DNA of 64,000 nt from Xylanibacter rarus (lineage in GTDB: Bacteria > Bacteroidota > Bacteroidia > Bacteroidales > Bacteroidaceae), in assembly GCF_001275135.1 (NCBI RefSeq), contig NZ_LFQU01000009.1, positions 48,842 through 112,841 on the forward strand, written 5' to 3'. This document shows, piece by piece, positions 1-64,000 of the stretch. How positions within the stretch are numbered: position 1 is the stretch's first letter; the number at the start of each line of letters is the position of its first letter. The notes below the pieces were generated by a model. The model was given only the letters and a program-made list of their open reading frames with translations, had not been told where the DNA came from and ran no database searches. The translations under genes were made by a program, and so were the position numbers.

Positions 1-107
1 TGTAAATATATTATCTGTGGTTTTGGGCCACCCTATTTGAGGGTTTGTGGGATATATACAATTGGTGCCACGCTTTTGGGTGATGTAAATTATAATTATT
101 TGATATC

Positions 108-196
108 TGTGGCATGAGCCGAGTGCCGTGATTTTGATGTTTCTTGATTTAGTATTTTGAACATTAAAATGGCATTTGCAGGCGGCTCATGCCACA
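108..196. repeat. 13-bp inverted repeat with 63-nt spacer
   Basis: Positions 108-120 and 184-196 are perfect inverted complements (TGTGGCATGAGCC and its complement). The right arm is followed by a T-rich stretch, so on the plus strand it could be a long-looped terminator for a gene left of the window, or a small structured RNA. The spacer has further partial pairing near its ends. No ORF uses it. The rest of positions 1-307 shows nothing I can name. Confidence 0.4.
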
Positions 197-307
197 TTTT
201 TATTTTTATGCAGTAATGGCTGCAGCGACATGTTTATCTTATCTATATTTTTCGTAGCTTGTAAAAGATTGTTTCCTGCATTTTAAAAGGTGATGTTATA
301 CAAATAA

Positions 308-342
308 AAAAGCGTCCATTCGCATTGCAAATGGACGCTTTT
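308..342 (-). terminator. Rho-independent terminator of the glycosyltransferase gene
   Basis: A 13-bp perfect stem (308-320 with 330-342) with a 9-nt loop. On the minus strand it is followed by a run of T residues, 21 bp past the stop codon of the gene ending at 364. Confidence 0.85.
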
Positions 343-363
343 AATAATCTTGATGATATTTGT

Positions 364-1491
364 TTAACTTTTAACTCTCTCAGAAACAACTTTTATATCG
401 CCTACGTGCGAATGCTTTCTCATTATTATATAGTTGAGCGCAAGGTTCACGCCGATGTATATTAACACGTCTATGATAAACACAACAGTGTTGCTCATTG
501 CCATAAGCATGAAGTGGTTGGCTGCAACATAAAATACAGCCAATAGCAATATTGCTACAAGAGCTTTGTGCTGAGTGCATCCGGCACTCATAAACTTATG
601 GTGAATGTGTGTCTTGTCGGCAGAAAAAGGCGACCTCTTGTGGTAAATCCTCATCATGAAAACCCTGACAACATCAAACATGGGTACCAGAAGAAGGGTA
701 AAGGCTATGATGAAGTCGAATTTGTGGTGAGACATAACAGCCGTATTGTTCATAGAATATTTTATACAGAGAAAACCGAGCAGGTAACCCAGCGTAAGGC
801 TTCCTGAGTCGCCCATGAATATCTTTCGGTTGTTCTCAGCCGATCCGAACAGGTTGAAGTACATAAATGCCACAAGCACACCTATCAGGCCTGCAATCAG
901 TATAGAATAGCTCCATACGTTCTGAACGATGAACATATAGAGAAAACCAGACAGGGCTATTATTGACAAACTGGCCGCAAGGCCGTCTATTCCGTCAATA
1001 AGGTTGATGGCATTGTCGATAAACACAATAGTAAGCACCGTCAGCGGAAAACCTATATAATAAGGGATCTCATGAATACCGAAAAAGCCGTACATATTGT
1101 TGATATACAGTCCAGACAAAGGCAGAGTGCAGGCTGCGATAATCTGCACGATAAACTTGATGAGCGGCGAAAGCCCCAAAATGTCATCAACTATGCCCAT
1201 TACATATATCATCAGCATGCTCAGCAGGAAATAAATGCTCCACAGGTTGATTGTTACCTGCTTGTCGGTAGTGTTGATTACATACAACGCTGCGGCAAAC
1301 GACAGCAGCATGCTGGGCATGAAGGATATTCCTCCAAGCCGCGGAATGGCGTTGTGATGTATTTTTCGTGCGTCGGGTATGTCATAAAGCTTACGCGACT
1401 TGCAGAAGTTAAGTATCAGCGGGATAAACAAAAAACCGCATATGGCACTGATGATGAATACCCCGATAATGCATAATATGTAGATGTTCAT
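364..1491 (-). CDS. WecA/MraY-type undecaprenyl-phosphate sugar-1-phosphate transferase
   Basis: A 375-residue polytopic membrane protein of glycosyltransferase family 4 (MraY/WecA/TagO). The family moves a sugar-1-phosphate from a UDP-sugar onto undecaprenyl phosphate at the inner face of the cytoplasmic membrane, the first step of O-antigen, capsule or related glycan synthesis. Visible signatures are the metal-binding aspartates in GIVDDILGL (about residue 100), NLIDGIDGLA (about 165), MGDSGSLTLG (about 228) and the C-terminal HIHH motif (about 297) typical of WecA rather than MraY. Roughly ten hydrophobic segments are spread over the whole length. It is a single gene followed by its own terminator. 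The sugar specificity (GlcNAc or another) cannot be told from sequence. Confidence 0.9.
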   Translation of the reverse strand: MNIYILCIIGVFIISAICGFLFIPLILNFCKSRKLYDIPDARKIHHNAIPRLGGISFMPSMLLSFAAALYVINTTDKQVTINLWSIYFLLSMLMIYVMGIVDDILGLSPLIKFIVQIIAACTLPLSGLYINNMYGFFGIHEIPYYIGFPLTVLTIVFIDNAINLIDGIDGLAASLSIIALSGFLYMFIVQNVWSYSILIAGLIGVLVAFMYFNLFGSAENNRKIFMGDSGSLTLGYLLGFLCIKYSMNNTAVMSHHKFDFIIAFTLLLVPMFDVVRVFMMRIYHKRSPFSADKTHIHHKFMSAGCTQHKALVAILLLAVFYVAANHFMLMAMSNTVVFIIDVLIYIGVNLALNYIIMRKHSHVGDIKVVSERVKS

Positions 1492-1728
1492 AAAATTTCG
1501 TTAGTGCGATTACTTTTTATAAAACCCTAATAATCTTAAAATATTGCATGACTGGATGAATTTATTTTAAATTTATATGACATTTATGCTGTCCCAATTG
1601 ATGAAAACATTATTTTATCAGTTGATATAATATTTCCATTCTTCCTCTATCTGTCATACTTAATGCTCATAATTTACTTTTTGCATACCTCATTATATGC
1701 AATATGGTATAAAATTAATACAGAATGT

Positions 1729-1758
1729 TTTGTTTATGCAAAAATATAATTAGTTTTG
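1729..1758 (+). promoter_or_regulatory. Bacteroidetes-type promoter for the GLUG-repeat protein
   Basis: TTTG at 1729-1732, an 18-nt spacer, and TAGTTTTG at 1751-1758 match the TTTG-N19-TAnnTTTG consensus. It lies 40 nt upstream of the ATG at 1799. Confidence 0.6.
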
Positions 1759-1798
1759 CACAAATTACGGATGTATACAAGTTTACTTAATTAGATTT

Positions 1799-3088
1799 AT
1801 GAGTAAAATCATTTTTACGATTTTGAGTTTGTTTGCATTTATGGTTGCAAATGCACAGGTGTGGGACGGTACTGCAAAGGCTTGGACAAAAGGAAGCGGA
1901 ACCGAAGCAGACCCGTATCTCATTGAGACAGGAGAAAATCTGGCTTATTTGGCAGAGACTGTTACTGACGGAGAAACTTATGAGGGGGTGTTCTTTAAAC
2001 TTGTAAACAGTCTTGACATGGGAGGTGGACTGCACAAGTTTTCGCCTATAGGTTTCTTTAACGAGTATGCTGATCTGGAAAATCCAGATCAGATGATTGA
2101 CGAGTCAAAATATTTTTTAGGCGTTTTTGACGGCAATGGTAAAACCGTGGACAACGTGCACATATATTTTATAGACGCCCAAAACAGCGTAGGCGGCACA
2201 GGACTCTTTGCTTGTATATCAAAAAATGCCGTAGTGAAGAATCTTACAATAGGCAAAAATTCGGTTGTTGAAGGCACCGACGGCTCTGGTGCTGTTGTTG
2301 GAGCAATGACCGGCGGCAGGATTGAGAACTGCGTAAACAAGGCATCTATAGCAATAACCCAGGGCCTGGGGCAGGGTGGAATCGTCGGCACAATGTATGG
2401 CGGCACGGTGTCAGGCTGCATCAATGACGCTGATATTGCGGGCAGTACAGACTTAGGCGGCATTGCAGGATATGTAGACCGTGGAGGAGTAATCGAAAAT
2501 TGTTATAACAGGGGCAATATAGTCTTTACCGGATTTTTTGCAGGCGGACTTGTCGGCTTCCTGGTAGACGGTACATTGAGAAACTGCTATAACTGTGGAG
2601 AGATATTAAGCGATTTTACTGGCAATGCTGTTGTAGGCACTACAGAAGACGGTGCTGTAATAGAAAATTGCTATTATCTTGAAACAGAAGAAGGAGCCAC
2701 TGATGATAATGGTGCTGTTGTCAAGAAGACGGCAGACGAGATGAAGAGCGATGATTTCCTGTATGCGCTTGACAACGGACAAAATGCATGGAAGAAAGAC
2801 GCAAACGGCATTAATAATGGATTTCCGCTACTAAGCTGGCAAGATGAAAGTACAGTATCTGTAGGCTCAGTCTTGCAGGAAGACAAAATCGGGCTTGTTG
2901 TGTCAGGCCATAATGTCTCAGCTTCTGTAGACGGCGCTTGCAGAATTGTGGTAACAGATCTTAGCGGGAAAACAATAGCAGACAAAATTATTGACGGAGG
3001 CTCATTGTATGTTCCGGTTAAAGGTCTTTATGTAGTAACGGTCTATGCGAAAGGAAAAAGCGAGAGCTGCAAGATTATCATAAAGTAG
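1799..3088 (+). CDS. Secreted GLUG-repeat protein with T9SS-like C-terminal tail
   Basis: A 429-residue exported protein. A signal peptide covers residues 1-19 (cleavage after ANA). From about residue 30 the chain has the DP(Y)LIETGENLAYLA start typical of GLUG/M26-like beta-helix proteins. It then has several repeats of the form G-G-I-x-G-x-x-x-G-G-x-(V/I)-x-x-C-x-N (about residues 150-290), which stack as a right-handed helix. The last ~75 residues form a small beta-sandwich resembling a type IX secretion sorting domain (VVTDLSGK...KGLYVVTVYAKGK...CKIIIK). It is probably a cell-surface or secreted adhesive or carbohydrate-contacting protein; substrate unknown. It is a single gene with its own promoter. 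Confidence 0.75.
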   Translation: MSKIIFTILSLFAFMVANAQVWDGTAKAWTKGSGTEADPYLIETGENLAYLAETVTDGETYEGVFFKLVNSLDMGGGLHKFSPIGFFNEYADLENPDQMIDESKYFLGVFDGNGKTVDNVHIYFIDAQNSVGGTGLFACISKNAVVKNLTIGKNSVVEGTDGSGAVVGAMTGGRIENCVNKASIAITQGLGQGGIVGTMYGGTVSGCINDADIAGSTDLGGIAGYVDRGGVIENCYNRGNIVFTGFFAGGLVGFLVDGTLRNCYNCGEILSDFTGNAVVGTTEDGAVIENCYYLETEEGATDDNGAVVKKTADEMKSDDFLYALDNGQNAWKKDANGINNGFPLLSWQDESTVSVGSVLQEDKIGLVVSGHNVSASVDGACRIVVTDLSGKTIADKIIDGGSLYVPVKGLYVVTVYAKGKSESCKIIIK

Positions 3089-3994
3089 CAGGCTACATTG
3101 TGAACGCATAAATCCACAAACTGAGATATAATAGATGTCGGCGGACAGAACTTTAGATATGCCGTAAATGAGCGGAAGATGCATCTGGCAAAAAGGAGAA
3201 TGTTTATTTTGTCCCGTGTTTGTTTGGTGCATATATCTTCTGCCGGCATGAAAAAGATATTTAAGTTAGCATTATAATTTGAAGATGTTCACGGAGCAGC
3301 ATTCTCCGCTATAAAACATCTTAATGATTCATGGACGTTTTATAATATTTTTTACTGTCCGTTCTTGGCGATTAAAAGCATATTTCTCTTTGTTGAAGGA
3401 GAGGTATGCTTTTAATTATATAATAAGATGTTTAATTACCTTTCGGTCCGATTTTCTTTGTTTATTATATAAGTCTGTCATCATGCTATAAAAATAGTGA
3501 TGGCTGTGATTTTTACACGATGAAGTGTTATAACTTTATGCGCATGTCAAACTGAAATCAAAGGTTAACTTTAATAAAGGCAGTGACAACCTGATTTGAA
3601 TTTAAAAAAGATTTGGAAACAAATATAGTTTTAACACGGAGAATTGTCAACTAAATCCAGTATACTGCAAACAAAATTAGATATATTGTAAAATATCAAA
3701 AATAAACGATTGAGTTTTACATAAAAACTCGGCCATTTACGGTTAAAAAGTGGCCGAGTTACGATGCATAAACCGGCCATTAACAGTTTGAAAGTAAATG
3801 CGTGTTGGTTGCTTAAAGAATTTTTGTGTGACTATGCGTAAACGCTCTATTTGTAATCTTTAGTGATAGAAATGGTTACAGTTTTTTATGCTATATTTCT
3901 GCTGTTGGTTTAAATTGTGAAAAATAGTTCTCAAACAGATGCTTTTATCCGGATAGATAGTCTGGCTGATTTGTTATATTGAATATTCCTTTAT
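3089..3994. other. Intergenic region with hairpin repeats, no gene seen
   Basis: About 900 bp of AT-rich sequence without a convincing ORF on either strand. It holds two palindromes. One at 3374-3412 has arms AAAAGCATA.../...TATGCTTTT. The other at 3726-3760 has arms AACTCGGCCA/TGGCCGAGTT. Both resemble elements found again elsewhere in the window (21910-21946, 36049-36080 and 50537-50570). The remainder shows nothing I can identify. Confidence 0.5.
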
Positions 3995-4109
3995 ATGGAT
4001 ATATGCATGTTGAATAACCTCATCTTGTTCATGGTCTTAATGGGCTTAAAACTACGTGAAAGTTTTATAATTGGTCGTCTGCCATGTTATTTCGAGCCTA
4101 TAAAATTCT

Positions 4110-4117
4110 TATATTTG
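4110..4117 (+). promoter_or_regulatory. -7 promoter element deciding the start of the next gene
   Basis: TATATTTG matches the Bacteroidetes -7 consensus TAnnTTTG. No well-spaced -33 TTTG is visible. It lies inside the longest upstream extension of the following ORF, which argues that translation starts at the downstream ATG at 4151. Confidence 0.5.
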
Positions 4118-4150
4118 CATGAATTCCTTTTGAGGTTAAATATTGGATGT

Positions 4151-4627
4151 ATGTTTCTTGTCAGACTTTTTGGCTGTCTCGTGTTATTGTTGATATGCAT
4201 TGATGGCAGTGCACAAATAACAGGTGTGGTCTTCGATATGGAGACCAAACGTCAGATAGCCGGTGTAAGAGTGTATATCAATCCGAAAGGAACCGTGATT
4301 ACCGATTCGAGAGGACGTTTTGTAATCAGTCAGCTGTGTAACGGCGTCACTTTTTCACATGTAAGTTATGAAAGCAGGGTATACAGCCGAAAGGAACTTT
4401 GTGACACAATATGGCTTATGCCCAAACTCAACCGGCTCGATGAGGTTGTCATTACGGCAAAGGCACCTATAGTGTGCATCAAAAAGGGTGAGGTGTCTAA
4501 ATATGCAAAACAGTTTAAGGCCCCGTCGGGCTTGTTCTCGTTTGATATGTTCAAGCTCTTTGATTTTAAGGGGCATAAGCACGAAAAGAGACGCAAGCGT
4601 CTTGAAAAGATACTGGAGGATTATTGA
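4151..4627 (+). CDS. Secreted carboxypeptidase-regulatory-like domain protein
   Basis: A 158-residue protein if started at the ATG at 4151. The ORF is open back to 3995, but the upstream residues do not look coding and a promoter element sits at 4110. With this start a signal peptide (residues 1-20, ending DGSAQ) leads directly into a CarboxypepD_reg-like beta-sandwich (about 20-95: ITGVVFDMETKRQIAGVRV...TDSRGRFVISQL). This is the fold usually found at the N-terminus of SusC and TonB-dependent receptors. A receptor barrel is absent: the chain ends in a basic tail (KHEKRRKRLEKILEDY). The segment RLDEVVITAKAP resembles the start of a TonB-box/plug junction, so the gene may be a short stand-alone relative of receptor N-termini. 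Function unknown. Confidence 0.65.
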   Translation: MFLVRLFGCLVLLLICIDGSAQITGVVFDMETKRQIAGVRVYINPKGTVITDSRGRFVISQLCNGVTFSHVSYESRVYSRKELCDTIWLMPKLNRLDEVVITAKAPIVCIKKGEVSKYAKQFKAPSGLFSFDMFKLFDFKGHKHEKRRKRLEKILEDY

Positions 4628-4639
4628 TCGTGTAAATAA

Positions 4640-4673
4640 AAAGGGACAAAGTCGTTTTGAGCTTTGTCCCTTT
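4640..4673. terminator. Bidirectional terminator between convergent genes
   Basis: A 12-bp perfect stem (4640-4651 with 4662-4673), A-rich before and T-rich after, between the converging genes that end at 4627 and 4701. Confidence 0.8.
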
Positions 4674-4700
4674 CATTTATTATAACGTAAACTATATTAT

Positions 4701-5381
4701 TTACTTATTGATGAATTTTTTGCCGTTCTGGATAAGGATGCCTTTTGTTTCTTTGCTTACACGCTGACCGGCAAGGTTGTATACAGGAGCGTTGGCGTCA
4801 ACGTTGTCTTTTGTTATGTCGTAGATGCCAGTAGATCCGCCTGTTGAGAAGATGAAGCCGTAGAAGCTCATCTTAGAACCTTTCATGTAAAGATAGTAAG
4901 TGCTGTTTGCCTTAACGTCGAAGTTTACATATCCGTAGAATTTCTCTGCGAGAGTGTTGTCCTCTGCAAGTTCAACAGTTTCGCCGTCTTTGTTAACCAG
5001 AGTGAAGTCTGTTCCGGGTGTCATATATGCGCCGTCGCATACTGCACGGAACTCTTTACCGTTACCGATAACGGCACCAACTTTCAGTGAGCCGTCTACT
5101 GCAGGCTTGAATTCATAGTATGTTCCAGAAACAGGAATTATACCATCTTCTCCGAAAGCAGCATTGCTGTTTCCTTGTGTGTAGGCAACAAATTCAGGAA
5201 GGTTAGTGTTGCTTTTGTTCTCCTTGAATCCGGTTCCGAGTGTGACAGTGATGTTCTCAACGTCTGTTATCACCATGTTGTCTTCAGGTGTTGAACCATC
5301 GTCTGGTACAGCGTAAGTTCCTTGCGCATTAGCACATACAGCCATCATAGCAGCTGCTACAAGAGTAAAAATTTTTTTCAT
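4701..5381 (-). CDS. Secreted protein of unknown function with Prevotella-type C-terminal tail
   Basis: A 226-residue exported protein. Residues 1-19 form a signal peptide (ends CANAQ). The middle (about 20-180) is a predicted beta-rich domain with no motif I recognise. The last ~40 residues (DANAPVYNLAGQRVSKETKGILIQ...) are almost identical to the tail of the secreted protein encoded at 22259-23341, in DNA as well as protein. The tail is related to those of the pectin enzymes here. This module is probably a sorting or surface-attachment signal of type IX secretion. The gene is monocistronic, with a -7 element at 5466-5473. Confidence 0.7.
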   Translation of the reverse strand: MKKIFTLVAAAMMAVCANAQGTYAVPDDGSTPEDNMVITDVENITVTLGTGFKENKSNTNLPEFVAYTQGNSNAAFGEDGIIPVSGTYYEFKPAVDGSLKVGAVIGNGKEFRAVCDGAYMTPGTDFTLVNKDGETVELAEDNTLAEKFYGYVNFDVKANSTYYLYMKGSKMSFYGFIFSTGGSTGIYDITKDNVDANAPVYNLAGQRVSKETKGILIQNGKKFINK

Positions 5382-5465
5382 AAGACTTAATTTTTTAGTT
5401 AATAATTTGATTTGTAAAAAAGATATAATATTTTATTCTATTCCACGTAGCTTGTTGTTTCGCTG

Positions 5466-5473
5466 CAAAGATA
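5466..5473 (-). promoter_or_regulatory. -7 promoter element TATCTTTG
   Basis: On the minus strand, 85 nt upstream of the ATG at 5381. No well-spaced -33 TTTG was identified. Confidence 0.45.
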
Positions 5474-5712
5474 ATAATTTATTTTAATAAGATGCTTCTT
5501 AAGGGATAAAAATCGAAAATATTTTATCTTTTTGCATGTTTTGAGTTAATGGTTTTAATCAGCATTTTCATTAAAGATGAAGTTGTCGCCATATTTTTAT
5601 CAATTTTTATCGTATATTTGTTTTTTATTCATATCTTTGCACGCAACAAACGAACTTTATATAAGTATTGAAAAATAATTTACTAAAATATATTAACTAA
5701 CCTAATTTAAAT

Positions 5713-8700
5713 ATGAGAAAATCGTTACAAAAAGTGACCCTCATGTGCCTTTTTGCGCTGTTTGCAATCGTAGCTAAGGCACAGAATGATGTTACTGCGT
5801 TGTGGGACTGGGAGCATAACAGTCCTTTAGGCATTTGTGCCAGTACGAATTTTGAAGGCAAGACTGGCGACCTGAAATCTAACGTTGATGGTGTTGTGCT
5901 GCATGTAGACGCCACAAACGGCAAATTGAACGCAGAGAAAAACAATTATGCACAGTTTAATCAGGGAACAATCCTGCAGGTTCCTGTAAAGTCTGTAAAC
6001 GATGTTGTTACAGTGAAGTCTTATCCCGGTCAGTATAAGTTTACTGTGGGCGGAGTTGCTGCAACGTCAGATGTAACAACTTATAATGTTAAAAGTAAGG
6101 ATCTGGAGAAAGGCTATGTTGAGGTAATAGCAACCGGAGGTTCTTATCTTTATAGTGTTCAGGTTAAATTCATCTCAAACATTCAGGAAAAGGAATTGTA
6201 TTCTACCAATTTTTCTGAATGGGGAGATTATGAGACCGCTGCCAAAGAAGAAGAAACTGTTGTAAAGTGGAATACCAAGTACAGCCATGAGGAGATATCA
6301 TTCTCAATCTTCAATACACAGATTGGTGCAAGCAACTTTAATGTTGGTAAATTCCCTGATTGGACTGGCGGTATGCTGATGGCCGCAAAGAGTGACAATC
6401 CTTATATTATTACTTCAAAACTTGCTTCTGTAACAAAGGTTCATTTTATACATGGTGCCACAGGCGGAAATCGTGGCTGGAAACTTTGGGCTAAAGGTGA
6501 CGGCGATGCCGACTGGGTTATCCTGTCGGAAAGTGTGGCTAATCCGGCTGCCGGCTGTGAAGTTACATGTGATGTCAACAGAACAAACTGTCAGCTGAAG
6601 TTTACTAATATCACAACCAATCAGAATGCATATCTTCTGCAGCTTGACATTTATGGTAATGTAGACATGTCGCTTACTCCGTCTCTCGGAACTTTCTCTT
6701 ACAATAACGAGACATACCATGCAGCTGATATCTTCGAAGAGACATCTGCCGGCGTGCTGACTACAACTATCGAGGTGCCCAATGCAACTCCACTGCCGTC
6801 TTTGGAGAATCCTGTAACAGATATAACTTGCGACAATGGTGAGGTTGACGGTGACGTTACATACGAAACTGTCGGTGAAACATCTGTCGTTACAATAAAG
6901 GTGAAGGCCAACGAGGACGTTATGACATATAAGATTACTTTCGTTCACAAGCCTTACTTCACCCTTACCTATTATAATATAGATGGAAGCGTGCTGGAAA
7001 ATTCACAGAAAGTGGAGAAAGATGCAAGCATCGCTACATTGAGAGATGATGAAGGTGTTACTGTTGCTGAAGGAAAGAAATTCCGCGGCTGGTTTGCTGA
7101 GGCAGATGGTGGACGTAAGTTTACTATAGATGATGTCGTTACTTCTGACCTTAATCTTTATGCAGGTGTTACAGAAATAGAGACAGAAAGCACATCTGCA
7201 CGCTATACATTCAATCTCACTGACGAATATTTCTATGATGAAGACCATGAGGCGTTTAACGCTGAGAAGGCCCAGTTCCACGATACTGCACACGGATGGA
7301 CACTCGAGTCAAACGGCAAGATAGACTTGTTGGTCGGCGGTCATGCTTATATTATTGCAACACTGTGCCGTTACAGCAAGCAGGATGCTACACTCACTCT
7401 CTATGATGCAGAAGGCAATGAGGTTGCTACTGCTCCCGGATATGATTCAACAGACGGCAAGAGCGTTATGCTCGAATATAAAGGTCAGGCAGGAACTGTC
7501 ACTCTTAAGTCAAGCAATGAAATTTATCTGCACAAACTCGTGATAGCAAATGTTGAAGATTCTCCTATTGAGATGAACGAGCAGGGCTATTATGTAGTTA
7601 AACCAAACGACGGCGGTAACTTCCTTACAACTCTTGAAATCGCAAACGCTGCTTCTTCTTCAGACAAGCGTACCTATGTGTTCGTGCCGGACGGAACTTA
7701 TGATCTTGGCAATGCCGTGCTTACACCTATATCAGGAAACAATATCTCTGTAATCGGTCAGAGCATGGATAACACAATAATCGTAAACGAGGCTGAGCAG
7801 GAAGGTATCGGAGTTTCTGCAACATTCCTCATTACAGGTGAAAATACTTATCTGCAGGATCTTACCCTGAAGAATGCTTATGACTACTACAAACCCGGAT
7901 TTGCCGGCCGTGCCGTTGTTATCCAGGACAAGGGTAAGCACACTGTCTGCAAGAATGTACGCATGCTTTCTTATCAGGACACATATTATTCAAACAGCAA
8001 CTCAAACTTCTATTTCGAGAATTCTGACATTCACGGAACAGTAGACTTTATCTGCGGTGAGGGTGATGTGTTCTTTAACAACTGTACACTTACTGTAGAA
8101 CCCCGCAATGCCGACGGCTCAGGTGAATGTACGCTTACTGCTCCTTCTACAAATTCATCAGAGGGAAACAAGTTTGGTTATGTATTCAGTGGTTGTACAA
8201 TTGACAGCAAGGCAGAGAAGTTTAACTACGGCCGTGCATGGAACAACACCCCGCGCTGTGCTTACATAAATACAACTCTGCTGCAGCCGGAGCGTCTTAA
8301 TGAAAACAGATGGACTCTCGGTGGAATGAACGTGCCTGCAGATAAATTTGTAGAGTATAACACTATGGATCAGAGCGGAAAGGTTATTTCGCCAGCTTCA
8401 CTTGTTTGTACATTTACAAAGGACAGCAAGAGCAATACTTATGAAACAATACTTACAGCTGAACAGGCTGAAGAATACTCACTCGAGACTATCTCTAAAT
8501 CATGGAACTGGTATCCGGCAACATACACAGCTCAGAAGAGCATGGACGTGCTGAAGGCTGACGGAAACAAACTTACATGGAATGCTGTTGACGGAGCTTT
8601 GGCTTATGCAGTGTTCAGAAATGGTGAGTTCGTCGGAATGACAACATCAGCTTCTTATGACATCACAGAAGGAAATGCTTCTGAGTATTCTGTACGTGCT

Positions 8701-8901
8701 GCAAATGAGTGTGGAGGTTTCGGCCCTGGTTCAACAACAACTACAGGTATCTCTGATTCTGTTGTTGCCGGTGGTGATGTTGTCCGCACATCATATTACA
8801 ATGTGCAGGGTGCCCGTGTTGGCAGCTCTTATAAAGGTATTGTTATTAAAGTAGAAACGTTGAAAGACGGTAAGCAGATAGCAACCAAAATTATTAGATA
8901 G
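5713..8901 (+). CDS. Multidomain secreted pectin methylesterase (CE8)
   Basis: A 1062-residue exported enzyme. Signal peptide 1-23 (ends VAKAQ). Residues ~25-415 hold beta-sandwich modules of unknown binding role. Residues ~416-483 form an InlB/Listeria-Bacteroides repeat (YYNIDG...FRGWFAEADGG...LYAGV). The pectinesterase beta-helix lies at about 630-895, with SYQDTYYS, the catalytic GTVDFICGEG (nucleophile Asp) and the substrate-binding YGRAW arginine. A FN3-like segment (~950-1015) precedes a C-terminal tail (YNVQGARV...KGIVIK). CE8 enzymes remove methyl esters from homogalacturonan and so open it to the pectate lyases and polygalacturonase encoded downstream. It is a single gene closed by a terminator, and the first gene of the pectin locus. 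CE8 assignment is firm; the N-terminal modules are unassigned. Confidence 0.88.
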   Translation: MRKSLQKVTLMCLFALFAIVAKAQNDVTALWDWEHNSPLGICASTNFEGKTGDLKSNVDGVVLHVDATNGKLNAEKNNYAQFNQGTILQVPVKSVNDVVTVKSYPGQYKFTVGGVAATSDVTTYNVKSKDLEKGYVEVIATGGSYLYSVQVKFISNIQEKELYSTNFSEWGDYETAAKEEETVVKWNTKYSHEEISFSIFNTQIGASNFNVGKFPDWTGGMLMAAKSDNPYIITSKLASVTKVHFIHGATGGNRGWKLWAKGDGDADWVILSESVANPAAGCEVTCDVNRTNCQLKFTNITTNQNAYLLQLDIYGNVDMSLTPSLGTFSYNNETYHAADIFEETSAGVLTTTIEVPNATPLPSLENPVTDITCDNGEVDGDVTYETVGETSVVTIKVKANEDVMTYKITFVHKPYFTLTYYNIDGSVLENSQKVEKDASIATLRDDEGVTVAEGKKFRGWFAEADGGRKFTIDDVVTSDLNLYAGVTEIETESTSARYTFNLTDEYFYDEDHEAFNAEKAQFHDTAHGWTLESNGKIDLLVGGHAYIIATLCRYSKQDATLTLYDAEGNEVATAPGYDSTDGKSVMLEYKGQAGTVTLKSSNEIYLHKLVIANVEDSPIEMNEQGYYVVKPNDGGNFLTTLEIANAASSSDKRTYVFVPDGTYDLGNAVLTPISGNNISVIGQSMDNTIIVNEAEQEGIGVSATFLITGENTYLQDLTLKNAYDYYKPGFAGRAVVIQDKGKHTVCKNVRMLSYQDTYYSNSNSNFYFENSDIHGTVDFICGEGDVFFNNCTLTVEPRNADGSGECTLTAPSTNSSEGNKFGYVFSGCTIDSKAEKFNYGRAWNNTPRCAYINTTLLQPERLNENRWTLGGMNVPADKFVEYNTMDQSGKVISPASLVCTFTKDSKSNTYETILTAEQAEEYSLETISKSWNWYPATYTAQKSMDVLKADGNKLTWNAVDGALAYAVFRNGEFVGMTTSASYDITEGNASEYSVRAANECGGFGPGSTTTTGISDSVVAGGDVVRTSYYNVQGARVGSSYKGIVIKVETLKDGKQIATKIIR

Positions 8902-8922
8902 TTATTAAGGGCTTTTAGACGT

Positions 8923-8956
8923 AATGGTGGATGCGCTTAAATGTGTATCCACCATT
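8923..8956 (+). terminator. Terminator of the pectin methylesterase gene
   Basis: Stem 8923-8932 with 8947-8956 (10 bp), then TTTATTTT. Positions 8960-9210 show nothing else recognisable. Confidence 0.8.
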
Positions 8957-9214
8957 TTTATTTTAGAATGTTTGTATGCATTAGTCTCTGTCTGTCATTG
9001 TATTTTTATGCTGCATTTATTTTGTTCCTTTTGTCCGTCGCTTTTTATCTGTTGATTATTTGAGCATACGAAAAGTTAATACTTTCACATCCTTTTTACC
9101 TACATCCTAATTAACAATCTTTTGTTGTAGTTGTATTCATGAAGATTTATATATGTTAATAAAATTATGGGTTTTATATATTTAAATTTTTTATGTATAA
9201 AATAATGATTTTGT

Positions 9215-9244
9215 TTTGTGGAATGTATTTTTTTCGTATCTTTG
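9215..9244 (+). promoter_or_regulatory. Promoter of the susC-susD operon
   Basis: TTTG at 9215-9218, an 18-nt spacer, and TATCTTTG at 9237-9244. A start site near 9250 would give a leader of about 205 nt before the susC ATG at 9456. Confidence 0.65.
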
Positions 9245-9249
9245 CAGGC

Positions 9250-9455
9250 AAAACTATCAAACTTATAAAAACTAATATCAAAAAACAAGGTAATAACAAT
9301 GTAAATGTTTGTTTGATGAGCCTTTATTATGCGATATAGAGTACGTAAGGGTCCGGCGCTTGGCTGTTTTGGACACGCCATAATTGCGCCCTTTATGGTG
9401 GTTTTGTCGTAAGATGAATTTATATTTTTTATTTTTAATTAAATTAATAACATTT
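9250..9455 (+). promoter_or_regulatory. Long structured leader of the susC operon
   Basis: About 205 nt between the predicted start site and the susC ATG contain no convincing ORF. A GC-rich hairpin can form between 9347-9359 (AAGGG, bulge TCCG, GCGC) and 9386-9394. It stands out in otherwise AT-rich sequence. This could be a post-transcriptional control element; no known riboswitch class is recognised. Confidence 0.4.
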
Positions 9456-10988
9456 ATGTCTGGTAATTTGAAAACTTTTCGAATTGTGCTTTTAGTGCTT
9501 TTCACTTTTGTGGTGAGCGGTCTTTCTGCACAAACAGTTAAAGGTAATGTGAAGGACACCAACGGTGAGCCGATCATCGGTGTGACTGTCCAGGAGAAAG
9601 GTACCAAGAATGTCGCCGTGACAGATCTTGATGGAAATTTCTCTATTAAAACAACCGGCGACGGACAGTTGCAGTTTTCATACATCGGTATGAAGGCTAA
9701 GACTGTAAATGCTGCCGGAAAATCAAACATCAACGTTGTACTTGAAGATGAGGCAACAAATCTTGATGACGTTGTCGTTATCGGTTATGGTACGGTTAAG
9801 AAAAGAGACTTGACTGGTTCTGTTGCATCAGTTAGTGCTGAAGACATCGCAAACATTCCTGTTTCAAGCGTAAGTGAGGCTATGACAGGTAAAATGGCCG
9901 GTGTTAACATCACAACAACAGAAGGTTCTCCTGACGCCGACATCAAGATTCGTGTGCGTGGTGGAGGTTCTTTGTCTCAGGACAACTCACCTCTTTATAT
10001 AGTAGACGGCTTCCCTGTTGAGAGCATCAGCGACATCGCACCCAGCGAAATTCAGAGCATCGACGTGTTGAAGGATGCTTCGTCTACTGCTATTTATGGT
10101 GCGCGTGGTGCAAACGGTGTAATCATCGTTACAACAAAGAGCGGTAAAGAGGGTAAGACTCAGGTTAACTTCAATGCATCTCTGGGATGGAAGAAGGTTA
10201 CTAAGCTTATCAAGACAATGGATCCTTACAACTATGCATATTATCAGTATGAACTTGGTAATGATGCTTACGGAAACTATGATGACCTTGATATCTGGAA
10301 GTCAATCGAAGGACGTGACTATCAGGATGAACTTTTCGGACGTACTGGTTTGCAGAAACAATACAATGTTAATGTTAGCGGTGGTTCAAAAGAAATCAAG
10401 TATAACGTAGGTTTCTCTCACAACGATGAAAAGAGCATCATGCTCGGTTCTGGTTATGCAAAGAACAACGTTAACGCAAAAATCAATGCTACACTTAACG
10501 AATGGTTGACTCTTGACTTCAACGGCCGTATGGCTTTCACAAAGCTCAAAGGTCTTAATGGTGGTGCTGACACCAACGAAAGCAATGCAGCAAACTCTGC
10601 TGTAGCAAACTCTGTTAAGTGGAATCCTGTTGAGGCTTTGGTTTCTGTAGATGATGACAGCGAAAACAGTTCTAATACACGACGCAATCCGGTTGAGCGT
10701 ATCAGCGATACATATAAGTATCAGGAGCGTTTCTCTCAGAACTATAATGTAGGTTTGAACTGGAAACCTTTCAAGAACATTACATTCCGTACTGAATTCG
10801 GTTACGGCTGGAAATATAATGATACAGACCAGGTTTGGGGCGCAAGAGCCGTTACAAACTCTAAATATGGATATAACGGACAGCCGCAGGCTATGTTTGT
10901 AAGACTGGAGAATAAGAACTGGCGCAATGCTAACACTGTTACTTACGATAACAAAAATTGTTCGGTGGCCGTGATCATATTAACGTAA
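9456..10988 (+). CDS. SusC/RagA TonB-linked outer-membrane transporter, N-terminal part (frameshifted)
   Basis: First 500 or so residues of a SusC-type receptor. The ATG at 9456 (SGNLKTFRIVLL) was chosen because it opens a signal peptide ending GLSAQ; the ORF extends upstream without coding character. Next come a carboxypeptidase-regulatory-like domain (VKGNVKDTNGEPIIGVTV...), a TonB-box-like stretch (DDVVVIGYGTVKKRDLTG), the plug (...SPLYIVDGFPVESI...IDVLKDASSTAIYGARGANGVIIVTTK) and the first barrel strands. The frame is lost after codon NKN near 10956 and ends in about ten foreign residues at 10988. The remaining barrel continues in another frame from 10958. SusC imports pectin oligosaccharides together with the SusD encoded next. 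Whether the frameshift is real or a sequencing error cannot be told here. Confidence 0.9.
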   Translation: MSGNLKTFRIVLLVLFTFVVSGLSAQTVKGNVKDTNGEPIIGVTVQEKGTKNVAVTDLDGNFSIKTTGDGQLQFSYIGMKAKTVNAAGKSNINVVLEDEATNLDDVVVIGYGTVKKRDLTGSVASVSAEDIANIPVSSVSEAMTGKMAGVNITTTEGSPDADIKIRVRGGGSLSQDNSPLYIVDGFPVESISDIAPSEIQSIDVLKDASSTAIYGARGANGVIIVTTKSGKEGKTQVNFNASLGWKKVTKLIKTMDPYNYAYYQYELGNDAYGNYDDLDIWKSIEGRDYQDELFGRTGLQKQYNVNVSGGSKEIKYNVGFSHNDEKSIMLGSGYAKNNVNAKINATLNEWLTLDFNGRMAFTKLKGLNGGADTNESNAANSAVANSVKWNPVEALVSVDDDSENSSNTRRNPVERISDTYKYQERFSQNYNVGLNWKPFKNITFRTEFGYGWKYNDTDQVWGARAVTNSKYGYNGQPQAMFVRLENKNWRNANTVTYDNKNCSVAVIILT

Positions 10989-12691
10989 TGATCGGTCAGG
11001 AGTGGAGCAGTTCACGTGATATTACACGTACAAATGTTTCTGTTGCATTCCCAGAGGAAATGACAATCGATGAGGTTCTTGCAAATACAGCAGCAGGTAC
11101 AGCTCTTCCAAACGAAGGCGATATTGAGGCACAGGAAAACATCCTTTCATACTTCGGCCGTATTAATTATACAATGGCTGACAAATATCTTGCAACATTC
11201 ACTCTCCGTGCTGACGGTTCAAGTAAGTTTGGCAAGAATAACCGTTGGGGCTGGTTCCCTTCACTTGCATTGGCATGGCGTATGTCAGAAGAGAACTTCA
11301 TGAAGGGTGCATCTGACTGGCTCTCTAACTTGAAGCTTCGTCTGAGCTTTGGTACAGCAGGTAACAACCGTATTAATTCAGGATTGCTCGAGCCCTTATA
11401 TTCAATGGCTTCTAATACATCAAAGGCTCCCGAGTTCAACGGCGTTACAGGTTCAATGCTTGAGCATGGTAAATATCTTTATAATCCTGACTTGAAATGG
11501 GAAACAACCATAACACGTAACTTGGGTATTGACTTCGGCTTCTGGAATAACAGAATCAGCGGTACTTTGGATTTCTACTGGAATACAACAAAGGATTTGC
11601 TTATGGAAACAGTAATTCCTTCAAGCACAGGATATGAAACTCAGTTCCAGAACTTTGGTAAGACATCAAACAAGGGTGTTGAACTTGCAATCAACGCTGT
11701 ACTTGTTGACAAGAAGAACTTTGGATTGAACTTTAATTTCAATATTTCTTACAACCGCAACAAGATTGAAGAACTTAACAGCGGCAGCCCATGGCAGAGC
11801 TCAAGTTGGAGTGGTAAGACTCTTGAGCAGTATGAGGACTTCCGTGTTGTTGCCGGTGGTCGTCTGGGAGAACTTTGGGGATACAAGACAAATGGTTACT
11901 ATACCGTTTATGATCCTGCCACAGGCACAGGTGACCTCGTGCTGAATGCAAATGGAACATGGTCTTTGCGTGAAGGACTGAAAGACAACAGCTATACTTA
12001 CTTTGGCGGTCTCTATCCCGGCGTTCTTAAAGTGCAGGTTGACGAAAATGGTGATCCTATAAAGCAGCGTCTTGGCAATACTGTTGCTCCTACAACAGGT
12101 GGTTTCGGATTTGACGGTCGCATAGGTAACTTTGACTTCAACGTATTCTTCAACTATTCTCTTGGCAACAAGCTGGTTAACGGTACAAAACTTGCAAACT
12201 CTTTCTATGCAGGTTCAAGCAAGAACTACAACCTGGTTGCAGACTTTAATCTTGAGAACCGTTATACATGGATCGACCCTGAGACAGGTCTTAACTTAGG
12301 CCGTCCTTCAACAAACACAATTGCTGCTTATGGTAGCGCTGAGGCTGTTATGGCACGTCTGAACGAAATCAACCAGGGTAAGGTTATGTATAACCCTGCA
12401 GGTGTTTCAAAGATGTACCTTATTGATTATGCAGTTGAGGATGCTTCATTCTTGCGCGTACAGAATATTACAGTAGGATATACACTTCCTAAGAAGTGGG
12501 TTAAGGCTATGAATATTGAGAATATCAGACTCTATTTCACAGGTTATAACCTCTTCTGTATCACAGGATATGATGGCTATGATCCTGAAGTTGATACAAG
12601 CAGTAAGAAGACTCCTATGTGTCCTGGTATAGATTATGCGGCATATCCTAAGAGCCGTACATTTGTAGGAGGTATTAACGTAACATTCTAA
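10958..12691 (+). CDS. SusC/RagA TonB-linked outer-membrane transporter, C-terminal part (frameshifted)
   Basis: Rest of the same receptor, reading LFGGRDHINVMIGQEW onward through the outer-membrane barrel. It ends in the usual SusC signature (YDPEVDTSS...YPKSRTFVGGINVTF). It has no start codon context of its own; the first in-frame codon is TTG at 10958. One extra base in the A5-T2 run at 10953-10959 would join it to the upstream part and give a normal receptor of about 1078 residues. No other lesion is visible, so the gene is either very recently inactivated, phase-variable by slippage, or intact in the real genome. susD begins 20 bp downstream. Confidence 0.88.
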   Translation: MFGGRDHINVMIGQEWSSSRDITRTNVSVAFPEEMTIDEVLANTAAGTALPNEGDIEAQENILSYFGRINYTMADKYLATFTLRADGSSKFGKNNRWGWFPSLALAWRMSEENFMKGASDWLSNLKLRLSFGTAGNNRINSGLLEPLYSMASNTSKAPEFNGVTGSMLEHGKYLYNPDLKWETTITRNLGIDFGFWNNRISGTLDFYWNTTKDLLMETVIPSSTGYETQFQNFGKTSNKGVELAINAVLVDKKNFGLNFNFNISYNRNKIEELNSGSPWQSSSWSGKTLEQYEDFRVVAGGRLGELWGYKTNGYYTVYDPATGTGDLVLNANGTWSLREGLKDNSYTYFGGLYPGVLKVQVDENGDPIKQRLGNTVAPTTGGFGFDGRIGNFDFNVFFNYSLGNKLVNGTKLANSFYAGSSKNYNLVADFNLENRYTWIDPETGLNLGRPSTNTIAAYGSAEAVMARLNEINQGKVMYNPAGVSKMYLIDYAVEDASFLRVQNITVGYTLPKKWVKAMNIENIRLYFTGYNLFCITGYDGYDPEVDTSSKKTPMCPGIDYAAYPKSRTFVGGINVTF

Positions 12692-12711
12692 ATTTTAAGA
12701 ATATAGAAATT

Positions 12712-14685
12712 ATGAAAAAGATATTTTCAATGATGATTCTTTCTGCGGGAATTTTGGGACTTTCATCTTGTTCTGATTTCCTGGATCAGAATTCTCCTTC
12801 GGAAATGAATCAAACAACTGTGTATAACTCAACATATTACACAAGTTTGCGTGTGAATAAACTTTATGGTGGTATGGGTCAAGACCGTACTTATTCACAG
12901 GATTGGAGTATTACAACCAATATAAACAGTGATATCGAGCTTGTAGACGGTCTAGGAAACGGTGCTTATGAAGCAGGTAACCGTGGTGCCGGAAACTATA
13001 ATGTTTCTACAGGATGGAGCACTCTTACAGATGAGTGGACAGCAATGTATGGAATCATTGAGGATGCTAATGATATTATTGAAGGCATTCGCCAAAGCCC
13101 ACTTTTTGTTGAAGGCAATGATTCATACCAGGAAATGGGCCGTTATCTCGGTGAAGCTTTGACTATCAGAGCTATGGTATATTTTGACATGTTGCGTTAC
13201 TGGGGTGATATTCCTATGAAACTCGAAACATCTCAGCCTGATTTGAGCAATGCGTTCATGGCCAAGACTGACCGCGATGTTATTATGGACACATTAATGG
13301 TTGACCTTGAGGAAGCTACAAAACTTTTGCCTTGGGCTGGTGAGAATGGATATACCACAGAGCATGTAACAAAGGGCTATGCTCACGCCCTGTTGGCACA
13401 GATAGCCATGACACGTGCAGGTTATGCTATACGTGAGAAGGCTAAGGACGGATATGAGACAGCTAGTTATTCAGATCCTGTGTATCCGACACAGCGTCCT
13501 GGTGCAGAGGAGCGTAAGGCTCTTTATGAGAAAGCATTGAAGCATCTTACAGCCGTTATCGTATCTGGCAAGCACCAGTTGAATCCTTCGTTCGAAAATG
13601 AGTGGTATCTTATCAATCAGCAGACATTGGATTTGACATATCAGGAGAACTTGTTCGAGATACCTATGAAGTATAACGTTACAAGTGAGCTTGGTTATAC
13701 AATTGGTGTGCGTATTACAAAGGATAATGCTACATTTGGTAATGGTAACTCTAGCGGTAAAGTTAAGTTGACAGCTCCTTTCTTCTATTCTTATAAGCAG
13801 AACGATACACGCCGTGACGTAACTGTTGCTCCTTACGAAATCACTACTACAAGCGGTAGCGACAATAGAGCTGAGCAGGCTGTTGAAAAGATGCTTAAGA
13901 ATGCTCCATTTGGACTTTATGTAGGAAAATGGAATCCAAGATGGATGTCTGAAACATGGCTTTCTGACAACCAGAAGATTGACTCAAAGCACATGACTGG
14001 TATCAATCCTGTTAAGATGCGTTATTCTAATGTACTGCTTTTCTATGCAGAGTGTATGAACGAATTGGCTGGAGGTCCTGATGCAACATATCCTGATAAT
14101 GCTGGCTTGACAGCCCGTCAGGCTTTGGCTCTCGTACATGAGCGTGCTTACGATGACGAGCATAAGGCTGAAGCTCAGGCTTATGTGGCTTCTCTGCCGT
14201 CAGATAAGGAAGGATTCTTCAACGATGGTATCGTACAGGAGAATGCATGGGAGTTTGCAGGTGAAGGCTTCCGCAAATATGATCTGATTCGTTGGAACCT
14301 GCTTGTTCAGAAGATTTATGAGTTTAAGCAGACATATCTGCGTCAGCTTGCTGATGGAACATATCCTGAAAAAGTGTTCTTCAACTATACAGATGACTCA
14401 AAGAGTCGTATCGATTTCTCTTCTGTGACATGGTATACACCTGTCGAGGAAGTTAATGAGGCAGATTATCAAGACAGCTGCGACTGGTTCGGAAAGGCTG
14501 ATCTTGAATCAGGAACAGATACTCAGGTAAATACAAACCTTCCTTCTATATGTAGCGGACTTGTTGGCAATGATGTAAATTCGATGGATGCAGGTGTTGC
14601 AGTTAAGAATCGTTATTTGATGCCTATAAGTTTGACAACAATCTCTGACTCACAGGGATACTTAAGTAACTCATACGGTTATTAA
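12712..14685 (+). CDS. SusD/RagB-family surface glycan-binding lipoprotein
   Basis: A 657-residue lipoprotein partner of the SusC upstream. The signal peptide ends in a lipobox (LGLSSCSDF; lipidated Cys near residue 20). The chain shows the TPR-like SusD fold: DFLDQNSPSEMNQTTVYNS at the start, RAMVYFDMLRYWGDIPM near 160, LLAQIAMTRAGYA near 225, and the C-terminal RYSNVLLFYAECMNELAGG and FRKYDLIRWNLL motifs. SusD proteins cap the SusC barrel and hold the incoming oligosaccharide, here by context a pectin fragment. Short gaps on either side (20 and 21 bp) place it in one operon with susC and the next lipoprotein gene. Confidence 0.95.
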   Translation: MKKIFSMMILSAGILGLSSCSDFLDQNSPSEMNQTTVYNSTYYTSLRVNKLYGGMGQDRTYSQDWSITTNINSDIELVDGLGNGAYEAGNRGAGNYNVSTGWSTLTDEWTAMYGIIEDANDIIEGIRQSPLFVEGNDSYQEMGRYLGEALTIRAMVYFDMLRYWGDIPMKLETSQPDLSNAFMAKTDRDVIMDTLMVDLEEATKLLPWAGENGYTTEHVTKGYAHALLAQIAMTRAGYAIREKAKDGYETASYSDPVYPTQRPGAEERKALYEKALKHLTAVIVSGKHQLNPSFENEWYLINQQTLDLTYQENLFEIPMKYNVTSELGYTIGVRITKDNATFGNGNSSGKVKLTAPFFYSYKQNDTRRDVTVAPYEITTTSGSDNRAEQAVEKMLKNAPFGLYVGKWNPRWMSETWLSDNQKIDSKHMTGINPVKMRYSNVLLFYAECMNELAGGPDATYPDNAGLTARQALALVHERAYDDEHKAEAQAYVASLPSDKEGFFNDGIVQENAWEFAGEGFRKYDLIRWNLLVQKIYEFKQTYLRQLADGTYPEKVFFNYTDDSKSRIDFSSVTWYTPVEEVNEADYQDSCDWFGKADLESGTDTQVNTNLPSICSGLVGNDVNSMDAGVAVKNRYLMPISLTTISDSQGYLSNSYGY

Positions 14686-14706
14686 TTTACAGTAAATTAA
14701 AAAAGG

Positions 14707-16401
14707 ATGAAAACTATTAATAAATTTTTCAGTTCAATACTGATAATGTTTTTAGGTCTCTCTGTGGTTTCTTGTACAGACGGAAACGACTGGGGCTTGG
14801 ACAGTGCTTTTGACAGATTGTTTGGAGTTGGAGAGGACGACATTACTGTTGAAACAACTGCAACAACTGCAACTGTTACTTTCTCGGCAATGTCTGCCAC
14901 AAAGGACTCTTTATATTTTGTTATCGAGGTCAGCAAAGACTCTTTGTATGACGAAATCGCAATGGGCGGTGAGCGTGCCAAAGTTTTTGGACTGAACAAG
15001 GAAATCAGAAAGTCTCCTGTTGTTCTGACAGGTCTTGACGGTGACTCTAAGTATTATATGCGAATAAAGACAATGTCTGATACAAAGGCAGAGTCTAAGT
15101 GGGTTTATTATAAGGAAGGCGAATCTTTTAAAACTCAGGCAGAGCAGATCTTTGATGAGGTGCTGGCTGATGACTATACAGATTCTGAGGTTACATTACG
15201 TTGGAATGCACCGGCTGATTCTGTAACAAACATCCTGGTTGTTCAGGGCACTGACACAACTGACTATGTGTTGACTGAAACAGATAAGGCAGAACAAACT
15301 CATACGTTTACAGGTCTGACTCCTCTGACAACTTACACCTTTATAATATATAATGGTGAGGCTAAGCGTGGTACACAGACTGTTACAACTTCTGCTGCAC
15401 CTCCTGCTGCAAGTTATACAGAGTATCTTGATGCTGACATTGAAAGATTCAACCAGGCTCTTATGGATGAAATCCTGTCAAAAGCTCAGGCTGCAACAGG
15501 TTCTGGTAATGTAAGCGTTACAATTGTATTCCCGGCAGACAAGACAATTGAGGTTATTGGTGATGATACTCAGAGCGATCCGGGTGCACTTACAGTTCCT
15601 GACGGAATGTCTGTTAACTTCTTTGGCCGTGGTGGTGGTGAAACACCTGTATTGCGTCTGCTGAAGAGCATTGACATCGCTGGTTCACATAACTTCATAA
15701 CATTCCAGCATCTGAAGATTGTTGATGACGGTTCTGGCGCTAACTATCTGATTAACCAGAGCAAGGCTTGTACTGTAGACAAGATTGAATTCACTGACTG
15801 TGAAGTTTCTGGTATGAAGAATACTTTCTTCCGCCTGCAGGGTAGCGAGGCTAAGGTTATCAACAATCTGGTTATCGATAACTGCTTGATGCATGATCTT
15901 GGCTCAGGATATTCATTCATACATGTTGATGACAATGGAAACCAGGCTGTATATGTTAACAACATTAAGATGACAAACAGCACTTTCTGGAATATCTGTG
16001 TTACGGGTAAGACCTTTATCTATAGTGAGAAAGTGAACATGAACTCAATCTACATGGAGTATTGTACTTTCTATAACAACAACGGTAGTGGTCAGTACTT
16101 TATCGATTTCAACGATAAGACCTATGGTCCTGAGACGTTCTCTGTATTTAACTGCGTATTCGGTAAGACTCCGGATGAGGCAACAAACAAGAACATCAGA
16201 GCAAAGATTGAACCTGAAGTTGTGAACTCATATTGCGCAAGCGACTTCTATAAGTCTAAGGGCTTCCCCAACATAACAATTCTTGATTACACATCAGATA
16301 AGTTGTTTGTTGATCCGGCAAATGCAGACTTCCACTTCATTTCAGGAACATTAGATAATTCAGGTGCTGGTGATCCAAGATGGTGGCCCGCAGCAGAATA
16401 A
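14707..16401 (+). CDS. Surface lipoprotein with FN3 and DUF4957/DUF5123-like beta-helix domains
   Basis: A 564-residue lipoprotein (lipobox SVVSCTDG). Two fibronectin-III-like modules follow (about 40-135 and 140-230). A Ser/Thr-rich stretch leads to a parallel beta-helix region (about 240-560) with repeated F-x-x-C-x-(V/F)-x-x-(M/L)-x-N turns. This is the pattern of the DUF4957-DUF5123 pair found in Bacteroidales pectin loci. The catalytic residues of pectate lyases are not evident, so a carbohydrate-binding role at the cell surface (SGBP position, third gene after susC-susD) is more likely than catalysis. It is the last gene of the operon; a strong terminator follows at 16411. Confidence 0.75.
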   Translation: MKTINKFFSSILIMFLGLSVVSCTDGNDWGLDSAFDRLFGVGEDDITVETTATTATVTFSAMSATKDSLYFVIEVSKDSLYDEIAMGGERAKVFGLNKEIRKSPVVLTGLDGDSKYYMRIKTMSDTKAESKWVYYKEGESFKTQAEQIFDEVLADDYTDSEVTLRWNAPADSVTNILVVQGTDTTDYVLTETDKAEQTHTFTGLTPLTTYTFIIYNGEAKRGTQTVTTSAAPPAASYTEYLDADIERFNQALMDEILSKAQAATGSGNVSVTIVFPADKTIEVIGDDTQSDPGALTVPDGMSVNFFGRGGGETPVLRLLKSIDIAGSHNFITFQHLKIVDDGSGANYLINQSKACTVDKIEFTDCEVSGMKNTFFRLQGSEAKVINNLVIDNCLMHDLGSGYSFIHVDDNGNQAVYVNNIKMTNSTFWNICVTGKTFIYSEKVNMNSIYMEYCTFYNNNGSGQYFIDFNDKTYGPETFSVFNCVFGKTPDEATNKNIRAKIEPEVVNSYCASDFYKSKGFPNITILDYTSDKLFVDPANADFHFISGTLDNSGAGDPRWWPAAE

Positions 16402-16410
16402 TCATTCATA

Positions 16411-16451
16411 AAATCAAAGAGGGGCAGGGCTTTTCTGCTCCTCTTTGATTT
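16411..16451 (+). terminator. Terminator of the susC-susD operon
   Basis: A 17-bp stem (16411-16427 with 16435-16451, one G-T pair), 9 bp after the stop codon. Confidence 0.85.
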
Positions 16452-16567
16452 TCGTTTATTAGCATAGTTGGGTATAATATTATAGATAAATTTTTTTACT
16501 CATCTCACGGGCTTTATCAGTTCGTTGTTTTAATAATAAAGAAACTATTTTTCGTTGTTTACATTTT

Positions 16568-18706
16568 ATGTATAAAACAAGTTTTATTTTTAAGGTATTA
16601 TCATTATTGTTGTGCTTGTCTTCTTTTCAGACAGCATACTCGCAGGATAAGCCGATAGCCTTTCCAGGTGCTGAAGGTTTTGGACGTTATACCACAGGTG
16701 GACGAGGTGGTGCTGTATACCATGTAACCAATCTTAATGACAGCGGTACAGGATCATTTCGTTGGGCGTGCGAACGTAGTGGAATTAGAACCATCGTTTT
16801 TGATGTGTCTGGCACAATACATTTGAAGAGTGAACTCAAACTGCGTAACGGTAACGTGACGATTGCCGGACAGACTGCTCCTGGTGACGGTATATGCATT
16901 GCTGATCATCCTTTTGTAATAGCTACGGATAATGTTATTATGCGTTTTTTGCGTTTCCGACTTGGAAACAAATATGTAGATGACCATGAAGGCGATGGTC
17001 TTGGAGGTACTGACAACAAGAATATAATTGTCGACCATTGTTCTGTAAGCTGGAGCATAGATGAGTGCTTGTCTGTATACGGAAGCGAGAACACAACAGT
17101 TCAGTGGTGTATTGCTGCGCAGAGTCTTCGTGAGTCCGGCCATTCAAAGGGTGCTCATGGATATGGCGGTAACTGGGGAGGTTCTGGTGCAACTTATCAC
17201 CACAATCTTCTTGCTCACCATGAGTCACGCGCTCCGCGCCTTGGCCCGCGCCCTGATACACAGACAGACGAGCGTATGGATATGCGCAACAATGTTATAT
17301 ACAACTGGGCCGGAAATGGATGTTACGGCGGTGAAGGCATGAATGTTAACATTGTGAACAATTATTATAAGCCAGGACCTGCTACAAATACAAGGAAGAC
17401 TGATATGCAGAAGAGGATAGCAGGAATCGGCATCCGTACTTCTGAATACACAGATCACGATACAGACAAACCTAATGAATGGGATGTAATGTGGCACGTC
17501 TGGGGCGACTTTTATGTAGACGGAAATGTAAATCCTAAATACTCTGATGTTACTAATGACAACTGGACATACGGTATTTACAATCAGATAAGCAACAGCG
17601 GCAACGACAATACGTTCACACAGGAAACCCGCGACACGATGCGCTTGTCAGAACCATTGACGTTTGAGGCCGTAACAACACATTCGGCTGAGATGGCTTA
17701 TGACAGGGTGCTTGCCTATGCAGGAGCGTCACTGCACAGAGACTGGGTTGACGAACTAGTTGTAAACGATACGCGTAATGGCGGTGCGTCATGCACAGGT
17801 ACATCCAGTGCAACAAGCAAGTTGCCGGGCATTATTGACAGCCAGGACGACTTGAAGCAGGCTTTCCCTGATGCAGGAGATGATTGGAGCGCATGGCCTG
17901 AACTGAAATCTGAGGCAGCTCCGTTAGATACCGATGGCGACGGTATGCCTGATGCATGGGAAGACGCAAACGGACTTGACAAGAATAATGCCAGTGACGG
18001 AAAGACCATAGGAGCTGACGGATATTCAAATCTTGAGAGATACATGAACAGTATTGTTGCCGAGATAATGGAGGCTGGCAATGAAGGCGGAACGCTTCTT
18101 AGCGGCAATCAGATTTATGATGATGACAACGACCCGTCAGATGGTGATACTGTTGTTTATGAACTTTCATCAGATACATATCTTAATTCTGATTCTGGAA
18201 ATTCTGCTTTATGGATTTTCAACAACGGTTTCAGCATTTCTAATGATGGCGGTAAAGGCTATTCGAAAGGCGAGCAGGGCTGTGTCAAGTATTCAAGCGG
18301 AGTGCAGTTTACTGTGAACATTCCTTCAGGCAAGAAGGTTACAAAAGTAGGCATCTATGGATACGACAACTATGCTGACGGCGACAGCTATCTCGCAGAG
18401 CTTAACGGCATGGAATATTCAGAGACTGACTATGTGTTCCCTGCAAAAATAGGCACAACTCCGGTGTATAAGTCTTATGATATAGAACTTGTTTCACCTG
18501 CCGAAGGCACACTTACGTTTAAGGCAGCCGGCAAGCAGTGTGTATGGAAACTTTCTCTCACAACAACAACTCCAACCGGCATCTCTGAAATCAATACTGA
18601 TGAAAAGAATGCAGGAAAGATATATAATCTGCAGGGTGTAGAAATGAAAGGTTCATTGCAGCCCGGAATATATATCCGTAACGGTAAGAAGTTTGTTGTT
18701 AAATAG
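16568..18706 (+). CDS. Secreted pectate lyase, PL1 family, with calcium-binding repeat and C-terminal tail
   Basis: A 712-residue exported enzyme. Signal peptide 1-25 (ends AYSQ). The catalytic beta-helix (about 29-420) shows PL1 signatures: FPGAEGFGRYTTGGRGG, VTNLNDSGTGSFRWA, TIAGQTAPGDGICI, VDHCSVSWSIDECLSVYG and HGYGGNWGG. A thrombospondin-3-like calcium motif (DTDGDGMPDAWEDANGLD) lies near 455. A second beta-sandwich (about 510-665) and the tail (IYNLQGVEM...PGIYIRNGKKFVVK) finish the chain. PL1 enzymes cleave de-esterified homogalacturonan by beta-elimination, leaving 4,5-unsaturated ends that the GH105 domain at 25.4 kb can process. It is monocistronic between two terminators. Confidence 0.9.
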   Translation: MYKTSFIFKVLSLLLCLSSFQTAYSQDKPIAFPGAEGFGRYTTGGRGGAVYHVTNLNDSGTGSFRWACERSGIRTIVFDVSGTIHLKSELKLRNGNVTIAGQTAPGDGICIADHPFVIATDNVIMRFLRFRLGNKYVDDHEGDGLGGTDNKNIIVDHCSVSWSIDECLSVYGSENTTVQWCIAAQSLRESGHSKGAHGYGGNWGGSGATYHHNLLAHHESRAPRLGPRPDTQTDERMDMRNNVIYNWAGNGCYGGEGMNVNIVNNYYKPGPATNTRKTDMQKRIAGIGIRTSEYTDHDTDKPNEWDVMWHVWGDFYVDGNVNPKYSDVTNDNWTYGIYNQISNSGNDNTFTQETRDTMRLSEPLTFEAVTTHSAEMAYDRVLAYAGASLHRDWVDELVVNDTRNGGASCTGTSSATSKLPGIIDSQDDLKQAFPDAGDDWSAWPELKSEAAPLDTDGDGMPDAWEDANGLDKNNASDGKTIGADGYSNLERYMNSIVAEIMEAGNEGGTLLSGNQIYDDDNDPSDGDTVVYELSSDTYLNSDSGNSALWIFNNGFSISNDGGKGYSKGEQGCVKYSSGVQFTVNIPSGKKVTKVGIYGYDNYADGDSYLAELNGMEYSETDYVFPAKIGTTPVYKSYDIELVSPAEGTLTFKAAGKQCVWKLSLTTTTPTGISEINTDEKNAGKIYNLQGVEMKGSLQPGIYIRNGKKFVVK

Positions 18707-18736
18707 AATGTTTAAACAGCAGATAAAATAATTATT

Positions 18737-18772
18737 AAGGCAGAAGTCATTATCATAATGGCTTCTGCCTTT
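18737..18772 (+). terminator. Terminator of the PL1 gene
   Basis: A 14-bp or longer stem (18737-18750 with 18758-18772) followed by TTTTT. Positions 18773-19023 hold nothing recognisable; a TATCTTTG -7 element lies at 19024-19031 before the GH3 gene. Confidence 0.85.
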
Positions 18773-19112
18773 TTGTTTTAATAAGCGTTTGTAGGAAGTT
18801 CTTATTTTCTGTTTTGTCAGAATTATTCAGACTGATTTTGGGTTAGTAGACAATAATCCGTTCAATATAAAGCACCATTTTGGCTTGATTATGATGACTG
18901 ACTTGAAGCCAGTTGATTAGGCTTGGTTCCCTGTTTTGGTTCATTTGCATTTTGTTTTGTATATAAACAGATGAACCATATAAAAAACATTTTGTGATAT
19001 TTTTACTTTTCTTTGGTTTTAAGTATCTTTGCATATGTGATAAATCGTGACTTTATTTAAAGTCTTTTTGAGTTCTTGTAAACTGTTTAAAATCTATAAT
19101 ACCAAGAAAACG

Positions 19113-21689
19113 ATGAAAAAGCGAAATCTATTTGTTGTAGCGGCTGTCTTTTGTTCTGTTGTTTCTGGTGCTCAGACTCTTCCTTACCAGAATCCTAATC
19201 TTTCCGCAAAGGAACGTGCTGCTGATTTATGTTCAAGGTTGACGCTTGAGGAGAAAGCCAAGCTGATGCTCGATCTGTCAGAAGCAATACCCCGATTAGG
19301 CATACCCGGATTTGCATGGTGGAGCGAAGCCCTTCATGGCGTCGGACGCAACGGTTATTGCACGGTGTTCCCTTCATGTATCGGAATGGCTGCGTCTTTC
19401 GACGATGTGTTGCTCGAGCGTATATATACGGCGGTGAGCGATGAGGCACGTGCAAAGAATACGGCACAGAGAAAGAAGGGCAGCGTGGGCCGTTATCAGG
19501 GTCTTTCGTTCTGGACTCCAAACGTAAACATTTTCCGTGATCCGAGATGGGGACGCGGGCAGGAAACTTATGGGGAGGACCCATATATGAACGCGCGCAT
19601 GGGACTTGCCGTGGTGCGTGGCCTGCAGGGACCGGCCGGACATAAGTATATGAAGCTTTATGCCTGCGCAAAGCATTTTGCCGTGCATAGCGGTCCTGAG
19701 AAGACGCGCCATCATTTTGACATCGAAAACCTGTCGCCACGTGATTTGTGGGAGACTTATTTGCCGGCCTTCAAGGCGCTTGTGCAGAAGGGAGGCGTAA
19801 AGGAGGTTATGTGTGCATATCAGCGTTTTGAGGGAGAGCCCTGCTGTGGCAGCAACAGGCTGCTTAGGCAGATCCTTCGTGACGAATGGGGATTTAAGGG
19901 GCTTGTGGTGAGCGACTGCGGCGCCATCAGTGATTTTTGGACTCCTGGCTGCCATGAAGTTTCACCCGATGCTGCTTCAGCCTCAGCCAAAGCCGTTATA
20001 AGCGGCACCGACCTCGAATGCGGAAACAGCTATAAGGCTCTGCCTGATGCCGTAAAGGCCGGAGCCATAACGGAGCAACAGATAAATACAAGTGTAGAAC
20101 GGCTGCTTGAGGCACGTTTTGAACTGGGCGACTTTGACCCCGACTCCCTTGTTGAGTGGACCCGCATTCCTGAAAGTGTTATAGCGAGCAAGGCCCACAA
20201 GAAGCTGGCGCTCGACATGGCACGCGAGCAGATGGTGCTGCTGCATAACAAGAACAACACTCTGCCGTTGGCAAAGAACGCTTCTGATATTGTAGTTATG
20301 GGACCTAATGCTGCCGATTCGACAATGATGTGGGGCATATATTACGGTCAGCCTACACACACCATCACGGTGCTTGAGGGAATGCGCAACAAGCTTGGCT
20401 CTGGCGTAAGATATGTCAAGGGATGCGACATAACGTCAATGACCGAGAGTGAGAGCATTTTTGGACGCATGACAGGACTTGACGGCAAGGCCGGAATGAC
20501 AGCAAAGTTCTGGAATAACACCGATATGGATGGACAGCCTGTTTATGAAGGCAATTATTCGAGCCATCCTCAGTTTGACACCGGCGGCAACACCGTATTT
20601 GCTCCGGGAGTGGAGCTGAAAGATTTTTCTGTCAGGTTCAACGGAAACTTTACGGTTGACAAGACAGAGACGCTGTGTGTGAGATATCTGAATGACGGAC
20701 GCATACGCCTTATTGTCAACGGAGACACTTTGGTAAACAGAAATAATAAGAACGAGGTGAGGCTTAATGAACGCCGTATTAAGGTTAAGGCCGGCGCCAA
20801 CTATTCTGTGCAGCTCGACTATATCCAGTTTGGCAATGGCGCTTCGCTGAGTTTTGACGTATCAAGAATGCAGACACTCACAGTTCCCGGTGTGCTCAAG
20901 TCTGTTGGTGATGCATCCACTGTTGTGTTCGTTGGCGGTATATCGCCCAATCTGGAGCGTGAGGAGGCTAAGGTTACGGAGCCGGGATTTGACAATGGCG
21001 ACCGTACCAGCATTGAACTTCCCTTAGTTCAGCGCGAACTTATCAAGGCTCTTCATGATGCAGGCAAGAAGGTTGTGCTGGTCAATTGCAGCGGCAGTGC
21101 GGTTGCGCTTACACCAGAACTCGAGACATGTGATGCAATTCTGCAGGCATGGTATCCCGGTGAACAGGGCGGTACGGCTGTGGCAGATGTTCTGTTTGGC
21201 GATTACAATCCCGGCGGCAAGCTTCCTGTTACATTCTATAAGAACGACAGTCAGCTGCCTCCGTTTGACGATTACAATATGGCAAACCGCACCTACCGCT
21301 ATTTCAAGGGCGAACCGCTGTTCCCCTTTGGATACGGATTAAGCTATACGACATTTGCTGTAGGCGAGCCGTCTTATGACGCCTCAACCGGTAAGATAAA
21401 GGTGAAGGTTGGCAACACCGGCCGTCGTGACGGAGTAGAAATCGTGCAGGCATATATGCGCAACACGGCAGATGCAGAAGGACCGCTGAAAACATTGCGC
21501 GGATTTGCGCGTGTTGAGCTTAAGGCAGGCGAGACGAAGACCGTAGAAATAGATTTTCCGCGTGAAGCTTTTGAGGGCTGGGATGCTCAGAGTAATGCCA
21601 TGAGAGTGGTGCCGGGCAGGTATGACATCATGGTCGGAACATCGAGCGCTGACAAGGATCTGAAGCGTATAAGCGTGGATGTGAAGTGA
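19113..21689 (+). CDS. GH3 beta-xylosidase/beta-glucosidase-type glycosidase with PA14 insert
   Basis: An 858-residue exported glycosidase. The ATG at 19113 is preferred over the ORF start at 19047 because it opens a signal peptide (KKRNLFVVAAVF...SGAQ) and lies 82 nt after a TATCTTTG -7 element. The N-terminal GH3 barrel has WWSEALHGVGR (typical of beta-xylosidase-like members) and the nucleophile Asp268 in VVSDCGAISDFW. The second alpha/beta domain follows, interrupted by a PA14 domain (about 450-585). A fibronectin-like GH3 C-terminal domain (about 745-855) ends the protein. GH3 enzymes remove single sugars from non-reducing ends. In a pectin locus a plausible target is xylose or another side-chain sugar, but the specificity is inferred only from the WWSEALHG motif. 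Confidence 0.88.
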   Translation: MKKRNLFVVAAVFCSVVSGAQTLPYQNPNLSAKERAADLCSRLTLEEKAKLMLDLSEAIPRLGIPGFAWWSEALHGVGRNGYCTVFPSCIGMAASFDDVLLERIYTAVSDEARAKNTAQRKKGSVGRYQGLSFWTPNVNIFRDPRWGRGQETYGEDPYMNARMGLAVVRGLQGPAGHKYMKLYACAKHFAVHSGPEKTRHHFDIENLSPRDLWETYLPAFKALVQKGGVKEVMCAYQRFEGEPCCGSNRLLRQILRDEWGFKGLVVSDCGAISDFWTPGCHEVSPDAASASAKAVISGTDLECGNSYKALPDAVKAGAITEQQINTSVERLLEARFELGDFDPDSLVEWTRIPESVIASKAHKKLALDMAREQMVLLHNKNNTLPLAKNASDIVVMGPNAADSTMMWGIYYGQPTHTITVLEGMRNKLGSGVRYVKGCDITSMTESESIFGRMTGLDGKAGMTAKFWNNTDMDGQPVYEGNYSSHPQFDTGGNTVFAPGVELKDFSVRFNGNFTVDKTETLCVRYLNDGRIRLIVNGDTLVNRNNKNEVRLNERRIKVKAGANYSVQLDYIQFGNGASLSFDVSRMQTLTVPGVLKSVGDASTVVFVGGISPNLEREEAKVTEPGFDNGDRTSIELPLVQRELIKALHDAGKKVVLVNCSGSAVALTPELETCDAILQAWYPGEQGGTAVADVLFGDYNPGGKLPVTFYKNDSQLPPFDDYNMANRTYRYFKGEPLFPFGYGLSYTTFAVGEPSYDASTGKIKVKVGNTGRRDGVEIVQAYMRNTADAEGPLKTLRGFARVELKAGETKTVEIDFPREAFEGWDAQSNAMRVVPGRYDIMVGTSSADKDLKRISVDVK

Positions 21690-22202
21690 TAAAACAGAAA
21701 ACTCGTTTGGCAACACGACATTTTCTCGAGTAAAAAGTCATGACATTTTAAAATAGCGAAATAGCGATTCAGATGGCTGTCATTGGCCTAAAAACATTCA
21801 AAATCTATGGCTTTTAGCAGCCTGAAAGGTGAGTTTTGATATGAAAACCATAGACTTTTGGCTATAAAACAAGCCTTTTGACACTGCAAAACATGCCATT
21901 TTATGTTATAAAAGCATACCTTTTACACGCTGAAAGGTATGCTTTTGCTTTTATTATACAGTGTGAATTAATGCCCGAATGTTATAAAGTATTGATAACC
22001 AATGTTTTATCTTGTATACTGTAAAATGCAGGATTTTAAGGCGGGGATGTCTTTTATTTTCGCGACGGCCTTTCTGCGCACGTTAAAGGTTTTGATTTTA
22101 GAAAACTTTTGCATCCCTTCATTTAGTTTTATGTGTTGTAACAAGACGTAATTCATATAGACTACTCAGTCTGTTTCATTCCGGTTGAATATATTAAAAT
22201 AA
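21690..22202. other. Intergenic region with palindromic repeats
   Basis: No gene is seen. Positions 21790-21950 carry a run of short related words: imperfect units built on TATGGCTTTT, AAACAAGCCTTTTGACACTGC and AAACATGCCATTTTATG. They end in a 14-bp palindrome at 21910-21946 (arms AAAAGCATACCTTT/AAAGGTATGCTTTT). This looks like a dispersed intergenic repeat and may also act as the GH3 terminator. Confidence 0.5.
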
Positions 22203-22233
22203 AAGGGATGCAGCCATGACAGCTGCATCCCTT
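22203..22233 (-). terminator. Terminator of the secreted protein gene at 22259
   Basis: A 12-bp perfect stem (22203-22214 with 22222-22233) and a T-rich tract on the minus strand. Confidence 0.85.
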
Positions 22234-22258
22234 ATGATGTATAATCTGTTGTTTAAGA

Positions 22259-23341
22259 TTATTTGTTAACGAATTTCTTGCCGTTCTGAATCAGAATGCC
22301 CTTTGTGTTCTTGCTTACGCGCTGACCTGCGAGGTTGTAAACAGGAGCATTTGCGTCAAACTTCTCAACTGTTGTGCCGCTGATGCTTGTGCCTGTTTCG
22401 TCTTTTACATAGAGATAAGGCATTATACCCTGCTCATCTGCATAACTTCCGAATGATTTATAGTTTACAGAATACTGAACGTATTTGTTTACACTAACGT
22501 TAGTAATTTTAAATGTTCCGTCTGCATTAGCGTCTATAGTCCAAACATCTCCTTCTGTTGATGTGTCAGAAACGTTGAAACTGTTATATGAATCTTTCTG
22601 ATAGAGATATTTTCCATTGTTCTGTTTGATTGTGTAACCGCCGTCAGTAGCTTCAATAGTGAAAGCATTTGTATTGTCTTCAGAAAGTTCGATAACACCA
22701 TTTTCTTCCTTTGCGCTTTCAACATAAAGGTAACCGTATGTTGAAGTTATCTGCTGTGCCACATTATAGACACCGTCATTTAAAGCAACAATCAAATATT
22801 CTTTTCCGCTTTCAATTTTGTCAGCCTTTTTATATTTTGCTGTTACAATAGGTTCAGGTGTATCGCCTTCAATGTAAACAACAATAGATTTAATCTGTGT
22901 ATTACCACCGATGTTTAAAACAACACTGTTTGATGAACCTGTCCATGTTGCGCTATTACCAACGACGCTGAGTTCACCATTGTCAACTGTATTGTTGGCA
23001 TTCCATTTACCTGCGTTAAATTCTATGCCTGAAAGTTTTTTACCTTCTGGGGCAGTGATGGTCAGTGTTCCTGTATACATACGAAGACGTGGGCTTGATG
23101 ACCAAATACGATTCTCGTTATTGCCGCTTGTTTTTGCTGAAACTGTTATTGATATTCCGTCGATAGAACATGTTGTTGCTTCTGTGAAATCGCCATCGTG
23201 AGAGTCATTGCTTGATGTTCCTGGCAGGCTCGGGAACAATGTCGCATAGTCATTATCAAAGTCGAATGTAGTTTGCGCAAATCCTGTTCCGCATATAAGG
23301 GACAGGATTGCAACTAAAGATAAGCGTAAAATTTTCTTCAT
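22259..23341 (-). CDS. Secreted beta-sandwich protein with Prevotella-type C-terminal tail
   Basis: A 360-residue exported protein if started at the ATG at 23341 (MKKILRLSLVAILSL...GFAQ signal peptide). The longer ORF back to 23413 overlaps a -7 element (TATTTTTG, 23390-23383), so those codons are likely untranslated. Residues ~25-160 form a beta-sandwich domain (ITAPEGKKLSGIEFNAGKW...). Residues ~175-310 resemble a beta-trefoil-like module (KYKKADKIESGKEYLIVALN...NGKYLYQ). The tail (FDANAPVYNLAGQRVSKNT...) matches that of the protein at 4701. Lying between the GH3 and PL1 genes, it may bind carbohydrate, but no catalytic motif is visible. Function unknown. Confidence 0.7.
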   Translation of the reverse strand: MKKILRLSLVAILSLICGTGFAQTTFDFDNDYATLFPSLPGTSSNDSHDGDFTEATTCSIDGISITVSAKTSGNNENRIWSSSPRLRMYTGTLTITAPEGKKLSGIEFNAGKWNANNTVDNGELSVVGNSATWTGSSNSVVLNIGGNTQIKSIVVYIEGDTPEPIVTAKYKKADKIESGKEYLIVALNDGVYNVAQQITSTYGYLYVESAKEENGVIELSEDNTNAFTIEATDGGYTIKQNNGKYLYQKDSYNSFNVSDTSTEGDVWTIDANADGTFKITNVSVNKYVQYSVNYKSFGSYADEQGIMPYLYVKDETGTSISGTTVEKFDANAPVYNLAGQRVSKNTKGILIQNGKKFVNK

Positions 23342-23453
23342 AATCATAATTTTTTTAATTATTAATGTTGTTATATGTTTTACAAAAATAGAGATTTTAT
23401 TTGTATTGGACAATTCTTTTTATGTTAAAATGTGGTTAATATTCTTTATCAAA

Positions 23454-23488
23454 AAAAGAGTGAGCAACATTAATGTCCTCACTCTTTT
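23454..23488 (-). terminator. Terminator of the second PL1 gene
   Basis: An 11-bp stem (23454-23464 with 23478-23488), with a T-run on the minus strand, 25 bp beyond the stop codon at 23513. Confidence 0.8.
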
Positions 23489-23512
23489 CATAAAGGTCTA
23501 ATAAAACGAATC

Positions 23513-25276
23513 TTATTTTATAACTTTATCAGTCTTTGTCTTTCCGTTTTCGTAGGTTATCTTTCTGATATTTATGCCTTTAGCTGGTGCATTTAACTTG
23601 GCTCCGCCAAGTGTGAAGTATTCAATCTTCTTTATTTCAGAAGTGGTAACTTCATTGCTTATGCCTGTAGATACACACGAAGGATAATACTCGTCAACGG
23701 TATTTATGGCATCCGTGTTCTGAGATTTCATGATATTCTCAACGATAGAGTTGATATAAACCTCAACGTTGGTGTACCATCCTTTCTGTGTGTCTATAGT
23801 ATACAGACTTGCATCTGAGGCATCGTTGGGATTAAGGCCGTTGGCAATTTCCCATTCGTCGGGCATTCCGTCGTTGTCGCTGTCATAGCCGTCAGGGCGC
23901 TGACCGGTGGGGAAGTTGGCTTCGGTGTATCCGTTAACATCAGAAACAAGGTCTACAAGACCTTCCTGCTTGGTTACAGAGCCTGTATATGTAGCCGTAC
24001 CTGTCTGGGCTTCTTCCATATAGCGGGCGTCAACCTCGTCGCGATAAAGAGATGCACCGCAGTAGAGCATGACCTTGCTGAATGCGTTTTCTGCACTGTG
24101 GGTTGTAACCTCGCCCATTGGAGCTGGCTCGTCCATCTTTATTCTGACGCACATTTCGCCGTCGCTGTTTGCTACGTGTTCAACTGCATCTCCGTAATAG
24201 TTGTTTACGTCCTTAGAATATTCTTCGCCATTGATGGTGTATGTGCCGTCGTCATAGCTTACGCCGCTCCAGTCTCTGTTTTGAGTTATTGAACCTCCGT
24301 GAGTTTCTGTTGTGTTGCCTGCAATGTAGTAACGGCTGGTCATACCGAAGATTTTCGGATGTCCTTCAGAGTTTCCATCAGCAGCAACTGAAATTTCTGT
24401 AACCTTCTTTGCTTTGCTGTCCGGTGTAGACGGACCGCCCTTATAGTAGTTGTTCACTATATTAATTTGTCCGCCGCCGGGGCCTCCGTAGCAGCCGTTG
24501 CTGTTGCCCCAGTTATACATCACACAGTTGCGGAAGTCTACATTTTCGGCCTGAACAGAGTTCTTCCAGTTATATGTGCTGTACAGTTTGTTGCCCGTGT
24601 ATCCGCTCCATTCATAGCGTGCGCCGTTGAAACGCGGAACGCGGTTGGTTACGTGTGCTATCATGTTGTGGTGAAAGCTTGCCAGCTTACCGCCCCAGAT
24701 GCCTCCGTAGCCGTGTGCGCCCTTGCCGTGTCCGGCGTTGTTAAGGCTCTCGGCAACAGTACACCATTGCATTGTAAAGTTATTGTTGTCGTAGAATGAG
24801 GCAACTTCGTCTATACTCCAGCTGAAAGAGCAGTGGTCAAGAATAATACCTGTTGTTTCTCTTTGCCATGTTGCGTCTGCTCCGTCGTTCTTGTCTTTTT
24901 CCTGTCCGCGGCGCACGCGTATAAATCTTATGACATTGTTTGCTCCCGGTCTTACAGTATAGTATCTTAAAGTTATTCCGGGGTAGGGTGCTGTCTGTCC
25001 GGCAATGGTGGTGTTTGCGCCGATGCTGATATCAGATTTCAGAGGTATTACTCCGGCAACATCAAATACGACAATCTTCTTAGAAGATCCGCTGACAGCA
25101 GATCTGAAAGAACCTGTACCGCTGTCGTTCAGATTAGTTACATGTACAATCTTTCCTTCGCGTCCGCCCGTTACGTAGCGTCCGTGACCTTCAGCTCCGG
25201 GGAATGCGGGAGCTTGCGCAGAAACAGCAATGGCACTCGCTGCCATTGCTGTTGTCATTAAGAGTTTCTTTTTCAA
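23513..25276 (-). CDS. Secreted pectate lyase, PL1 family
   Basis: A 587-residue exported enzyme, paralogous to the PL1 at 16568 but without its second beta-sandwich. Signal peptide 1-20 (ends AVSAQ). PL1 hallmarks are FPGAEGHGRYVTGGREG, VTNLNDSGTGSFRSA, TIAGQTAPYPGITL, LDHCSFSWSIDEVASFYD and HGYGGIWGG. A calcium-type motif (DSDNDGMPDEWEIANGLNPND) sits near 475. A short C-terminal tail (EYFTLGGAKL...KGINIRKI) follows. It should cleave polygalacturonate to unsaturated oligomers. It lies 83 bp downstream of the GH28-GH105 gene in the same direction, so the two are probably co-transcribed. Confidence 0.9.
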   Translation of the reverse strand: MKKKLLMTTAMAASAIAVSAQAPAFPGAEGHGRYVTGGREGKIVHVTNLNDSGTGSFRSAVSGSSKKIVVFDVAGVIPLKSDISIGANTTIAGQTAPYPGITLRYYTVRPGANNVIRFIRVRRGQEKDKNDGADATWQRETTGIILDHCSFSWSIDEVASFYDNNNFTMQWCTVAESLNNAGHGKGAHGYGGIWGGKLASFHHNMIAHVTNRVPRFNGARYEWSGYTGNKLYSTYNWKNSVQAENVDFRNCVMYNWGNSNGCYGGPGGGQINIVNNYYKGGPSTPDSKAKKVTEISVAADGNSEGHPKIFGMTSRYYIAGNTTETHGGSITQNRDWSGVSYDDGTYTINGEEYSKDVNNYYGDAVEHVANSDGEMCVRIKMDEPAPMGEVTTHSAENAFSKVMLYCGASLYRDEVDARYMEEAQTGTATYTGSVTKQEGLVDLVSDVNGYTEANFPTGQRPDGYDSDNDGMPDEWEIANGLNPNDASDASLYTIDTQKGWYTNVEVYINSIVENIMKSQNTDAINTVDEYYPSCVSTGISNEVTTSEIKKIEYFTLGGAKLNAPAKGINIRKITYENGKTKTDKVIK

Positions 25277-25359
25277 TTAAATGATGTTAGAATTATCTTT
25301 TGTTATATCTGTTTTAATAAATGTCAGATGCTTTTAAGTAGATTTTGTCTTGCTGCTGA

Positions 25360-27936
25360 TTACTGATTGAGCTTGGCAACATCGTAGCCCATACGCTCCA
25401 TCTCCAGTGAAGCCCAGATAAACGGACCAACGCCTTTTCCGTCGTTGTCGCGTATAGGTTCACTCATGTAGTAGTTGAACGAGCCGTCGCGGCGGCGTCC
25501 TTTTGCGTTGTCGGGGCCTAAGCCTGACACTTCGCAGCAGCGTGTAAGTGATACAGTCTTGTCTGCATTCACCTTGATGAACTCTTTCAGTATACCTTTA
25601 TAGCCTTTCAGTCCGGCTTCTTTCATGTCGTTAGAGAAGTAGCCGAGGCGTGAGCCTTTCAGCAGGACGTATGTAAACATTGAAGAAGCTGTTGCTTCGA
25701 GATAGTTGCGCGGATCTTTAACGTCGAGCACATCATACCATAAGCCGGTCTTCTTGTCCTGATATTTTACGGTTGCCTTCATAACGTTGTTCAGCATATC
25801 AATCAGTTTACCTCTGTTCTCATAGTTTTCAGGGAGAACGTCGAGTACTTCGAGTATAGCCATTGCAAACCATCCTTGAGCGCGTGCCCATGTATGTTTA
25901 GACAAGCCTGTTTCAGGATTAGCCCAGAACATCTTCTGAGTTTCGTCCCATGCATGTTTCCACAGTCCAGTCTTTTCATCGTATGTACGGCTGTATGTCT
26001 TTGAAATCTGCTCGAAAGTGTCGTCATAATACTTCTTTGCCTTTTTCTCGCCTTTCAGTATAGGTGCTCCCATTGTGTAGAACGGATGTCCCATATATAC
26101 ACCGTCGAGCCATACCTGGTGTGCATATATAGCCTTGTGCCACCACACTCCGTCCTTTGTGCGAGGCTGCTTTTCGAGCTGTTTGAACAGAGTTTTCAGG
26201 GCTTTCTCATTCTTCTTCTCGGGGAAGAGGTTGTTCATGCGCAGGATATAGCGTGCCGGACGTGTGTTGTCCAGGTTGAAGTCTTCATATTTGTATCCTG
26301 TGATGTTGCCCTTTTCGTCAATCATCTTAGCCGGGTATTGCTTCAGATAGTCTATGATGCTCTCGTCTTTGTATGCCAGATAGGTGTCGAGCATTGATTC
26401 GAGCTCTATTCCTACAACATATCCCCATTTTGGCTTTTTTGCGAAGTCAATCATGCATGGGTCTGGGTTGCGCTGCATTTCAGAGTGTACCATCCACTCG
26501 CTGTAGTTCTTGAACGGAGCCTCGGCAAGGATAAGTGAACCGTTGATGAAGAGGTTATCGTAGTTCATGTCGCGGGTTTTGCCCTTTATGTAAACCGGCT
26601 TGTCATAAACGCCGTCAAACTTACAGTTCTTCAGATTGATGTTGTATACATTGGTCAGTGAGTCGAATGCTACAACCATGATTCCGTATTTGCTCTTCTG
26701 GCAGGTTACGTTCTCCATGTAGACGTTGCGTACTGTCGGGTAGAATCCGCGACGGCCAATTTCTTTCGGCTCATAGTCAAGATTGATCTTGAGCACAGCC
26801 TCTGCGCACTGGCCAACTTCAACGTTGCGCATATAGATGTTTTCAATCACGCCGCCACGGCATGAGTTTGTCTTTATTCTGAGAATACGGTCAAGGTTTG
26901 GGCTGTCCATTTTGCAGTTTTCAACAAACACATTGTTGCATCCGCCTGAAATCTCAGAGCCGATAACCACTCCTCCGTGTCCGTCTTTCATTACGCAGTT
27001 GCGCACAATTATGTTTTTGCTCGGACGTCCTACATAACGGCCCTTGCCGCCTTCGCGTCCGTCCTCGTTGCGTCCGCTCTTGATTGCGATGCAGTCGTCG
27101 CCAGTGTCGAACACGCAATTCTCAATAAGAACATTCTCGCATGATTCAGGGTCACAGCCGTCTCCGTTAGGGCCGTCGTTGTGTACGGTTACGTTTCTTA
27201 CGGTTATGTTCTTGCTTAGCAGCGGGTGCATTACCCAGAACGGTGAGCGTACCATAGTTACGCCTTCAATCAGAATACCGTCACACTGATTGAAGTTTAC
27301 CATCTGAGGGCGCAGACCTTTTTTCGGGCCGAATATACGTTTTTCGATAGGCACTCCGTTTTCTGCCATTTTCAGCAGGTCGGCGCGTCCTCCTGGATTC
27401 TGCTGCTTTTCCTCAACAACAATGTCCTTGCTCTTAGGAGTCTTTCCGCTCATCAGCCACCATGTGTCGTCAGAACCGTTACCGTCGATAGTTCCTTCTC
27501 CGGTTATCGCGATGTCTGTTTCCTTGTAAGCATAAATCAGCGGTGAATAGTTTATGCAGTCGAGTCCTTCCCAGCGTGTTTCAACCAGAGGATAAAGGCT
27601 TCTGTCAAATTCGAAGAATAGGGTAGCACCCTTTTCGATTACAAGGTTAACGTGGCTCTTCATTCTTATGGCGCCAGTCTTCCATGTTCCTTGTGGGATT
27701 ACAACACGTCCGCCACCGGCTTTTGAGCAGGCCTCTATAGCCTTGTTGATGGCTTTCTGGTTTTTTGCCGCACTGGCCTTTAGCGATGCTCCATACTTTG
27801 TTATGTCAAAAGTACGGTCGGCAAACTTAGGCATCCTGATGCTTTCTTCAATTTGTTTGTACTGCGTTTCCCATACTGATGCCGTCATGGCAAGCGGAAA
27901 CAGTAGGCATAGCAATAATGTCTGTAATTGTTTCAT
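25360..27936 (-). CDS. GH28 polygalacturonase fused to GH105 unsaturated galacturonyl hydrolase
   Basis: An 858-residue exported bifunctional enzyme. Signal peptide ~1-20. The GH28 beta-helix (about 40-470) has the three catalytic aspartates in NGDGCDPES and TGDDCIAIKSG (about 279), the GHGGVVIGSE histidine and the RIKTNS motif. From about residue 505 a complete (alpha/alpha)6 barrel of the GH105/YteR type follows, with HQVWLDGVYMGHPFY (catalytic Asp near 608), SKHTWARAQGWFAMA and the C-terminal GKGVGPFIWASLEME. GH28 hydrolyses galacturonan linkages. GH105 removes the 4,5-unsaturated residue left by lyases, so the product of the neighbouring PL1 is a natural substrate. A TATATTTG -7 element lies on the minus strand at 28008-28001. 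Confidence 0.92.
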   Translation of the reverse strand: MKQLQTLLLCLLFPLAMTASVWETQYKQIEESIRMPKFADRTFDITKYGASLKASAAKNQKAINKAIEACSKAGGGRVVIPQGTWKTGAIRMKSHVNLVIEKGATLFFEFDRSLYPLVETRWEGLDCINYSPLIYAYKETDIAITGEGTIDGNGSDDTWWLMSGKTPKSKDIVVEEKQQNPGGRADLLKMAENGVPIEKRIFGPKKGLRPQMVNFNQCDGILIEGVTMVRSPFWVMHPLLSKNITVRNVTVHNDGPNGDGCDPESCENVLIENCVFDTGDDCIAIKSGRNEDGREGGKGRYVGRPSKNIIVRNCVMKDGHGGVVIGSEISGGCNNVFVENCKMDSPNLDRILRIKTNSCRGGVIENIYMRNVEVGQCAEAVLKINLDYEPKEIGRRGFYPTVRNVYMENVTCQKSKYGIMVVAFDSLTNVYNINLKNCKFDGVYDKPVYIKGKTRDMNYDNLFINGSLILAEAPFKNYSEWMVHSEMQRNPDPCMIDFAKKPKWGYVVGIELESMLDTYLAYKDESIIDYLKQYPAKMIDEKGNITGYKYEDFNLDNTRPARYILRMNNLFPEKKNEKALKTLFKQLEKQPRTKDGVWWHKAIYAHQVWLDGVYMGHPFYTMGAPILKGEKKAKKYYDDTFEQISKTYSRTYDEKTGLWKHAWDETQKMFWANPETGLSKHTWARAQGWFAMAILEVLDVLPENYENRGKLIDMLNNVMKATVKYQDKKTGLWYDVLDVKDPRNYLEATASSMFTYVLLKGSRLGYFSNDMKEAGLKGYKGILKEFIKVNADKTVSLTRCCEVSGLGPDNAKGRRRDGSFNYYMSEPIRDNDGKGVGPFIWASLEMERMGYDVAKLNQ

Positions 27937-28175
27937 AAAAACTAAGTTTGTAATGTATACGTAAAGTTAATATATGTTATTATTTTTTTGATTGTTGGTA
28001 CAAATATAGTGAATATAATTTGAATACGAAAGCTTGTGTGTATTATTTTGTTTTATTTTTGTAATATGCTTTGATTTACAGCACTTTGCAATATGTAATG
28101 CAGAATGCCAAAATGTAAAATATTTAACATTTTATGTAGCCTAAATGTTAAATATTAGTTTTTAAATCAAAAAAC

Positions 28176-28206
28176 TTGCAATTGTCATTGAAATGCCTTA
28201 TATTTG
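28176..28206 (+). promoter_or_regulatory. Promoter of a short RNA
   Basis: TTG at 28176-28178, a 20-nt spacer, and TATATTTG at 28199-28206. A terminator follows only ~45 nt after the expected start. Confidence 0.55.
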
Positions 28207-28212
28207 CGACAT

Positions 28213-28281
28213 CTTATTTATGATTTCGAAGTTTTAACGAAATCGTCAGAGGTTGACAGCATCCTGCGTCAACCTCTTTTT
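28213..28281 (+). ncRNA. Candidate ~70-nt small RNA with two hairpins
   Basis: Directly after a promoter, the sequence forms a 7-bp hairpin (28222-28228 with 28238-28244, GATTTCG/CGAAATC). Then comes a 10-bp terminator stem (28248-28257 with 28268-28277) and TTTTTGTTTTT. There is no ORF. A second promoter at 28299-28330 serves the next gene, so this short unit stands alone. It could instead be a leader with an attenuator, but the downstream gene has its own promoter. No known family recognised. Confidence 0.5.
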
Positions 28282-28298
28282 GTTTTTGCCCGTGATTG

Positions 28299-28330
28299 TT
28301 TGTCTGTTATGAAAAATATTGTTACTTTTG
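28299..28330 (+). promoter_or_regulatory. Promoter of the DUF6359-like lipoprotein
   Basis: TTTG at 28299-28302, a 20-nt spacer, and TACTTTTG at 28323-28330, 26 nt before the ATG. Confidence 0.55.
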
Positions 28331-28356
28331 TATATCGTTAACCAACATAATATATT

Positions 28357-28905
28357 ATGAAAAAAATCAGGTTTATGTTTGTGCTGTTGTTGACAGCATT
28401 CTTTTTTTCTGCATGCGACAAACCCTATGATGATTCGGAAGAAGGCATAGATGACGGAACGGAGATTGTCGGCGGAACGGATAAGGACACCGGTTCGGAT
28501 GATGAAGATGAAGGCGATGGTGAGTATGATGATGATACAGGCATTTCTTTTGGTGATGTTGTGGATGTAGAGACGTTTATCAGTAAGCCTATAGTTGATC
28601 AGGTATGGGTGAAGGGCTACATCGTAGGTTCGGCAACTGGCGCCAATGGTAAGAAACGATATGATTTTGAACCTCCGTTTGATCACGATACAGCATTACT
28701 CTTGGCTGACGATCCTGCAACAGCAGACCTTTCTCATGTCGTTTCAGTATGCCTCACGTCATGCTCAAAGAAAATACGTGAGGAACTCAATCTAAAGGAA
28801 CATCCTGAAAATCGCGGCAAGGTGTTGTCTGTGTTTGGTTTCCGCGAGACGTATCTTGCCATTCCCGGAATAAAGAAAATAGATGCTTACGAATTTTCGA
28901 ATTAG
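28357..28905 (+). CDS. Lipoprotein with acidic linker and DUF6359-like domain
   Basis: A 182-residue lipoprotein (lipobox FFFSACDK). A strongly acidic linker (about 22-65, rich in D, E and G) precedes a small beta-barrel domain (about 66-180). The motifs VWVKGYIVGSATG...LLLADDPAT...VCLT...LKEHPENRGKVLSVFG are those I associate with the DUF6359 family of Bacteroidetes surface proteins, whose role is unknown to me. The gene is alone on this strand. Its 3' end faces the cobalamin-riboswitch transcript coming from 29.4 kb, whose terminator stops about 100 bp short of it. Confidence 0.65.
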   Translation: MKKIRFMFVLLLTAFFFSACDKPYDDSEEGIDDGTEIVGGTDKDTGSDDEDEGDGEYDDDTGISFGDVVDVETFISKPIVDQVWVKGYIVGSATGANGKKRYDFEPPFDHDTALLLADDPATADLSHVVSVCLTSCSKKIREELNLKEHPENRGKVLSVFGFRETYLAIPGIKKIDAYEFSN

Positions 28906-29003
28906 GATGTTGATGTGTCTTATGTTTTCGGCTATTGAAGAATTGTCTATGTCATTTTTGCATCTGATCTTGATAAATCCTTGACTGATAGGGCGATAAA
29001 ATA

Positions 29004-29031
29004 ATTGACAACGCCTCACGGCGTTGTCAAT
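29004..29031 (-). terminator. Terminator of the cobalamin riboswitch transcript
   Basis: A perfect 12-bp stem (29004-29015 with 29020-29031) and a 4-nt loop. A T-rich tail (TATTTTATC) is present only on the minus strand, so it terminates the riboswitch transcript rather than the lipoprotein gene on the plus strand. Confidence 0.85.
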
Positions 29032-29224
29032 CTCGGATAAACTTATATAATTAAAACACGATAATATAACGTCTTGTCAAATGTAGCGTCAATGTGTAAT
29101 ACTCACGTCAACTGCATATAGCGATATTACACAGCTATGCAGTGACACGGCATTTATTAGTCTGATATTAATTTTATAAGATTGACCATAGCCCCTTACA
29201 TCGAGAGAATAGGTCTTACATCAT

Positions 29225-29372
29225 AAGGCAGGTATTCTGACTTTGTTCCACTTTCAAGCACCTTCCCGTTTTCACAGTGGCATGTTACTTTTAAGTTATA
29301 AAGGAACTTACAGCTGCGGGACAGTCGGAGATTTTCACCCCGTTCCCTTTTTAATCGAGTCGTATCGAACCT
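29225..29372 (-). promoter_or_regulatory. Cobalamin (B12) riboswitch aptamer
   Basis: Read on the minus strand, the element has the conserved order of the cobalamin aptamer: AAGGGAA...GGGTGAAAATCTCC (about 29352-29328), GACTG-CCCGCAGCTGTAA (about 29327-29309), and the 3' B12 box AGTCAGAATACCTGCC (about 29243-29228). The family binds adenosyl- or aquo/methyl-cobalamin and usually switches off transport or synthesis genes for B12. Here no such gene follows. Confidence 0.9.
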
Positions 29373-29382
29373 TAATCATCCG

Positions 29383-29413
29383 CAAAGATACATATAGTTT
29401 GTCAAAGTTCAAA
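29383..29413 (-). promoter_or_regulatory. Promoter of the riboswitch transcript
   Basis: On the minus strand TTTG (29413-29410), exactly 19 nt, then TATCTTTG (29390-29383): a full match to the Bacteroidetes consensus, with a start site near 29377. Confidence 0.75.
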
Positions 29414-29439
29414 AGAAAAAACGTTATTTTTCTAAAATA

Positions 29440-29471
29440 TTTGTGCGTGTAAACATTTCTTCTTATATTTG
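29440..29471 (+). promoter_or_regulatory. Promoter of the ECF sigma factor gene
   Basis: TTTG at 29440-29443, a 20-nt spacer, and TATATTTG at 29464-29471; divergent from the riboswitch promoter about 30 bp away. Confidence 0.6.
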
Positions 29472-29562
29472 CACGTACAATATGATTGTTTAATATTAAT
29501 TTAATTTAGATAAAGCCTATCGAAACACTGTTTACCTAAAATTAAAAAATAAGAATAAAGAA

Positions 29563-30159
29563 ATGGAAAATATAAGTAGGTTGACTGATGAGGAGTTAGC
29601 TATTTCTTATGTAAGGGGAAACAACAGGGCTTTTGATGAGCTTTTATCAAGAAATCAGAGCAAATTGTTCTCATACATATTGTTTGTCGTCAGAGACGAG
29701 GACAAGGCCAACGACCTGTTTCAGGAAACTTTTGTGAAGGTTATAACAAAGCTGCATCAGGGCAGGTATGTTGACAGTGGAAAATTCGGAGCGTGGATTA
29801 TGCGCATCGCGCATAATGTCATTATGGATTGGTATCGTGAGCAGCGTTCGCGTAATCTGATTGAGCCTACTGACGAGAACGATCTCTCTAATCTCAGCGG
29901 CAATGAAATACTGGACAGCAACGTTGAAAACCGTTATGTAAACGATCAGATAATGGTTGATGTCAAGAATATGATGAATATGTTGCCTCCCACGCAGCGT
30001 GAGGTTGTGTTCATGAGGTTTTATCAAGATTTGTCGTTTAAGGAGATTGCCGAGACTACGGGAGTCAGCATCAATACTTCATTGGGCAGGATGCGGTATG
30101 CTATCCTCAATCTGCGCCGTATGTCAAAGGAACATAATATAGCGCTCCAGCTTGACTGA
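29563..30159 (+). CDS. ECF-type sigma-70 family RNA polymerase sigma factor
   Basis: A 198-residue sigma factor. Region 2 covers about 10-85 (FDELLSRNQSKLFSYILFVVRDEDKANDLFQETFVKV and the RNA-polymerase-binding/-10 helices around AWIMRIAHNVIMDWYRE). Region 4 covers about 125-190 (LPPTQREVVFMRFYQDLSFKEIAETTGVSINTSLGRMRYA, a helix-turn-helix). No anti-sigma gene is next to it, unlike the sigma factor at 47.5 kb; the neighbour on the left is a riboswitch transcript in the opposite direction. It is probably a general or stress ECF factor; target genes are not deducible here. Confidence 0.92.
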   Translation: MENISRLTDEELAISYVRGNNRAFDELLSRNQSKLFSYILFVVRDEDKANDLFQETFVKVITKLHQGRYVDSGKFGAWIMRIAHNVIMDWYREQRSRNLIEPTDENDLSNLSGNEILDSNVENRYVNDQIMVDVKNMMNMLPPTQREVVFMRFYQDLSFKEIAETTGVSINTSLGRMRYAILNLRRMSKEHNIALQLD

Positions 30160-30292
30160 CCGGTCAGACTTGCGCCGTTCTTAAGATTTAGTCAATATTG
30201 AATAACTTTAATAATATAGACAAGCCGATTTAATTCGGTTTTTTACTGTATGATGTTGCGGACAATAGGTTGTCTTAATCTGTTGGCAACAT

Positions 30293-30330
30293 AAAATGGC
30301 GCAGACTGTATTATCCGTCTGCGCCATTTT
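30293..30330. terminator. Bidirectional terminator between sigma factor and rpe
   Basis: A 14-bp perfect stem (30293-30306 with 30317-30330), A/T-rich on both flanks, between converging genes. Confidence 0.8.
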
Positions 30331-30378
30331 ATATTGTATATTATTTTATGCTTATTTTCTGCGTCCAATATTGAGCGT

Positions 30379-31029
30379 TTAGAGTTGCTTCAGGTCGTGT
30401 ATGGTGGCAGCCGGATCTTTTGATTTGAATATATAGCTTCCGCTGACCAGAACATCCACGCCGGCTTCAACGAGTCTTGGGGCTGTTTGGCTCTGTACGC
30501 CTCCGTCAACTTCGATAAGTGCCTTTGAGCCGGATTCTTCTATCAGTCTTCTTAAACGCTTTACTTTGTCAATGGTGTTTTCTATGAATGCCTGACCTCC
30601 GAATCCGGGGTTTACACTCATTATTAGCACCATGTCAACGTCCTTTATGACATCTTCGAGCAAACATACAGGTGTCGACGGATTTAGCGTTACGCCGGCT
30701 TTCATGCCTGCTTCATGTATTTCATGTATTGTTCTGTTAAGGTGTGTGCATGCCTCGAAGTGCACGTTCATCATCATGGCTCCTGTCTTTGCTGTCTGCT
30801 TTATGTATCTTTCAGGTGCTGTTATCATGAAATGCACGTCAAGCGGCTTTTTGCATGTTTTTGCGACAGCTTCAATTACTGGGAAGCCAAATGAAATGTT
30901 TGGCACAAACACTCCGTCCATAACATCAAGATGGAGCCAGTCAGCCTCGCTGTTGTTTATCATATCGATGTCTTTCTGCAGATTAAGAAAATCGGCAGAA
31001 AGTAATGAAGGTGAAATTAATGTTGCCAT
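30379..31029 (-). CDS. rpe: Ribulose-phosphate 3-epimerase
   Basis: A 216-residue cytosolic TIM-barrel enzyme of the pentose phosphate pathway that interconverts D-ribulose-5-phosphate and D-xylulose-5-phosphate. Family motifs are in order: SLLSADF (6-12), LHLDVMDGVFVPNISFG (32-48, metal-binding His and Asp), VHFMI, MSVNPGFGGQAF (137-148) and VDGGV (phosphate site, about 175). Length is normal for the family. An unannotated 39-residue ORF lies 18 bp upstream on the same strand and may share its transcript. Confidence 0.97.
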   Translation of the reverse strand: MATLISPSLLSADFLNLQKDIDMINNSEADWLHLDVMDGVFVPNISFGFPVIEAVAKTCKKPLDVHFMITAPERYIKQTAKTGAMMMNVHFEACTHLNRTIHEIHEAGMKAGVTLNPSTPVCLLEDVIKDVDMVLIMSVNPGFGGQAFIENTIDKVKRLRRLIEESGSKALIEVDGGVQSQTAPRLVEAGVDVLVSGSYIFKSKDPAATIHDLKQL

Positions 31030-31047
31030 AAATGGTAGGTTTCTAAT

Positions 31048-31167
31048 TCAGACAATAAGCTTCGTTTTTCCGTTAAGTTTTATAGACCTGTAGGTATAAG
31101 CTATCTGCTTGATAATGTTTAGCGTATTCTTAGACGGCTTGTTTTCTTCTTTGGTAAAATATTTCAT
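31048..31167 (-). CDS. Small basic protein of 39 residues
   Basis: ATG at 31167 to TGA at 31048. The product begins MKYFTKEENKPSKNT and continues LNIIKQIAYTYRSIKLNG. I recall short Bacteroidales proteins of this kind (a K-E-E-x-K-P-S-K-x-T-L start followed by an IKQIAYTYR-like helix), usually unannotated because of their size. The helix LNIIKQIAYTYR is amphipathic and the protein is basic (pI high by eye). It lies 18 bp upstream of rpe on the same strand. Function unknown; coding status rests on the remembered family resemblance and should be tested. Confidence 0.6.
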   Translation of the reverse strand: MKYFTKEENKPSKNTLNIIKQIAYTYRSIKLNGKTKLIV

Positions 31168-31442
31168 AGGCAAATTATTTTTAATTCTATTATTGTAACG
31201 ATGATAAATCGTTTTTATTACTCTTTTATATGTCTTTTTTTCTGATTTCGTTTGACAGAAGCTGTTGATGTTTAAAATATTATTGAATTACATTTAGATA
31301 TTAGGGCTTTTCTGTGTGTTTTATGCTCTTTTGTTGTTGCTCTGGTGTTCTTGTTTTTATATATAAATGTGCTAACGTTGTAAACATAACTTGCCGTATT
31401 GTGTTAAAACTGCAACTTTTTTGATAAAAATGTGCCAAAAAG

Positions 31443-31473
31443 TTTGTTGCTTATAGAATAATGTTTATCTTTG
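31443..31473 (+). promoter_or_regulatory. Promoter of the 31.5-kb structured RNA
   Basis: TTTG (31443-31446), exactly 19 nt, then TATCTTTG (31466-31473), a full consensus match with a start near 31480. Confidence 0.75.
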
Positions 31474-31479
31474 CAATCG

Positions 31480-31680
31480 GTTAAGCTGGGGTATCCGCTT
31501 GATTTGTTGGTGAGTGTGCCTTTGTTTTATGCGGCATACGTATAAATAGATAAAATTTACTGAAAACAATATTTGCATAGTTATGGCTTAATTCACAAAA
31601 GCAGAATATAGCGGGCTATTGTACTGTGTGAAGAAGAATTATACATTTTTTGAGGCCTGCCGAAACGGCAGGCCTTTTTT
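31480..31680 (+). ncRNA. Structured ~200-nt RNA, possibly 6S RNA
   Basis: A promoter-to-terminator unit without an ORF. The two halves pair in a long interrupted rod. CCGCT near 31496 pairs with AGCGG near 31608. TTTGT with GTGA near 31504-31517 pairs with TTCACAAAA near 31590. GCC with TATGC near 31520-31534 pairs with GCATA with GGC near 31574-31587. It ends in a 10-bp terminator (31653-31662 with 31666-31675) and six T residues. Length, rod shape and a strong house-keeping-type promoter fit 6S RNA, which binds the RNA polymerase holoenzyme. The pairing was found by eye and the identity is uncertain. Positions 31168-31440 show nothing I can name. Confidence 0.55.
31653..31680 (+). terminator. 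Terminator of the structured RNA
   Basis: A perfect 10-bp GC-rich stem (31653-31662 with 31666-31675), 3-nt loop, then T6. Confidence 0.9.
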
Positions 31681-31833
31681 ATTAAGATTAGTTTATTAGG
31701 TAAAAATTTCGTGGCGTGTATGCCTTAATAGACAGAATATTTGTATCTTTGTTACATGGCAGAATTCATCAGTAATGTATTTAAAGGAATTTGTCATAGC
31801 TAATTTATTTATGTCTGAAACGAAACTGTAGTC

Positions 31834-32514
31834 ATGATAATAAAAGTTTGTGGATTGCGCGATCCTGAAAATATACGTGCCGTCATGGGGCTTGGCGCTG
31901 ATATGATAGGCTTGGTATTTGACAGAAGAAATCCGCGTTATGTCTCTTCGATACCCTCTAATGTCGGCTTGTTGCCTGATTATGCAAGTATACAGGGGCG
32001 TGATCTGAATGAGGATGGAAAAGTGGCAAGAGTAGGAGTCTTTGGTAGCGATATGCCCCAGAACATTATAACGATGGCTTATAATTATAAGCTCGATTAT
32101 GTTCAGCTGTATGGCAAAAACGACGAGATAATGATAAACAATCTCCGGTTGACTCTTAGGGATGAGATATGTCCGGGAATAAAGTTCATTAAGGCTATTG
32201 GCATTGCTGATATGGAAGATGTCGGACTGTGGCGTAAGTATAAAAATGTTGCTGACATGCTGCTCTTTTATCCTAAAAAACAGTATGGCAATGATGTTGA
32301 CACAAAGTTTGACTGGAGCCTGCTTGACTATTATGACGGAGATATACCGTTTATTATAAGCGGCGGAATAGGACCTGATGACGTGGAGAAAGTGTTTTCG
32401 TTGACTCATCCTTGCATGGCAGGAATAGACATTAACAGCCGTTTTGAAACTTCTCCGGCCGTAAAGGATATTTCTTTGTTGAAGCCGTTTATAGAAAGTA
32501 TAAGAAATGGATAG
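31834..32514 (+). CDS. trpF: Phosphoribosylanthranilate isomerase
   Basis: A 226-residue TIM-barrel enzyme of tryptophan synthesis that converts N-(5-phosphoribosyl)anthranilate to the ribulose form. TrpF features are the KVCGLRDPENI start (general-base Cys at residue 6), GADMIGLVFDRRNPRYV (about 22-38, Arg-rich phosphate site), DYVQLYGK (about 89-96), and C-terminal FIISGGIGPDDV and GIDINSRFETSPAVKDI phosphate-binding loops. It is slightly longer than usual because of an insertion around residues 95-125. It stands alone: no other trp gene is in the window. It is preceded by the structured RNA rather than an operon partner. Confidence 0.9.
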   Translation: MIIKVCGLRDPENIRAVMGLGADMIGLVFDRRNPRYVSSIPSNVGLLPDYASIQGRDLNEDGKVARVGVFGSDMPQNIITMAYNYKLDYVQLYGKNDEIMINNLRLTLRDEICPGIKFIKAIGIADMEDVGLWRKYKNVADMLLFYPKKQYGNDVDTKFDWSLLDYYDGDIPFIISGGIGPDDVEKVFSLTHPCMAGIDINSRFETSPAVKDISLLKPFIESIRNG

Positions 32515-32649
32515 CAGCATAGCCCTGTTGCTTTTGATATTGTTTTATGTCGTCGGAGGCGGCAGTCGCTTACAGGCTGTTTTAGCTTTTGTATTAGTTT
32601 AGCAGATAAATGTTTTTGACAGAGGAAGGTTATATATAAATAATTTGCA

Positions 32650-33063
32650 ATGACGTTAAAAGATTTTTTAAACGAAAAGGATATATTTGCGGCAAATGCC
32701 GGTATGGAACTTGTGGAGGTGAGAGAGGGATATTCACGTGCAGTAATGACGGTTGGCAAGTCGCATCTCAATGCCGGTGGCGTTTGTCAGGGCGGTGCGC
32801 TTTTTACACTTGCCGATTTGGCTCTGGCTGCAGTAATGAACAGCCATGGACAGCTGACGCTTAGCATAGAAAGCACGATAACGTTTCTGCACAGTGCCGT
32901 AGAAGGTGATGTGCTTACGGCTGAGGCAACAGAAACATGCAATCATCACAAAATACCTTATTGCGAGGTTAAGATATGCAATCAGGACAATAAACTAATT
33001 TGTAAGTTTACAGCCATAGCTTACAGGAAAAAGACTGACTTCAAGTTTGACGCTTTGATGTAA
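32650..33063 (+). CDS. PaaI-family hotdog-fold thioesterase
   Basis: A 137-residue single hotdog domain. The signature HLNAGGVCQGGALFTLADLALAA (about residues 38-60) is the PaaI/4HBT-II active-site segment, with Gln in place of the more common His before GG. The helix that follows carries the catalytic acid (Asp in LAD). These enzymes hydrolyse acyl-CoA thioesters, often aryl-CoA intermediates; the substrate here is unknown. It lies 135 bp after trpF in the same direction, and the following ClC gene converges on it. Confidence 0.85.
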   Translation: MTLKDFLNEKDIFAANAGMELVEVREGYSRAVMTVGKSHLNAGGVCQGGALFTLADLALAAVMNSHGQLTLSIESTITFLHSAVEGDVLTAEATETCNHHKIPYCEVKICNQDNKLICKFTAIAYRKKTDFKFDALM

Positions 33064-33069
33064 AGCGTC

Positions 33070-33106
33070 AGACTGATTGCTTTGATTATTGCTTGGCAAT
33101 CAGTCT
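33070..33106. terminator. Hairpin between convergent thioesterase and ClC genes
   Basis: An 11-bp perfect stem (33070-33080 with 33096-33106) overlapping the ClC stop codon; no clear T-run on the plus strand. Confidence 0.45.
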
Positions 33107-34920
33107 TCAGACAGGTCTGCCACCATCTTTCTGTACATGGTATACATGTGTGTGCGTGATATGTAGCCCAATAGGTGGTTCTCATTGTCGAGCACAGGCA
33201 GCATGGCAGAGTCGGTCTGGTCAAACTTTTTCATCACAATCTCCATTGTGTCGTTCACGCTTAGCGTTGCTTCTGGCTGAGACATCAGTTGCTTGACCTT
33301 GAAGTGATGATACAGCTCAGTCCTGAACACAATGTGGCGAAGCTTGGTTATGTCTATTTCGCCAAGCAGGTTGCCCGCATCGTCGAGCACAGGCAACACG
33401 TTGTTGTGGCTCTTGCTTATTGCGTGTACGAGCGAAGCCAGGTTGAGCTCGGGAGACACGGCCGTGAAACTCTTGTCAATCACGCTGTCAAGGCTCATAA
33501 GCGTAAGCACGGCCCTGTCCTTATGGTGCGTTATCAGTTTTCCCTGACGTGCCAGTCGCATGCCGTAGATGCTGTGAGGCTCGAATATTATGATGGTAAG
33601 ATATGCACAGATGCTTACAATCATCAGAGGAATGAACATCTGGTAGCCACCGGTTATTTCGGCAATGAGGAAGATACCTGTAAGCGGTGCGTGCATCACT
33701 CCAGCCATTACGGCCGACATTCCGAGCAGTGCAAAGTTCTTCTCAGGCAAGTATATTCCTATTTCATAAATGTTCCATACTCTTGCAAAGAAGAAGCCTG
33801 CAAATGCTCCTATAAACAATGAAGGAGCGAATGTTCCGCCGCATCCTCCTCCGCCGTTTGTGGCAGAGGTGGCAAACACCTTGGTGAGAAGAACCATTCC
33901 GATGTATGGCAGGAGCATTTCGCTGTTGCCGTAGAACGGCGAGTTGTGCAGGATGGTTTCCCATTCGGCTTCAGTCTTTCCGTTTAGCAGGATGTTTATG
34001 CTGCCGTATCCTTCACCGTAAAGTGACGGAAACAAGAATATCAGCGGGCTTAACACCATCGCGCCGAGCAGAAGCTTTAGCATGGGGCGGTTCTTTATGC
34101 GGCCGAAAACAGACTCGCAGGCGGTCATGGTGCGTATGAAGTAAAGGCTTACAAAGCCTCCGAATATACCTAGCAGAATGTTTGCCGGCACGCGTTCAAC
34201 GGGCCATGCGCTGTCAAGATGGAAGAAAAACAGCGGGTCGCTGCCAGTGAATATATACGTGAAACATGTGGCTGTTACGCTTGATATCAGTATTGGCAGC
34301 AGCGATGCCATGGTAAGGTCTATCATCAAGACCTCGAGCGTGAACACAAGTCCGGCTATCGGGGCCTTGAATATTCCGGCTATCGCTGCGGCGGCTCCGC
34401 ATCCTACAAGCAGCATCAGTGTTTTGTTGTCCATGTTGAACAGCTTGCCGAGATTGCTGCCTATTGCCGAACCTGTAAGTACGATAGGTGCCTCGGCTCC
34501 TACGCTTCCGCCGAATCCGATAGTTATGGCCGACGCTATCACCGAGCTCCAGCAGTTGTGTCCTTTCAGCCTGCTGCGCTTGCTGCTGATGGCATAAAGA
34601 ATGCGGGTGATACCGTGGCTTATCTCGTCTTTGACGATGTAGCGGACAAAAAGTGAAGTAAGGTAAATACCTATCACCGGATATACAAGATACATCCAGT
34701 TGAATGTGTTTGCATCAAATTTAGATGTCAGCAAAAGGGCAATTTCCTCAATAATCCAGTGCAGGATGAATGCTGCTATGGCAGCAAAAAATCCTACAAG
34801 AAAGCTTAAGAACAGCGTGAATTGGCGGTCTGTTATATACTGCTTGCGCCATGATATGATACGCTCCATCAGTGTCTGTTCGCCTGAAGCCCCTTCTGCA
34901 ATTCCGTTAATACGACTCAC
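33100..34920 (-). CDS. ClC-type chloride channel/antiporter with CBS domains
   Basis: A 606-residue inner-membrane protein. Residues ~30-445 are the ClC core with about ten or more hydrophobic helices. Family signatures include GGSVGAEAPIVLTGSAIG (about 137-154; the gating glutamate is present, which favours H+/Cl- exchange) and GGGCGGTFAPSLFIGAFAG (about 358-376, selectivity filter). Two CBS domains fill the C-terminus (about 460-520 and 540-600), ending SAMLPVLDNENHLLGYISR. CBS domains in this family sense nucleotides. The tsaC-type gene lies 31 bp upstream on the same strand, so they form an operon. Confidence 0.93.
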   Translation of the reverse strand: MSRINGIAEGASGEQTLMERIISWRKQYITDRQFTLFLSFLVGFFAAIAAFILHWIIEEIALLLTSKFDANTFNWMYLVYPVIGIYLTSLFVRYIVKDEISHGITRILYAISSKRSRLKGHNCWSSVIASAITIGFGGSVGAEAPIVLTGSAIGSNLGKLFNMDNKTLMLLVGCGAAAAIAGIFKAPIAGLVFTLEVLMIDLTMASLLPILISSVTATCFTYIFTGSDPLFFFHLDSAWPVERVPANILLGIFGGFVSLYFIRTMTACESVFGRIKNRPMLKLLLGAMVLSPLIFLFPSLYGEGYGSINILLNGKTEAEWETILHNSPFYGNSEMLLPYIGMVLLTKVFATSATNGGGGCGGTFAPSLFIGAFAGFFFARVWNIYEIGIYLPEKNFALLGMSAVMAGVMHAPLTGIFLIAEITGGYQMFIPLMIVSICAYLTIIIFEPHSIYGMRLARQGKLITHHKDRAVLTLMSLDSVIDKSFTAVSPELNLASLVHAISKSHNNVLPVLDDAGNLLGEIDITKLRHIVFRTELYHHFKVKQLMSQPEATLSVNDTMEIVMKKFDQTDSAMLPVLDNENHLLGYISRTHMYTMYRKMVADLSED

Positions 34921-34951
34921 TTTGTGTCCTTTTATTTCAGATTATAAAAAC

Positions 34952-35521
34952 TTATTTTCTTATTATATCTATCTCTCCGTTGTTCTTTATCTTTATTATG
35001 CTCGACGGAGTGTGCGGCTTATGTTCCTGTCTGCGGCTGAAGCATACGTAGTCTACAGCGTTAAGCAGCTCTTCAGAAATGTCGCAGTAGTTTTGCGCTG
35101 CCGGCTGGCCGCTGATGTTGGCGCTTGTAGACACAATGGGCTTTTGGAATCTGTAGCACAGTTCTTTGGAGAATTCTTCGTTGGTTATGCGCATTGCTAT
35201 GCTTCCGTCTTCTGCAATGAGGTTGGGCGCCAGGTTGACAGCTTCGTCAAAGATGACTGTAGTTGGCTTTGTGGCAAGCTCCATCACGTTCCATGCCACT
35301 TCAGGTGCATTGCGTACATATCGTTGAAGCCTTGCGTCTGAGTCTACAAGGCAGATGAGAGCCTTTGAGTCGTCGCGCTGTTTTATCTTATATACCTTCG
35401 CCACAGCCTCGGCATTGGTAGCGTCGCATCCTATGCCCCATACGGTGTCGGTGGGGTAGAGAATCACTCCGCCGTTTTTCATTACTTCAACTGCTTTTTT
35501 TATGTCGTCCTGTCTGTTCAT
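34952..35521 (-). CDS. tsaC: L-threonylcarbamoyladenylate synthase (TsaC/YrdC/Sua5 family)
   Basis: A 189-residue enzyme that makes threonylcarbamoyl-AMP from threonine, bicarbonate and ATP for the t6A modification of tRNA at position 37. Signatures are GGVILYPTDTVWGIGCDATN (about 17-36), KIKQRDDSKALICLV (about 45-60, the K-x-R-x-x-x-K motif) and PIVSTSANISGQPA (about 130-143). Only the YrdC domain is present, with no Sua5 extension. It is the first gene of a two-gene unit with the ClC gene. A TATATTTG -7 element lies at 35616-35609 on the minus strand, and a small GC hairpin (35578-35593) in the leader. Confidence 0.88.
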   Translation of the reverse strand: MNRQDDIKKAVEVMKNGGVILYPTDTVWGIGCDATNAEAVAKVYKIKQRDDSKALICLVDSDARLQRYVRNAPEVAWNVMELATKPTTVIFDEAVNLAPNLIAEDGSIAMRITNEEFSKELCYRFQKPIVSTSANISGQPAAQNYCDISEELLNAVDYVCFSRRQEHKPHTPSSIIKIKNNGEIDIIRK

Positions 35522-36237
35522 TGCCTTAAATTATTTAAATGTTTTTATTGCTGTTCATCAAGTTGTTTTCAAACATTCCGGCGTGTTCGCCGGTGTTTTT
35601 ACAAACTGCAAATATACATAAAAATACGATACACATAAAATATTACGTGCTTTTTTACTTTTTGTATTATATATTTATTGTGATTGGTCAATAAATGAAG
35701 TTCAGACAGCTGCAATGTCTGTTTTATTGTGTCTTTATTATATTAATTAAGGTGTTATTTTTTTGTTTGTCGTCTTTTGGATGATAGTTGTCGTCTTTTA
35801 GACTGCTGTAAGGCTGCTATGCAATACAGACGAGTGGAATATATACGGATAAGCCGTGAACTTTTTGTTCCGAAAGTTCGTCAAATTCTTATGTAGAAAA
35901 AGTAATGTCGTTTTTGAGACGCGAAAATCGAAAGCAAATCGTGTGTTTTATGTTTAAGGAAGTGCCAAATCTTGATGTGTGCGGCTTAAATTGTAAGTAA
36001 AATCTTGTGTATTGGTTTCAAATCATTAACCTATTGTTTTCAGGTCGTAACTCGGCCACTTTTGCATCGAAAGTGGCCCGTTTTCGTCACCTAAACAATA
36101 GGTTTTTCATTGCCAATCCGGCATATCATAAAGTCGGATGCTTTTATGCTGTTGTATGTATCATCCTTTTTCACTTAAATATGCAACAAGGCGGCTCAAT
36201 GGTTTAGCCAAATCCATTATATGAATGCAATAAAAAA
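35522..36237. other. Intergenic region containing a dispersed repeat
   Basis: No gene seen. It has a -7 element and leader hairpin for tsaC (35578-35616), then ~350 bp of AT-rich sequence in which I see nothing. It ends with the first of two copies of a 74-bp repeat (36007-36080). Confidence 0.5.
36007..36080. repeat. Dispersed 74-bp intergenic repeat, copy 1
   Basis: About 90% identical (7 differences by eye) to 50494-50567. The core is a palindrome (GGCCACTTT...AAAGTGGCC). A less similar hairpin with the same AACTCGGCCA arm occurs at 3726-3760. Both full copies sit in intergenic regions of ~450-800 bp and are preceded by an AAAATCGAAAGCAA word. Confidence 0.7.
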
Positions 36238-36265
36238 GGCCCACAGGCAAATAACCTGCAGGCCC
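36238..36265 (-). terminator. Terminator of the ROK kinase gene
   Basis: An interrupted stem (GGCC...CAGG with CCTG...GGCC, 36238-36265), followed on the minus strand by T6, 43 bp after the stop codon. Confidence 0.75.
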
Positions 36266-36307
36266 ATTGATATAATATCAAATTATGTTTTAATGTTACT
36301 TTCTGAG

Positions 36308-37288
36308 TTATTCCTGGATATCCCATCCAATGGCACTTGCGCCGAGCACGGCTGCTGAAGAACCGTCGAGGCCGCTTATAAGGAACTGTGCCTTGCCTCT
36401 GAATGTGTGGAACACGTGTTCATCGTAGCTTTTCTTGATCGGGTCCATAATCAGGTCGCCGGCTTTAGTGAGTCCGCCGAAGAAGACAAAGGCTTCGGGT
36501 GAAGCGAAGGCTGCAAAGTCGGCGCAGGCCTCTCCGAGCATCTCGCCTGTAAAGTCGTACACTCTTTTTGCAAGCTCGTCACCTTTTCCTGCTGCAACAG
36601 AAACGTCAAACGATGTTATGTCTTCCGGTTTCATGTCGCGCAGCAATGAAGGCTCGTTTGATGTTGACAGAAACTCGCGTGCTGTGCGTGCAACGCCGGT
36701 GGCAGAGCAGTATGCTTCAAGACATCCCGTGCGTCCGCAACCGCATAATCTTCCGTTTTCACGTCTCATTATGACGTGGCCAAGTTCTCCTGCAAATCCG
36801 TCGCATCCGTAAACAAGCTGTCCGTTGATTACTATGCCTGAACCAACACCTGTGCCGAGTGTAAGCATGATGAAGTTTTTCATTCCGCGTGCCACTCCGT
36901 ATGTCATTTCGCCTATGGCTGCGGCATTTGCATCGTTTGTTATGGCTACGGGAATGCCTAATTTCTGGCTGAACATCTCTGCCAGCGGAACTACACATTC
37001 ATGTCCCCATACGAGGTTAGGTGCGTATTCTATTGTGCCTTTGTAGAAGTTGGCATTGGGGGCGCCTATGCCCATTGCCTTAATTTTGTCGATGCCTCCG
37101 ACTTGGTCGATTATTATCTGCAGTGCGTCTATTGAAGCGTCGACGTATTCGCTCACTTGCGAGTACGATTGTGTTTTTATTGCTGTTGTTGCCTTAATGT
37201 CACCACGGCTGTCGACGATGCCGAAAACAGAGTTCGTGCCACCGAGGTCGAGGCCTATGACGTAGGGCTTTAATGCTTGTGAAATCAT
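36308..37288 (-). CDS. ROK-family sugar kinase (glucokinase-like)
   Basis: A 326-residue cytosolic ROK protein without an N-terminal DNA-binding domain, hence a kinase rather than a NagC-type repressor. Motifs are the ATP-binding GLDLGGTNSVFGIV (13-26), the substrate loop GAPNANFYKGTIEYAPNLVWG (about 77-97), catalytic-site ITNDANAAAIGE (about 115-126), LGTGVGSGIVING (about 142-155), the EXGH segment GELGHVIM, and the zinc motif CGCGRTGCLEAYCSATG (about 187-203). ROK kinases phosphorylate glucose, N-acetylglucosamine or N-acetylmannosamine; glucose is likely but not provable here. Monocistronic. Confidence 0.92.
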   Translation of the reverse strand: MISQALKPYVIGLDLGGTNSVFGIVDSRGDIKATTAIKTQSYSQVSEYVDASIDALQIIIDQVGGIDKIKAMGIGAPNANFYKGTIEYAPNLVWGHECVVPLAEMFSQKLGIPVAITNDANAAAIGEMTYGVARGMKNFIMLTLGTGVGSGIVINGQLVYGCDGFAGELGHVIMRRENGRLCGCGRTGCLEAYCSATGVARTAREFLSTSNEPSLLRDMKPEDITSFDVSVAAGKGDELAKRVYDFTGEMLGEACADFAAFASPEAFVFFGGLTKAGDLIMDPIKKSYDEHVFHTFRGKAQFLISGLDGSSAAVLGASAIGWDIQE

Positions 37289-37407
37289 GATATTTTATTT
37301 TAAATAATAATTCTAGCAATGCAAAGTTATCAAATTTATTATACGTAGCAAAGTTTTGTATATAAAATTTGTTCCTTTCATAAAAAATTAGCAATTTTGC
37401 ACCCGTT

Positions 37408-38076
37408 ATGCCGTTTCAATTTCATCTTGACATACTTGACTGGATTTTCAAGGGTATACTCATAGGCATTGTAGCGTCTGCGCCTATGGGGCCTGTCGGG
37501 GTTCTTTGCATTCAGCGCACGCTGAACAAAGGGCGTTGGTATGGCCTTGTTACCGGTATCGGAGCCACAATCAGCGACTTTATCTATGCGCTGATAACGG
37601 GTTTTGGCATGAGCTTTATTGTAGACATAATCAACAATAACCAAAATCGTTTTGTCTTTCAGATACTTGGCAGCATAATGCTCATGGCGTTTGGTATATA
37701 CTGCTACAGGTCTGACCCTACGAAGAAAATACATATCAGCGGCAGCAAAAAGGGCAGTCTTATTCATAACTGCGTAACGGCATTCCTTGTAACTTTTTCA
37801 AATCCGCTGATTATATTCCTGTTCATGGCAGCCTTTGCCCAGTTTGCCTTCGTAATGCCAAAGCATCCGCTACACATGTGTGTAGGCTATCTCAGTATTA
37901 TATGCGGAGCCCTGTTGTGGTGGTTTGGTCTTACATGGCTTATTGACAAAGTCCGCAATAAGTTCGACAACAGCAGCATCGTTATAATCAACAAGATTAT
38001 CGGCAGTGTTGTCATTATCTTCTCGTTGCTGGTGCTTATCGGCACTGTGTTCAATCTGTACACTTTCCACTATTAG
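37408..38076 (+). CDS. LysE-family membrane exporter
   Basis: A 222-residue inner-membrane protein with about six hydrophobic segments. The LysE/RhtB signature is near the N-terminus (GIVASAPMGPVGVLCIQRTLNKGR, residues ~18-41), followed by GLVTGIGATISDFIYALITGFG. The central SNPLIIFLFMAAFAQF and ICGALLWWFGL segments also fit. The family exports amino acids or small metabolites; the substrate is unknown. It starts a run of plus-strand genes (DUF4924 protein, rfbD, prfC, acyltransferase). Confidence 0.85.
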   Translation: MPFQFHLDILDWIFKGILIGIVASAPMGPVGVLCIQRTLNKGRWYGLVTGIGATISDFIYALITGFGMSFIVDIINNNQNRFVFQILGSIMLMAFGIYCYRSDPTKKIHISGSKKGSLIHNCVTAFLVTFSNPLIIFLFMAAFAQFAFVMPKHPLHMCVGYLSIICGALLWWFGLTWLIDKVRNKFDNSSIVIINKIIGSVVIIFSLLVLIGTVFNLYTFHY

Positions 38077-38144
38077 TGTGCATGAGCCGTAACCGTTAAT
38101 TGCCGGCGCAACAGTTTTGTGTTGAACTTTATTTTATCTAAAAC

Positions 38145-38690
38145 ATGTTTATATCACAAGAATTAAGAAAAAAGAACATAGCCGAGTATCTGCTCTATAT
38201 GTGGCAGGTGGAAGACATTATCAGGGCATATGGCTGCAGCCTTAGCGCCATACGTCATGATTATATCGACAAATTCAACTATGACGAGGAACAGAAGGAG
38301 GAGATGACCGACTGGTATGGAAACCTGGTTAGGATGATGAATCAGGAAGGATGCCGCCAGAAAGGACATTTACAGATAAACAAAATCGTAATGCAGCAGC
38401 TTGTCGAGCTTAACGCGCAGTTGCTGCAAAGCACAAAATTTCCGTTCTATACTACGGAGTATTATAAAGTCCTGCCGTTTATTGTTGAGCTGCGCAAGAG
38501 GGGAGCAGACAACGAGGAGAATGAAATTGAAACCTGCTTTAATGCCCTTTATGGCGTGATGATGCTCAGACTGCAGAAAAAAAAGATAAGTCCGGACACG
38601 GAGCATGCAATAAAAGAGATAACGACATTCATCGGGATGCTCTCGGATTATTATATCAAAGACAAGAATGAGCCCCTTGAGTTTGACTGA
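38145..38690 (+). CDS. DUF4924 family protein
   Basis: A 181-residue, mainly helical, soluble protein. The opening FISQELRKKNIAEYLLYMWQ, the central EGCRQKGHLQIN and the closing LSDYYIKDKN match what I know as DUF4924, a Bacteroidetes-restricted family of unknown function commonly found in this housekeeping context. No signal peptide or membrane segment. It lies 68 bp after the LysE gene and 38 bp before rfbD, so co-transcription is likely. Confidence 0.85.
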   Translation: MFISQELRKKNIAEYLLYMWQVEDIIRAYGCSLSAIRHDYIDKFNYDEEQKEEMTDWYGNLVRMMNQEGCRQKGHLQINKIVMQQLVELNAQLLQSTKFPFYTTEYYKVLPFIVELRKRGADNEENEIETCFNALYGVMMLRLQKKKISPDTEHAIKEITTFIGMLSDYYIKDKNEPLEFD

Positions 38691-38728
38691 CAGTCAGCTT
38701 AGCTTTTAACTAAAGAAACTTTTATACT

Positions 38729-39589
38729 ATGAATATATTGATTACAGGTTGCAACGGACAGTTGGGCAACGAGATGCAGCTGCTTGAGGACAAATATCCT
38801 CAGCACCGCTTTTATAATACAGACGTAAACGAACTTGACATCACCAATCAGCTGGCTGTGGCTGACTTTATCAACCGCAATGCCATCGACGGTATTGTAA
38901 ACTGTGCGGCTTACACGGCTGTTGATAAGGCTGAGTCGAATCAGAAACTTTGCACGGCACTCAACACGGAGGCTCCGGCATACCTCGCCATGGAAATAGA
39001 GAAGCGTGGCGGATGGCTGATACAGATATCTACAGACTATGTGTTTAACGGAAAGAGCTTTGTTCCTTACACCGAAACAGACACACCGTGTCCTGACAGC
39101 GTATATGGAAGCACAAAGTTGGCAGGCGAACTTGGCGTCAGCAAATTCTGTAAGCGCACGATGATAATACGAACAGCGTGGCTTTACTCAACGTTCGGAA
39201 ATAACTTTGTGAAGACCATGCTGCGTCTGGGACGCGAGAAAGAGCAGCTTGGCGTGGTGTTCGATCAGATAGGCACACCTACGTATGCACGCGATTTGGC
39301 TGTTGCAATAATGGCTGTCATTGAGCAGGGCATTAAGCCGGGCGTGTATAATTTCTCTAATGAAGGCGTCTGCAGCTGGTATGACTTCACCAAAGCCATT
39401 CACCGCATAGCCGGTATCAGCACTTGCAAGGTAAGGCCACTTCACACAGCCGAGTATCCCACACCTGCGGTACGTCCGCATTACAGCGTGCTCGACAAGA
39501 CGAAGATAAAGAATGAGTACGGACTGGATATCCCTTATTGGGAAGAAAGTCTTGCCGACTGCATTGAAAAGTTGCTGAATAATAACTGA
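38729..39589 (+). CDS. rfbD: dTDP-4-dehydrorhamnose reductase
   Basis: A 286-residue SDR-family enzyme for the last step of dTDP-L-rhamnose synthesis. The Rossmann motif is ITGCNGQLGNEM (4-15). Next come the VNCAAYTAVDKAESN substrate/cofactor segment (56-70), the catalytic S-T-D-Y-V-F...Y-x-x-x-K arrangement (STDYVFNGK and VYGSTKLAGE, about 105-138), and the C-terminal RPHYSVLDKTKI. The partner rfbA is in the window but 15 kb away in the opposite direction; rfbB and rfbC are not seen. Confidence 0.95.
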   Translation: MNILITGCNGQLGNEMQLLEDKYPQHRFYNTDVNELDITNQLAVADFINRNAIDGIVNCAAYTAVDKAESNQKLCTALNTEAPAYLAMEIEKRGGWLIQISTDYVFNGKSFVPYTETDTPCPDSVYGSTKLAGELGVSKFCKRTMIIRTAWLYSTFGNNFVKTMLRLGREKEQLGVVFDQIGTPTYARDLAVAIMAVIEQGIKPGVYNFSNEGVCSWYDFTKAIHRIAGISTCKVRPLHTAEYPTPAVRPHYSVLDKTKIKNEYGLDIPYWEESLADCIEKLLNNN

Positions 39590-39735
39590 TACGAATTTTT
39601 TAAATAATCTGTCTGACGACAGAAATCCTGATTTTAAGTTGAGACGGCAGGCCGCATGACTTGCCATGTTGCATGTGAGCAGTTGCAGCCGGAAAATCGT
39701 CTCGTGCTTATTTTCCAATTACAAGATAAAAGTAT

Positions 39736-41304
39736 ATGAATAACGAGATTGAAAGAAGAAGAACGTTTGCCATAATTTCTCACCCTGATGCCGGTAAGAC
39801 TACGCTTACGGAGAAGTTCCTGCTATTTGGAGGACAGATACAGGTGGCAGGAGCCGTAAAGAACAACAAGATACGCAAGACGGCAACTTCAGACTGGATG
39901 GATATAGAGAAGCAGCGTGGTATTTCTGTTTCTACTTCGGTTATGGAGTTTGATTATGAAGGTTATAAGGTGAACATTCTCGACACACCCGGTCACCAGG
40001 ACTTTGCCGAGGACACTTACCGCACGCTTACTGCTGTTGATTCGGCTATCATTGTTGTCGACGGAGCAAAAGGTGTTGAGGCTCAGACCAGAAAGCTGAT
40101 GAATGTGTGCCGTATGCGCAACACGCCCGTTATAATATTCATCAACAAGATGGACCGTGAGGGACGTGACCCGTTCGACCTTCTTGATGAGCTTGAACAG
40201 GAACTCGAGATACATGTGAGACCTTTGTCGTGGCCGATAAATCAGGGCGCGAAGTTCAAGGGCGTATATAATATATATGAGGAGAAACTCGACCTGTTTA
40301 CACCCGACAAGCAGCGCGTGACAGAGAAAGTTGAAGTTGACGTTAACAGCGAGGAACTTGAACAGCATATCGGTGAGGCTGACGCAAGCAAGCTTCGTGA
40401 AGATCTTGAGCTGGTTGAGGGTGTATATCCTGAGTTTAATGTAGATGACTACCGCAATGCAGAAGTAGCTCCTGTGTTTTTCGGTAGTGCGCTGAACAAC
40501 TTCGGTGTGCAGGAACTGTTGAATTGTTTCGTTAAGATAGCTCCGAGTCCTAAGCCTGTCAAGGCTGAGGAGCGTATGGTTTCGCCTGATGAGCCTAAGT
40601 TTACAGGCTTTATTTTTAAGATTACAGCAAACATCGACCCCAACCATCGTTCTTGCATCGCTTTCTGTAAGGTCTGCAGCGGTAAGTTTGAGCGCAATCA
40701 TCCTTATCTGCATGTACGTCAGGGAAAGACTCTCCGCTTTTCGTCGCCGACGCAGTTTATGGCGCAGCGCAAGAGTACTATCGATGAGGCGTATCCAGGC
40801 GATATCGTAGGATTGCCCGACAATGGCATCTTCAAGATAGGTGATACGCTGACAGACGGAGAGATATTGCATTTCAGAGGATTGCCGTCTTTCTCTCCTG
40901 AAATGTTCAAGTATATAGAGAATGACGACCCGATGAAGAGCAAGCAGCTCAACAAAGGTGTAGATCAGCTTATGGATGAGGGTGTGGCGCAGATGTTCGT
41001 CAATCAGTTTAACGGCCGAAAGATAATCGGCACGGTAGGACAGCTGCAGTTTGAGGTTATACAATACAGACTTGAAAATGAGTATAATGCAAAATGCCGT
41101 TGGGAGCCGGTTCATCTGTATAAGGCATGCTGGATAGACTCTGACGATCCTGCAGAGCTCGATGCATTTAAGAAACGCAAATATCAGTATATGGCTAAAG
41201 ATAAGGATGGCCGCGATGTGTTCCTGGCTGATTCTGGTTATGTCTTGCAGATGGCACAGCAGGACTTTAAGCATATCAGATTCCATTTTACTAGTGAATT
41301 TTAA
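39736..41304 (+). CDS. prfC: Peptide chain release factor 3
   Basis: A 522-residue translational GTPase that removes RF1/RF2 from the ribosome after termination. The G domain has the P-loop [19 protein letters not shown] (14-32), the switch II motif [16 protein letters not shown] (about 82-97) and the NKMD specificity motif (about 136-139). The domain II and III segments ([52 protein letters not shown]) are those of RF3 rather than EF-G. Length is typical. A 146-bp gap separates it from rfbD. Confidence 0.96.
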
Positions 41305-41387
41305 TATTCAAGTATAGGCGTGAAATTCCGTGAACGCATACAGACGTTTCCGGCTATTTCACGCCGTTAACCCTTAAAATCTATATC

Positions 41388-41912
41388 ATGCATTTTCCTT
41401 TCTTCCGTAGACACAAACGCTCTTCTGTTGAAAAACTTGCAGAGAAGGCAGGTGTCGTTTTTGGTGAGAACAATTCTTTTGCTTCATGTTTTTGGTCTTC
41501 TGCCGAGCCTTATCTGATAAAGATCGGTTCCAACTGTCAGATAACGGCTGACGTTAAGATTTTCACTCATGGCGGAAGTAAGGTTGCCCGTACAATTTAT
41601 CCAAAGTTTGATTGTTTCGGAAAAGTTGAGATAGGCGATAATGTGTATATCGGCAACAATTCGCTCATCATGCCCGGAGTAACCATTGGCAGTGATGTGC
41701 TTATTGCTGCAGGCAGTGTTGTCTGCCATTCTGTTCCTTCTGGAGTGGTTGTCGGTGGCAATCCGGCACGCATAATATGCAAGGTGGAAGAATATATAGA
41801 GCGCAATAAACCTTATAATCTTGATACAAAGGGACTGTCGAGAAGAGAAAAAAAGAAGGTGATAATGGCGGCAGGAGAAGATATGTTTATTAAGAAGAGA
41901 ATGATGAAATAA
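41388..41912 (+). CDS. Hexapeptide-repeat acyltransferase
   Basis: A 174-residue left-handed beta-helix protein. The repeats VEIGDNVYIGNNSLIMPGVTIGSDVLIAAGSVV (about 82-114) are the LbH hexapeptide pattern, closed by the SGVVVGGNPARIICKVEEYIE end typical of CatB/maltose O-acetyltransferase/serine acetyltransferase-like enzymes. The acceptor is likely a sugar in a surface glycan, given rfbD nearby, but this is inference. The next gene starts 23 bp downstream. Confidence 0.85.
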   Translation: MHFPFFRRHKRSSVEKLAEKAGVVFGENNSFASCFWSSAEPYLIKIGSNCQITADVKIFTHGGSKVARTIYPKFDCFGKVEIGDNVYIGNNSLIMPGVTIGSDVLIAAGSVVCHSVPSGVVVGGNPARIICKVEEYIERNKPYNLDTKGLSRREKKKVIMAAGEDMFIKKRMMK

Positions 41913-41934
41913 TAATTTTTGTACAATTAACGTG

Positions 41935-42345
41935 ATGAGTTACGAACATTTATATGATATTTGTCCTGCAGATGAAGGCAACGGCATGGTTGATAGTATT
42001 GAATTGTGGGCGGTATCTGTTTTGGCAAAATTTGCCGATGGTAAGATTTCTTGTGATGATTTTGGTGATGAAATGATGCGTATTGGCGAAGAGCTGAATA
42101 AGCAGATGGAAGACTGTGACGGAAATATTGTTATAGACGCAAGTGTTCCTCAGTGGCTTATTATGTTTATGGGAAATAAGTTCTCAAAATGGAATATGAT
42201 GAGAATGCAGATTAATGCAGCAAGACAGAATCCCAAGATTACGTCTGATCCAAGATGGAGTGAAGTTGAAAAAATGGTGAAACAAGAAAATGACGTGCTG
42301 ATGCATGCTGTCAGGCATAGCCTCACCTTATGGCAAAATGATTAA
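41935..42345 (+). CDS. Hypothetical soluble protein
   Basis: A 136-residue acidic protein; I do not recognise a family. The ATG at 41935 is preferred over the adjacent GTG at 41932. The chain is predominantly helical, with no signal peptide or transmembrane segment; a methionine-rich middle (VPQWLIMFMGNKFSKWNMMRMQI) is the most striking part. It lies 23 bp after the acyltransferase gene, so the two are probably one transcript ending at the terminator at 42426-42464. Confidence 0.65.
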   Translation: MSYEHLYDICPADEGNGMVDSIELWAVSVLAKFADGKISCDDFGDEMMRIGEELNKQMEDCDGNIVIDASVPQWLIMFMGNKFSKWNMMRMQINAARQNPKITSDPRWSEVEKMVKQENDVLMHAVRHSLTLWQND

Positions 42346-42425
42346 ACATAATCAAGGCTGACTGTCGGTATACCCTTTGTTTTATGCACATGTGCCTTGT
42401 GCGAAATATAATGCCTACAATAGAC

Positions 42426-42464
42426 AAAAATCCATACATATACTAATAGTATGTATGGATTTTT
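42426..42464. terminator. Bidirectional terminator
   Basis: A long A/T-rich perfect palindrome (arms AAAAATCCATACATA and complement) between converging genes ending at 42345 and 42513. Confidence 0.8.
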
Positions 42465-42512
42465 GTTTAATATCACGTGAGTTTGTGAATAATAAGAATT
42501 ACAGCAAAAGAA

Positions 42513-43493
42513 TTATCCCAATGTGTATTCTTCAATGTTTCTGAAACCGTTGAGGAACATGTTGGCATTCATGCGCTTCTTGCCGCTAAGCTGTATTTCA
42601 TCGAGCTGGAGCCATGCATTTTTTGTGGCAACTAAGAATTTTCCGTTGAACACCATTATTGTTCCTTCTTTCTTGCCGTTGCATGGAATCATTGTCTTTG
42701 TTGACTTGAATATCTTCAATACGTTTTGCTTGCCGTTTTTATCGGTCATGTTTGTCCATGCTCCTGGATATGGCGCCATACCGCGTATGAAGTCGTAAAG
42801 ACTGTTGGCTGTCTGTTCCCAATTGATAAAGCAGGTTTCTTTAAATATCTTGGGTGCATTATGCATCTCTTCTCCGGTCTTTATCATTTCCTCCTGCGGC
42901 ATGGAGTCTACATGTCCGTTGCCTTCAATTATTTTGTCTATGGTCTTGATTGCAATTCCTGCCCCAAGATGCATAAGCCCATTATACACATCCTCGGCAT
43001 TATAATCTTCTTTTATCTCGAATGGTTCTTGCATGATTATTCTTCCTGTATCAATGTCATGGTCTAGGAAGAATGTCGTTACTCCGGTTTGTTTTTCACC
43101 GTTTATGACAGCCCAGTTTATAGGAGCTGCACCGCGGTATTGCGGCAGCAGGGCTGCATGCACGTTGAATGTTCCGTATTTAGGCATGTTCCATACAACC
43201 TCCGGCAACATGCGGAAGGCTACTACAACCTGAATATCAGCATTATATTTTTTAAGTTCTTCAATAAACAGCGGGTCTTTCATTTTTACAGGCTGCAGAA
43301 CAGGCAGGCCTTTTGACAACGCATATTGTTTTACGGCAGGAGCCTGGAGCGTGTCTTGGTGTCTGCCTACCGGCTTGTCTGGCTGTGTTACTACAGCTAC
43401 AACATTGTAGCCGCCTTCAACGAGTGCCTGAAGAGTTTCAACGGCAAACTCCGGAGTACCCATAAATATTATCCTTAAATCTTTCTTTTCCAT
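42513..43493 (-). CDS. fmt: Methionyl-tRNA formyltransferase
   Basis: A 326-residue cytosolic enzyme that formylates initiator Met-tRNA using 10-formyl-tetrahydrofolate. Motifs are IIFMGTPEFAVETLQAL (9-25), VVTQPDKPVGR (34-44), the catalytic VHAALLPQYRGAAPINWAV (about 110-128) and TTFFLDHDIDTGRI (about 138-151). The C-terminal OB-fold-like tRNA-binding domain covers about 210-320. It lies 109 bp downstream of glmS on the same strand. Confidence 0.96.
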   Translation of the reverse strand: MEKKDLRIIFMGTPEFAVETLQALVEGGYNVVAVVTQPDKPVGRHQDTLQAPAVKQYALSKGLPVLQPVKMKDPLFIEELKKYNADIQVVVAFRMLPEVVWNMPKYGTFNVHAALLPQYRGAAPINWAVINGEKQTGVTTFFLDHDIDTGRIIMQEPFEIKEDYNAEDVYNGLMHLGAGIAIKTIDKIIEGNGHVDSMPQEEMIKTGEEMHNAPKIFKETCFINWEQTANSLYDFIRGMAPYPGAWTNMTDKNGKQNVLKIFKSTKTMIPCNGKKEGTIMVFNGKFLVATKNAWLQLDEIQLSGKKRMNANMFLNGFRNIEEYTLG

Positions 43494-43602
43494 GTCTTTT
43501 ACCTTAATCTTTTGCTTGTTGTTACTAAATTTTAAATTATTTCTCCAAGTTTTATATTATAGAGGTTGTCGTTATGACATGTCTGTAAATTTTAAAGTCA
43601 TG

Positions 43603-45453
43603 TTATTCTACGGTAACAGACTTTGCGAGATTTCGTGGCTGATCTACGTTCAGTCCTTTTTCAACAGCCACGTGATATGCTATAAGCTGAAGAGGAATGG
43701 CAGAAAGAAGTGGGGCTAGCGAGGCTAACGTAGAAGGAACTTCTATCGTTGCTTCTGCAATTTCTTTTACGGCCTCGTCGCCTTCCGTTACGACGGCAAT
43801 GATGCGGCCGTTTCTTGCTTTTACTTCCTCTATGTTGCTGATGATTTTTTTGTACAGTTGATGGTGGGTTGCCACAAATACCACGGGCATGTTTTCGTCA
43901 ATAAGAGCTATCGGACCATGCTTCATTTCGGCTGCAGGGTAGCCTTCTGCATGTATGTAGCTTATTTCCTTTAGTTTCAGAGCGCCTTCGAGTGCTACCG
44001 GATAATTGAATCCGCGCCCCATGTATAAGGCATTTTCTGCATAAGTCAGTGAGCGTGCAATGTCTTTGATCTCTTCGTCTTTTGCTAAAACGCTTTTTAT
44101 CTTTTCTGGTATGTTGCCAAGCTCTTCAATAGTGCTTTCATACTCTTCTTTTGAGATTGTGCCCCGTTCGTGTCCGAGAGCCAAGGCAAAAAGTGTCAGA
44201 ACCGTAACCTGGCCTGTGAATGCCTTAGTTGAGGCTACGCCAATCTCCGGACCTACGTGTATGTATATGCCTGTGTCAGATGCCCTGGCTATGCTGGATC
44301 CGACAACATTGACTATGCCGAAACACATGGCTTTGTTCTCTTTGGCGAGCTGGAATGCTGCAAGCGTGTCGGCTGTCTCACCGCTCTGTGATATGGCAAT
44401 CACAACATCGTCCGGTGATATTACGGGGTTGCGGTAGCGGAATTCAGAAGCGTATTCTACTTCAACCGGAATATTGGCCCATTGCTCAATGAGCTGTTTG
44501 CCGATAAGGCCTGCGTGCCATGAAGTACCGCATGCCACGATAATGAATCTTTCGGCTTTCATCAGGCGTTCGCGGTGCATGTTTATGGTACTTAGTACAA
44601 TTCGCTTTTCGTTGAGCAGCAGGCGTCCTCTCATGCAGTCGGCCATACATCTCGGCTGATCATAGATCTCTTTCAGCATGAAATGTTCAAATCCGCCTTT
44701 CTCAAGCGACTCGAGACTAATGTTCACTTCTTTAACCTCAGGCGTTATGTCTTCGTAGTTAAGATTGTTTATTTCTATTTTCTTTCCGATTTTCAGCAGT
44801 GCCACTTCGTTGTCGTTGAGATAAACCATCTGTTTGGTATATTCAACAATCGGCAGGGCATCAGATGCAATAAAAAACTCTTTATGATCGGCCCCGATGC
44901 CTATTACGAGAGGGCTGCTCTTTCTTGCAACGACAATTTTGTCGGGACAGTTCTTGTCGATAACGGCAATGGCATAGGCTCCGACAACCATTCGCAGCGC
45001 CATGATAGTGGCGTTTTCAAGGCTCTTGTCGTATTTTTTTTGCATATATTCAATGAGCTGAACCAGCACTTCTGTGTCTGTTGAACTCTTGAAGGTGTAT
45101 CCTTCTTTTTCGAGAAGGATTTTCAGATTGCTATAATTCTCAATAATTCCGTTATGGACAAGGGCAAGACGTCCGCTCTGAGACACGTGTGGATGTGCGT
45201 TTATGGCTGATGGTTCGCCATGAGTAGCCCATCTTGTGTGAGCAATGCCAATTTGTCCTGAAATATCTCTTTGTGATGTCAGGGCTTCAAGATTACTTAC
45301 CTTGCCTTTTTCCTTATAAACGTTCATAACTCCTTCGTTGTTTATAAGTGCAACTCCGGCAGAGTCGTATCCTCGGTATTCAAGGCGCTTAAGTCCTTGT
45401 ATAAGAATGGGATAAGCATCTCTGAAACCTATATATCCAACTATTCCACACAT
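43603..45453 (-). CDS. glmS: Glutamine-fructose-6-phosphate aminotransferase (isomerising)
   Basis: A 616-residue cytosolic enzyme making glucosamine-6-phosphate from fructose-6-phosphate and glutamine, the entry to peptidoglycan and LPS amino sugars. The N-terminal nucleophile Cys2 is in MCGIVGYIG, followed by the glutaminase motifs IAHTRWATHGEPS (about 70-82) and LVHNGIIENY. Two SIS domains (about 290-430 and 465-600) carry CGTSWHAGL, SQSGETADTL, STKAFTGQV and the C-terminal LAKSVTVE. A TATCTTTG -7 element is on the minus strand at 45539-45532. I see no glmS ribozyme. Confidence 0.97.
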   Translation of the reverse strand: MCGIVGYIGFRDAYPILIQGLKRLEYRGYDSAGVALINNEGVMNVYKEKGKVSNLEALTSQRDISGQIGIAHTRWATHGEPSAINAHPHVSQSGRLALVHNGIIENYSNLKILLEKEGYTFKSSTDTEVLVQLIEYMQKKYDKSLENATIMALRMVVGAYAIAVIDKNCPDKIVVARKSSPLVIGIGADHKEFFIASDALPIVEYTKQMVYLNDNEVALLKIGKKIEINNLNYEDITPEVKEVNISLESLEKGGFEHFMLKEIYDQPRCMADCMRGRLLLNEKRIVLSTINMHRERLMKAERFIIVACGTSWHAGLIGKQLIEQWANIPVEVEYASEFRYRNPVISPDDVVIAISQSGETADTLAAFQLAKENKAMCFGIVNVVGSSIARASDTGIYIHVGPEIGVASTKAFTGQVTVLTLFALALGHERGTISKEEYESTIEELGNIPEKIKSVLAKDEEIKDIARSLTYAENALYMGRGFNYPVALEGALKLKEISYIHAEGYPAAEMKHGPIALIDENMPVVFVATHHQLYKKIISNIEEVKARNGRIIAVVTEGDEAVKEIAEATIEVPSTLASLAPLLSAIPLQLIAYHVAVEKGLNVDQPRNLAKSVTVE

Positions 45454-45760
45454 TGTTATTCCTTGTTTGTTTTTATATAAAAGTTCACCGCATCAGATGT
45501 CAAACGGTTATATGCGGCAGGTATATATCTGCAAAGATAGTAATTTTAGTCATAAATATACATTTTGCCCTGTCATTTTATATTTTATTTTTGAGTTTTA
45601 TGTATTGACTGTTACAAATGTTTGACCGGTTACTATAATATTCTGCCATATGGATAATGCGATAAAATATTTTGCCTATGGATTAAATATTCTGTTTTGG
45701 CTATTCGTGTTAATTGAATATGGCAGAGGATAAAAGTAGCTGAAGCCATTATATAAAAAG

Positions 45761-45801
45761 TTCCGCCCTTGTCTTCAGCCATTGGCAAGACAAGGACGGA
45801 A
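45761..45801 (-). terminator. Terminator of the sigma-factor operon
   Basis: A 15-bp stem with one mismatch (45761-45775 with 45787-45801), followed on the minus strand by CTTTTTATA, beyond the gene ending at 45861. Confidence 0.75.
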
Positions 45802-45860
45802 TGCTTTGTTTTGACTTGTTTTAATCTTAAAGATTTTTTATTTTAGAGCGAGTATTATGA

Positions 45861-46802
45861 TTATTTCAGTTCGTTAATTGCTTCGTTGAGCAGCGCTTTG
45901 AGATAATTGTCTTTGCTGCGCTTTTGCATTTCCTTTATGCTATCCATACATGTCACCTTCTCGCTTTCGTTGAGCAGGCTGCCGTATGACTTGCATAGTT
46001 CCAATATTTTGTTTACAATTCCCGTGCAGATAGTGAGCTTGTTTGAACCGCCTTCATCCAGAACGGCATAATATGCAACCCTTAGATTTCCGAATCTTTT
46101 CAGAAAGTCCATGTCAGTTTTTATTGCGTCATCGCTTGTGTGGATTGTTATATTTGAAAAATCTTTATTATTGTTGTACGATGACGATTGTCCTGATTTA
46201 TGTGTTATAATATGCCCGTTGTCATTAATAGTAACTATATCGCCGTTGTCTTTCATGGTAATAATTGTTCTTGTGGCGGGGCGATTCACTTTCTGTGGGT
46301 CTTTTCCGTATATCTTATATATTATTCCCCATACTTTGTCTTCTTTTACTTTCTCCTTCCATACTATGGCATAAACGTATCTGTAAAGACTGTCGTTGCT
46401 GTCATGAAACAACATAACATCATAGTTATGGTCAATATGTTTTCCGAACAAAATCTCTTTGTCAAGATTGCGGCCATAGCTTACTCTCATCAGTGTTGCA
46501 TCGCTTATTCCGCTTGATCTTTTTGCCAAATTATAGGCATTTGATGCGTCTTTGTTGAATGCAGAGTGTATGCTGTTTAAGGCTTTCGACTTATTTGACG
46601 GAAGCTCAAAGGTATATGAATAGCAGTAAGATTTGTCTTTTACGCCGTTTTGCTCCATTGTAACTTCTTTCTTTATGTATTCCTCATAATTCTTATTGTT
46701 CACAAAGTCATCAATGGCATTGTCTATATTCTTTTGGGCATGGGCACCAAGCGACATTATTATGCACGCTGCTGTTGTGGCAAAATATCTATATGTCTTC
46801 AT
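45861..46802 (-). CDS. Secreted protein of unknown function in an ECF sigma operon
   Basis: A 313-residue exported protein, started at the ATG at 46802 because it opens a clean signal peptide (KTYRYFATTAACIIMSLGAHAQ). The longer ORF start at 46850 would overlap the upstream gene. No recognised domain. The N-terminal half is probably a compact alpha/beta domain (DDFVNNKNYEEYIKKEV...). It contains a polar asparagine/serine-rich stretch (about 200-230) and a helical C-terminus. It is the third gene of an operon with an ECF sigma factor and a membrane protein. That arrangement suggests it is either sensed by or controlled by the sigma/anti-sigma pair. Confidence 0.7.
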   Translation of the reverse strand: MKTYRYFATTAACIIMSLGAHAQKNIDNAIDDFVNNKNYEEYIKKEVTMEQNGVKDKSYCYSYTFELPSNKSKALNSIHSAFNKDASNAYNLAKRSSGISDATLMRVSYGRNLDKEILFGKHIDHNYDVMLFHDSNDSLYRYVYAIVWKEKVKEDKVWGIIYKIYGKDPQKVNRPATRTIITMKDNGDIVTINDNGHIITHKSGQSSSYNNNKDFSNITIHTSDDAIKTDMDFLKRFGNLRVAYYAVLDEGGSNKLTICTGIVNKILELCKSYGSLLNESEKVTCMDSIKEMQKRSKDNYLKALLNEAINELK

Positions 46803-46815
46803 AATGGTATGTTTT

Positions 46816-47481
46816 TTAATAATATTCGTTTTCTTCTGTTTCATAGTCAATACCTTCTTCGAGGGTGGCCATAATAAGTTCTATCTTTATATCCTGTCTG
46901 TTATACAGGTCGTATATCTCTCTTATTTTTTGTTCTTGTTCGAAACATATCTGGCGCAGCTTTTCTTCTGCCATTTGGTCGGCTACAACATTTATCGAGT
47001 CGCGTTCAGACTTTGCGAGATATGTCTTTGGCGGCATCACTTTGTAGACCCTTCTCTTTATTCTGCTCTTTTTCTTATTTGGCTTTACGGCCTCTTTCTT
47101 CATAGAGTCAATGGCCAGAGTATCTTTGGATGATATGATATTTTCTTCTGTCGCCAATTTGCCGGCTGCGTTTACTGTTTGTTGTTCTGGTATAATGTCT
47201 GGAGTACCAGGACGCATTATCATAACCAATGCTACTATTGCTGCGGCTGCTGCCATGAGCATAGCCACCATTGTGGCTTTACTCCTGTTTTTTACCGTAT
47301 GCTTTTGTCCGTTGGATTGTAATGGCATTCCGTCTTCAAACCATCCGAACATATCTTTGTATGGCTTCCATTCGTCTTCCACTTCATGTGTGCGGAGATA
47401 TTCAGCTATGCGGTTTTCTTCGTCAACCGTAGTCTGTCCGTCCATGAATCGCTTTATGAGTTGTTCTATTTCTTTATTCAT
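46816..47481 (-). CDS. Single-pass membrane protein, putative anti-sigma factor
   Basis: A 221-residue protein. The cytoplasmic N-terminus (about 1-70: EIEQLIKRFMDGQTTVDEENRIAEYL...) resembles the zinc-free anti-sigma/FecR-type N-terminal helices that hold Bacteroidetes ECF factors. One transmembrane helix (about 72-90, ATMVAMLMAAAAAIVALVMIM) follows, then a periplasmic region with basic and coiled-coil stretches. It starts 4 bp after the ECF sigma gene stops, and its stop is 13 bp from the start of the secreted protein gene. Assignment as anti-sigma rests on position and topology, not on a diagnostic motif. Confidence 0.65.
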   Translation of the reverse strand: MNKEIEQLIKRFMDGQTTVDEENRIAEYLRTHEVEDEWKPYKDMFGWFEDGMPLQSNGQKHTVKNRSKATMVAMLMAAAAAIVALVMIMRPGTPDIIPEQQTVNAAGKLATEENIISSKDTLAIDSMKKEAVKPNKKKSRIKRRVYKVMPPKTYLAKSERDSINVVADQMAEEKLRQICFEQEQKIREIYDLYNRQDIKIELIMATLEEGIDYETEENEYY

Positions 47482-47485
47482 AGTG

Positions 47486-47986
47486 TTATATTCCAGCCCT
47501 TTTTTGAAATTCTTTCAGTATTTTCATTCTAGCCCTTGATAGTAGAGTTGCCACAGAGTTTTTTTCCATGCCGAGCAGCTTGGCTATTTCCTCGTTGCTT
47601 TTATGTTCAACCTGCCTCAGCTTTAGTATCTGATATTCCTTCGGAGGCAGTTCGGCCACCCGTTTCATCAGCCAGTTGTGGTCTTCTTTTATTTCAACAC
47701 AGATGTCCGGGGCCGGAGCCTTGCTGTCGGCTATGTTGCTATGGCTGTCCAATGGCTGCTGAGGCCTTTTGCGGTGTACGTCTATTGCCTTGTTGCGTGC
47801 AATGCATACTGCCAGTTTCTCGGCGTCAGTCTTGCTGCTTATGTCGTTGCGCAATGTCCAGAGCTTTAGCATCACGTCTTGAGCAATGTCTTCGGCTTCA
47901 TCCTTGCTCATAGAGAGGGCAAGGGCTGTAGCCACAGCTTTTGCTCTTGTTGATTTTGCTATTTGTTCGAACTCTGTCTGCTCCAT
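47486..47986 (-). CDS. ECF-type RNA polymerase sigma factor
   Basis: A 166-residue sigma-70 family protein. Region 2 (about 5-80) has SMSKDEAEDIAQDVMLKLWTLR and CIARNKAIDVHRKR. Region 4 (about 105-160) has LPPKEYQILKLRQVEHKSNEEIAKLLGMEKNSVATLLSRAR, a helix-turn-helix. It is the first gene of a three-gene operon with a membrane protein that may be its anti-sigma factor and a secreted protein. It differs in sequence and context from the solitary ECF factor at 29563. Confidence 0.93.
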   Translation of the reverse strand: MEQTEFEQIAKSTRAKAVATALALSMSKDEAEDIAQDVMLKLWTLRNDISSKTDAEKLAVCIARNKAIDVHRKRPQQPLDSHSNIADSKAPAPDICVEIKEDHNWLMKRVAELPPKEYQILKLRQVEHKSNEEIAKLLGMEKNSVATLLSRARMKILKEFQKRAGI

Positions 47987-48405
47987 ATATTTTCCTTGTT
48001 TAGTGTTATAACGTTTTGCCTGCCAGATTATAAACCGACGTTAACATTTATTATGAAAGCAGCGGCTCGCGCTTATAAAAATCATTTCGCCTTTTAGAGT
48101 ATTTTCTGTTTATGACTGATATTTCCTTTTATAATAAGGGCGGCTTGTATGTGCCGTTATGTCAGAACGATGTAATTTTTTTTACCTATATATATTGTAG
48201 TCAAATGTCTTTTGACTGTTGCTAAGATTTCGCATATTGTATATCATTTTGCCTTGGCCGGAAATAACATTTGTTTTAGATACGCCGTTTTATGAATATT
48301 GTGTAATTTTGCACCTTGAAATCATCGATGCAGCAATCTTGATTGATGTCTGCATATTGGTTTCGGCAAGAATCATGTTACAGGTTAGAGTTTTTAAGGT
48401 AATTT
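47987..48405. other. Intergenic region between divergent genes
   Basis: About 420 bp upstream of both the ECF operon and the MATE gene. A TAATTTTG -7 element at 48304-48311 could serve the MATE gene. Nothing else recognised. Confidence 0.45.
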
Positions 48406-49773
48406 ATGGGTAAGGCAAATATAAATAATACTGCATACGAAGAACGTTTGGGTACAGATAGAATGTTGCCTCTTGTGCTGCGCATGGCTATGCCGTCGGT
48501 GGCAGCTCAGATTGTTAATCTGTTGTATAATCTGGTCGACAGGATATATATCGGCCATATTCCGGGCATCGGTACGGACGCGCTGGCTGGTATCGGCGTT
48601 ACGGGGGCCATAATAATACTTATTTCTGCGTTTTCGGCAATAGTCAGTGGCGGCGGTGCTCCGTTGGCTGCCATAGCCCTCGGTCAGGGCGACAGAAAGA
48701 GGGCAGGGCAGACTCTGGGTAACGGTTTTGTCCTGTTGCTTATTTTTACGCTTCTGACCACTACTCTTACATATCTCTTCATGGAGCCGTTGCTGATGTT
48801 TACCGGTGCGTCTGAGAATACTGTAGGTTACGCAAAAGATTATCTTTCAATTTATCTTTTAGGTACACTGTTTGTTGAAACGTCGGTAGGACTTAACACG
48901 TTTATAAACACTCAGGGACGTCCGGCGATAGCGATGTATTCGGTGCTGATAGGCGCCGTTCTTAACATAATACTCGACCCTATTTTTATCTTTGTGATGG
49001 GCATGGGCGTCAGGGGCGCGGCCTTGGCTACTGTTATATCGCAGGCATGCAGCGCGTTGTGGATAGTAAGTTTTCTAACGTCAAAGCGTGCTTCACTCAG
49101 ATTGGAGTTCAGGTATATGCGCCCTGACAGAAACGTGATTTCTCACATTCTGGCTTTGGGTGTGTCGCCGTTCATTATGGCAAGTACGGAGAGCCTCGTT
49201 GGCTTTGTCCTTAACAGCAGCCTTGAAAAGTTCGGCGACATTAATGTCAGTGCTTTGGCCATAATGCAGAGCGCCATGCTTGTAGTTAGTGTTCCCCTTG
49301 CAGGCTTTGCGCAGGGCTTTGTGCCTATTGTCAGCTACAACTATGGCCACGGAGACAGAAACCGCGTAAAGGAATGCTTCAAGATTGTGCTGGCAATAAT
49401 GTTTACGTTTAATTTCGTACTTGTGCTGTTCATGGTTCTGTTTCCGTCTTTGGTTGCAGCAGCCTTTACAACCGACGAAGCTCTTATCAGTACGGTATGC
49501 CGGGCCATGCCGGTATTCTTGTGCGGTATGACCATTTTTGGACTGCAGCGCACGTGCCAGAATATGTTTGTAGCCCTGGGACAGGCTAAGGTTTCTGTCT
49601 TAATCGCCTTGCTCCGCAAAGTTATATTGCTCATACCTTTGGCTTTGCTGTTGCCTAAGTATATGGGCGTGATGGGCGTTTATGCAGCCGAGGGTATATC
49701 TGATGCAACTGCAGCAATACTATGTACGCTGATTTTTGCATATCAGTTTCCACGTATATTGCGCCGCATGTAG
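48406..49773 (+). CDS. MATE-family efflux transporter
   Basis: A 455-residue inner-membrane protein with twelve hydrophobic segments in two homologous halves. The start (RMLPLVLRMAMPSVAAQIVNLLYNLVDRIYIGHI) and the mid-protein repeat (ILALGVSPFIMASTESLVGFVLNSSL) are typical of MATE exporters, which expel cationic compounds in exchange for Na+ or H+. PIVSYNYGHGDRNRVKE is the conserved loop of the second half. Substrate unknown. Confidence 0.93.
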   Translation: MGKANINNTAYEERLGTDRMLPLVLRMAMPSVAAQIVNLLYNLVDRIYIGHIPGIGTDALAGIGVTGAIIILISAFSAIVSGGGAPLAAIALGQGDRKRAGQTLGNGFVLLLIFTLLTTTLTYLFMEPLLMFTGASENTVGYAKDYLSIYLLGTLFVETSVGLNTFINTQGRPAIAMYSVLIGAVLNIILDPIFIFVMGMGVRGAALATVISQACSALWIVSFLTSKRASLRLEFRYMRPDRNVISHILALGVSPFIMASTESLVGFVLNSSLEKFGDINVSALAIMQSAMLVVSVPLAGFAQGFVPIVSYNYGHGDRNRVKECFKIVLAIMFTFNFVLVLFMVLFPSLVAAAFTTDEALISTVCRAMPVFLCGMTIFGLQRTCQNMFVALGQAKVSVLIALLRKVILLIPLALLLPKYMGVMGVYAAEGISDATAAILCTLIFAYQFPRILRRM

Positions 49774-49800
49774 CACGTGCTGTTAATCGTTTTTCAAATA

Positions 49801-49832
49801 TTTGGTTTTGTTTCAGCTTTGCATTACCTTTG
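49801..49832 (+). promoter_or_regulatory. Promoter of the GtrA-family gene
   Basis: TTTG at 49801-49804, a 20-nt spacer, and TACCTTTG at 49825-49832, 21 nt before the ATG. Confidence 0.6.
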
Positions 49833-49853
49833 CAGAATAGAATATTATAAATT

Positions 49854-50234
49854 ATGCTGTTAAGTCGTGAAACTTTTTTTGAGATAATACGTTTTGGCAT
49901 CGTAGGCGTTATTGCCACGGCCCTGCATTATGGCATATATTGGCTTTTGCAAAGTGTAATCGACGTAAATGTTGCTTATACCATAGGATATTTTCTGAGT
50001 TTTGTGGTAAACTATCTATTGTCGGCAAAGTTTACGTTCCGTAAGAAGAAGTCGGTTAAAAATGGTTTTGGCTTTGGCGGAGCTCATCTTTTCAACTATT
50101 TCCTGCAGATAGGACTGCTTAATCTATTCCTTTGGCTTGGTGTGAGCAAGGAGCTTGCGCCTGTGCCTGTTTATTGTATTGCAATACCGACAAACTTTTT
50201 GATTGTCCGTTTTGTATTCAGGAAAATAGGTTGA
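49854..50234 (+). CDS. GtrA-family membrane protein
   Basis: A 126-residue protein with four hydrophobic helices. The start FFEIIRFGIVGVIATALHYGIYWLL and the loop GYFLSFVVNYLLSAKFTFR are the GtrA signature. GtrA-like proteins are thought to flip or assist polyprenyl-linked sugars during surface glycan modification. No glycosyltransferase gene is adjacent, so its partner is unknown. Confidence 0.88.
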   Translation: MLLSRETFFEIIRFGIVGVIATALHYGIYWLLQSVIDVNVAYTIGYFLSFVVNYLLSAKFTFRKKKSVKNGFGFGGAHLFNYFLQIGLLNLFLWLGVSKELAPVPVYCIAIPTNFLIVRFVFRKIG

Positions 50235-50493
50235 TGTTTGCTTGCTGGACTGAATATGGCTTACAACTTAATTATAAGGATATCTGATAAAAGCTGATTA
50301 AAAGAATATTGAGACATAGGTAAAATATAGTCTGTATTGTATTTTGGACAGCCCGTTTTGTTTAGCTGCAATTAAGGTTCTTTTATAAGCATCGCTAATT
50401 TAGAATGCAAAAAATCGAAAGCAAGAAGTCTGTTTGTGGTTGCAAATCGTTGGTACTGTAGTAGAGTTCTGTAAAATGTATAAGCAAAACGAC

Positions 50494-50567
50494 GTGTATT
50501 GGTTTTAAATCATTAACCTATTGTTTTTGAGTCGTAACTGGGCCACTTTTGCATCAAAAGTGGCCCA
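50494..50567. repeat. Dispersed 74-bp intergenic repeat, copy 2
   Basis: Second copy of the element at 36007-36080, with the same central palindrome (GGCCACTTTTGCATC...AAAAGTGGCC). The surrounding 50235-50652 region has no gene and shows nothing else. Confidence 0.7.
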
Positions 50568-50652
50568 GTTTTTCATTGAAAACAAATGGTTTTTTACGGA
50601 TAATCCGATGTATTATTACATCGAATTAAATAATTTCGGGATAGGGAGCTAA

Positions 50653-50683
50653 AAAAGCATCACGCTTTTTGCGCAATGCTTTT
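50653..50683 (-). terminator. Terminator of the HAD hydrolase gene
   Basis: A stem of 8 bp plus an inner CGC/GCG pair (50653-50683), with a T-run on the minus strand, 15 bp from the stop codon. Confidence 0.65.
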
Positions 50684-50698
50684 ATTTATATCTTTTGA

Positions 50699-51130
50699 TT
50701 AGAATTGCCACCAATGTTTTTTCTTTGGCCTTTCATCATATGAAACATGGCCCTGGCGTTCCATCATGATGTCTTTATATGTCTTGTTTTCTTTTATCAT
50801 TCTGTATATTGTTCCCCAATCAGGCAGGCCTCCTATATTGCGGTCGTCAATAAACATGTCAGCTTTAAGCTTGCGTGAGTAGTGGTTGTTGTTTGACGTG
50901 CCTTGTTCTTCAGGATAATCTTTATTAACAGCATAAAATTCCACTCCGCGGTCCTTGCACCATTGTACGGCCTCGTCGAGCAGTTCGCCTTCGCGTACAG
51001 ACCATAATATGAGCTTGTGATGATCAGCAATCAACATTTTAAGAGTATCTGTCGCAAACGGAATCTCCTGGCCAATTTCAGGATATCTGTGTTCAACAAT
51101 TGTGCCGTCAAAGTCTACTGCAATAGTCAT
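50699..51130 (-). CDS. BT0820-type HAD-superfamily hydrolase
   Basis: A 143-residue capless HAD phosphatase. Motif I is VDFDGTIVEHRYPEIG (5-20; nucleophile Asp6, acid Asp8). Motif II is LILWSVREGELL (about 39-50). Motif IV is MFIDDRNIGGLPDWG (about 91-105). The overall pattern is that of BT0820-like proteins of Bacteroides. Substrate not known. Monocistronic, with its own terminator. Confidence 0.88.
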   Translation of the reverse strand: MTIAVDFDGTIVEHRYPEIGQEIPFATDTLKMLIADHHKLILWSVREGELLDEAVQWCKDRGVEFYAVNKDYPEEQGTSNNNHYSRKLKADMFIDDRNIGGLPDWGTIYRMIKENKTYKDIMMERQGHVSYDERPKKKHWWQF

Positions 51131-51194
51131 AATTCTATTTCAAAAAATAATGCTAAATATGAATAACTTTATAAGTAATTGAATATAAATGTTT

Positions 51195-51240
51195 AAAAGT
51201 ATACGGAAACTTTCTGACGAGAAAGCCGCCGTATACTTTT
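51195..51240 (-). terminator. Terminator of the rfbA-wzc operon
   Basis: A perfect 12-bp stem (51195-51206 with 51229-51240) and a T-rich tail on the minus strand, 10 bp past the stop codon of wzc. Confidence 0.85.
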
Positions 51241-51249
51241 AGTCAGTTG

Positions 51250-53757
51250 TTATCTTTTTACAGATGTGTCGTTTTTGTTGCCGTAATGGCTGTTAGAATA
51301 ATCGCCATAGTTGCCGTATGAGCCATACGACTTACCCTTGCCGTAATGTCCGTATTTGCCATACTTGCCGTATTTGCCATATCCATAATAATAGCCATAC
51401 TTCTTGTCTGAAAGGTCTATGCCGTTGATAGCGATGCACAGATTTGGCAACTTGTTCTCTGCAGCCAGCTCGTTTATCATGCCGAAGCTGGCTTTCGGAG
51501 TGTAGTCTGCACGGCACATATAGATACAGATGTCGGCATGCTTGCCAATCTGCAGCGTATCTGTTACCAGTCCGACCGGAGCCGTGTCTACCAATACATA
51601 GTCGTAGTTCTCTCTGAGCAAGTTGAGCACCTGTTCAAGTGCAGGGCGAGAAACAAGCTCTGCCGGGTTGGGAGGAATAGGACCTGCCATCAGAAGATCG
51701 AGGTTATTGTTAATCTCTGAAGGTACGATTTGTTTTTTAACGTCGCTCCATTCCGGATTCGTCATTGTAAGCAATGGCGTGATACCGTTATTGTGATTGT
51801 TTATCTTAAACAATTCTGCCAATCTTGGCTTACGGATATCAAGACCAATGAGGATTACTTTCTTGCCGAGAAGTGCAAAGCTTACGGCCAGGTTGGCTGC
51901 TGTAAATGTCTTTCCTTCGCCGGATGTTGAAGACGTAAACATTATTACGTTTTGCTTTTCTTTCAGCATAAACTGAATATTCGTACGCATAGAGCGGAAT
52001 ATTTCCTCCATCTGGTTGTTCTGGTTCTCGTGTACGACAATGTCTGCCCTTGTCTTCGCTGTTTCGCTTGCTACGACAATGTCTGCAATGATTGGCAGCT
52101 TGGTAAGGCTTGCAACATCTTCATGGCCTTCAATTCTGTATCTGAAGAAATTAATTACGTATAAAATCAGAGACGGAATGGCTATACCCATTATGAGGGC
52201 TATAAGCATTATTATGCTGCCCTTCGGGCTAACCTTGCCGGCGTACTGCGGCATTTCGATAAGTTTTCCTTTGTCTGCTGTTGCTGCTAATGAGATAGAG
52301 TTCTCTTCGCGTTTCTGCAATAGCATAAGGTAGAGTCCTGATTTTACTTCCTGCTGTCTTCCGATCTGAGTCAGTATACGCTCCTGTTCAGGGGCTTTGG
52401 TTACTTCACCGCTGTATTGGCCCAGCTGCATCTGTATGGCGTCACGTTGTATTGTGAGGCTCTTCTTTGCCTGCTGCAGTGCCTGATGTATGCTTGCCTG
52501 CATGTCATCGAGTTGTGATGTCAGCTCTATTACCACCGGGCTGTTTTCTGAAGCCGTGCGAAGCAGTCTGTTGCGTTCGAGGGCTATCTTGTTGTATTCA
52601 TTGATAAGCGATGTTGACGCTTCGTCTTGAAGTCCTACATTTGACGGCAAAACCTGATGCCTGTTACCTGGACGGTTGGCAAAGTTGATAAGGCTGGTTA
52701 TCAGAGATATCTGAGTGTTTGCCTCATTGAGCTTCTGCTCGTATACAGAAGTGTTTGTCGATGTCGTGGTGGCATCCAGTTTTAGCTCCATCAGCCTGTT
52801 GCGCTTCTTGTAATCTTCGAGTTCGCCATCTGTCGAACTAAGTTCGGCATTGATTTTTGCCAGACGTTCATTGATGAACTCTTCTGTACGTACGGCTATT
52901 TCGTTCTTGTCTTCGTTGGCTTGTCTGTTATAGCAAACCACAAGCTGGCGCAGATAATCCATACTGCGGCTTATGTCCTGATCCTGAAGCTGCAGGCTCA
53001 ATACAGAAGACGTCTTTGATGTCTGTTCAACGGATAAGCTCTTGACATATTTATATGCAGCAATACGGGGTGAATTTAATATAGCAATTTCTGATTCTCC
53101 GTCTTCAAGTTTATAACGGCCGTTTGCAGTCAATGTGATAATTCCGACTTTTGTACGTATTACGGCAGGTATGCCATCTATTGTCTTTTCTATTTCGTAA
53201 GGACCGTCAAAAGCAACCTCGTTTTCTGGGATATAATATGTACCTTTGACAATGTAGCCATTGTCTTTTCTTGTAATTTTTAGTTTGACCGGAGCATTCA
53301 GCTTATCCATGTGGGCAAAATCCATGTCAACATTTATTGGCTGCTCTTTGTATATAAGCTGGTCTTTTACATGCCCCTTTAGATAATAATTGACGTATAA
53401 TTTTAAGTCGCGTACAGCTTGTTCGGCAACAGTGGTTGATGTCAGGATTTCCTGCTCATTCTCTATACCATAGTTGTTACTTATAATACCAAGGTTAGAC
53501 ATACTCTCCAGTGCCTGAAGGCCTCCTCGTCCAGAGCGTCGGCTGTTGTCGTCGTCCTTAATCAGCAACTTAGCTATTGTGTTGTATACCGGTGTAGTGT
53601 AGCGCAGGTAAAGAAAACCAATGCCAACACATATCAGTATAGATAAAATAAACCATTTCCAATTAAGTATAAACGCCTTGTAAATGGTTTGGAAGTTGAA
53701 GGAAGATTGCTCTTCTGCAAATTCCTGAACTTCTTGGTTGTTTTTTAATTCGTTCAT
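51250..53757 (-). CDS. Wzc-type polysaccharide co-polymerase and tyrosine autokinase
   Basis: An 835-residue inner-membrane protein for capsule or exopolysaccharide export. The first membrane helix is near 35-52, followed by the periplasmic Wzz domain, coiled coils (about 280-430), a GNVR-type segment (VTKAPEQERILTQIGRQQEVKSGLYLML, ~455-482) and the second helix (about 508-530). The cytoplasmic kinase has Walker A TSSTSGEGKTFTAANLAV (~608-625), Walker A' LIGLDIRKPRL and Walker B YDYVLVDTAPVG. The C-terminus (about 786-832) is a tyrosine/glycine tail with KYGKYGKYG repeats, the autophosphorylation cluster. It starts 27 bp after rfbA, in one operon. It is written with no symbol because homologues are named variously (wzc, ptk, epsB). 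Confidence 0.92.
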   Translation of the reverse strand: MNELKNNQEVQEFAEEQSSFNFQTIYKAFILNWKWFILSILICVGIGFLYLRYTTPVYNTIAKLLIKDDDNSRRSGRGGLQALESMSNLGIISNNYGIENEQEILTSTTVAEQAVRDLKLYVNYYLKGHVKDQLIYKEQPINVDMDFAHMDKLNAPVKLKITRKDNGYIVKGTYYIPENEVAFDGPYEIEKTIDGIPAVIRTKVGIITLTANGRYKLEDGESEIAILNSPRIAAYKYVKSLSVEQTSKTSSVLSLQLQDQDISRSMDYLRQLVVCYNRQANEDKNEIAVRTEEFINERLAKINAELSSTDGELEDYKKRNRLMELKLDATTTSTNTSVYEQKLNEANTQISLITSLINFANRPGNRHQVLPSNVGLQDEASTSLINEYNKIALERNRLLRTASENSPVVIELTSQLDDMQASIHQALQQAKKSLTIQRDAIQMQLGQYSGEVTKAPEQERILTQIGRQQEVKSGLYLMLLQKREENSISLAATADKGKLIEMPQYAGKVSPKGSIIMLIALIMGIAIPSLILYVINFFRYRIEGHEDVASLTKLPIIADIVVASETAKTRADIVVHENQNNQMEEIFRSMRTNIQFMLKEKQNVIMFTSSTSGEGKTFTAANLAVSFALLGKKVILIGLDIRKPRLAELFKINNHNNGITPLLTMTNPEWSDVKKQIVPSEINNNLDLLMAGPIPPNPAELVSRPALEQVLNLLRENYDYVLVDTAPVGLVTDTLQIGKHADICIYMCRADYTPKASFGMINELAAENKLPNLCIAINGIDLSDKKYGYYYGYGKYGKYGKYGHYGKGKSYGSYGNYGDYSNSHYGNKNDTSVKR

Positions 53758-53784
53758 TTATTTTTATCCTAGTTTATTTGTTTG

Positions 53785-54657
53785 TTATCCTATTAAACTT
53801 ATAAGGTATTTTCCGTATTCATTTTTCAACATGGGCTGAGCAACTTCTTTAAGTTTCTCAGAGTCAATCCAACCTTGTTTGAATGCAATCTCTTCAAGGC
53901 ATGCAATTTTCAGACCTTGACGTTTCTCTATAACCTCAATGAAAGTTGATGCCTCGCTCAGGCTGTCGTGTGTGCCTGTGTCGAGCCATGCGAATCCTCT
54001 TTGAAGTGTTTGAACTTTCAGAGTCTGTCGTCTGAGGTATTCTTGATTGACAGATGTTATTTCCAGTTCGCCTCGTTTGCTTGGCTTGATGTTCTTTGCA
54101 ATCTCAACAACGCTGTTTGGGTAGAAATATAAGCCGACAACGGCATAATTGCTCTTCGGATTTTCAGGCTTTTCCTCTATGCTGAGACAGTTGCCGTTCT
54201 TGTCAAATTCAGCCACTCCGTAACGTTCCGGATCGTTGACATAGTATCCGAATACAGTTGCGTTTCCGTTCTTCTCTGCCTCTTCGACACTTGCGTGCAA
54301 CATTGCAGAAAATCCTGCTCCGTGAAAAATGTTGTCGCCTAATACAAGGCATACGCTGTCGTCGCCGATAAATTCCTCGCCGATGATAAATGCCTGTGCA
54401 AGTCCATCAGGCGAAGGCTGTTCGGCGTATTCGAAATGTACGCCATAGTCGGAGCCGTCTCCTAGCAGTCTTTTGAATCCAGGCAGGTCGTGTGGTGTTG
54501 ATATTATCAGAATGTCTTTTATGCCAGAAAGCATAAGTACTGAAATGGGATAATATATCATCGGCTTGTCAAAAATTGGTATCAATTGCTTGCTGATACC
54601 TTTAGTGATTGGATATAAACGTGTGCCAGAACCACCGGCCAATACAATACCTTTCAT
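53785..54657 (-). CDS. rfbA: Glucose-1-phosphate thymidylyltransferase
   Basis: A 290-residue enzyme of dTDP-sugar synthesis: dTTP plus glucose-1-phosphate to dTDP-glucose. The nucleotide-binding start is [23 protein letters not shown] (3-25). Later motifs are [33 protein letters not shown] (about 77-91), VLGDNIFHG (about 106-114) and [14 protein letters not shown] (about 225-238). Length is standard. First gene of an operon with the Wzc homologue, so it probably feeds a rhamnose-containing surface polymer together with rfbD at 38.7 kb. Confidence 0.96.
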
Positions 54658-54771
54658 CTTGTTTTGCTGTTAAATTAAATAATACTTAACCTGTTGAATG
54701 CCTGTTTTGTCAGGTCTTTGTGATGTTGTTTAAAAAATTATACATCAATTGCAATAATCGCATATGCTTTG

Positions 54772-54803
54772 CAAAGGTATAATAAAAGTTGATAATAATC
54801 AAA
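54772..54803 (-). promoter_or_regulatory. Promoter of the rfbA-wzc operon
   Basis: On the minus strand TTTG (54803-54800), a 20-nt spacer, and TACCTTTG (54779-54772). Confidence 0.65.
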
Positions 54804-54809
54804 TTTTAT

Positions 54810-54840
54810 TTTGATTTTTGATGTATTTGATGTAATTTTG
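54810..54840 (+). promoter_or_regulatory. Promoter of the gene at 54907
   Basis: TTTG (54810-54813), exactly 19 nt, and TAATTTTG (54833-54840); divergent from the rfbA promoter. Confidence 0.65.
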
Positions 54841-54906
54841 CATTTATATTTTAATTGCCGTGATATTGTTCATGGCTCGTTAGTTTAAATTATATTGATT
54901 AAAGAC

Positions 54907-55551
54907 ATGGGATTTTTAAGTAAATTATTTGGAAAAAGCAATAAAGAAGAACATAAGACTGGAGGCATGGAAGATTATATGACACTTGTGCGTGTCTATC
55001 TTCAGGCTGCAATCGCTGAAAATGCCGGCATAACTAATCTGGCGATGCTTCCTGACCTGAGAATGTTCAAAACCACTCTTCACGTTCCGACATTGAACAA
55101 CAAACTTGGAGTGGGGGAGAAAAAGCATTGTAAAAAGATGCTTAAGGACTTGTATAATACAGAAGATGACTTCTTCAAGGAAGTTGACCAAAGCATCCGT
55201 AAGAATTGCCGTAAGATACAGGACGTGCAGACATATCTTATCCAGTTCCAGAATTTTACTCAAGATCTCATGATGCTTATGGGTAATCTGATGAAGTTTA
55301 AGCTTCGTATGCCTTCGTTCATGAAAAAGGCTATATACGGAATGACCGAAAAGACCGTAGCTGACATTTTCCATAAGAACGACTTTAAGGATATGGGCGT
55401 TATGAAGACGGTGGTAGCCATCCGTAATTACGATAAGCGGTTGGGCTTCAGCGAAAAATGGATAACCGATTTTGTGTTCCAGGTCGTAATGCTGGCTAAG
55501 AAGGAACCGCGTCCCGCTGATGATGACAACTTGAAAAATAATTCGAAATAG
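54907..55551 (+). CDS. Conserved-looking soluble protein of unknown function
   Basis: A 214-residue protein. The ATG at 54907 (GFLSKLFGKSNKEE) is chosen over the TTG at 54895; the N-terminal FLSKLFG amphipathic start is common in small Bacteroidetes proteins. It has no signal peptide or membrane segment and appears all-helical and basic. Motifs such as DLYNTEDDFFKEVDQSIRKNC and RNYDKRLGFSEKWITDFVFQV are visible but I cannot assign a family. It has its own promoter; the next gene is the zapA pair, 137 bp downstream. Confidence 0.75.
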   Translation: MGFLSKLFGKSNKEEHKTGGMEDYMTLVRVYLQAAIAENAGITNLAMLPDLRMFKTTLHVPTLNNKLGVGEKKHCKKMLKDLYNTEDDFFKEVDQSIRKNCRKIQDVQTYLIQFQNFTQDLMMLMGNLMKFKLRMPSFMKKAIYGMTEKTVADIFHKNDFKDMGVMKTVVAIRNYDKRLGFSEKWITDFVFQVVMLAKKEPRPADDDNLKNNSK

Positions 55552-55639
55552 TAAGTCTGCTTATATGCCGTAATGAGTTTGCCTCCGCAGTCTCGTTATG
55601 GCATAATTTGTTGATTTATGTAAAATCGGATGAATAAAT

Positions 55640-55670
55640 TTTGCAAGTTGATAAATTTGTGCTAAATTTG
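55640..55670 (+). promoter_or_regulatory. Promoter of the coiled-coil protein-zapA-rny genes
   Basis: TTTG (55640-55643), exactly 19 nt, and TAAATTTG (55663-55670), 18 nt before the ATG at 55689. Confidence 0.7.
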
Positions 55671-55688
55671 TAGGCAAAACTTTTTGTG

Positions 55689-55982
55689 ATGGCTGACAAT
55701 GACAAAATAATGACGCTGTTTACCACACGTGTAAGGCAGTTGATTCTTCAGTACAACCAATTGAAGAAAGAAAACGAGGAGCTTTATGCGATGCTTGATG
55801 CACAGGAGGAGGAAATGAAGCGTCTGAAATCAACTTTGGAACAGGCACAGAAAGACTACGAAAGCCTCAAGATGGCTAAAATGATGGAGATATCTGACGG
55901 CGACATTGAGTCGGCAAAGCGCAGACTGTCAGGCCTTATACGCGAGGTTAATAAATGTATCACGCTGCTTAGTGAGGAATAG
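55689..55982 (+). CDS. Small coiled-coil protein upstream of zapA
   Basis: A 97-residue protein; ATG at 55689 preferred over the GTG at 55686. Nearly the whole chain is heptad-patterned coiled coil (about 10-75: LILQYNQLKKENEELYAMLDAQEE...). It ends in a short helix with a conserved-looking RLSGLIREVNKCI. It sits 10 bp upstream of zapA in the same direction. A role in division-ring assembly, similar in shape to ZapB, is suggested by position only. Confidence 0.75.
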   Translation: MADNDKIMTLFTTRVRQLILQYNQLKKENEELYAMLDAQEEEMKRLKSTLEQAQKDYESLKMAKMMEISDGDIESAKRRLSGLIREVNKCITLLSEE

Positions 55983-55992
55983 TGACGTAGTG

Positions 55993-56331
55993 ATGGCTGA
56001 AGGAAAAGATAAATTAAATATAAGACTGCACGTTTATGATACAGAGATACCGGTTTATAATATAATACCGGAAGAAGAGCCTTTTTATCGTAATGCGGCC
56101 AAGCTTATAACAGAAACGGTAAATACATATTCAGAACGCTTTAGGTCAACTAAAAGCGAGAAAGAAATCTTGTATATGGCGATGATTAATATCGCACTGA
56201 ATCTGGAGTTTGAAAAAACTAACAACGACACAGCACCCTATGACGATATTCTCACAAAGATAACCAATGAGATCGAAGATGCTCTTGGCGTGTCTGAAAC
56301 AGGCATGCGTGCAGCTACGGATAAAAAATAA
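55993..56331 (+). CDS. zapA: Cell division protein ZapA
   Basis: A 112-residue protein. The ORF is open upstream to 55906 within the previous gene, but the ATG at 55993 begins the family: DKLNIRLHVYDTEIPVYNIIPEEEPFYRNAAKLITETVNTY... The N-terminal beta-hairpin domain plus a helical stretch is the ZapA pattern; it cross-links FtsZ filaments at the septum. Placed between a small coiled-coil protein and rny, which supports the call. Confidence 0.88.
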   Translation: MAEGKDKLNIRLHVYDTEIPVYNIIPEEEPFYRNAAKLITETVNTYSERFRSTKSEKEILYMAMINIALNLEFEKTNNDTAPYDDILTKITNEIEDALGVSETGMRAATDKK

Positions 56332-56364
56332 AAGTGAGAATATTAACATTATTAAAATAAACAA

Positions 56365-57900
56365 ATGATATTAAATATTATTATTGCCGTCGTAGCACTT
56401 GTTTTGGGTGGACTATGCGGATATTTTATATTCAGGTATGTTCTTACCGGGAAATATAATGAAATGATTTCTGCAGCTCAAAAAGAAGCTGAAGTGTTGA
56501 AGGAAAAGAAGAAGCTCGAGGTTAAGGAGATTTTTCTTAATAAAAAGTCTGAACTCGAAAAGGAGGTGCAGAGCCGTAACCAGAAAATTCAGCAGAGCGA
56601 GAACCGCCTGAAGCAGAGAGAGCTCTCTTTGAATCAGCGTCAGGAAGAACTGGGCCGCAGAAAGCAGGACGTAGATCAGCAGCAGCAGCGTGTTGATAAT
56701 GAAAAGAAACTTTTGCAGATTAAGCAGGAGGAACTCGATAAGATGCAGCTTCAGGAGCGTGCAAAGCTTGAGGAACTTTCCGGTCTCAGCGCAGAAGAGG
56801 CAAAGAACCGTCTTGTTGAGAGTCTGAAAGACGAAGCCCGTACAGATGCAGCAAGCTACATCAACGAGATTATGGACGAGGCTAAGCTTAACGCCAATGC
56901 TCAGGCTAAGAAAATCGTTATACAGACAATACAGCGCGTTGCCACTGAAACCGCGATAGAAAACTCTGTCAGCGTGTTCCATATCGACAACGATGAAGTG
57001 AAAGGACGTATCATCGGCCGTGAAGGACGCAACATCAGAGCTCTTGAAGCAGCAACAGGTGTCGAGATTGTTGTCGACGACACTCCTGAGGCTATTGTCA
57101 TTTCTGCTTTCGATCCTGTCCGCCGTGAGGTTTGCCGTCTGGCTCTTCATCAGCTTGTTACTGACGGACGTATCCACCCGGCACGTATCGAGGAAGTTGT
57201 TGCTAAGGTTAAGAAGCAGCTCGACAACGAGATCATTGAGACAGGTAAGCGTACAGCCATCGACCTTGGTATACATGGTCTGCATCCTGAACTTATACGT
57301 ATCATCGGTAAGATGAAGTATCGTTCAAGCTATGGTCAGAACCTCTTGCAGCATGCACGTGAGACAGCCAACCTCTGTGCTGTAATGGCTTCTGAGCTTG
57401 GTCTTAATCCTAAGAAGGCTAAACGTGCCGGATTGTTGCACGATATAGGTAAGGTGCCTGACGAGGAGAGCGAACTGCCGCATGCTCTTTATGGTGCAAA
57501 GATTGCTGAAAAGTATAAGGAGAAGCCGGATATCGTTAATGCCATTGGCGCTCACCACGATGAAATAGAGATGAACACACTGCTCGCTCCAATCGTTCAG
57601 GTCTGCGATGCTATCAGTGGAGCCCGTCCTGGCGCACGCCGCGAAATTGTAGAGGCTTACATCAAGCGTCTTAATGATCTTGAGGCTATTGCTATGAGTT
57701 ATCCAGGCGTTACAAAGACATACGCCATTCAGGCTGGCCGCGAGTTGCGCGTAATCGTCGGTGCGGATAAGATGGACGATAAGGAAACAGAGAATCTGTC
57801 TGGCGAGATAGCAACTAAGATTCAGAACGAGATGACTTATCCGGGACAGGTTAAGATCACTGTTATCCGTGAAACAAGAAGCGTGGCATACGCTAAGTAA
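56365..57900 (+). CDS. rny: Ribonuclease Y
   Basis: A 511-residue membrane-anchored endoribonuclease that starts mRNA decay. The N-terminal transmembrane helix (2-25, [20 protein letters not shown]) is followed by a long coiled coil (about 35-150), the KH domain with [19 protein letters not shown] (~215-233) and [23 protein letters not shown], and the HD domain with the metal-binding [15 protein letters not shown] (~352-366) and GAHHDEI. Length and domain order are standard. A strong terminator follows at 57926. Confidence 0.97.
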
Positions 57901-57925
57901 AATCAGAAAATACATACTTCTATAT

Positions 57926-57959
57926 AAAAAGCGTGAACATTTCTCTGTTCACGCTTTTT
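57926..57959 (+). terminator. Terminator of rny
   Basis: A perfect 14-bp stem (57926-57939 with 57946-57959), then T-rich. Its right arm is the beginning of the 250-bp direct repeat. Confidence 0.9.
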
Positions 57960-58189
57960 TATTTTATGTTTACACCGCCTATACATAATTATATATGTCG
58001 GTTGTATTTTATGTTAAATGATGAAAGATCATGATGCATTTTGGGCTTTTGGCATCCATATGCCAACTTTGTCTTTCCGGGGATCTGTCGAAGCCGTATT
58101 CTGCCCATAATGGCTGCATATCATGCGCAGGCATGCTAAACCGCACTGCATCGCGTCGTGCTGAAGGTAGAGTTTAAAGTTTCTCATTT
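57942..58189. repeat. ~250-bp direct repeat, copy 1
   Basis: Roughly 85% identical by eye to 60850-61099, same orientation. It starts inside the rny terminator and ends at the start codon of a truncated C39 peptidase ORF. The second copy carries the same right half of the terminator without the left half, so copy 1 is likely the source. Confidence 0.85.
58029..58187 (-). pseudogene. Truncated C39 peptidase domain (peptide-exporter ABC transporter remnant), copy 1
   Basis: A 52-codon ORF beginning MRNFKLYLQHDAMQCGLACL and continuing RMICSHYGQN. This is the N-terminal active-site segment of C39 peptidases, with the oxyanion Gln (residue 9) and the nucleophile Cys (15). Those domains begin ABC transporters that cut the leader and export bacteriocins or RiPPs. 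After residue 30 the frame departs from the family, and only about 50 residues remain of a normal ~700-residue protein. A second copy lies at 60982-61098. Confidence 0.75.
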
Positions 58190-58213
58190 ATTTTATAATA
58201 CCCGAAAATCAAA

Positions 58214-58404
58214 CTAATATTTACGGTCCATCAAGTTGAGGTCATCCTGAATATCTTTCATGATGTCCTTGTCCAAGTCAATTTTCTTATGGTTCTTTCT
58301 TGCTTAAGATTGACATTTCATATAATTCTTTCTAAGAGGGATATCAGTGAATCTGTATAGATAATGGCGTTAAAAAATAGAAGTACTACCAAGAATCTTT
58401 TCAT
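58214..58404 (-). pseudogene. Degenerate small ORF with N-terminal hydrophobic segment
   Basis: ATG at 58404 opens a 28-codon frame (MKRFLVVLLFFNAIIYT...) ending at 58318. Past it, in other frames, coding-looking residues continue (EMSILSKKEP and then KKIDLDKDIMKDIQDDLNLM) to a TAG at 58214. Two frame changes would be needed to make one ~60-residue product. It lies between the receptor at 58449 and the C39 remnant. It may be a decayed small secreted protein; alternatively it is non-coding. Confidence 0.35.
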
Positions 58405-58448
58405 AATTTATGAATTTATATAGCATTTAATATTCTGATTTTTATTAA

Positions 58449-59570
58449 TTATTGCCTTGTTCTGTCTATCACATCGTTGTTATTTCTTGATGAACTTACT
58501 GTTATGTCTTGATTAAACAAACTGAGCGATGCTGACAATGTGATACCTCTCATGTCATTAGTGCCGTAGGTTCCGTGTTGGGTGTTGATGTATCTGATAT
58601 CAATATTGTTATAATTTGCACGGTGCAAGATATCTGATACACTGAGTGTGAGTGTTAATTTGTCTTTTATCATGTTCATCTGTACACCTGCGCTCCAGTT
58701 GTTTGCGGGACGCTGGGATATATTTGTGTCTTCAAGATAACTTTGGAATGTGAATGTTGTGTATGCCGTAATTTTGTTGTTCAGAAAATAATACAAATTC
58801 ATGTTTCCTGAATAAAACGGGCGGTGTATTTTTATTGTTTTATTTAGGAATATGTATTTATATTTCGGAAAGTTTATGTAAAGGTTTCCACTGAAGTATA
58901 GTTTACCTGAAAACATTCTTCTGTTGTATCCAAGCATTGTGTAAAATGATTCAGAACGTTTAACGTTTATCGGTGTCTCGCATACTATATCTGTGGACGG
59001 ATCCTGATTGTATACAACGCTTTTTATAAGGTTGCGTGTGTGAGTATATCCGGCAGTCACGTATAATCCTTTCCATCCTGCGTAAATTGAGATATTGTCG
59101 TTCACGCTGGGTTGCAGATCTCTGTTACCTGCTGAATACGACAAAGAGTCCTGATAAATAGGATAAGGGTTAAGGCCGGTGTATTTCTGCCTATTTACGC
59201 TTCGTCTGTAATTAAGCTGGAAAGTCAAGTTTTTCCACGGGAAGACGGTTAATGTACCCGATGGCAGGAAGAAAGAAGTATGTCGGGAGTTGCTGATTGT
59301 TTCCGACAGAGTGTTTATCCAAACCTTTGTATCAGAATATTCGTAGCGCCCACCCAATGATAAGTGAACTTTTTTCCATTTTTTCCCGAGGCTTAAATAT
59401 GCGGCTGTAACATTGTCTTCCGTCTTCTGTCCGTTTGAGCCCAATGTCTCAGGCTGCCATTTGCTGTCAGACAGATAGCCGTATCTGTCATTTACATTAT
59501 AATAACGTGCCCCTGCTTCCGAACTGATATTGAAAGGCAGATTAAATGAATAAGTGGCATTAAGTGTCAT
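58449..59570 (-). CDS. Outer-membrane beta-barrel receptor, C-terminal part (frameshifted)
   Basis: A 373-residue ORF beginning MTLNATYSFNLPF. It is the rear barrel half of an OMP_b-brl_3-type TonB-dependent receptor: alternating aromatic strands with long loops (NLTFQLNYRRSVNRQKYTGL, SYSAGNRDLQPSVNDNISIYAGW) and a complete end. Its start overlaps the stop of the upstream part by one base. The true reading frame extends upstream to NNDNGNNNFTKTTNKYK and joins the other part once one base is restored at an A-run near 59618. Confidence 0.8.
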   Translation of the reverse strand: MTLNATYSFNLPFNISSEAGARYYNVNDRYGYLSDSKWQPETLGSNGQKTEDNVTAAYLSLGKKWKKVHLSLGGRYEYSDTKVWINTLSETISNSRHTSFFLPSGTLTVFPWKNLTFQLNYRRSVNRQKYTGLNPYPIYQDSLSYSAGNRDLQPSVNDNISIYAGWKGLYVTAGYTHTRNLIKSVVYNQDPSTDIVCETPINVKRSESFYTMLGYNRRMFSGKLYFSGNLYINFPKYKYIFLNKTIKIHRPFYSGNMNLYYFLNNKITAYTTFTFQSYLEDTNISQRPANNWSAGVQMNMIKDKLTLTLSVSDILHRANYNNIDIRYINTQHGTYGTNDMRGITLSASLSLFNQDITVSSSRNNNDVIDRTRQ

Positions 59571-60574
59571 TATTTTATATTTGTTCGTAGTTTTCGTGAA
59601 GTTATTGTTCCCGTTATCATTATTTTTGTTTTTTCTGCAATATCTGTTCGCGAATTGTTGCTTATTATAGAATAGTCTCCGCCCAGTGACAGGAGTGATT
59701 TTCCTATTTTGCTTTTGTAATATAGAGTTACATTATGTAGGTTACGATTGTCTATTGTTTGTCTTCTGATATTCTTGTCGTTGTATTTTTCTGTATCAGA
59801 ATATTTCATATCAGCATTACTTATGTCGTTTTCTTTTTCATGCTGGAAGTAATAAGCCAGACTTATTGTGTTGTTTTTGTTGATGTCGAAATTATTATTC
59901 CACGTTATGTCGTGATTGTGAGAACCCATGAATAATTCGTTGGCTTCATCGCTTCGGAATGTACGGTCGGGATGAAAAATCTCTGTATAATATGTTTCTT
60001 TGTTGAGAGACATCCAAGCTCCGTAATCATATCCTATAGATGAATTCCATATACCATATTTCATGCGAAGCTCAAATGATGGATTTTCTGAGAATTTCCG
60101 TCTTACAGTGGTCGTATTATAGACGTCAAGTGCAATGAAGTCTTTTAGTGGTTTTATTGTTATTATGTTTATCACAGCGTTGGTTCCTGCCGGATATTTG
60201 GCTGAAGGTTCTCTTTCAATTTCTATCTTTGCAATGTCTGATGTTTTCAGTGTTGTGAATATGTTTTGATTGGTTACTTCTTTTCCGTCAACATAGTATA
60301 TTGGCTTTCCTTTTCCAGCCACGTCAAAGTTGTTGTTCCCTTTTGCTATTATCCCGGGTGTGACACTCAGCATATTTCCAAGGTTTACCATCTTGCTTAG
60401 AAAAGTTCCTTTAACGGTTACAGTCTGTCTGCTTCCTTCTGTTTTTACTATAGGTCTGTAAGCTTTCACTTCAATAGAACTCAGTCTGAAATCTTTACTT
60501 ATGCTGTCTTGTTGCGCATAAATATCAGTGGTGGTATGAATATACAGTGCTAATATTAATAAAAAAGTCTTCAT
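59570..60574 (-). CDS. Outer-membrane beta-barrel receptor, N-terminal part (frameshifted)
   Basis: A 334-residue ORF. Signal peptide ~1-20 (ends IYAQ). The TonB plug domain (about 30-140) has VNLGNMLSVTPGIIAKGNNNFDVAGKGKPIYYVDGKEV and IAKIEIEREPSAKYPAGTNAVINI, followed by the first barrel strands. It loses frame after AEKTK in a run of five A residues; one extra A gives a continuous ~715-residue receptor with the part at 58449. It has no carboxypeptidase-like N-terminal domain, unlike the neighbouring receptor at 61161. Likely role: outer-membrane step of a peptide or metal transport locus; substrate unknown. Confidence 0.8.
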   Translation of the reverse strand: MKTFLLILALYIHTTTDIYAQQDSISKDFRLSSIEVKAYRPIVKTEGSRQTVTVKGTFLSKMVNLGNMLSVTPGIIAKGNNNFDVAGKGKPIYYVDGKEVTNQNIFTTLKTSDIAKIEIEREPSAKYPAGTNAVINIITIKPLKDFIALDVYNTTTVRRKFSENPSFELRMKYGIWNSSIGYDYGAWMSLNKETYYTEIFHPDRTFRSDEANELFMGSHNHDITWNNNFDINKNNTISLAYYFQHEKENDISNADMKYSDTEKYNDKNIRRQTIDNRNLHNVTLYYKSKIGKSLLSLGGDYSIISNNSRTDIAEKTKIMITGTITSRKLRTNIK

Positions 60575-60656
60575 ATGTTTGTTCTTTTAGATTCGACTTA
60601 AATTTAACGTTGGTATTTAATTATAATTTACTATTTCTCTTTTTTGTTCCCATAAA

Positions 60657-60827
60657 TTAAAGGTAACATCTCTTCAATATGTTTTTATAAATGGAGCAAT
60701 AGCTTCTGTGCCACTGGATATATAATGTATTGCCACAAGAGCTTATTGACGAAGTGTCGACAGATTGCGCCAATGTGTGTGCTGTAAATGCCATAACGGC
60801 AAACATTATTAATAGTATTTTTTTCAT
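60657..60827 (-). CDS. Possible small secreted peptide (56 residues)
   Basis: ATG at 60827 to TAA at 60657. Residues 1-21 form a textbook signal peptide (MKKILLIMFAVMAFTAHTLAQ). The ~35 residues after it contain three cysteines (SSCGN, RSYCSIY, LKRCYL). It lies between the second C39 remnant and the first receptor on the same strand. It may be a genuine small secreted peptide or the 5' end of a lost gene. The three cysteines and tight context make it worth listing; no family recognised. Confidence 0.45.
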   Translation of the reverse strand: MKKILLIMFAVMAFTAHTLAQSVDTSSISSCGNTLYIQWHRSYCSIYKNILKRCYL

Positions 60828-60849
60828 AATATTTTGGTTTTAATTTCAA

Positions 60850-61099
60850 TCTCTGTTCACGCTTTTTTATTTTATGTTTACACCATCTATACATAATATT
60901 ATATATGTCGGTTGTATTTTATGTTAAATGATGAAAGACCATGATGCATTTTGTGCTGTTGGCATCCATATGTCAGTTTTGTCATTCCGGGGATCTGTCG
61001 AAACTGTTGTCTGCTCCATAGTGGCTGCATATCATGTGCAGGCATGCAATGCAGTAATGCATCGCGTCGTGCTGAAGGTATATCTTAAAGTTTTTCATC
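60850..61099. repeat. ~250-bp direct repeat, copy 2
   Basis: Second copy of 57942-58189. It begins with TCTCTGTTCACGCTTTTTT, the right half of the rny terminator, though rny is 3 kb away. It ends at the start codon of the second C39 remnant. Confidence 0.85.
60982..61098 (-). pseudogene. Truncated C39 peptidase domain, copy 2
   Basis: A 38-codon ORF beginning MKNFKIYLQHDAMHYCIACL and ending SFDRSPE, then TGA. It aligns with copy 1 without gaps in the first 29 residues. The catalytic Cys15 of copy 1 is Tyr here and Gly16 is Cys, so this copy could not work as a peptidase even if complete. The rest of the transporter is missing. It lies 62 bp after the receptor gene at 61161 on the same strand. 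Confidence 0.75.
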
Positions 61100-61160
61100 G
61101 TTTAATATATTGTTAAAGAAAATACTCGTCAGAATCTGTTAAGCTCAGAACTGCCGGTTC

Positions 61161-63425
61161 CTATACCTTTATATTTCTTTTGTTTTTACTGTTGAACGAA
61201 TAGGTTACAGACAGTTGTATTAGTTGCGAAGCACCTTTACGGTATTCAGTTACGTTAACTCCGTTTGTGCGTGTGAGGTGCTTTTGCTTCTGTGTGCCGA
61301 AGATGTCGTTTGCCAAAAGAGAGAACGACCAGTTGCCTACGCTTTTCAACAAATAAACATACACCGAGGCGTTGTCGTACATATAATAAGTGTTGTTATT
61401 GCCTTTGCTCGACCACCATCCCGTAAGGTATGCATATATCCCCCAAGGCAGGTCGAAACGGTTCTGAAGGCTTATGCTTCCTATGGGCTTGTTGTAGCTC
61501 TCTTCGGGCGAGCCGTATTTTAAGTCACAGATGGCGAGCTGGCCTTGTATCATCGGATGCCAGAAGCCGATATCCATGCTGTGCGACAGCACTATGTTTA
61601 GTTTGTTGAAGTCAGGCAGGTTTATCGGCTTGCGTATGTTGAGGTTATAGTCAGGCATGTGCATGTAGACATACTCTATCTGTCTTTTCATTCTTATATA
61701 TGTTACGTTAAGCATGGTCTGTTTCCATGCCATGCTCAGGTTAATATTGTGTGGCGTCGATGAACTCAGCAGCGGGTTGCCTGTCTCCCATGACGTGTGC
61801 GACACGTATGTCGAATTGTTATTTAGCATGGAATAGCTCGGCCTGTATACGTTGGTGTTGTACGAAAGTCCTATTCTCAGGTCTTTTACGGCATAGCTGA
61901 TTGTGAACCTCGGCAGCCAGTCGGTGTACGACTTTGACTGACCGTCTATTCGTTCTCCGTTTTTATAGTAAGTGAAGTCTGTCGCTTCAGCCCTCATTCC
62001 GGCTGTCAGCGTCAGGTTGTTAAGCGGTCTGTATGTTGCGTTGACATATCCGACTGCAAGATTCTGTTTAATAAAGTCGTTTGCCTGTGAGCCTGTGCCG
62101 TCAATGATGTTGCCAAAATCAGTCCTGTCTGACGTGTACGAATATTCGCCTCCCACGTCAAAGGACAGTTTACCGAAAGCCATGTTTAAGTTTGCCTTTG
62201 TGGCAATCAGATGATACGATGCCCTGTTTGAGGTGTTCACAATGCTGTATATCCCTTTGCTGTCCTCGGTGGTGTTCTGATTGTTTTTGCTTTCTCCGTA
62301 CAGGTAGTCGGCGTCAGCCGTAATCTCAAAGTTCTTTTTTGCGCCGAACTTAATCGTGGCATATCCGTTAAGATAATGCTGCATGCTCTGCGATAACGAT
62401 TCGTTTGCCGAAGCAATGCTGCTTTCCTGTCCGTCAGCGTTGGTCTTTATGTTACTGTCCGTGTTGTATTTGCTTGACGGTGTTCTCGAGAATTCGTACC
62501 TTACTCCTGCCGAATTGCTTTCTCCGAAGTCAAAGCTGCTTCCTGCCTGCAGGTTCATTGATTTGCTGCGGCTGTTATATTCGCCTTCTGTTAATGTATA
62601 ATTTTGGTTGTTGTTGAATTTCTCGTCATACGTCCTGTCCTGTTTGAATCCGCTGTCGGCAACAGAGCCTCCGACAAAGAATCCTAATCCGTTCTTCAAG
62701 ACATACGAAAAGTCGGCGTTTACGTTTCCCGATGCAACTTCAGACATTGTTCCGGAGCCTGTTATAACTCCTGCCAGGCCATTGTCGCATTTCTTGGTGT
62801 GTATTATTATCACCGACGTTACGCTTGAGCCGTATTTAACGCTCGGGTCTGTAATGATGTCTACGCTCTTTATGTTTTCCGGCGACAGCTGGCTCAGTTC
62901 GCCGCTGTTCCTTACGCGTCTGTTGTTTATGTATATTTCAGGCGTTCCCTTGCCGAGTACTGCTATTCCGCCGCTTGTTGCGTCAATCATTGGCATCATT
63001 CTTATGGCATCATTGACCGACGGCAGTTTGGCGAGCGGGTTGCCTTCCATATCAACTGTAAGTCCTGAAGCGTTGTGCTTTATGAATTTTCTCACTCCCG
63101 TTACTGTTATGCCTTCAAGAGCCTTAGCCTGAGGCTGCATGCGTATTGCTCCGTTTAGCGGAATGTCGGCATAGGCGGTTTCATAGCCCAGCGATGTTAC
63201 CCTTACGGCCAGAGTCTTGCAGTGTGTTGTGTCGTTTACAACGAATTTGCCTTCTTCGTCCGTAAGCCCTCCTGATATCAGACTTGAGTCGGCAGTGTTT
63301 ATCAGTGCCACGCTGGCATATTCCATTGGCATGTCTTTTTCGTTCATCACCTTGCCGCTTATCTGCTGTGCATAGGCCTTTGTAAGTGCAAGGAGCATGA
63401 TGATTAGTATTGTAAGTTTATTCAT
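61161..63425 (-). CDS. Outer-membrane beta-barrel TonB-dependent receptor family protein
   Basis: A 754-residue exported receptor. Signal peptide 1-20 (ends AYAQ). The carboxypeptidase-regulatory-like domain (about 21-95) has ISGKVMNEKDMPMEYASVALIN and TDEEGKFVV. The plug (about 105-210) has LAKLPSVNDAIRMMPMIDATSGGIAVLGKG and PSVKYGSSVTSVIIIHTK. The OMP_b-brl_3-type barrel runs to the end. It is intact, and a distant paralogue of the frameshifted receptor at 58.4-60.6 kb. Receptors of this type occur next to C39 peptide exporters in Bacteroidetes, which agrees with the adjacent C39 remnant. Ligand unknown. Confidence 0.88.
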   Translation of the reverse strand: MNKLTILIIMLLALTKAYAQQISGKVMNEKDMPMEYASVALINTADSSLISGGLTDEEGKFVVNDTTHCKTLAVRVTSLGYETAYADIPLNGAIRMQPQAKALEGITVTGVRKFIKHNASGLTVDMEGNPLAKLPSVNDAIRMMPMIDATSGGIAVLGKGTPEIYINNRRVRNSGELSQLSPENIKSVDIITDPSVKYGSSVTSVIIIHTKKCDNGLAGVITGSGTMSEVASGNVNADFSYVLKNGLGFFVGGSVADSGFKQDRTYDEKFNNNQNYTLTEGEYNSRSKSMNLQAGSSFDFGESNSAGVRYEFSRTPSSKYNTDSNIKTNADGQESSIASANESLSQSMQHYLNGYATIKFGAKKNFEITADADYLYGESKNNQNTTEDSKGIYSIVNTSNRASYHLIATKANLNMAFGKLSFDVGGEYSYTSDRTDFGNIIDGTGSQANDFIKQNLAVGYVNATYRPLNNLTLTAGMRAEATDFTYYKNGERIDGQSKSYTDWLPRFTISYAVKDLRIGLSYNTNVYRPSYSMLNNNSTYVSHTSWETGNPLLSSSTPHNINLSMAWKQTMLNVTYIRMKRQIEYVYMHMPDYNLNIRKPINLPDFNKLNIVLSHSMDIGFWHPMIQGQLAICDLKYGSPEESYNKPIGSISLQNRFDLPWGIYAYLTGWWSSKGNNNTYYMYDNASVYVYLLKSVGNWSFSLLANDIFGTQKQKHLTRTNGVNVTEYRKGASQLIQLSVTYSFNSKNKRNIKV

Positions 63426-64000
63426 ATTTATAATTTTATTGTTCTTTCTGTCAATATTTTTACATACTGTTTCCCATGTCGTATTTTTGAAGGATATGGG
63501 TTACATATTATCTCGTCTGTTGTCGGTACGCATACGGCGACTCAGGCCAGACCGCCTGTCGGCAGATACTAAGGTTGTGCTTTTATGGGCAATTTTATAA
63601 TTTGTACGATATTATAATTGCCAAAACCGTGCCATAAAACGTATTTTGTTGTATATCAGAGAGATAGACTAATATCCCATTCGTATGCATGTCTAATATT
63701 TGGACAGTGGTGTATAAAAATTAGACAGTATGTATACCTGGAAAAAAGAGAATAAGACATTTAGGAGTTAAAGGAGCATGTTTAAGTGAAGAATTCGCTT
63801 GTGTAACCGATATGAATCAACAAAGTTAATGTTCCGGCAGATTTACAATTGTCGTGTAAGCGGGAGCAGAAGCAAATTATATTTGGTTATGCCGAGCGCA
63901 GCCGACAATCAATAGAAATAATCTGCCGGAATTGAGTATAAGGATTTTAATCCGCCTACTTCCTATTTTTTGATTAATAGGTATGAGTTTCGGATTACAG
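63426..64000. other. Intergenic region at the window edge
   Basis: No gene supported. The main feature is a nested inverted repeat at 63832-63931, described separately. Positions 63690-63730 have a short word (T-T-A/G-GACAGT) repeated twice. Nothing else is recognised. Confidence 0.45.
63832..63931. repeat. Nested inverted-repeat element
   Basis: Outer arms 63832-63843 and 63920-63931 are a perfect 12-bp inverted repeat (TTCCGGCAGATT). Inner arms ATTGTCG (63848-63854) and CGACAAT (63903-63909) pair inside it, and a third GCCGAGCGC-type word sits in the loop. The 100-nt unit would fold into one long hairpin. It could be a structured RNA, a REP/MITE-like element, or a recombination site. Confidence 0.5.

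Follow-up and report, generated by a model that had tools for sequence, protein, structure and literature searches.

A cobalamin riboswitch joined to a conserved seed and terminator in Xylanibacter rarus: a candidate B12-sparing small RNA

Layout of the unit on the minus strand

The window, a stretch of 64,000 nucleotides (64 kb) of Xylanibacter rarus, carries on its minus strand a compact unit between an ECF sigma gene, which is divergent from it, and a DUF6359 gene, which converges on it and ends 90–100 nt short of its terminator (Table 1). A Bacteroidetes-type promoter lies ahead of the aptamer, and its two elements and their spacing were as given in the preliminary description of this DNA; the −7 box, in the form TAncTTTGCA, was kept at the promoter position in 48 aligned units, that of the window and 47 others. 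The Rfam search on the minus strand returned RF00174 over the full length of the model (1–189 of 189), at a score above the gathering score of 31.5, and this was the only Rfam family to reach its gathering score in the window. The element is thus confirmed, as a sequence prediction, to be a complete cobalamin riboswitch aptamer.

The loop of the hairpin that we read as P13 presumably serves in the kissing-loop interaction, and CGAGGA-type loops were found at the P13 position in several gene-linked riboswitches. In the window sequence, the ORF check revealed no gene between the aptamer and the terminator. No same-strand B12 gene was found behind the aptamer, where a terminator stands instead; this is an exception to the usual placement of such aptamers and not to the aptamer family. 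The preliminary description had reported no reading frame longer than about ten codons in this interval. The longest ATG frame wholly inside the spacer indeed has 10 codons, and the limit is valid for ATG starts only, because a GTG frame at 29148–29089 has 19.

The 12-bp terminator with its T-tract on the minus strand, also described earlier, agreed with the sequence and folded as a perfect hairpin, the 3′ tract reaching 28996. No terminator was seen between the aptamer and the seed. With its own promoter, an intrinsic terminator and no coding gene, the unit has, at the level of sequence, what is looked for in a small-RNA gene. Cis-antisense overlap of the pocR type was not found, the predicted transcript ending at 28996 and the convergent gene at 28905. 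In folding predictions the seed was unpaired at a mean of 0.42, compared with 0.35 for the preceding 55 nt; the value for the window's own seed was 0.28 in the full-length RNA and 0.69 in the 3′ piece, and no conclusion on accessibility is drawn from these figures.

Table 1 Features of the unit and its neighbours in the window
Feature	Position	Strand	Basis or detail
ECF sigma gene	29563..30159		divergent from the unit
Promoter: −33 TTTG (29413–29410), 19 nt, −7 TATCTTTG (29390–29383)	29383..29413	-	sequence
Cobalamin riboswitch aptamer, RF00174	29210..29389	-	cmscan, 95.1 bits, E 2.1e-22
CTCTCGATGTAAGGG hairpin, read as P13, loop CGATGTA	29193..29207	-	TCTCGATGTAAGG conserved in 48 units
Spacer, about 130 nt, neither sequence nor length conserved	29061..29192	-	consensus of 48 units
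Seed region, core GTGTTTTAATTATATAAG (29059–29042)	29038..29062	-	drifted form of TACGTGTATTATTATATAAGTTT
Terminator hairpin: ATTGACAACGCC (29031–29020), GTGA loop, GGCGTTGTCAAT (29015–29004), then TATTTTAT	29004..29031	-	
DUF6359 gene	28357..28905	+	converges on the unit

Conservation and spread of the unit and its motif

A search with the whole unit gave matches in 30 of 60 relatives, mostly to the aptamer alone. Reading of the loci revealed the same layout in several genomes of the genus, two of them (L005 and L007) with the same divergent sigma gene, and the 3′ part of the relatives' units consisted of a motif of about 20 nt, like TACGTGTATTATTATATAAGT, followed by the terminator. The alignment of 48 units kept the −7 box, the aptamer, P13 TCTCGATGTAAGG, the TACGTGTATTATTATATAAGT motif and the terminator and left the spacer free; of the synteny of aptamer, spacer and terminator proposed earlier as a check, the spacer is the part that is not kept. 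The stem of the hairpin varied between units, with a loop that was most often GTGA or GGGA, and had the look of an ordinary terminator.

The exact 17-mer core of the motif occurred in 116 of 398 genomes of the genus and its reversed-pattern control in none, and the loose form GTGTN{0,4}ATTATATAAG occurred in 192 of the 398. The loose pattern also caught a different repeat, GTGTGCCTATTATATAAG, which recurs 6–8 times each in G156, G170 and G372. Among the 80 titles listed in a scan of named genomes, 58 belonged to Prevotella, Prevotellaceae or Xylanibacter, 5 to other Bacteroidales and 17 to unrelated organisms (loci unread); a stand-alone unit is present in X. ruminicola SIG140. The window's own genome contains three cobalamin riboswitches, with the motif seen behind the window's unit only, and four sites of the loose motif, one being the window's unit and another an antisense match that ends at the mutA start.

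The 128 places listed for the 17-mer comprised 126 unique sites, near which aptamers were placed with an nhmmer profile of 68 regex-found aptamers and that of the window. A cobalamin riboswitch lay upstream on the same strand of 120 of the 126 sites. Within 400 nt behind a same-strand aptamer there were 91 sites; 43 of these had a start on that strand within 260 nt and 48 did not, and 21 of the 48 stand-alone units had a divergent ECF sigma gene as judged by sequence pattern. Another 29 sites were 1.6–5.5 kb behind an aptamer, several of them between genes for CbiK-like proteins (one CbiK Pfam-checked), TonB-type receptors or precorrin-type enzymes. A single site had no aptamer in 4.9 kb of surrounding sequence. 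Five sites were antisense and ended 11–18 nt before a start codon, in four cases that of oadG. At the 43 leader-type loci, seed and hairpin were kept ahead of the gene.

Several individual sites had features of their own. In the cbiK-like genes of L240, L241, L242, L243 and L215 (CbiK by Pfam in L240 only), the sense motif occupies the first codons, read as MKYVYYYIS, MKNVYYYIS or MQNVYYYIS, and a possible hairpin follows it inside the signal-peptide code. A small-protein code as the meaning of the seed was considered and rejected: the frame GTG-TAT-TAT-TAT-ATA-AGT is open at the cbiK-like starts and broken in the window (GTG-TTT-TAA). A generic element was likewise rejected; 84 TATTATATAAG places were found in seven genomes, and in the 30 that were read a terminator followed three aptamer-linked ones and, by eye, none of the others. 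At L104 (contig C63 of G031) a putative ribonucleotide reductase gene, taken as such from its N-terminus, lies within 300 nt downstream of the unit. At L001 (contig C20 of G000, about 1760–1830 of the locus) the frame after the C20 riboswitch starts with MKQRLAIMFLCMAVFTG and is stopped by a TAA. A second frame, of at least 462 codons and extending past the edge of the locus, opens soon after this stop, and the gene may be a broken one.

The recurrence of one sense element in B12 transcripts, in leaders (43 of 126 sites) and between genes (29 of 126) is the pattern that shared targets of a protein would give. Motif and hairpin might then bind an RNA-binding regulator, such as an antiterminator or decay factor, which the stand-alone RNA would titrate in the way that EutX and Rli55 titrate EutV. 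A protein decoy of this kind, raised by the sense copies in B12 operons, was dropped once antisense matches had been found at oadG and mutA, and we consider it improbable: it predicts neither reverse-complement sites at the starts of these genes nor the matched changes of seed and leader described below, and what is conserved of the element is a linear 20-mer, next to a hairpin with a variable stem that resembles any other terminator.

The leader-type relatives with a nearby gene, together with the drift of the window's seed, would also suit a unit that once preceded a now-lost B12 gene and is functionless today. Such decay is very unlikely in view of the number of stand-alone sites, the divergent sigma gene at 21 of them, the maintenance of promoter box, aptamer, seed and terminator beside a freely changing spacer, and the pairing that the genome's own mutA leader still offers (see below). 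A transporter gene directly downstream in relatives, which the preliminary description had named as a possible mark of deletion here, had a counterpart at other loci only, namely the 43 leader-type sites with a same-strand start nearby, where seed and hairpin are kept. By sequence comparison, the window locus is a conserved unit rather than a decayed leader, and the earlier preference for a trans-acting RNA is favoured by the comparative data, namely the 48 of 126 stand-alone sites and a conserved seed that matches the mutA and oadG leaders.

Complementarity of the seed to mutA and oadG leaders

Target prediction for the 3′ region, which had been proposed as a check, identified its conserved part as a seed: judged by sequence, mutA leaders, and often oadG leaders too, are complementary to the motif. 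mutA encodes, with mutB, the B12-dependent methylmalonyl-CoA mutase, and oadG belongs to the next enzyme. The oadG copy of the window's genome matches OAD_gamma and forms an operon with genes for a biotin carrier and a decarboxylase beta subunit, and in several genomes, including this one, mutA and mutB are divergent from the oadG operon. The mutA leader of the window's genome, AACAACTTATATAATATTACACTT-ATG, is almost reverse-complementary to the seed as far as the start codon. Its predicted pairing with the genome's own seed reached −14.8 kcal/mol (empirical p 0.0145); with the consensus seed the predicted pairing is stronger (−22.0 kcal/mol). The duplex of the whole RNA with this leader (−22.6) contained a large unpaired bulge and was left out of the argument. 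No site was found in the oadG leader of this genome (−7.7 kcal/mol), so that the match of the conserved seed to leaders encoded elsewhere is here the one at mutA, joined in many relatives by one at oadG.

Analysis of gene content showed mutA in 29 of 30 chosen seed-bearing genomes, compared with 13 of 30 in which the motif had no match. Four of those 13 had variant units (G076, G083, G102 and G104), and the remaining 17 genomes without a motif match had no mutA at the threshold used. The seed-bearing genome without mutA, G034, had a weak and partial match at oadG. The 9-mer CTTATATAA was present in 23 of 33 mutA leaders, 10–27 nt before the ATG, from test genomes that had been picked for having a seed, compared with 15 of 926 control leaders. 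The controls run from 50 nt ahead of the first ATG to 10 nt behind it in frames of at least 200 codons, drawn from all six frames, and include some false genes. Identified by their N-termini, the 15 control leaders with the 9-mer comprised 12 oadG leaders, one unfiltered mutA, one gene at L222 and one false frame over a unit; with the oadG, mutA and false-frame cases set aside, the comparison is 23 of 33 against 1 of 926. The gene at L222 (contig C10 of G316) is phosphoglucomutase-like by eye and has an exact complement of the 17-mer 13 nt before its ATG.

When each genome's own seed was paired with its own mutA leader, 32 of the 33 genomes fell under an empirical p of 0.05 and 19 under 0.01, with a median of 0.0045 against 895 controls, which are the 926 minus 31 oadG leaders; before that removal the best-scoring control leaders were mostly oadG and the median rank was 1.6% of the 926. 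The consensus seed paired with the 33 mutA leaders of unit genomes at a mean of −17.1 kcal/mol, compared with −8.0 for 18 outgroup mutA leaders, which came from other families of the order in a set of 24 genomes searched for mutA and not for the motif. Three near-identical metH leaders had no site (−8.2 to −8.7 kcal/mol). The 31 oadG leaders averaged −16.5, compared with −8.7 for the 895 controls, a comparison that was not blind and carries no weight, as the N-termini were partly chosen after the scores were known. At 29 oadG loci that were read, the start was found in 25, and many had ACTTATATAATAAT or part of it; by eye, G000 and G375 had no ACTTATATAATAAT at oadG. The exact complement of the 17-mer stood at four oadG starts. 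In G362, a relative (83–84% over two matched stretches), the values were −18.8 for mutA and −18.1 for oadG; G085 was identified as P. koreensis KCOM 3155 from 100% identity over 3 kb.

If seeds and leaders pair, their sequences might be expected to change together. Own seeds paired better than swapped ones (−17.3 vs −15.9, sd 0.33, p 5e-5 from 20000 permutations with kinship ignored). Variant seeds were present in 12 genomes; in eight of these (G005, G009, G073, G076, G087, G102, G263 and G375) the genome's own seed beat the consensus, and in four (G000, G083, G104 and G277) it lost, G104 pairing poorly with its mutA leader (p 0.29). Matched changes were seen in G076 (seed GTTATATAAG, leader CTTATATAAC) and in G102 (seed AAGTTAC, leader GTAACTT). 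Where the seed reads CGAAGTG (G009, G073, G087 and G263), TTCG preceded the start in three of four genomes, compared with 0 of 29 genomes with other seeds; these four are probably one lineage. The sequences thus point to a partial co-variation of seed and leader, in few events.

Analysis of the links between units and sites also revealed cases that do not fit. Nine mutA genomes of the genus had no unit among the riboswitches found; four of them (G019, G020, G035 and G121) still paired at −15.5 to −23.1, G004 was in between (−12.2), and G008, G084, G089 and G149 had no site (−6.8 to −7.9). A search for the exact 14-mer ACTTATATAATAAT in 38 genomes listed 60 places, of which 18 antisense or unplaced sites were read: 4 at mutA or oadG, 8 within 20 nt of the starts of other genes (lactate permease in two cases), 2 at a greater distance ahead of SusC-like genes and 3 inside coding sequence, with 1 left unassigned. 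Because of these eight sites and that at L222, the leader matches are not limited to B12 enzymes. Leaders of lactate permease in L337 (G028; Pfam-checked) and L340 (G068) had the exact ACTTATATAATAAT 18 nt before the ATG, and on these matches lactate permease is a possible third target. At L342 (contig C2 of G237), two opposed SusC-like genes are preceded by nearly the same sequence, which includes ACTTATATAATAATGTACGTGTACAT and may be an invertible promoter region.

The eight sites at other genes' starts are what would be seen if the AU-rich leaders of this phylum resembled the complement of any AU-rich motif. We give such chance similarity little credence: the outgroup mutA leaders and the three metH leaders scored like controls, the 9-mer was concentrated in mutA leaders once oadG had been set aside, and the 17-mer had exact complements at four oadG starts. 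That the motif serves as a DNA operator for a transcription factor at mutA and riboswitch loci is hardly conceivable, for although the mutA sites lie near apparent promoters, the opposite orientations are fixed, the window's motif is about 330 nt from its promoter and directly before the terminator, and the oadG site lies inside an operon.

Proposed mechanism and related systems

The best reading of these sequences, and in our judgment a likely one, is a riboswitch-controlled, base-pairing, B12-sparing small RNA. Since the seed is complementary to the mRNA starts of propionate enzymes, the RNA probably turns down these B12-dependent enzymes when B12 is scarce. At low B12 the full transcript of about 380 nt would be made and perhaps processed to a piece of about 60 nt consisting of seed and terminator. 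The AU-rich seed, when free, would pair with the mutA-mutB leader and, in many relatives, with that of oadG-mmdC-mmdB. This would cover the region just ahead of the start codon where ribosomes enter and so lower translation and mRNA level. At high B12 the occupied aptamer would reduce the RNA and release methylmalonyl-CoA mutase and its partner decarboxylase. B12 would in this way be spared for other enzymes, and a pathway unable to run without it would be turned down. We infer the synthesis of the RNA, its lowering by B12, its processing, its direct pairing and the repression; for the direction, with B12 lowering the RNA, we rely on how cobalamin riboswitches usually respond and on the data for KHP1 (PMC11575231).

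In X. ruminicola KHP1, B12 raises mutA and mutB by log2 1.3–1.7 in both RNA and protein, oadG, mmdB and mmdC of the mutA locus are marginally up, and mmdA and mmdC of a second locus are unchanged or slightly down (PMC11575231). The PduO adenosyltransferase also rises with B12 (log2 1.56), and of four riboswitches predicted, none is near these genes; the authors consider the mechanism not known and apparently without direct involvement of a cobalamin riboswitch (PMC11575231). The two transcripts reported there to rise in KHP1 are those whose counterparts in relatives match the seed. The rise of PduO is so far left unexplained by the small-RNA model, and the single PduO leader seen (G237) had no site.

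Several known systems resemble parts of this proposal. Rli55 of Listeria and EutX of Enterococcus are non-coding RNAs under cobalamin-riboswitch control that keep B12-dependent catabolism off without B12 by sequestering the ANTAR protein EutV. The preliminary description had drawn this analogy, which fits the switch; the mode of action proposed here is another: EutV is sequestered there, whereas the window's unit has a linear seed complementary to mRNA leaders and would base-pair in trans. The sparing logic is that of RyhB, which is made when iron is scarce and turns off iron-using enzymes; RyhB, however, is controlled by the protein Fur, whereas the window's RNA would carry its own predicted cofactor sensor. 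SreA and SreB are SAM riboswitch RNAs that act on prfA mRNA. In them the riboswitch fragment itself is the regulator, whereas the window's unit has a dedicated seed beside its terminator; what is shared is the pairing in trans of a terminated riboswitch RNA with an mRNA leader, a mode mentioned in one paper (PMC9943018). As described in two papers, a Listeria RNA antisense to pocR is controlled by a cobalamin riboswitch and represses a B12-dependent pathway at low B12 (PMC9943018, PMC11575231), as proposed for the window's unit. That RNA is cis-antisense to its neighbour, whereas the candidate targets of the unit are at other loci and its terminated transcript overlaps no neighbour.

At the leader-type loci, where seed and hairpin come before the gene, the same RNA may be produced, and the gene would need read-through. 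With less assurance than for the RNA itself, we lean towards a genus-wide B12-sparing regulon based on a portable cassette of seed and terminator that has spread through cobalamin-riboswitch transcripts and would silence the propionate pathway in trans. Its carriers would be stand-alone RNAs, leaders, intergenic parts of B12 operons and even the first codons of cbiK-like genes. Since the cassette lies in transcripts of B12 starvation, those transcripts would also release the same small RNA. The parts are of known kinds; searches of open-licence PMC texts, preprints excluded, brought up neither their combination nor this pair of targets nor a spread of the seed cassette.

The proposal would account in mechanistic terms for a published puzzle: in rumen Xylanibacter, B12 raises methylmalonyl-CoA mutase with no cobalamin riboswitch close to the gene (PMC11575231). 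If true, a riboswitch would here control a small RNA that base-pairs with matched targets, a cofactor would be spared with no regulatory protein involved, and common rumen bacteria would have a succinate/propionate switch.
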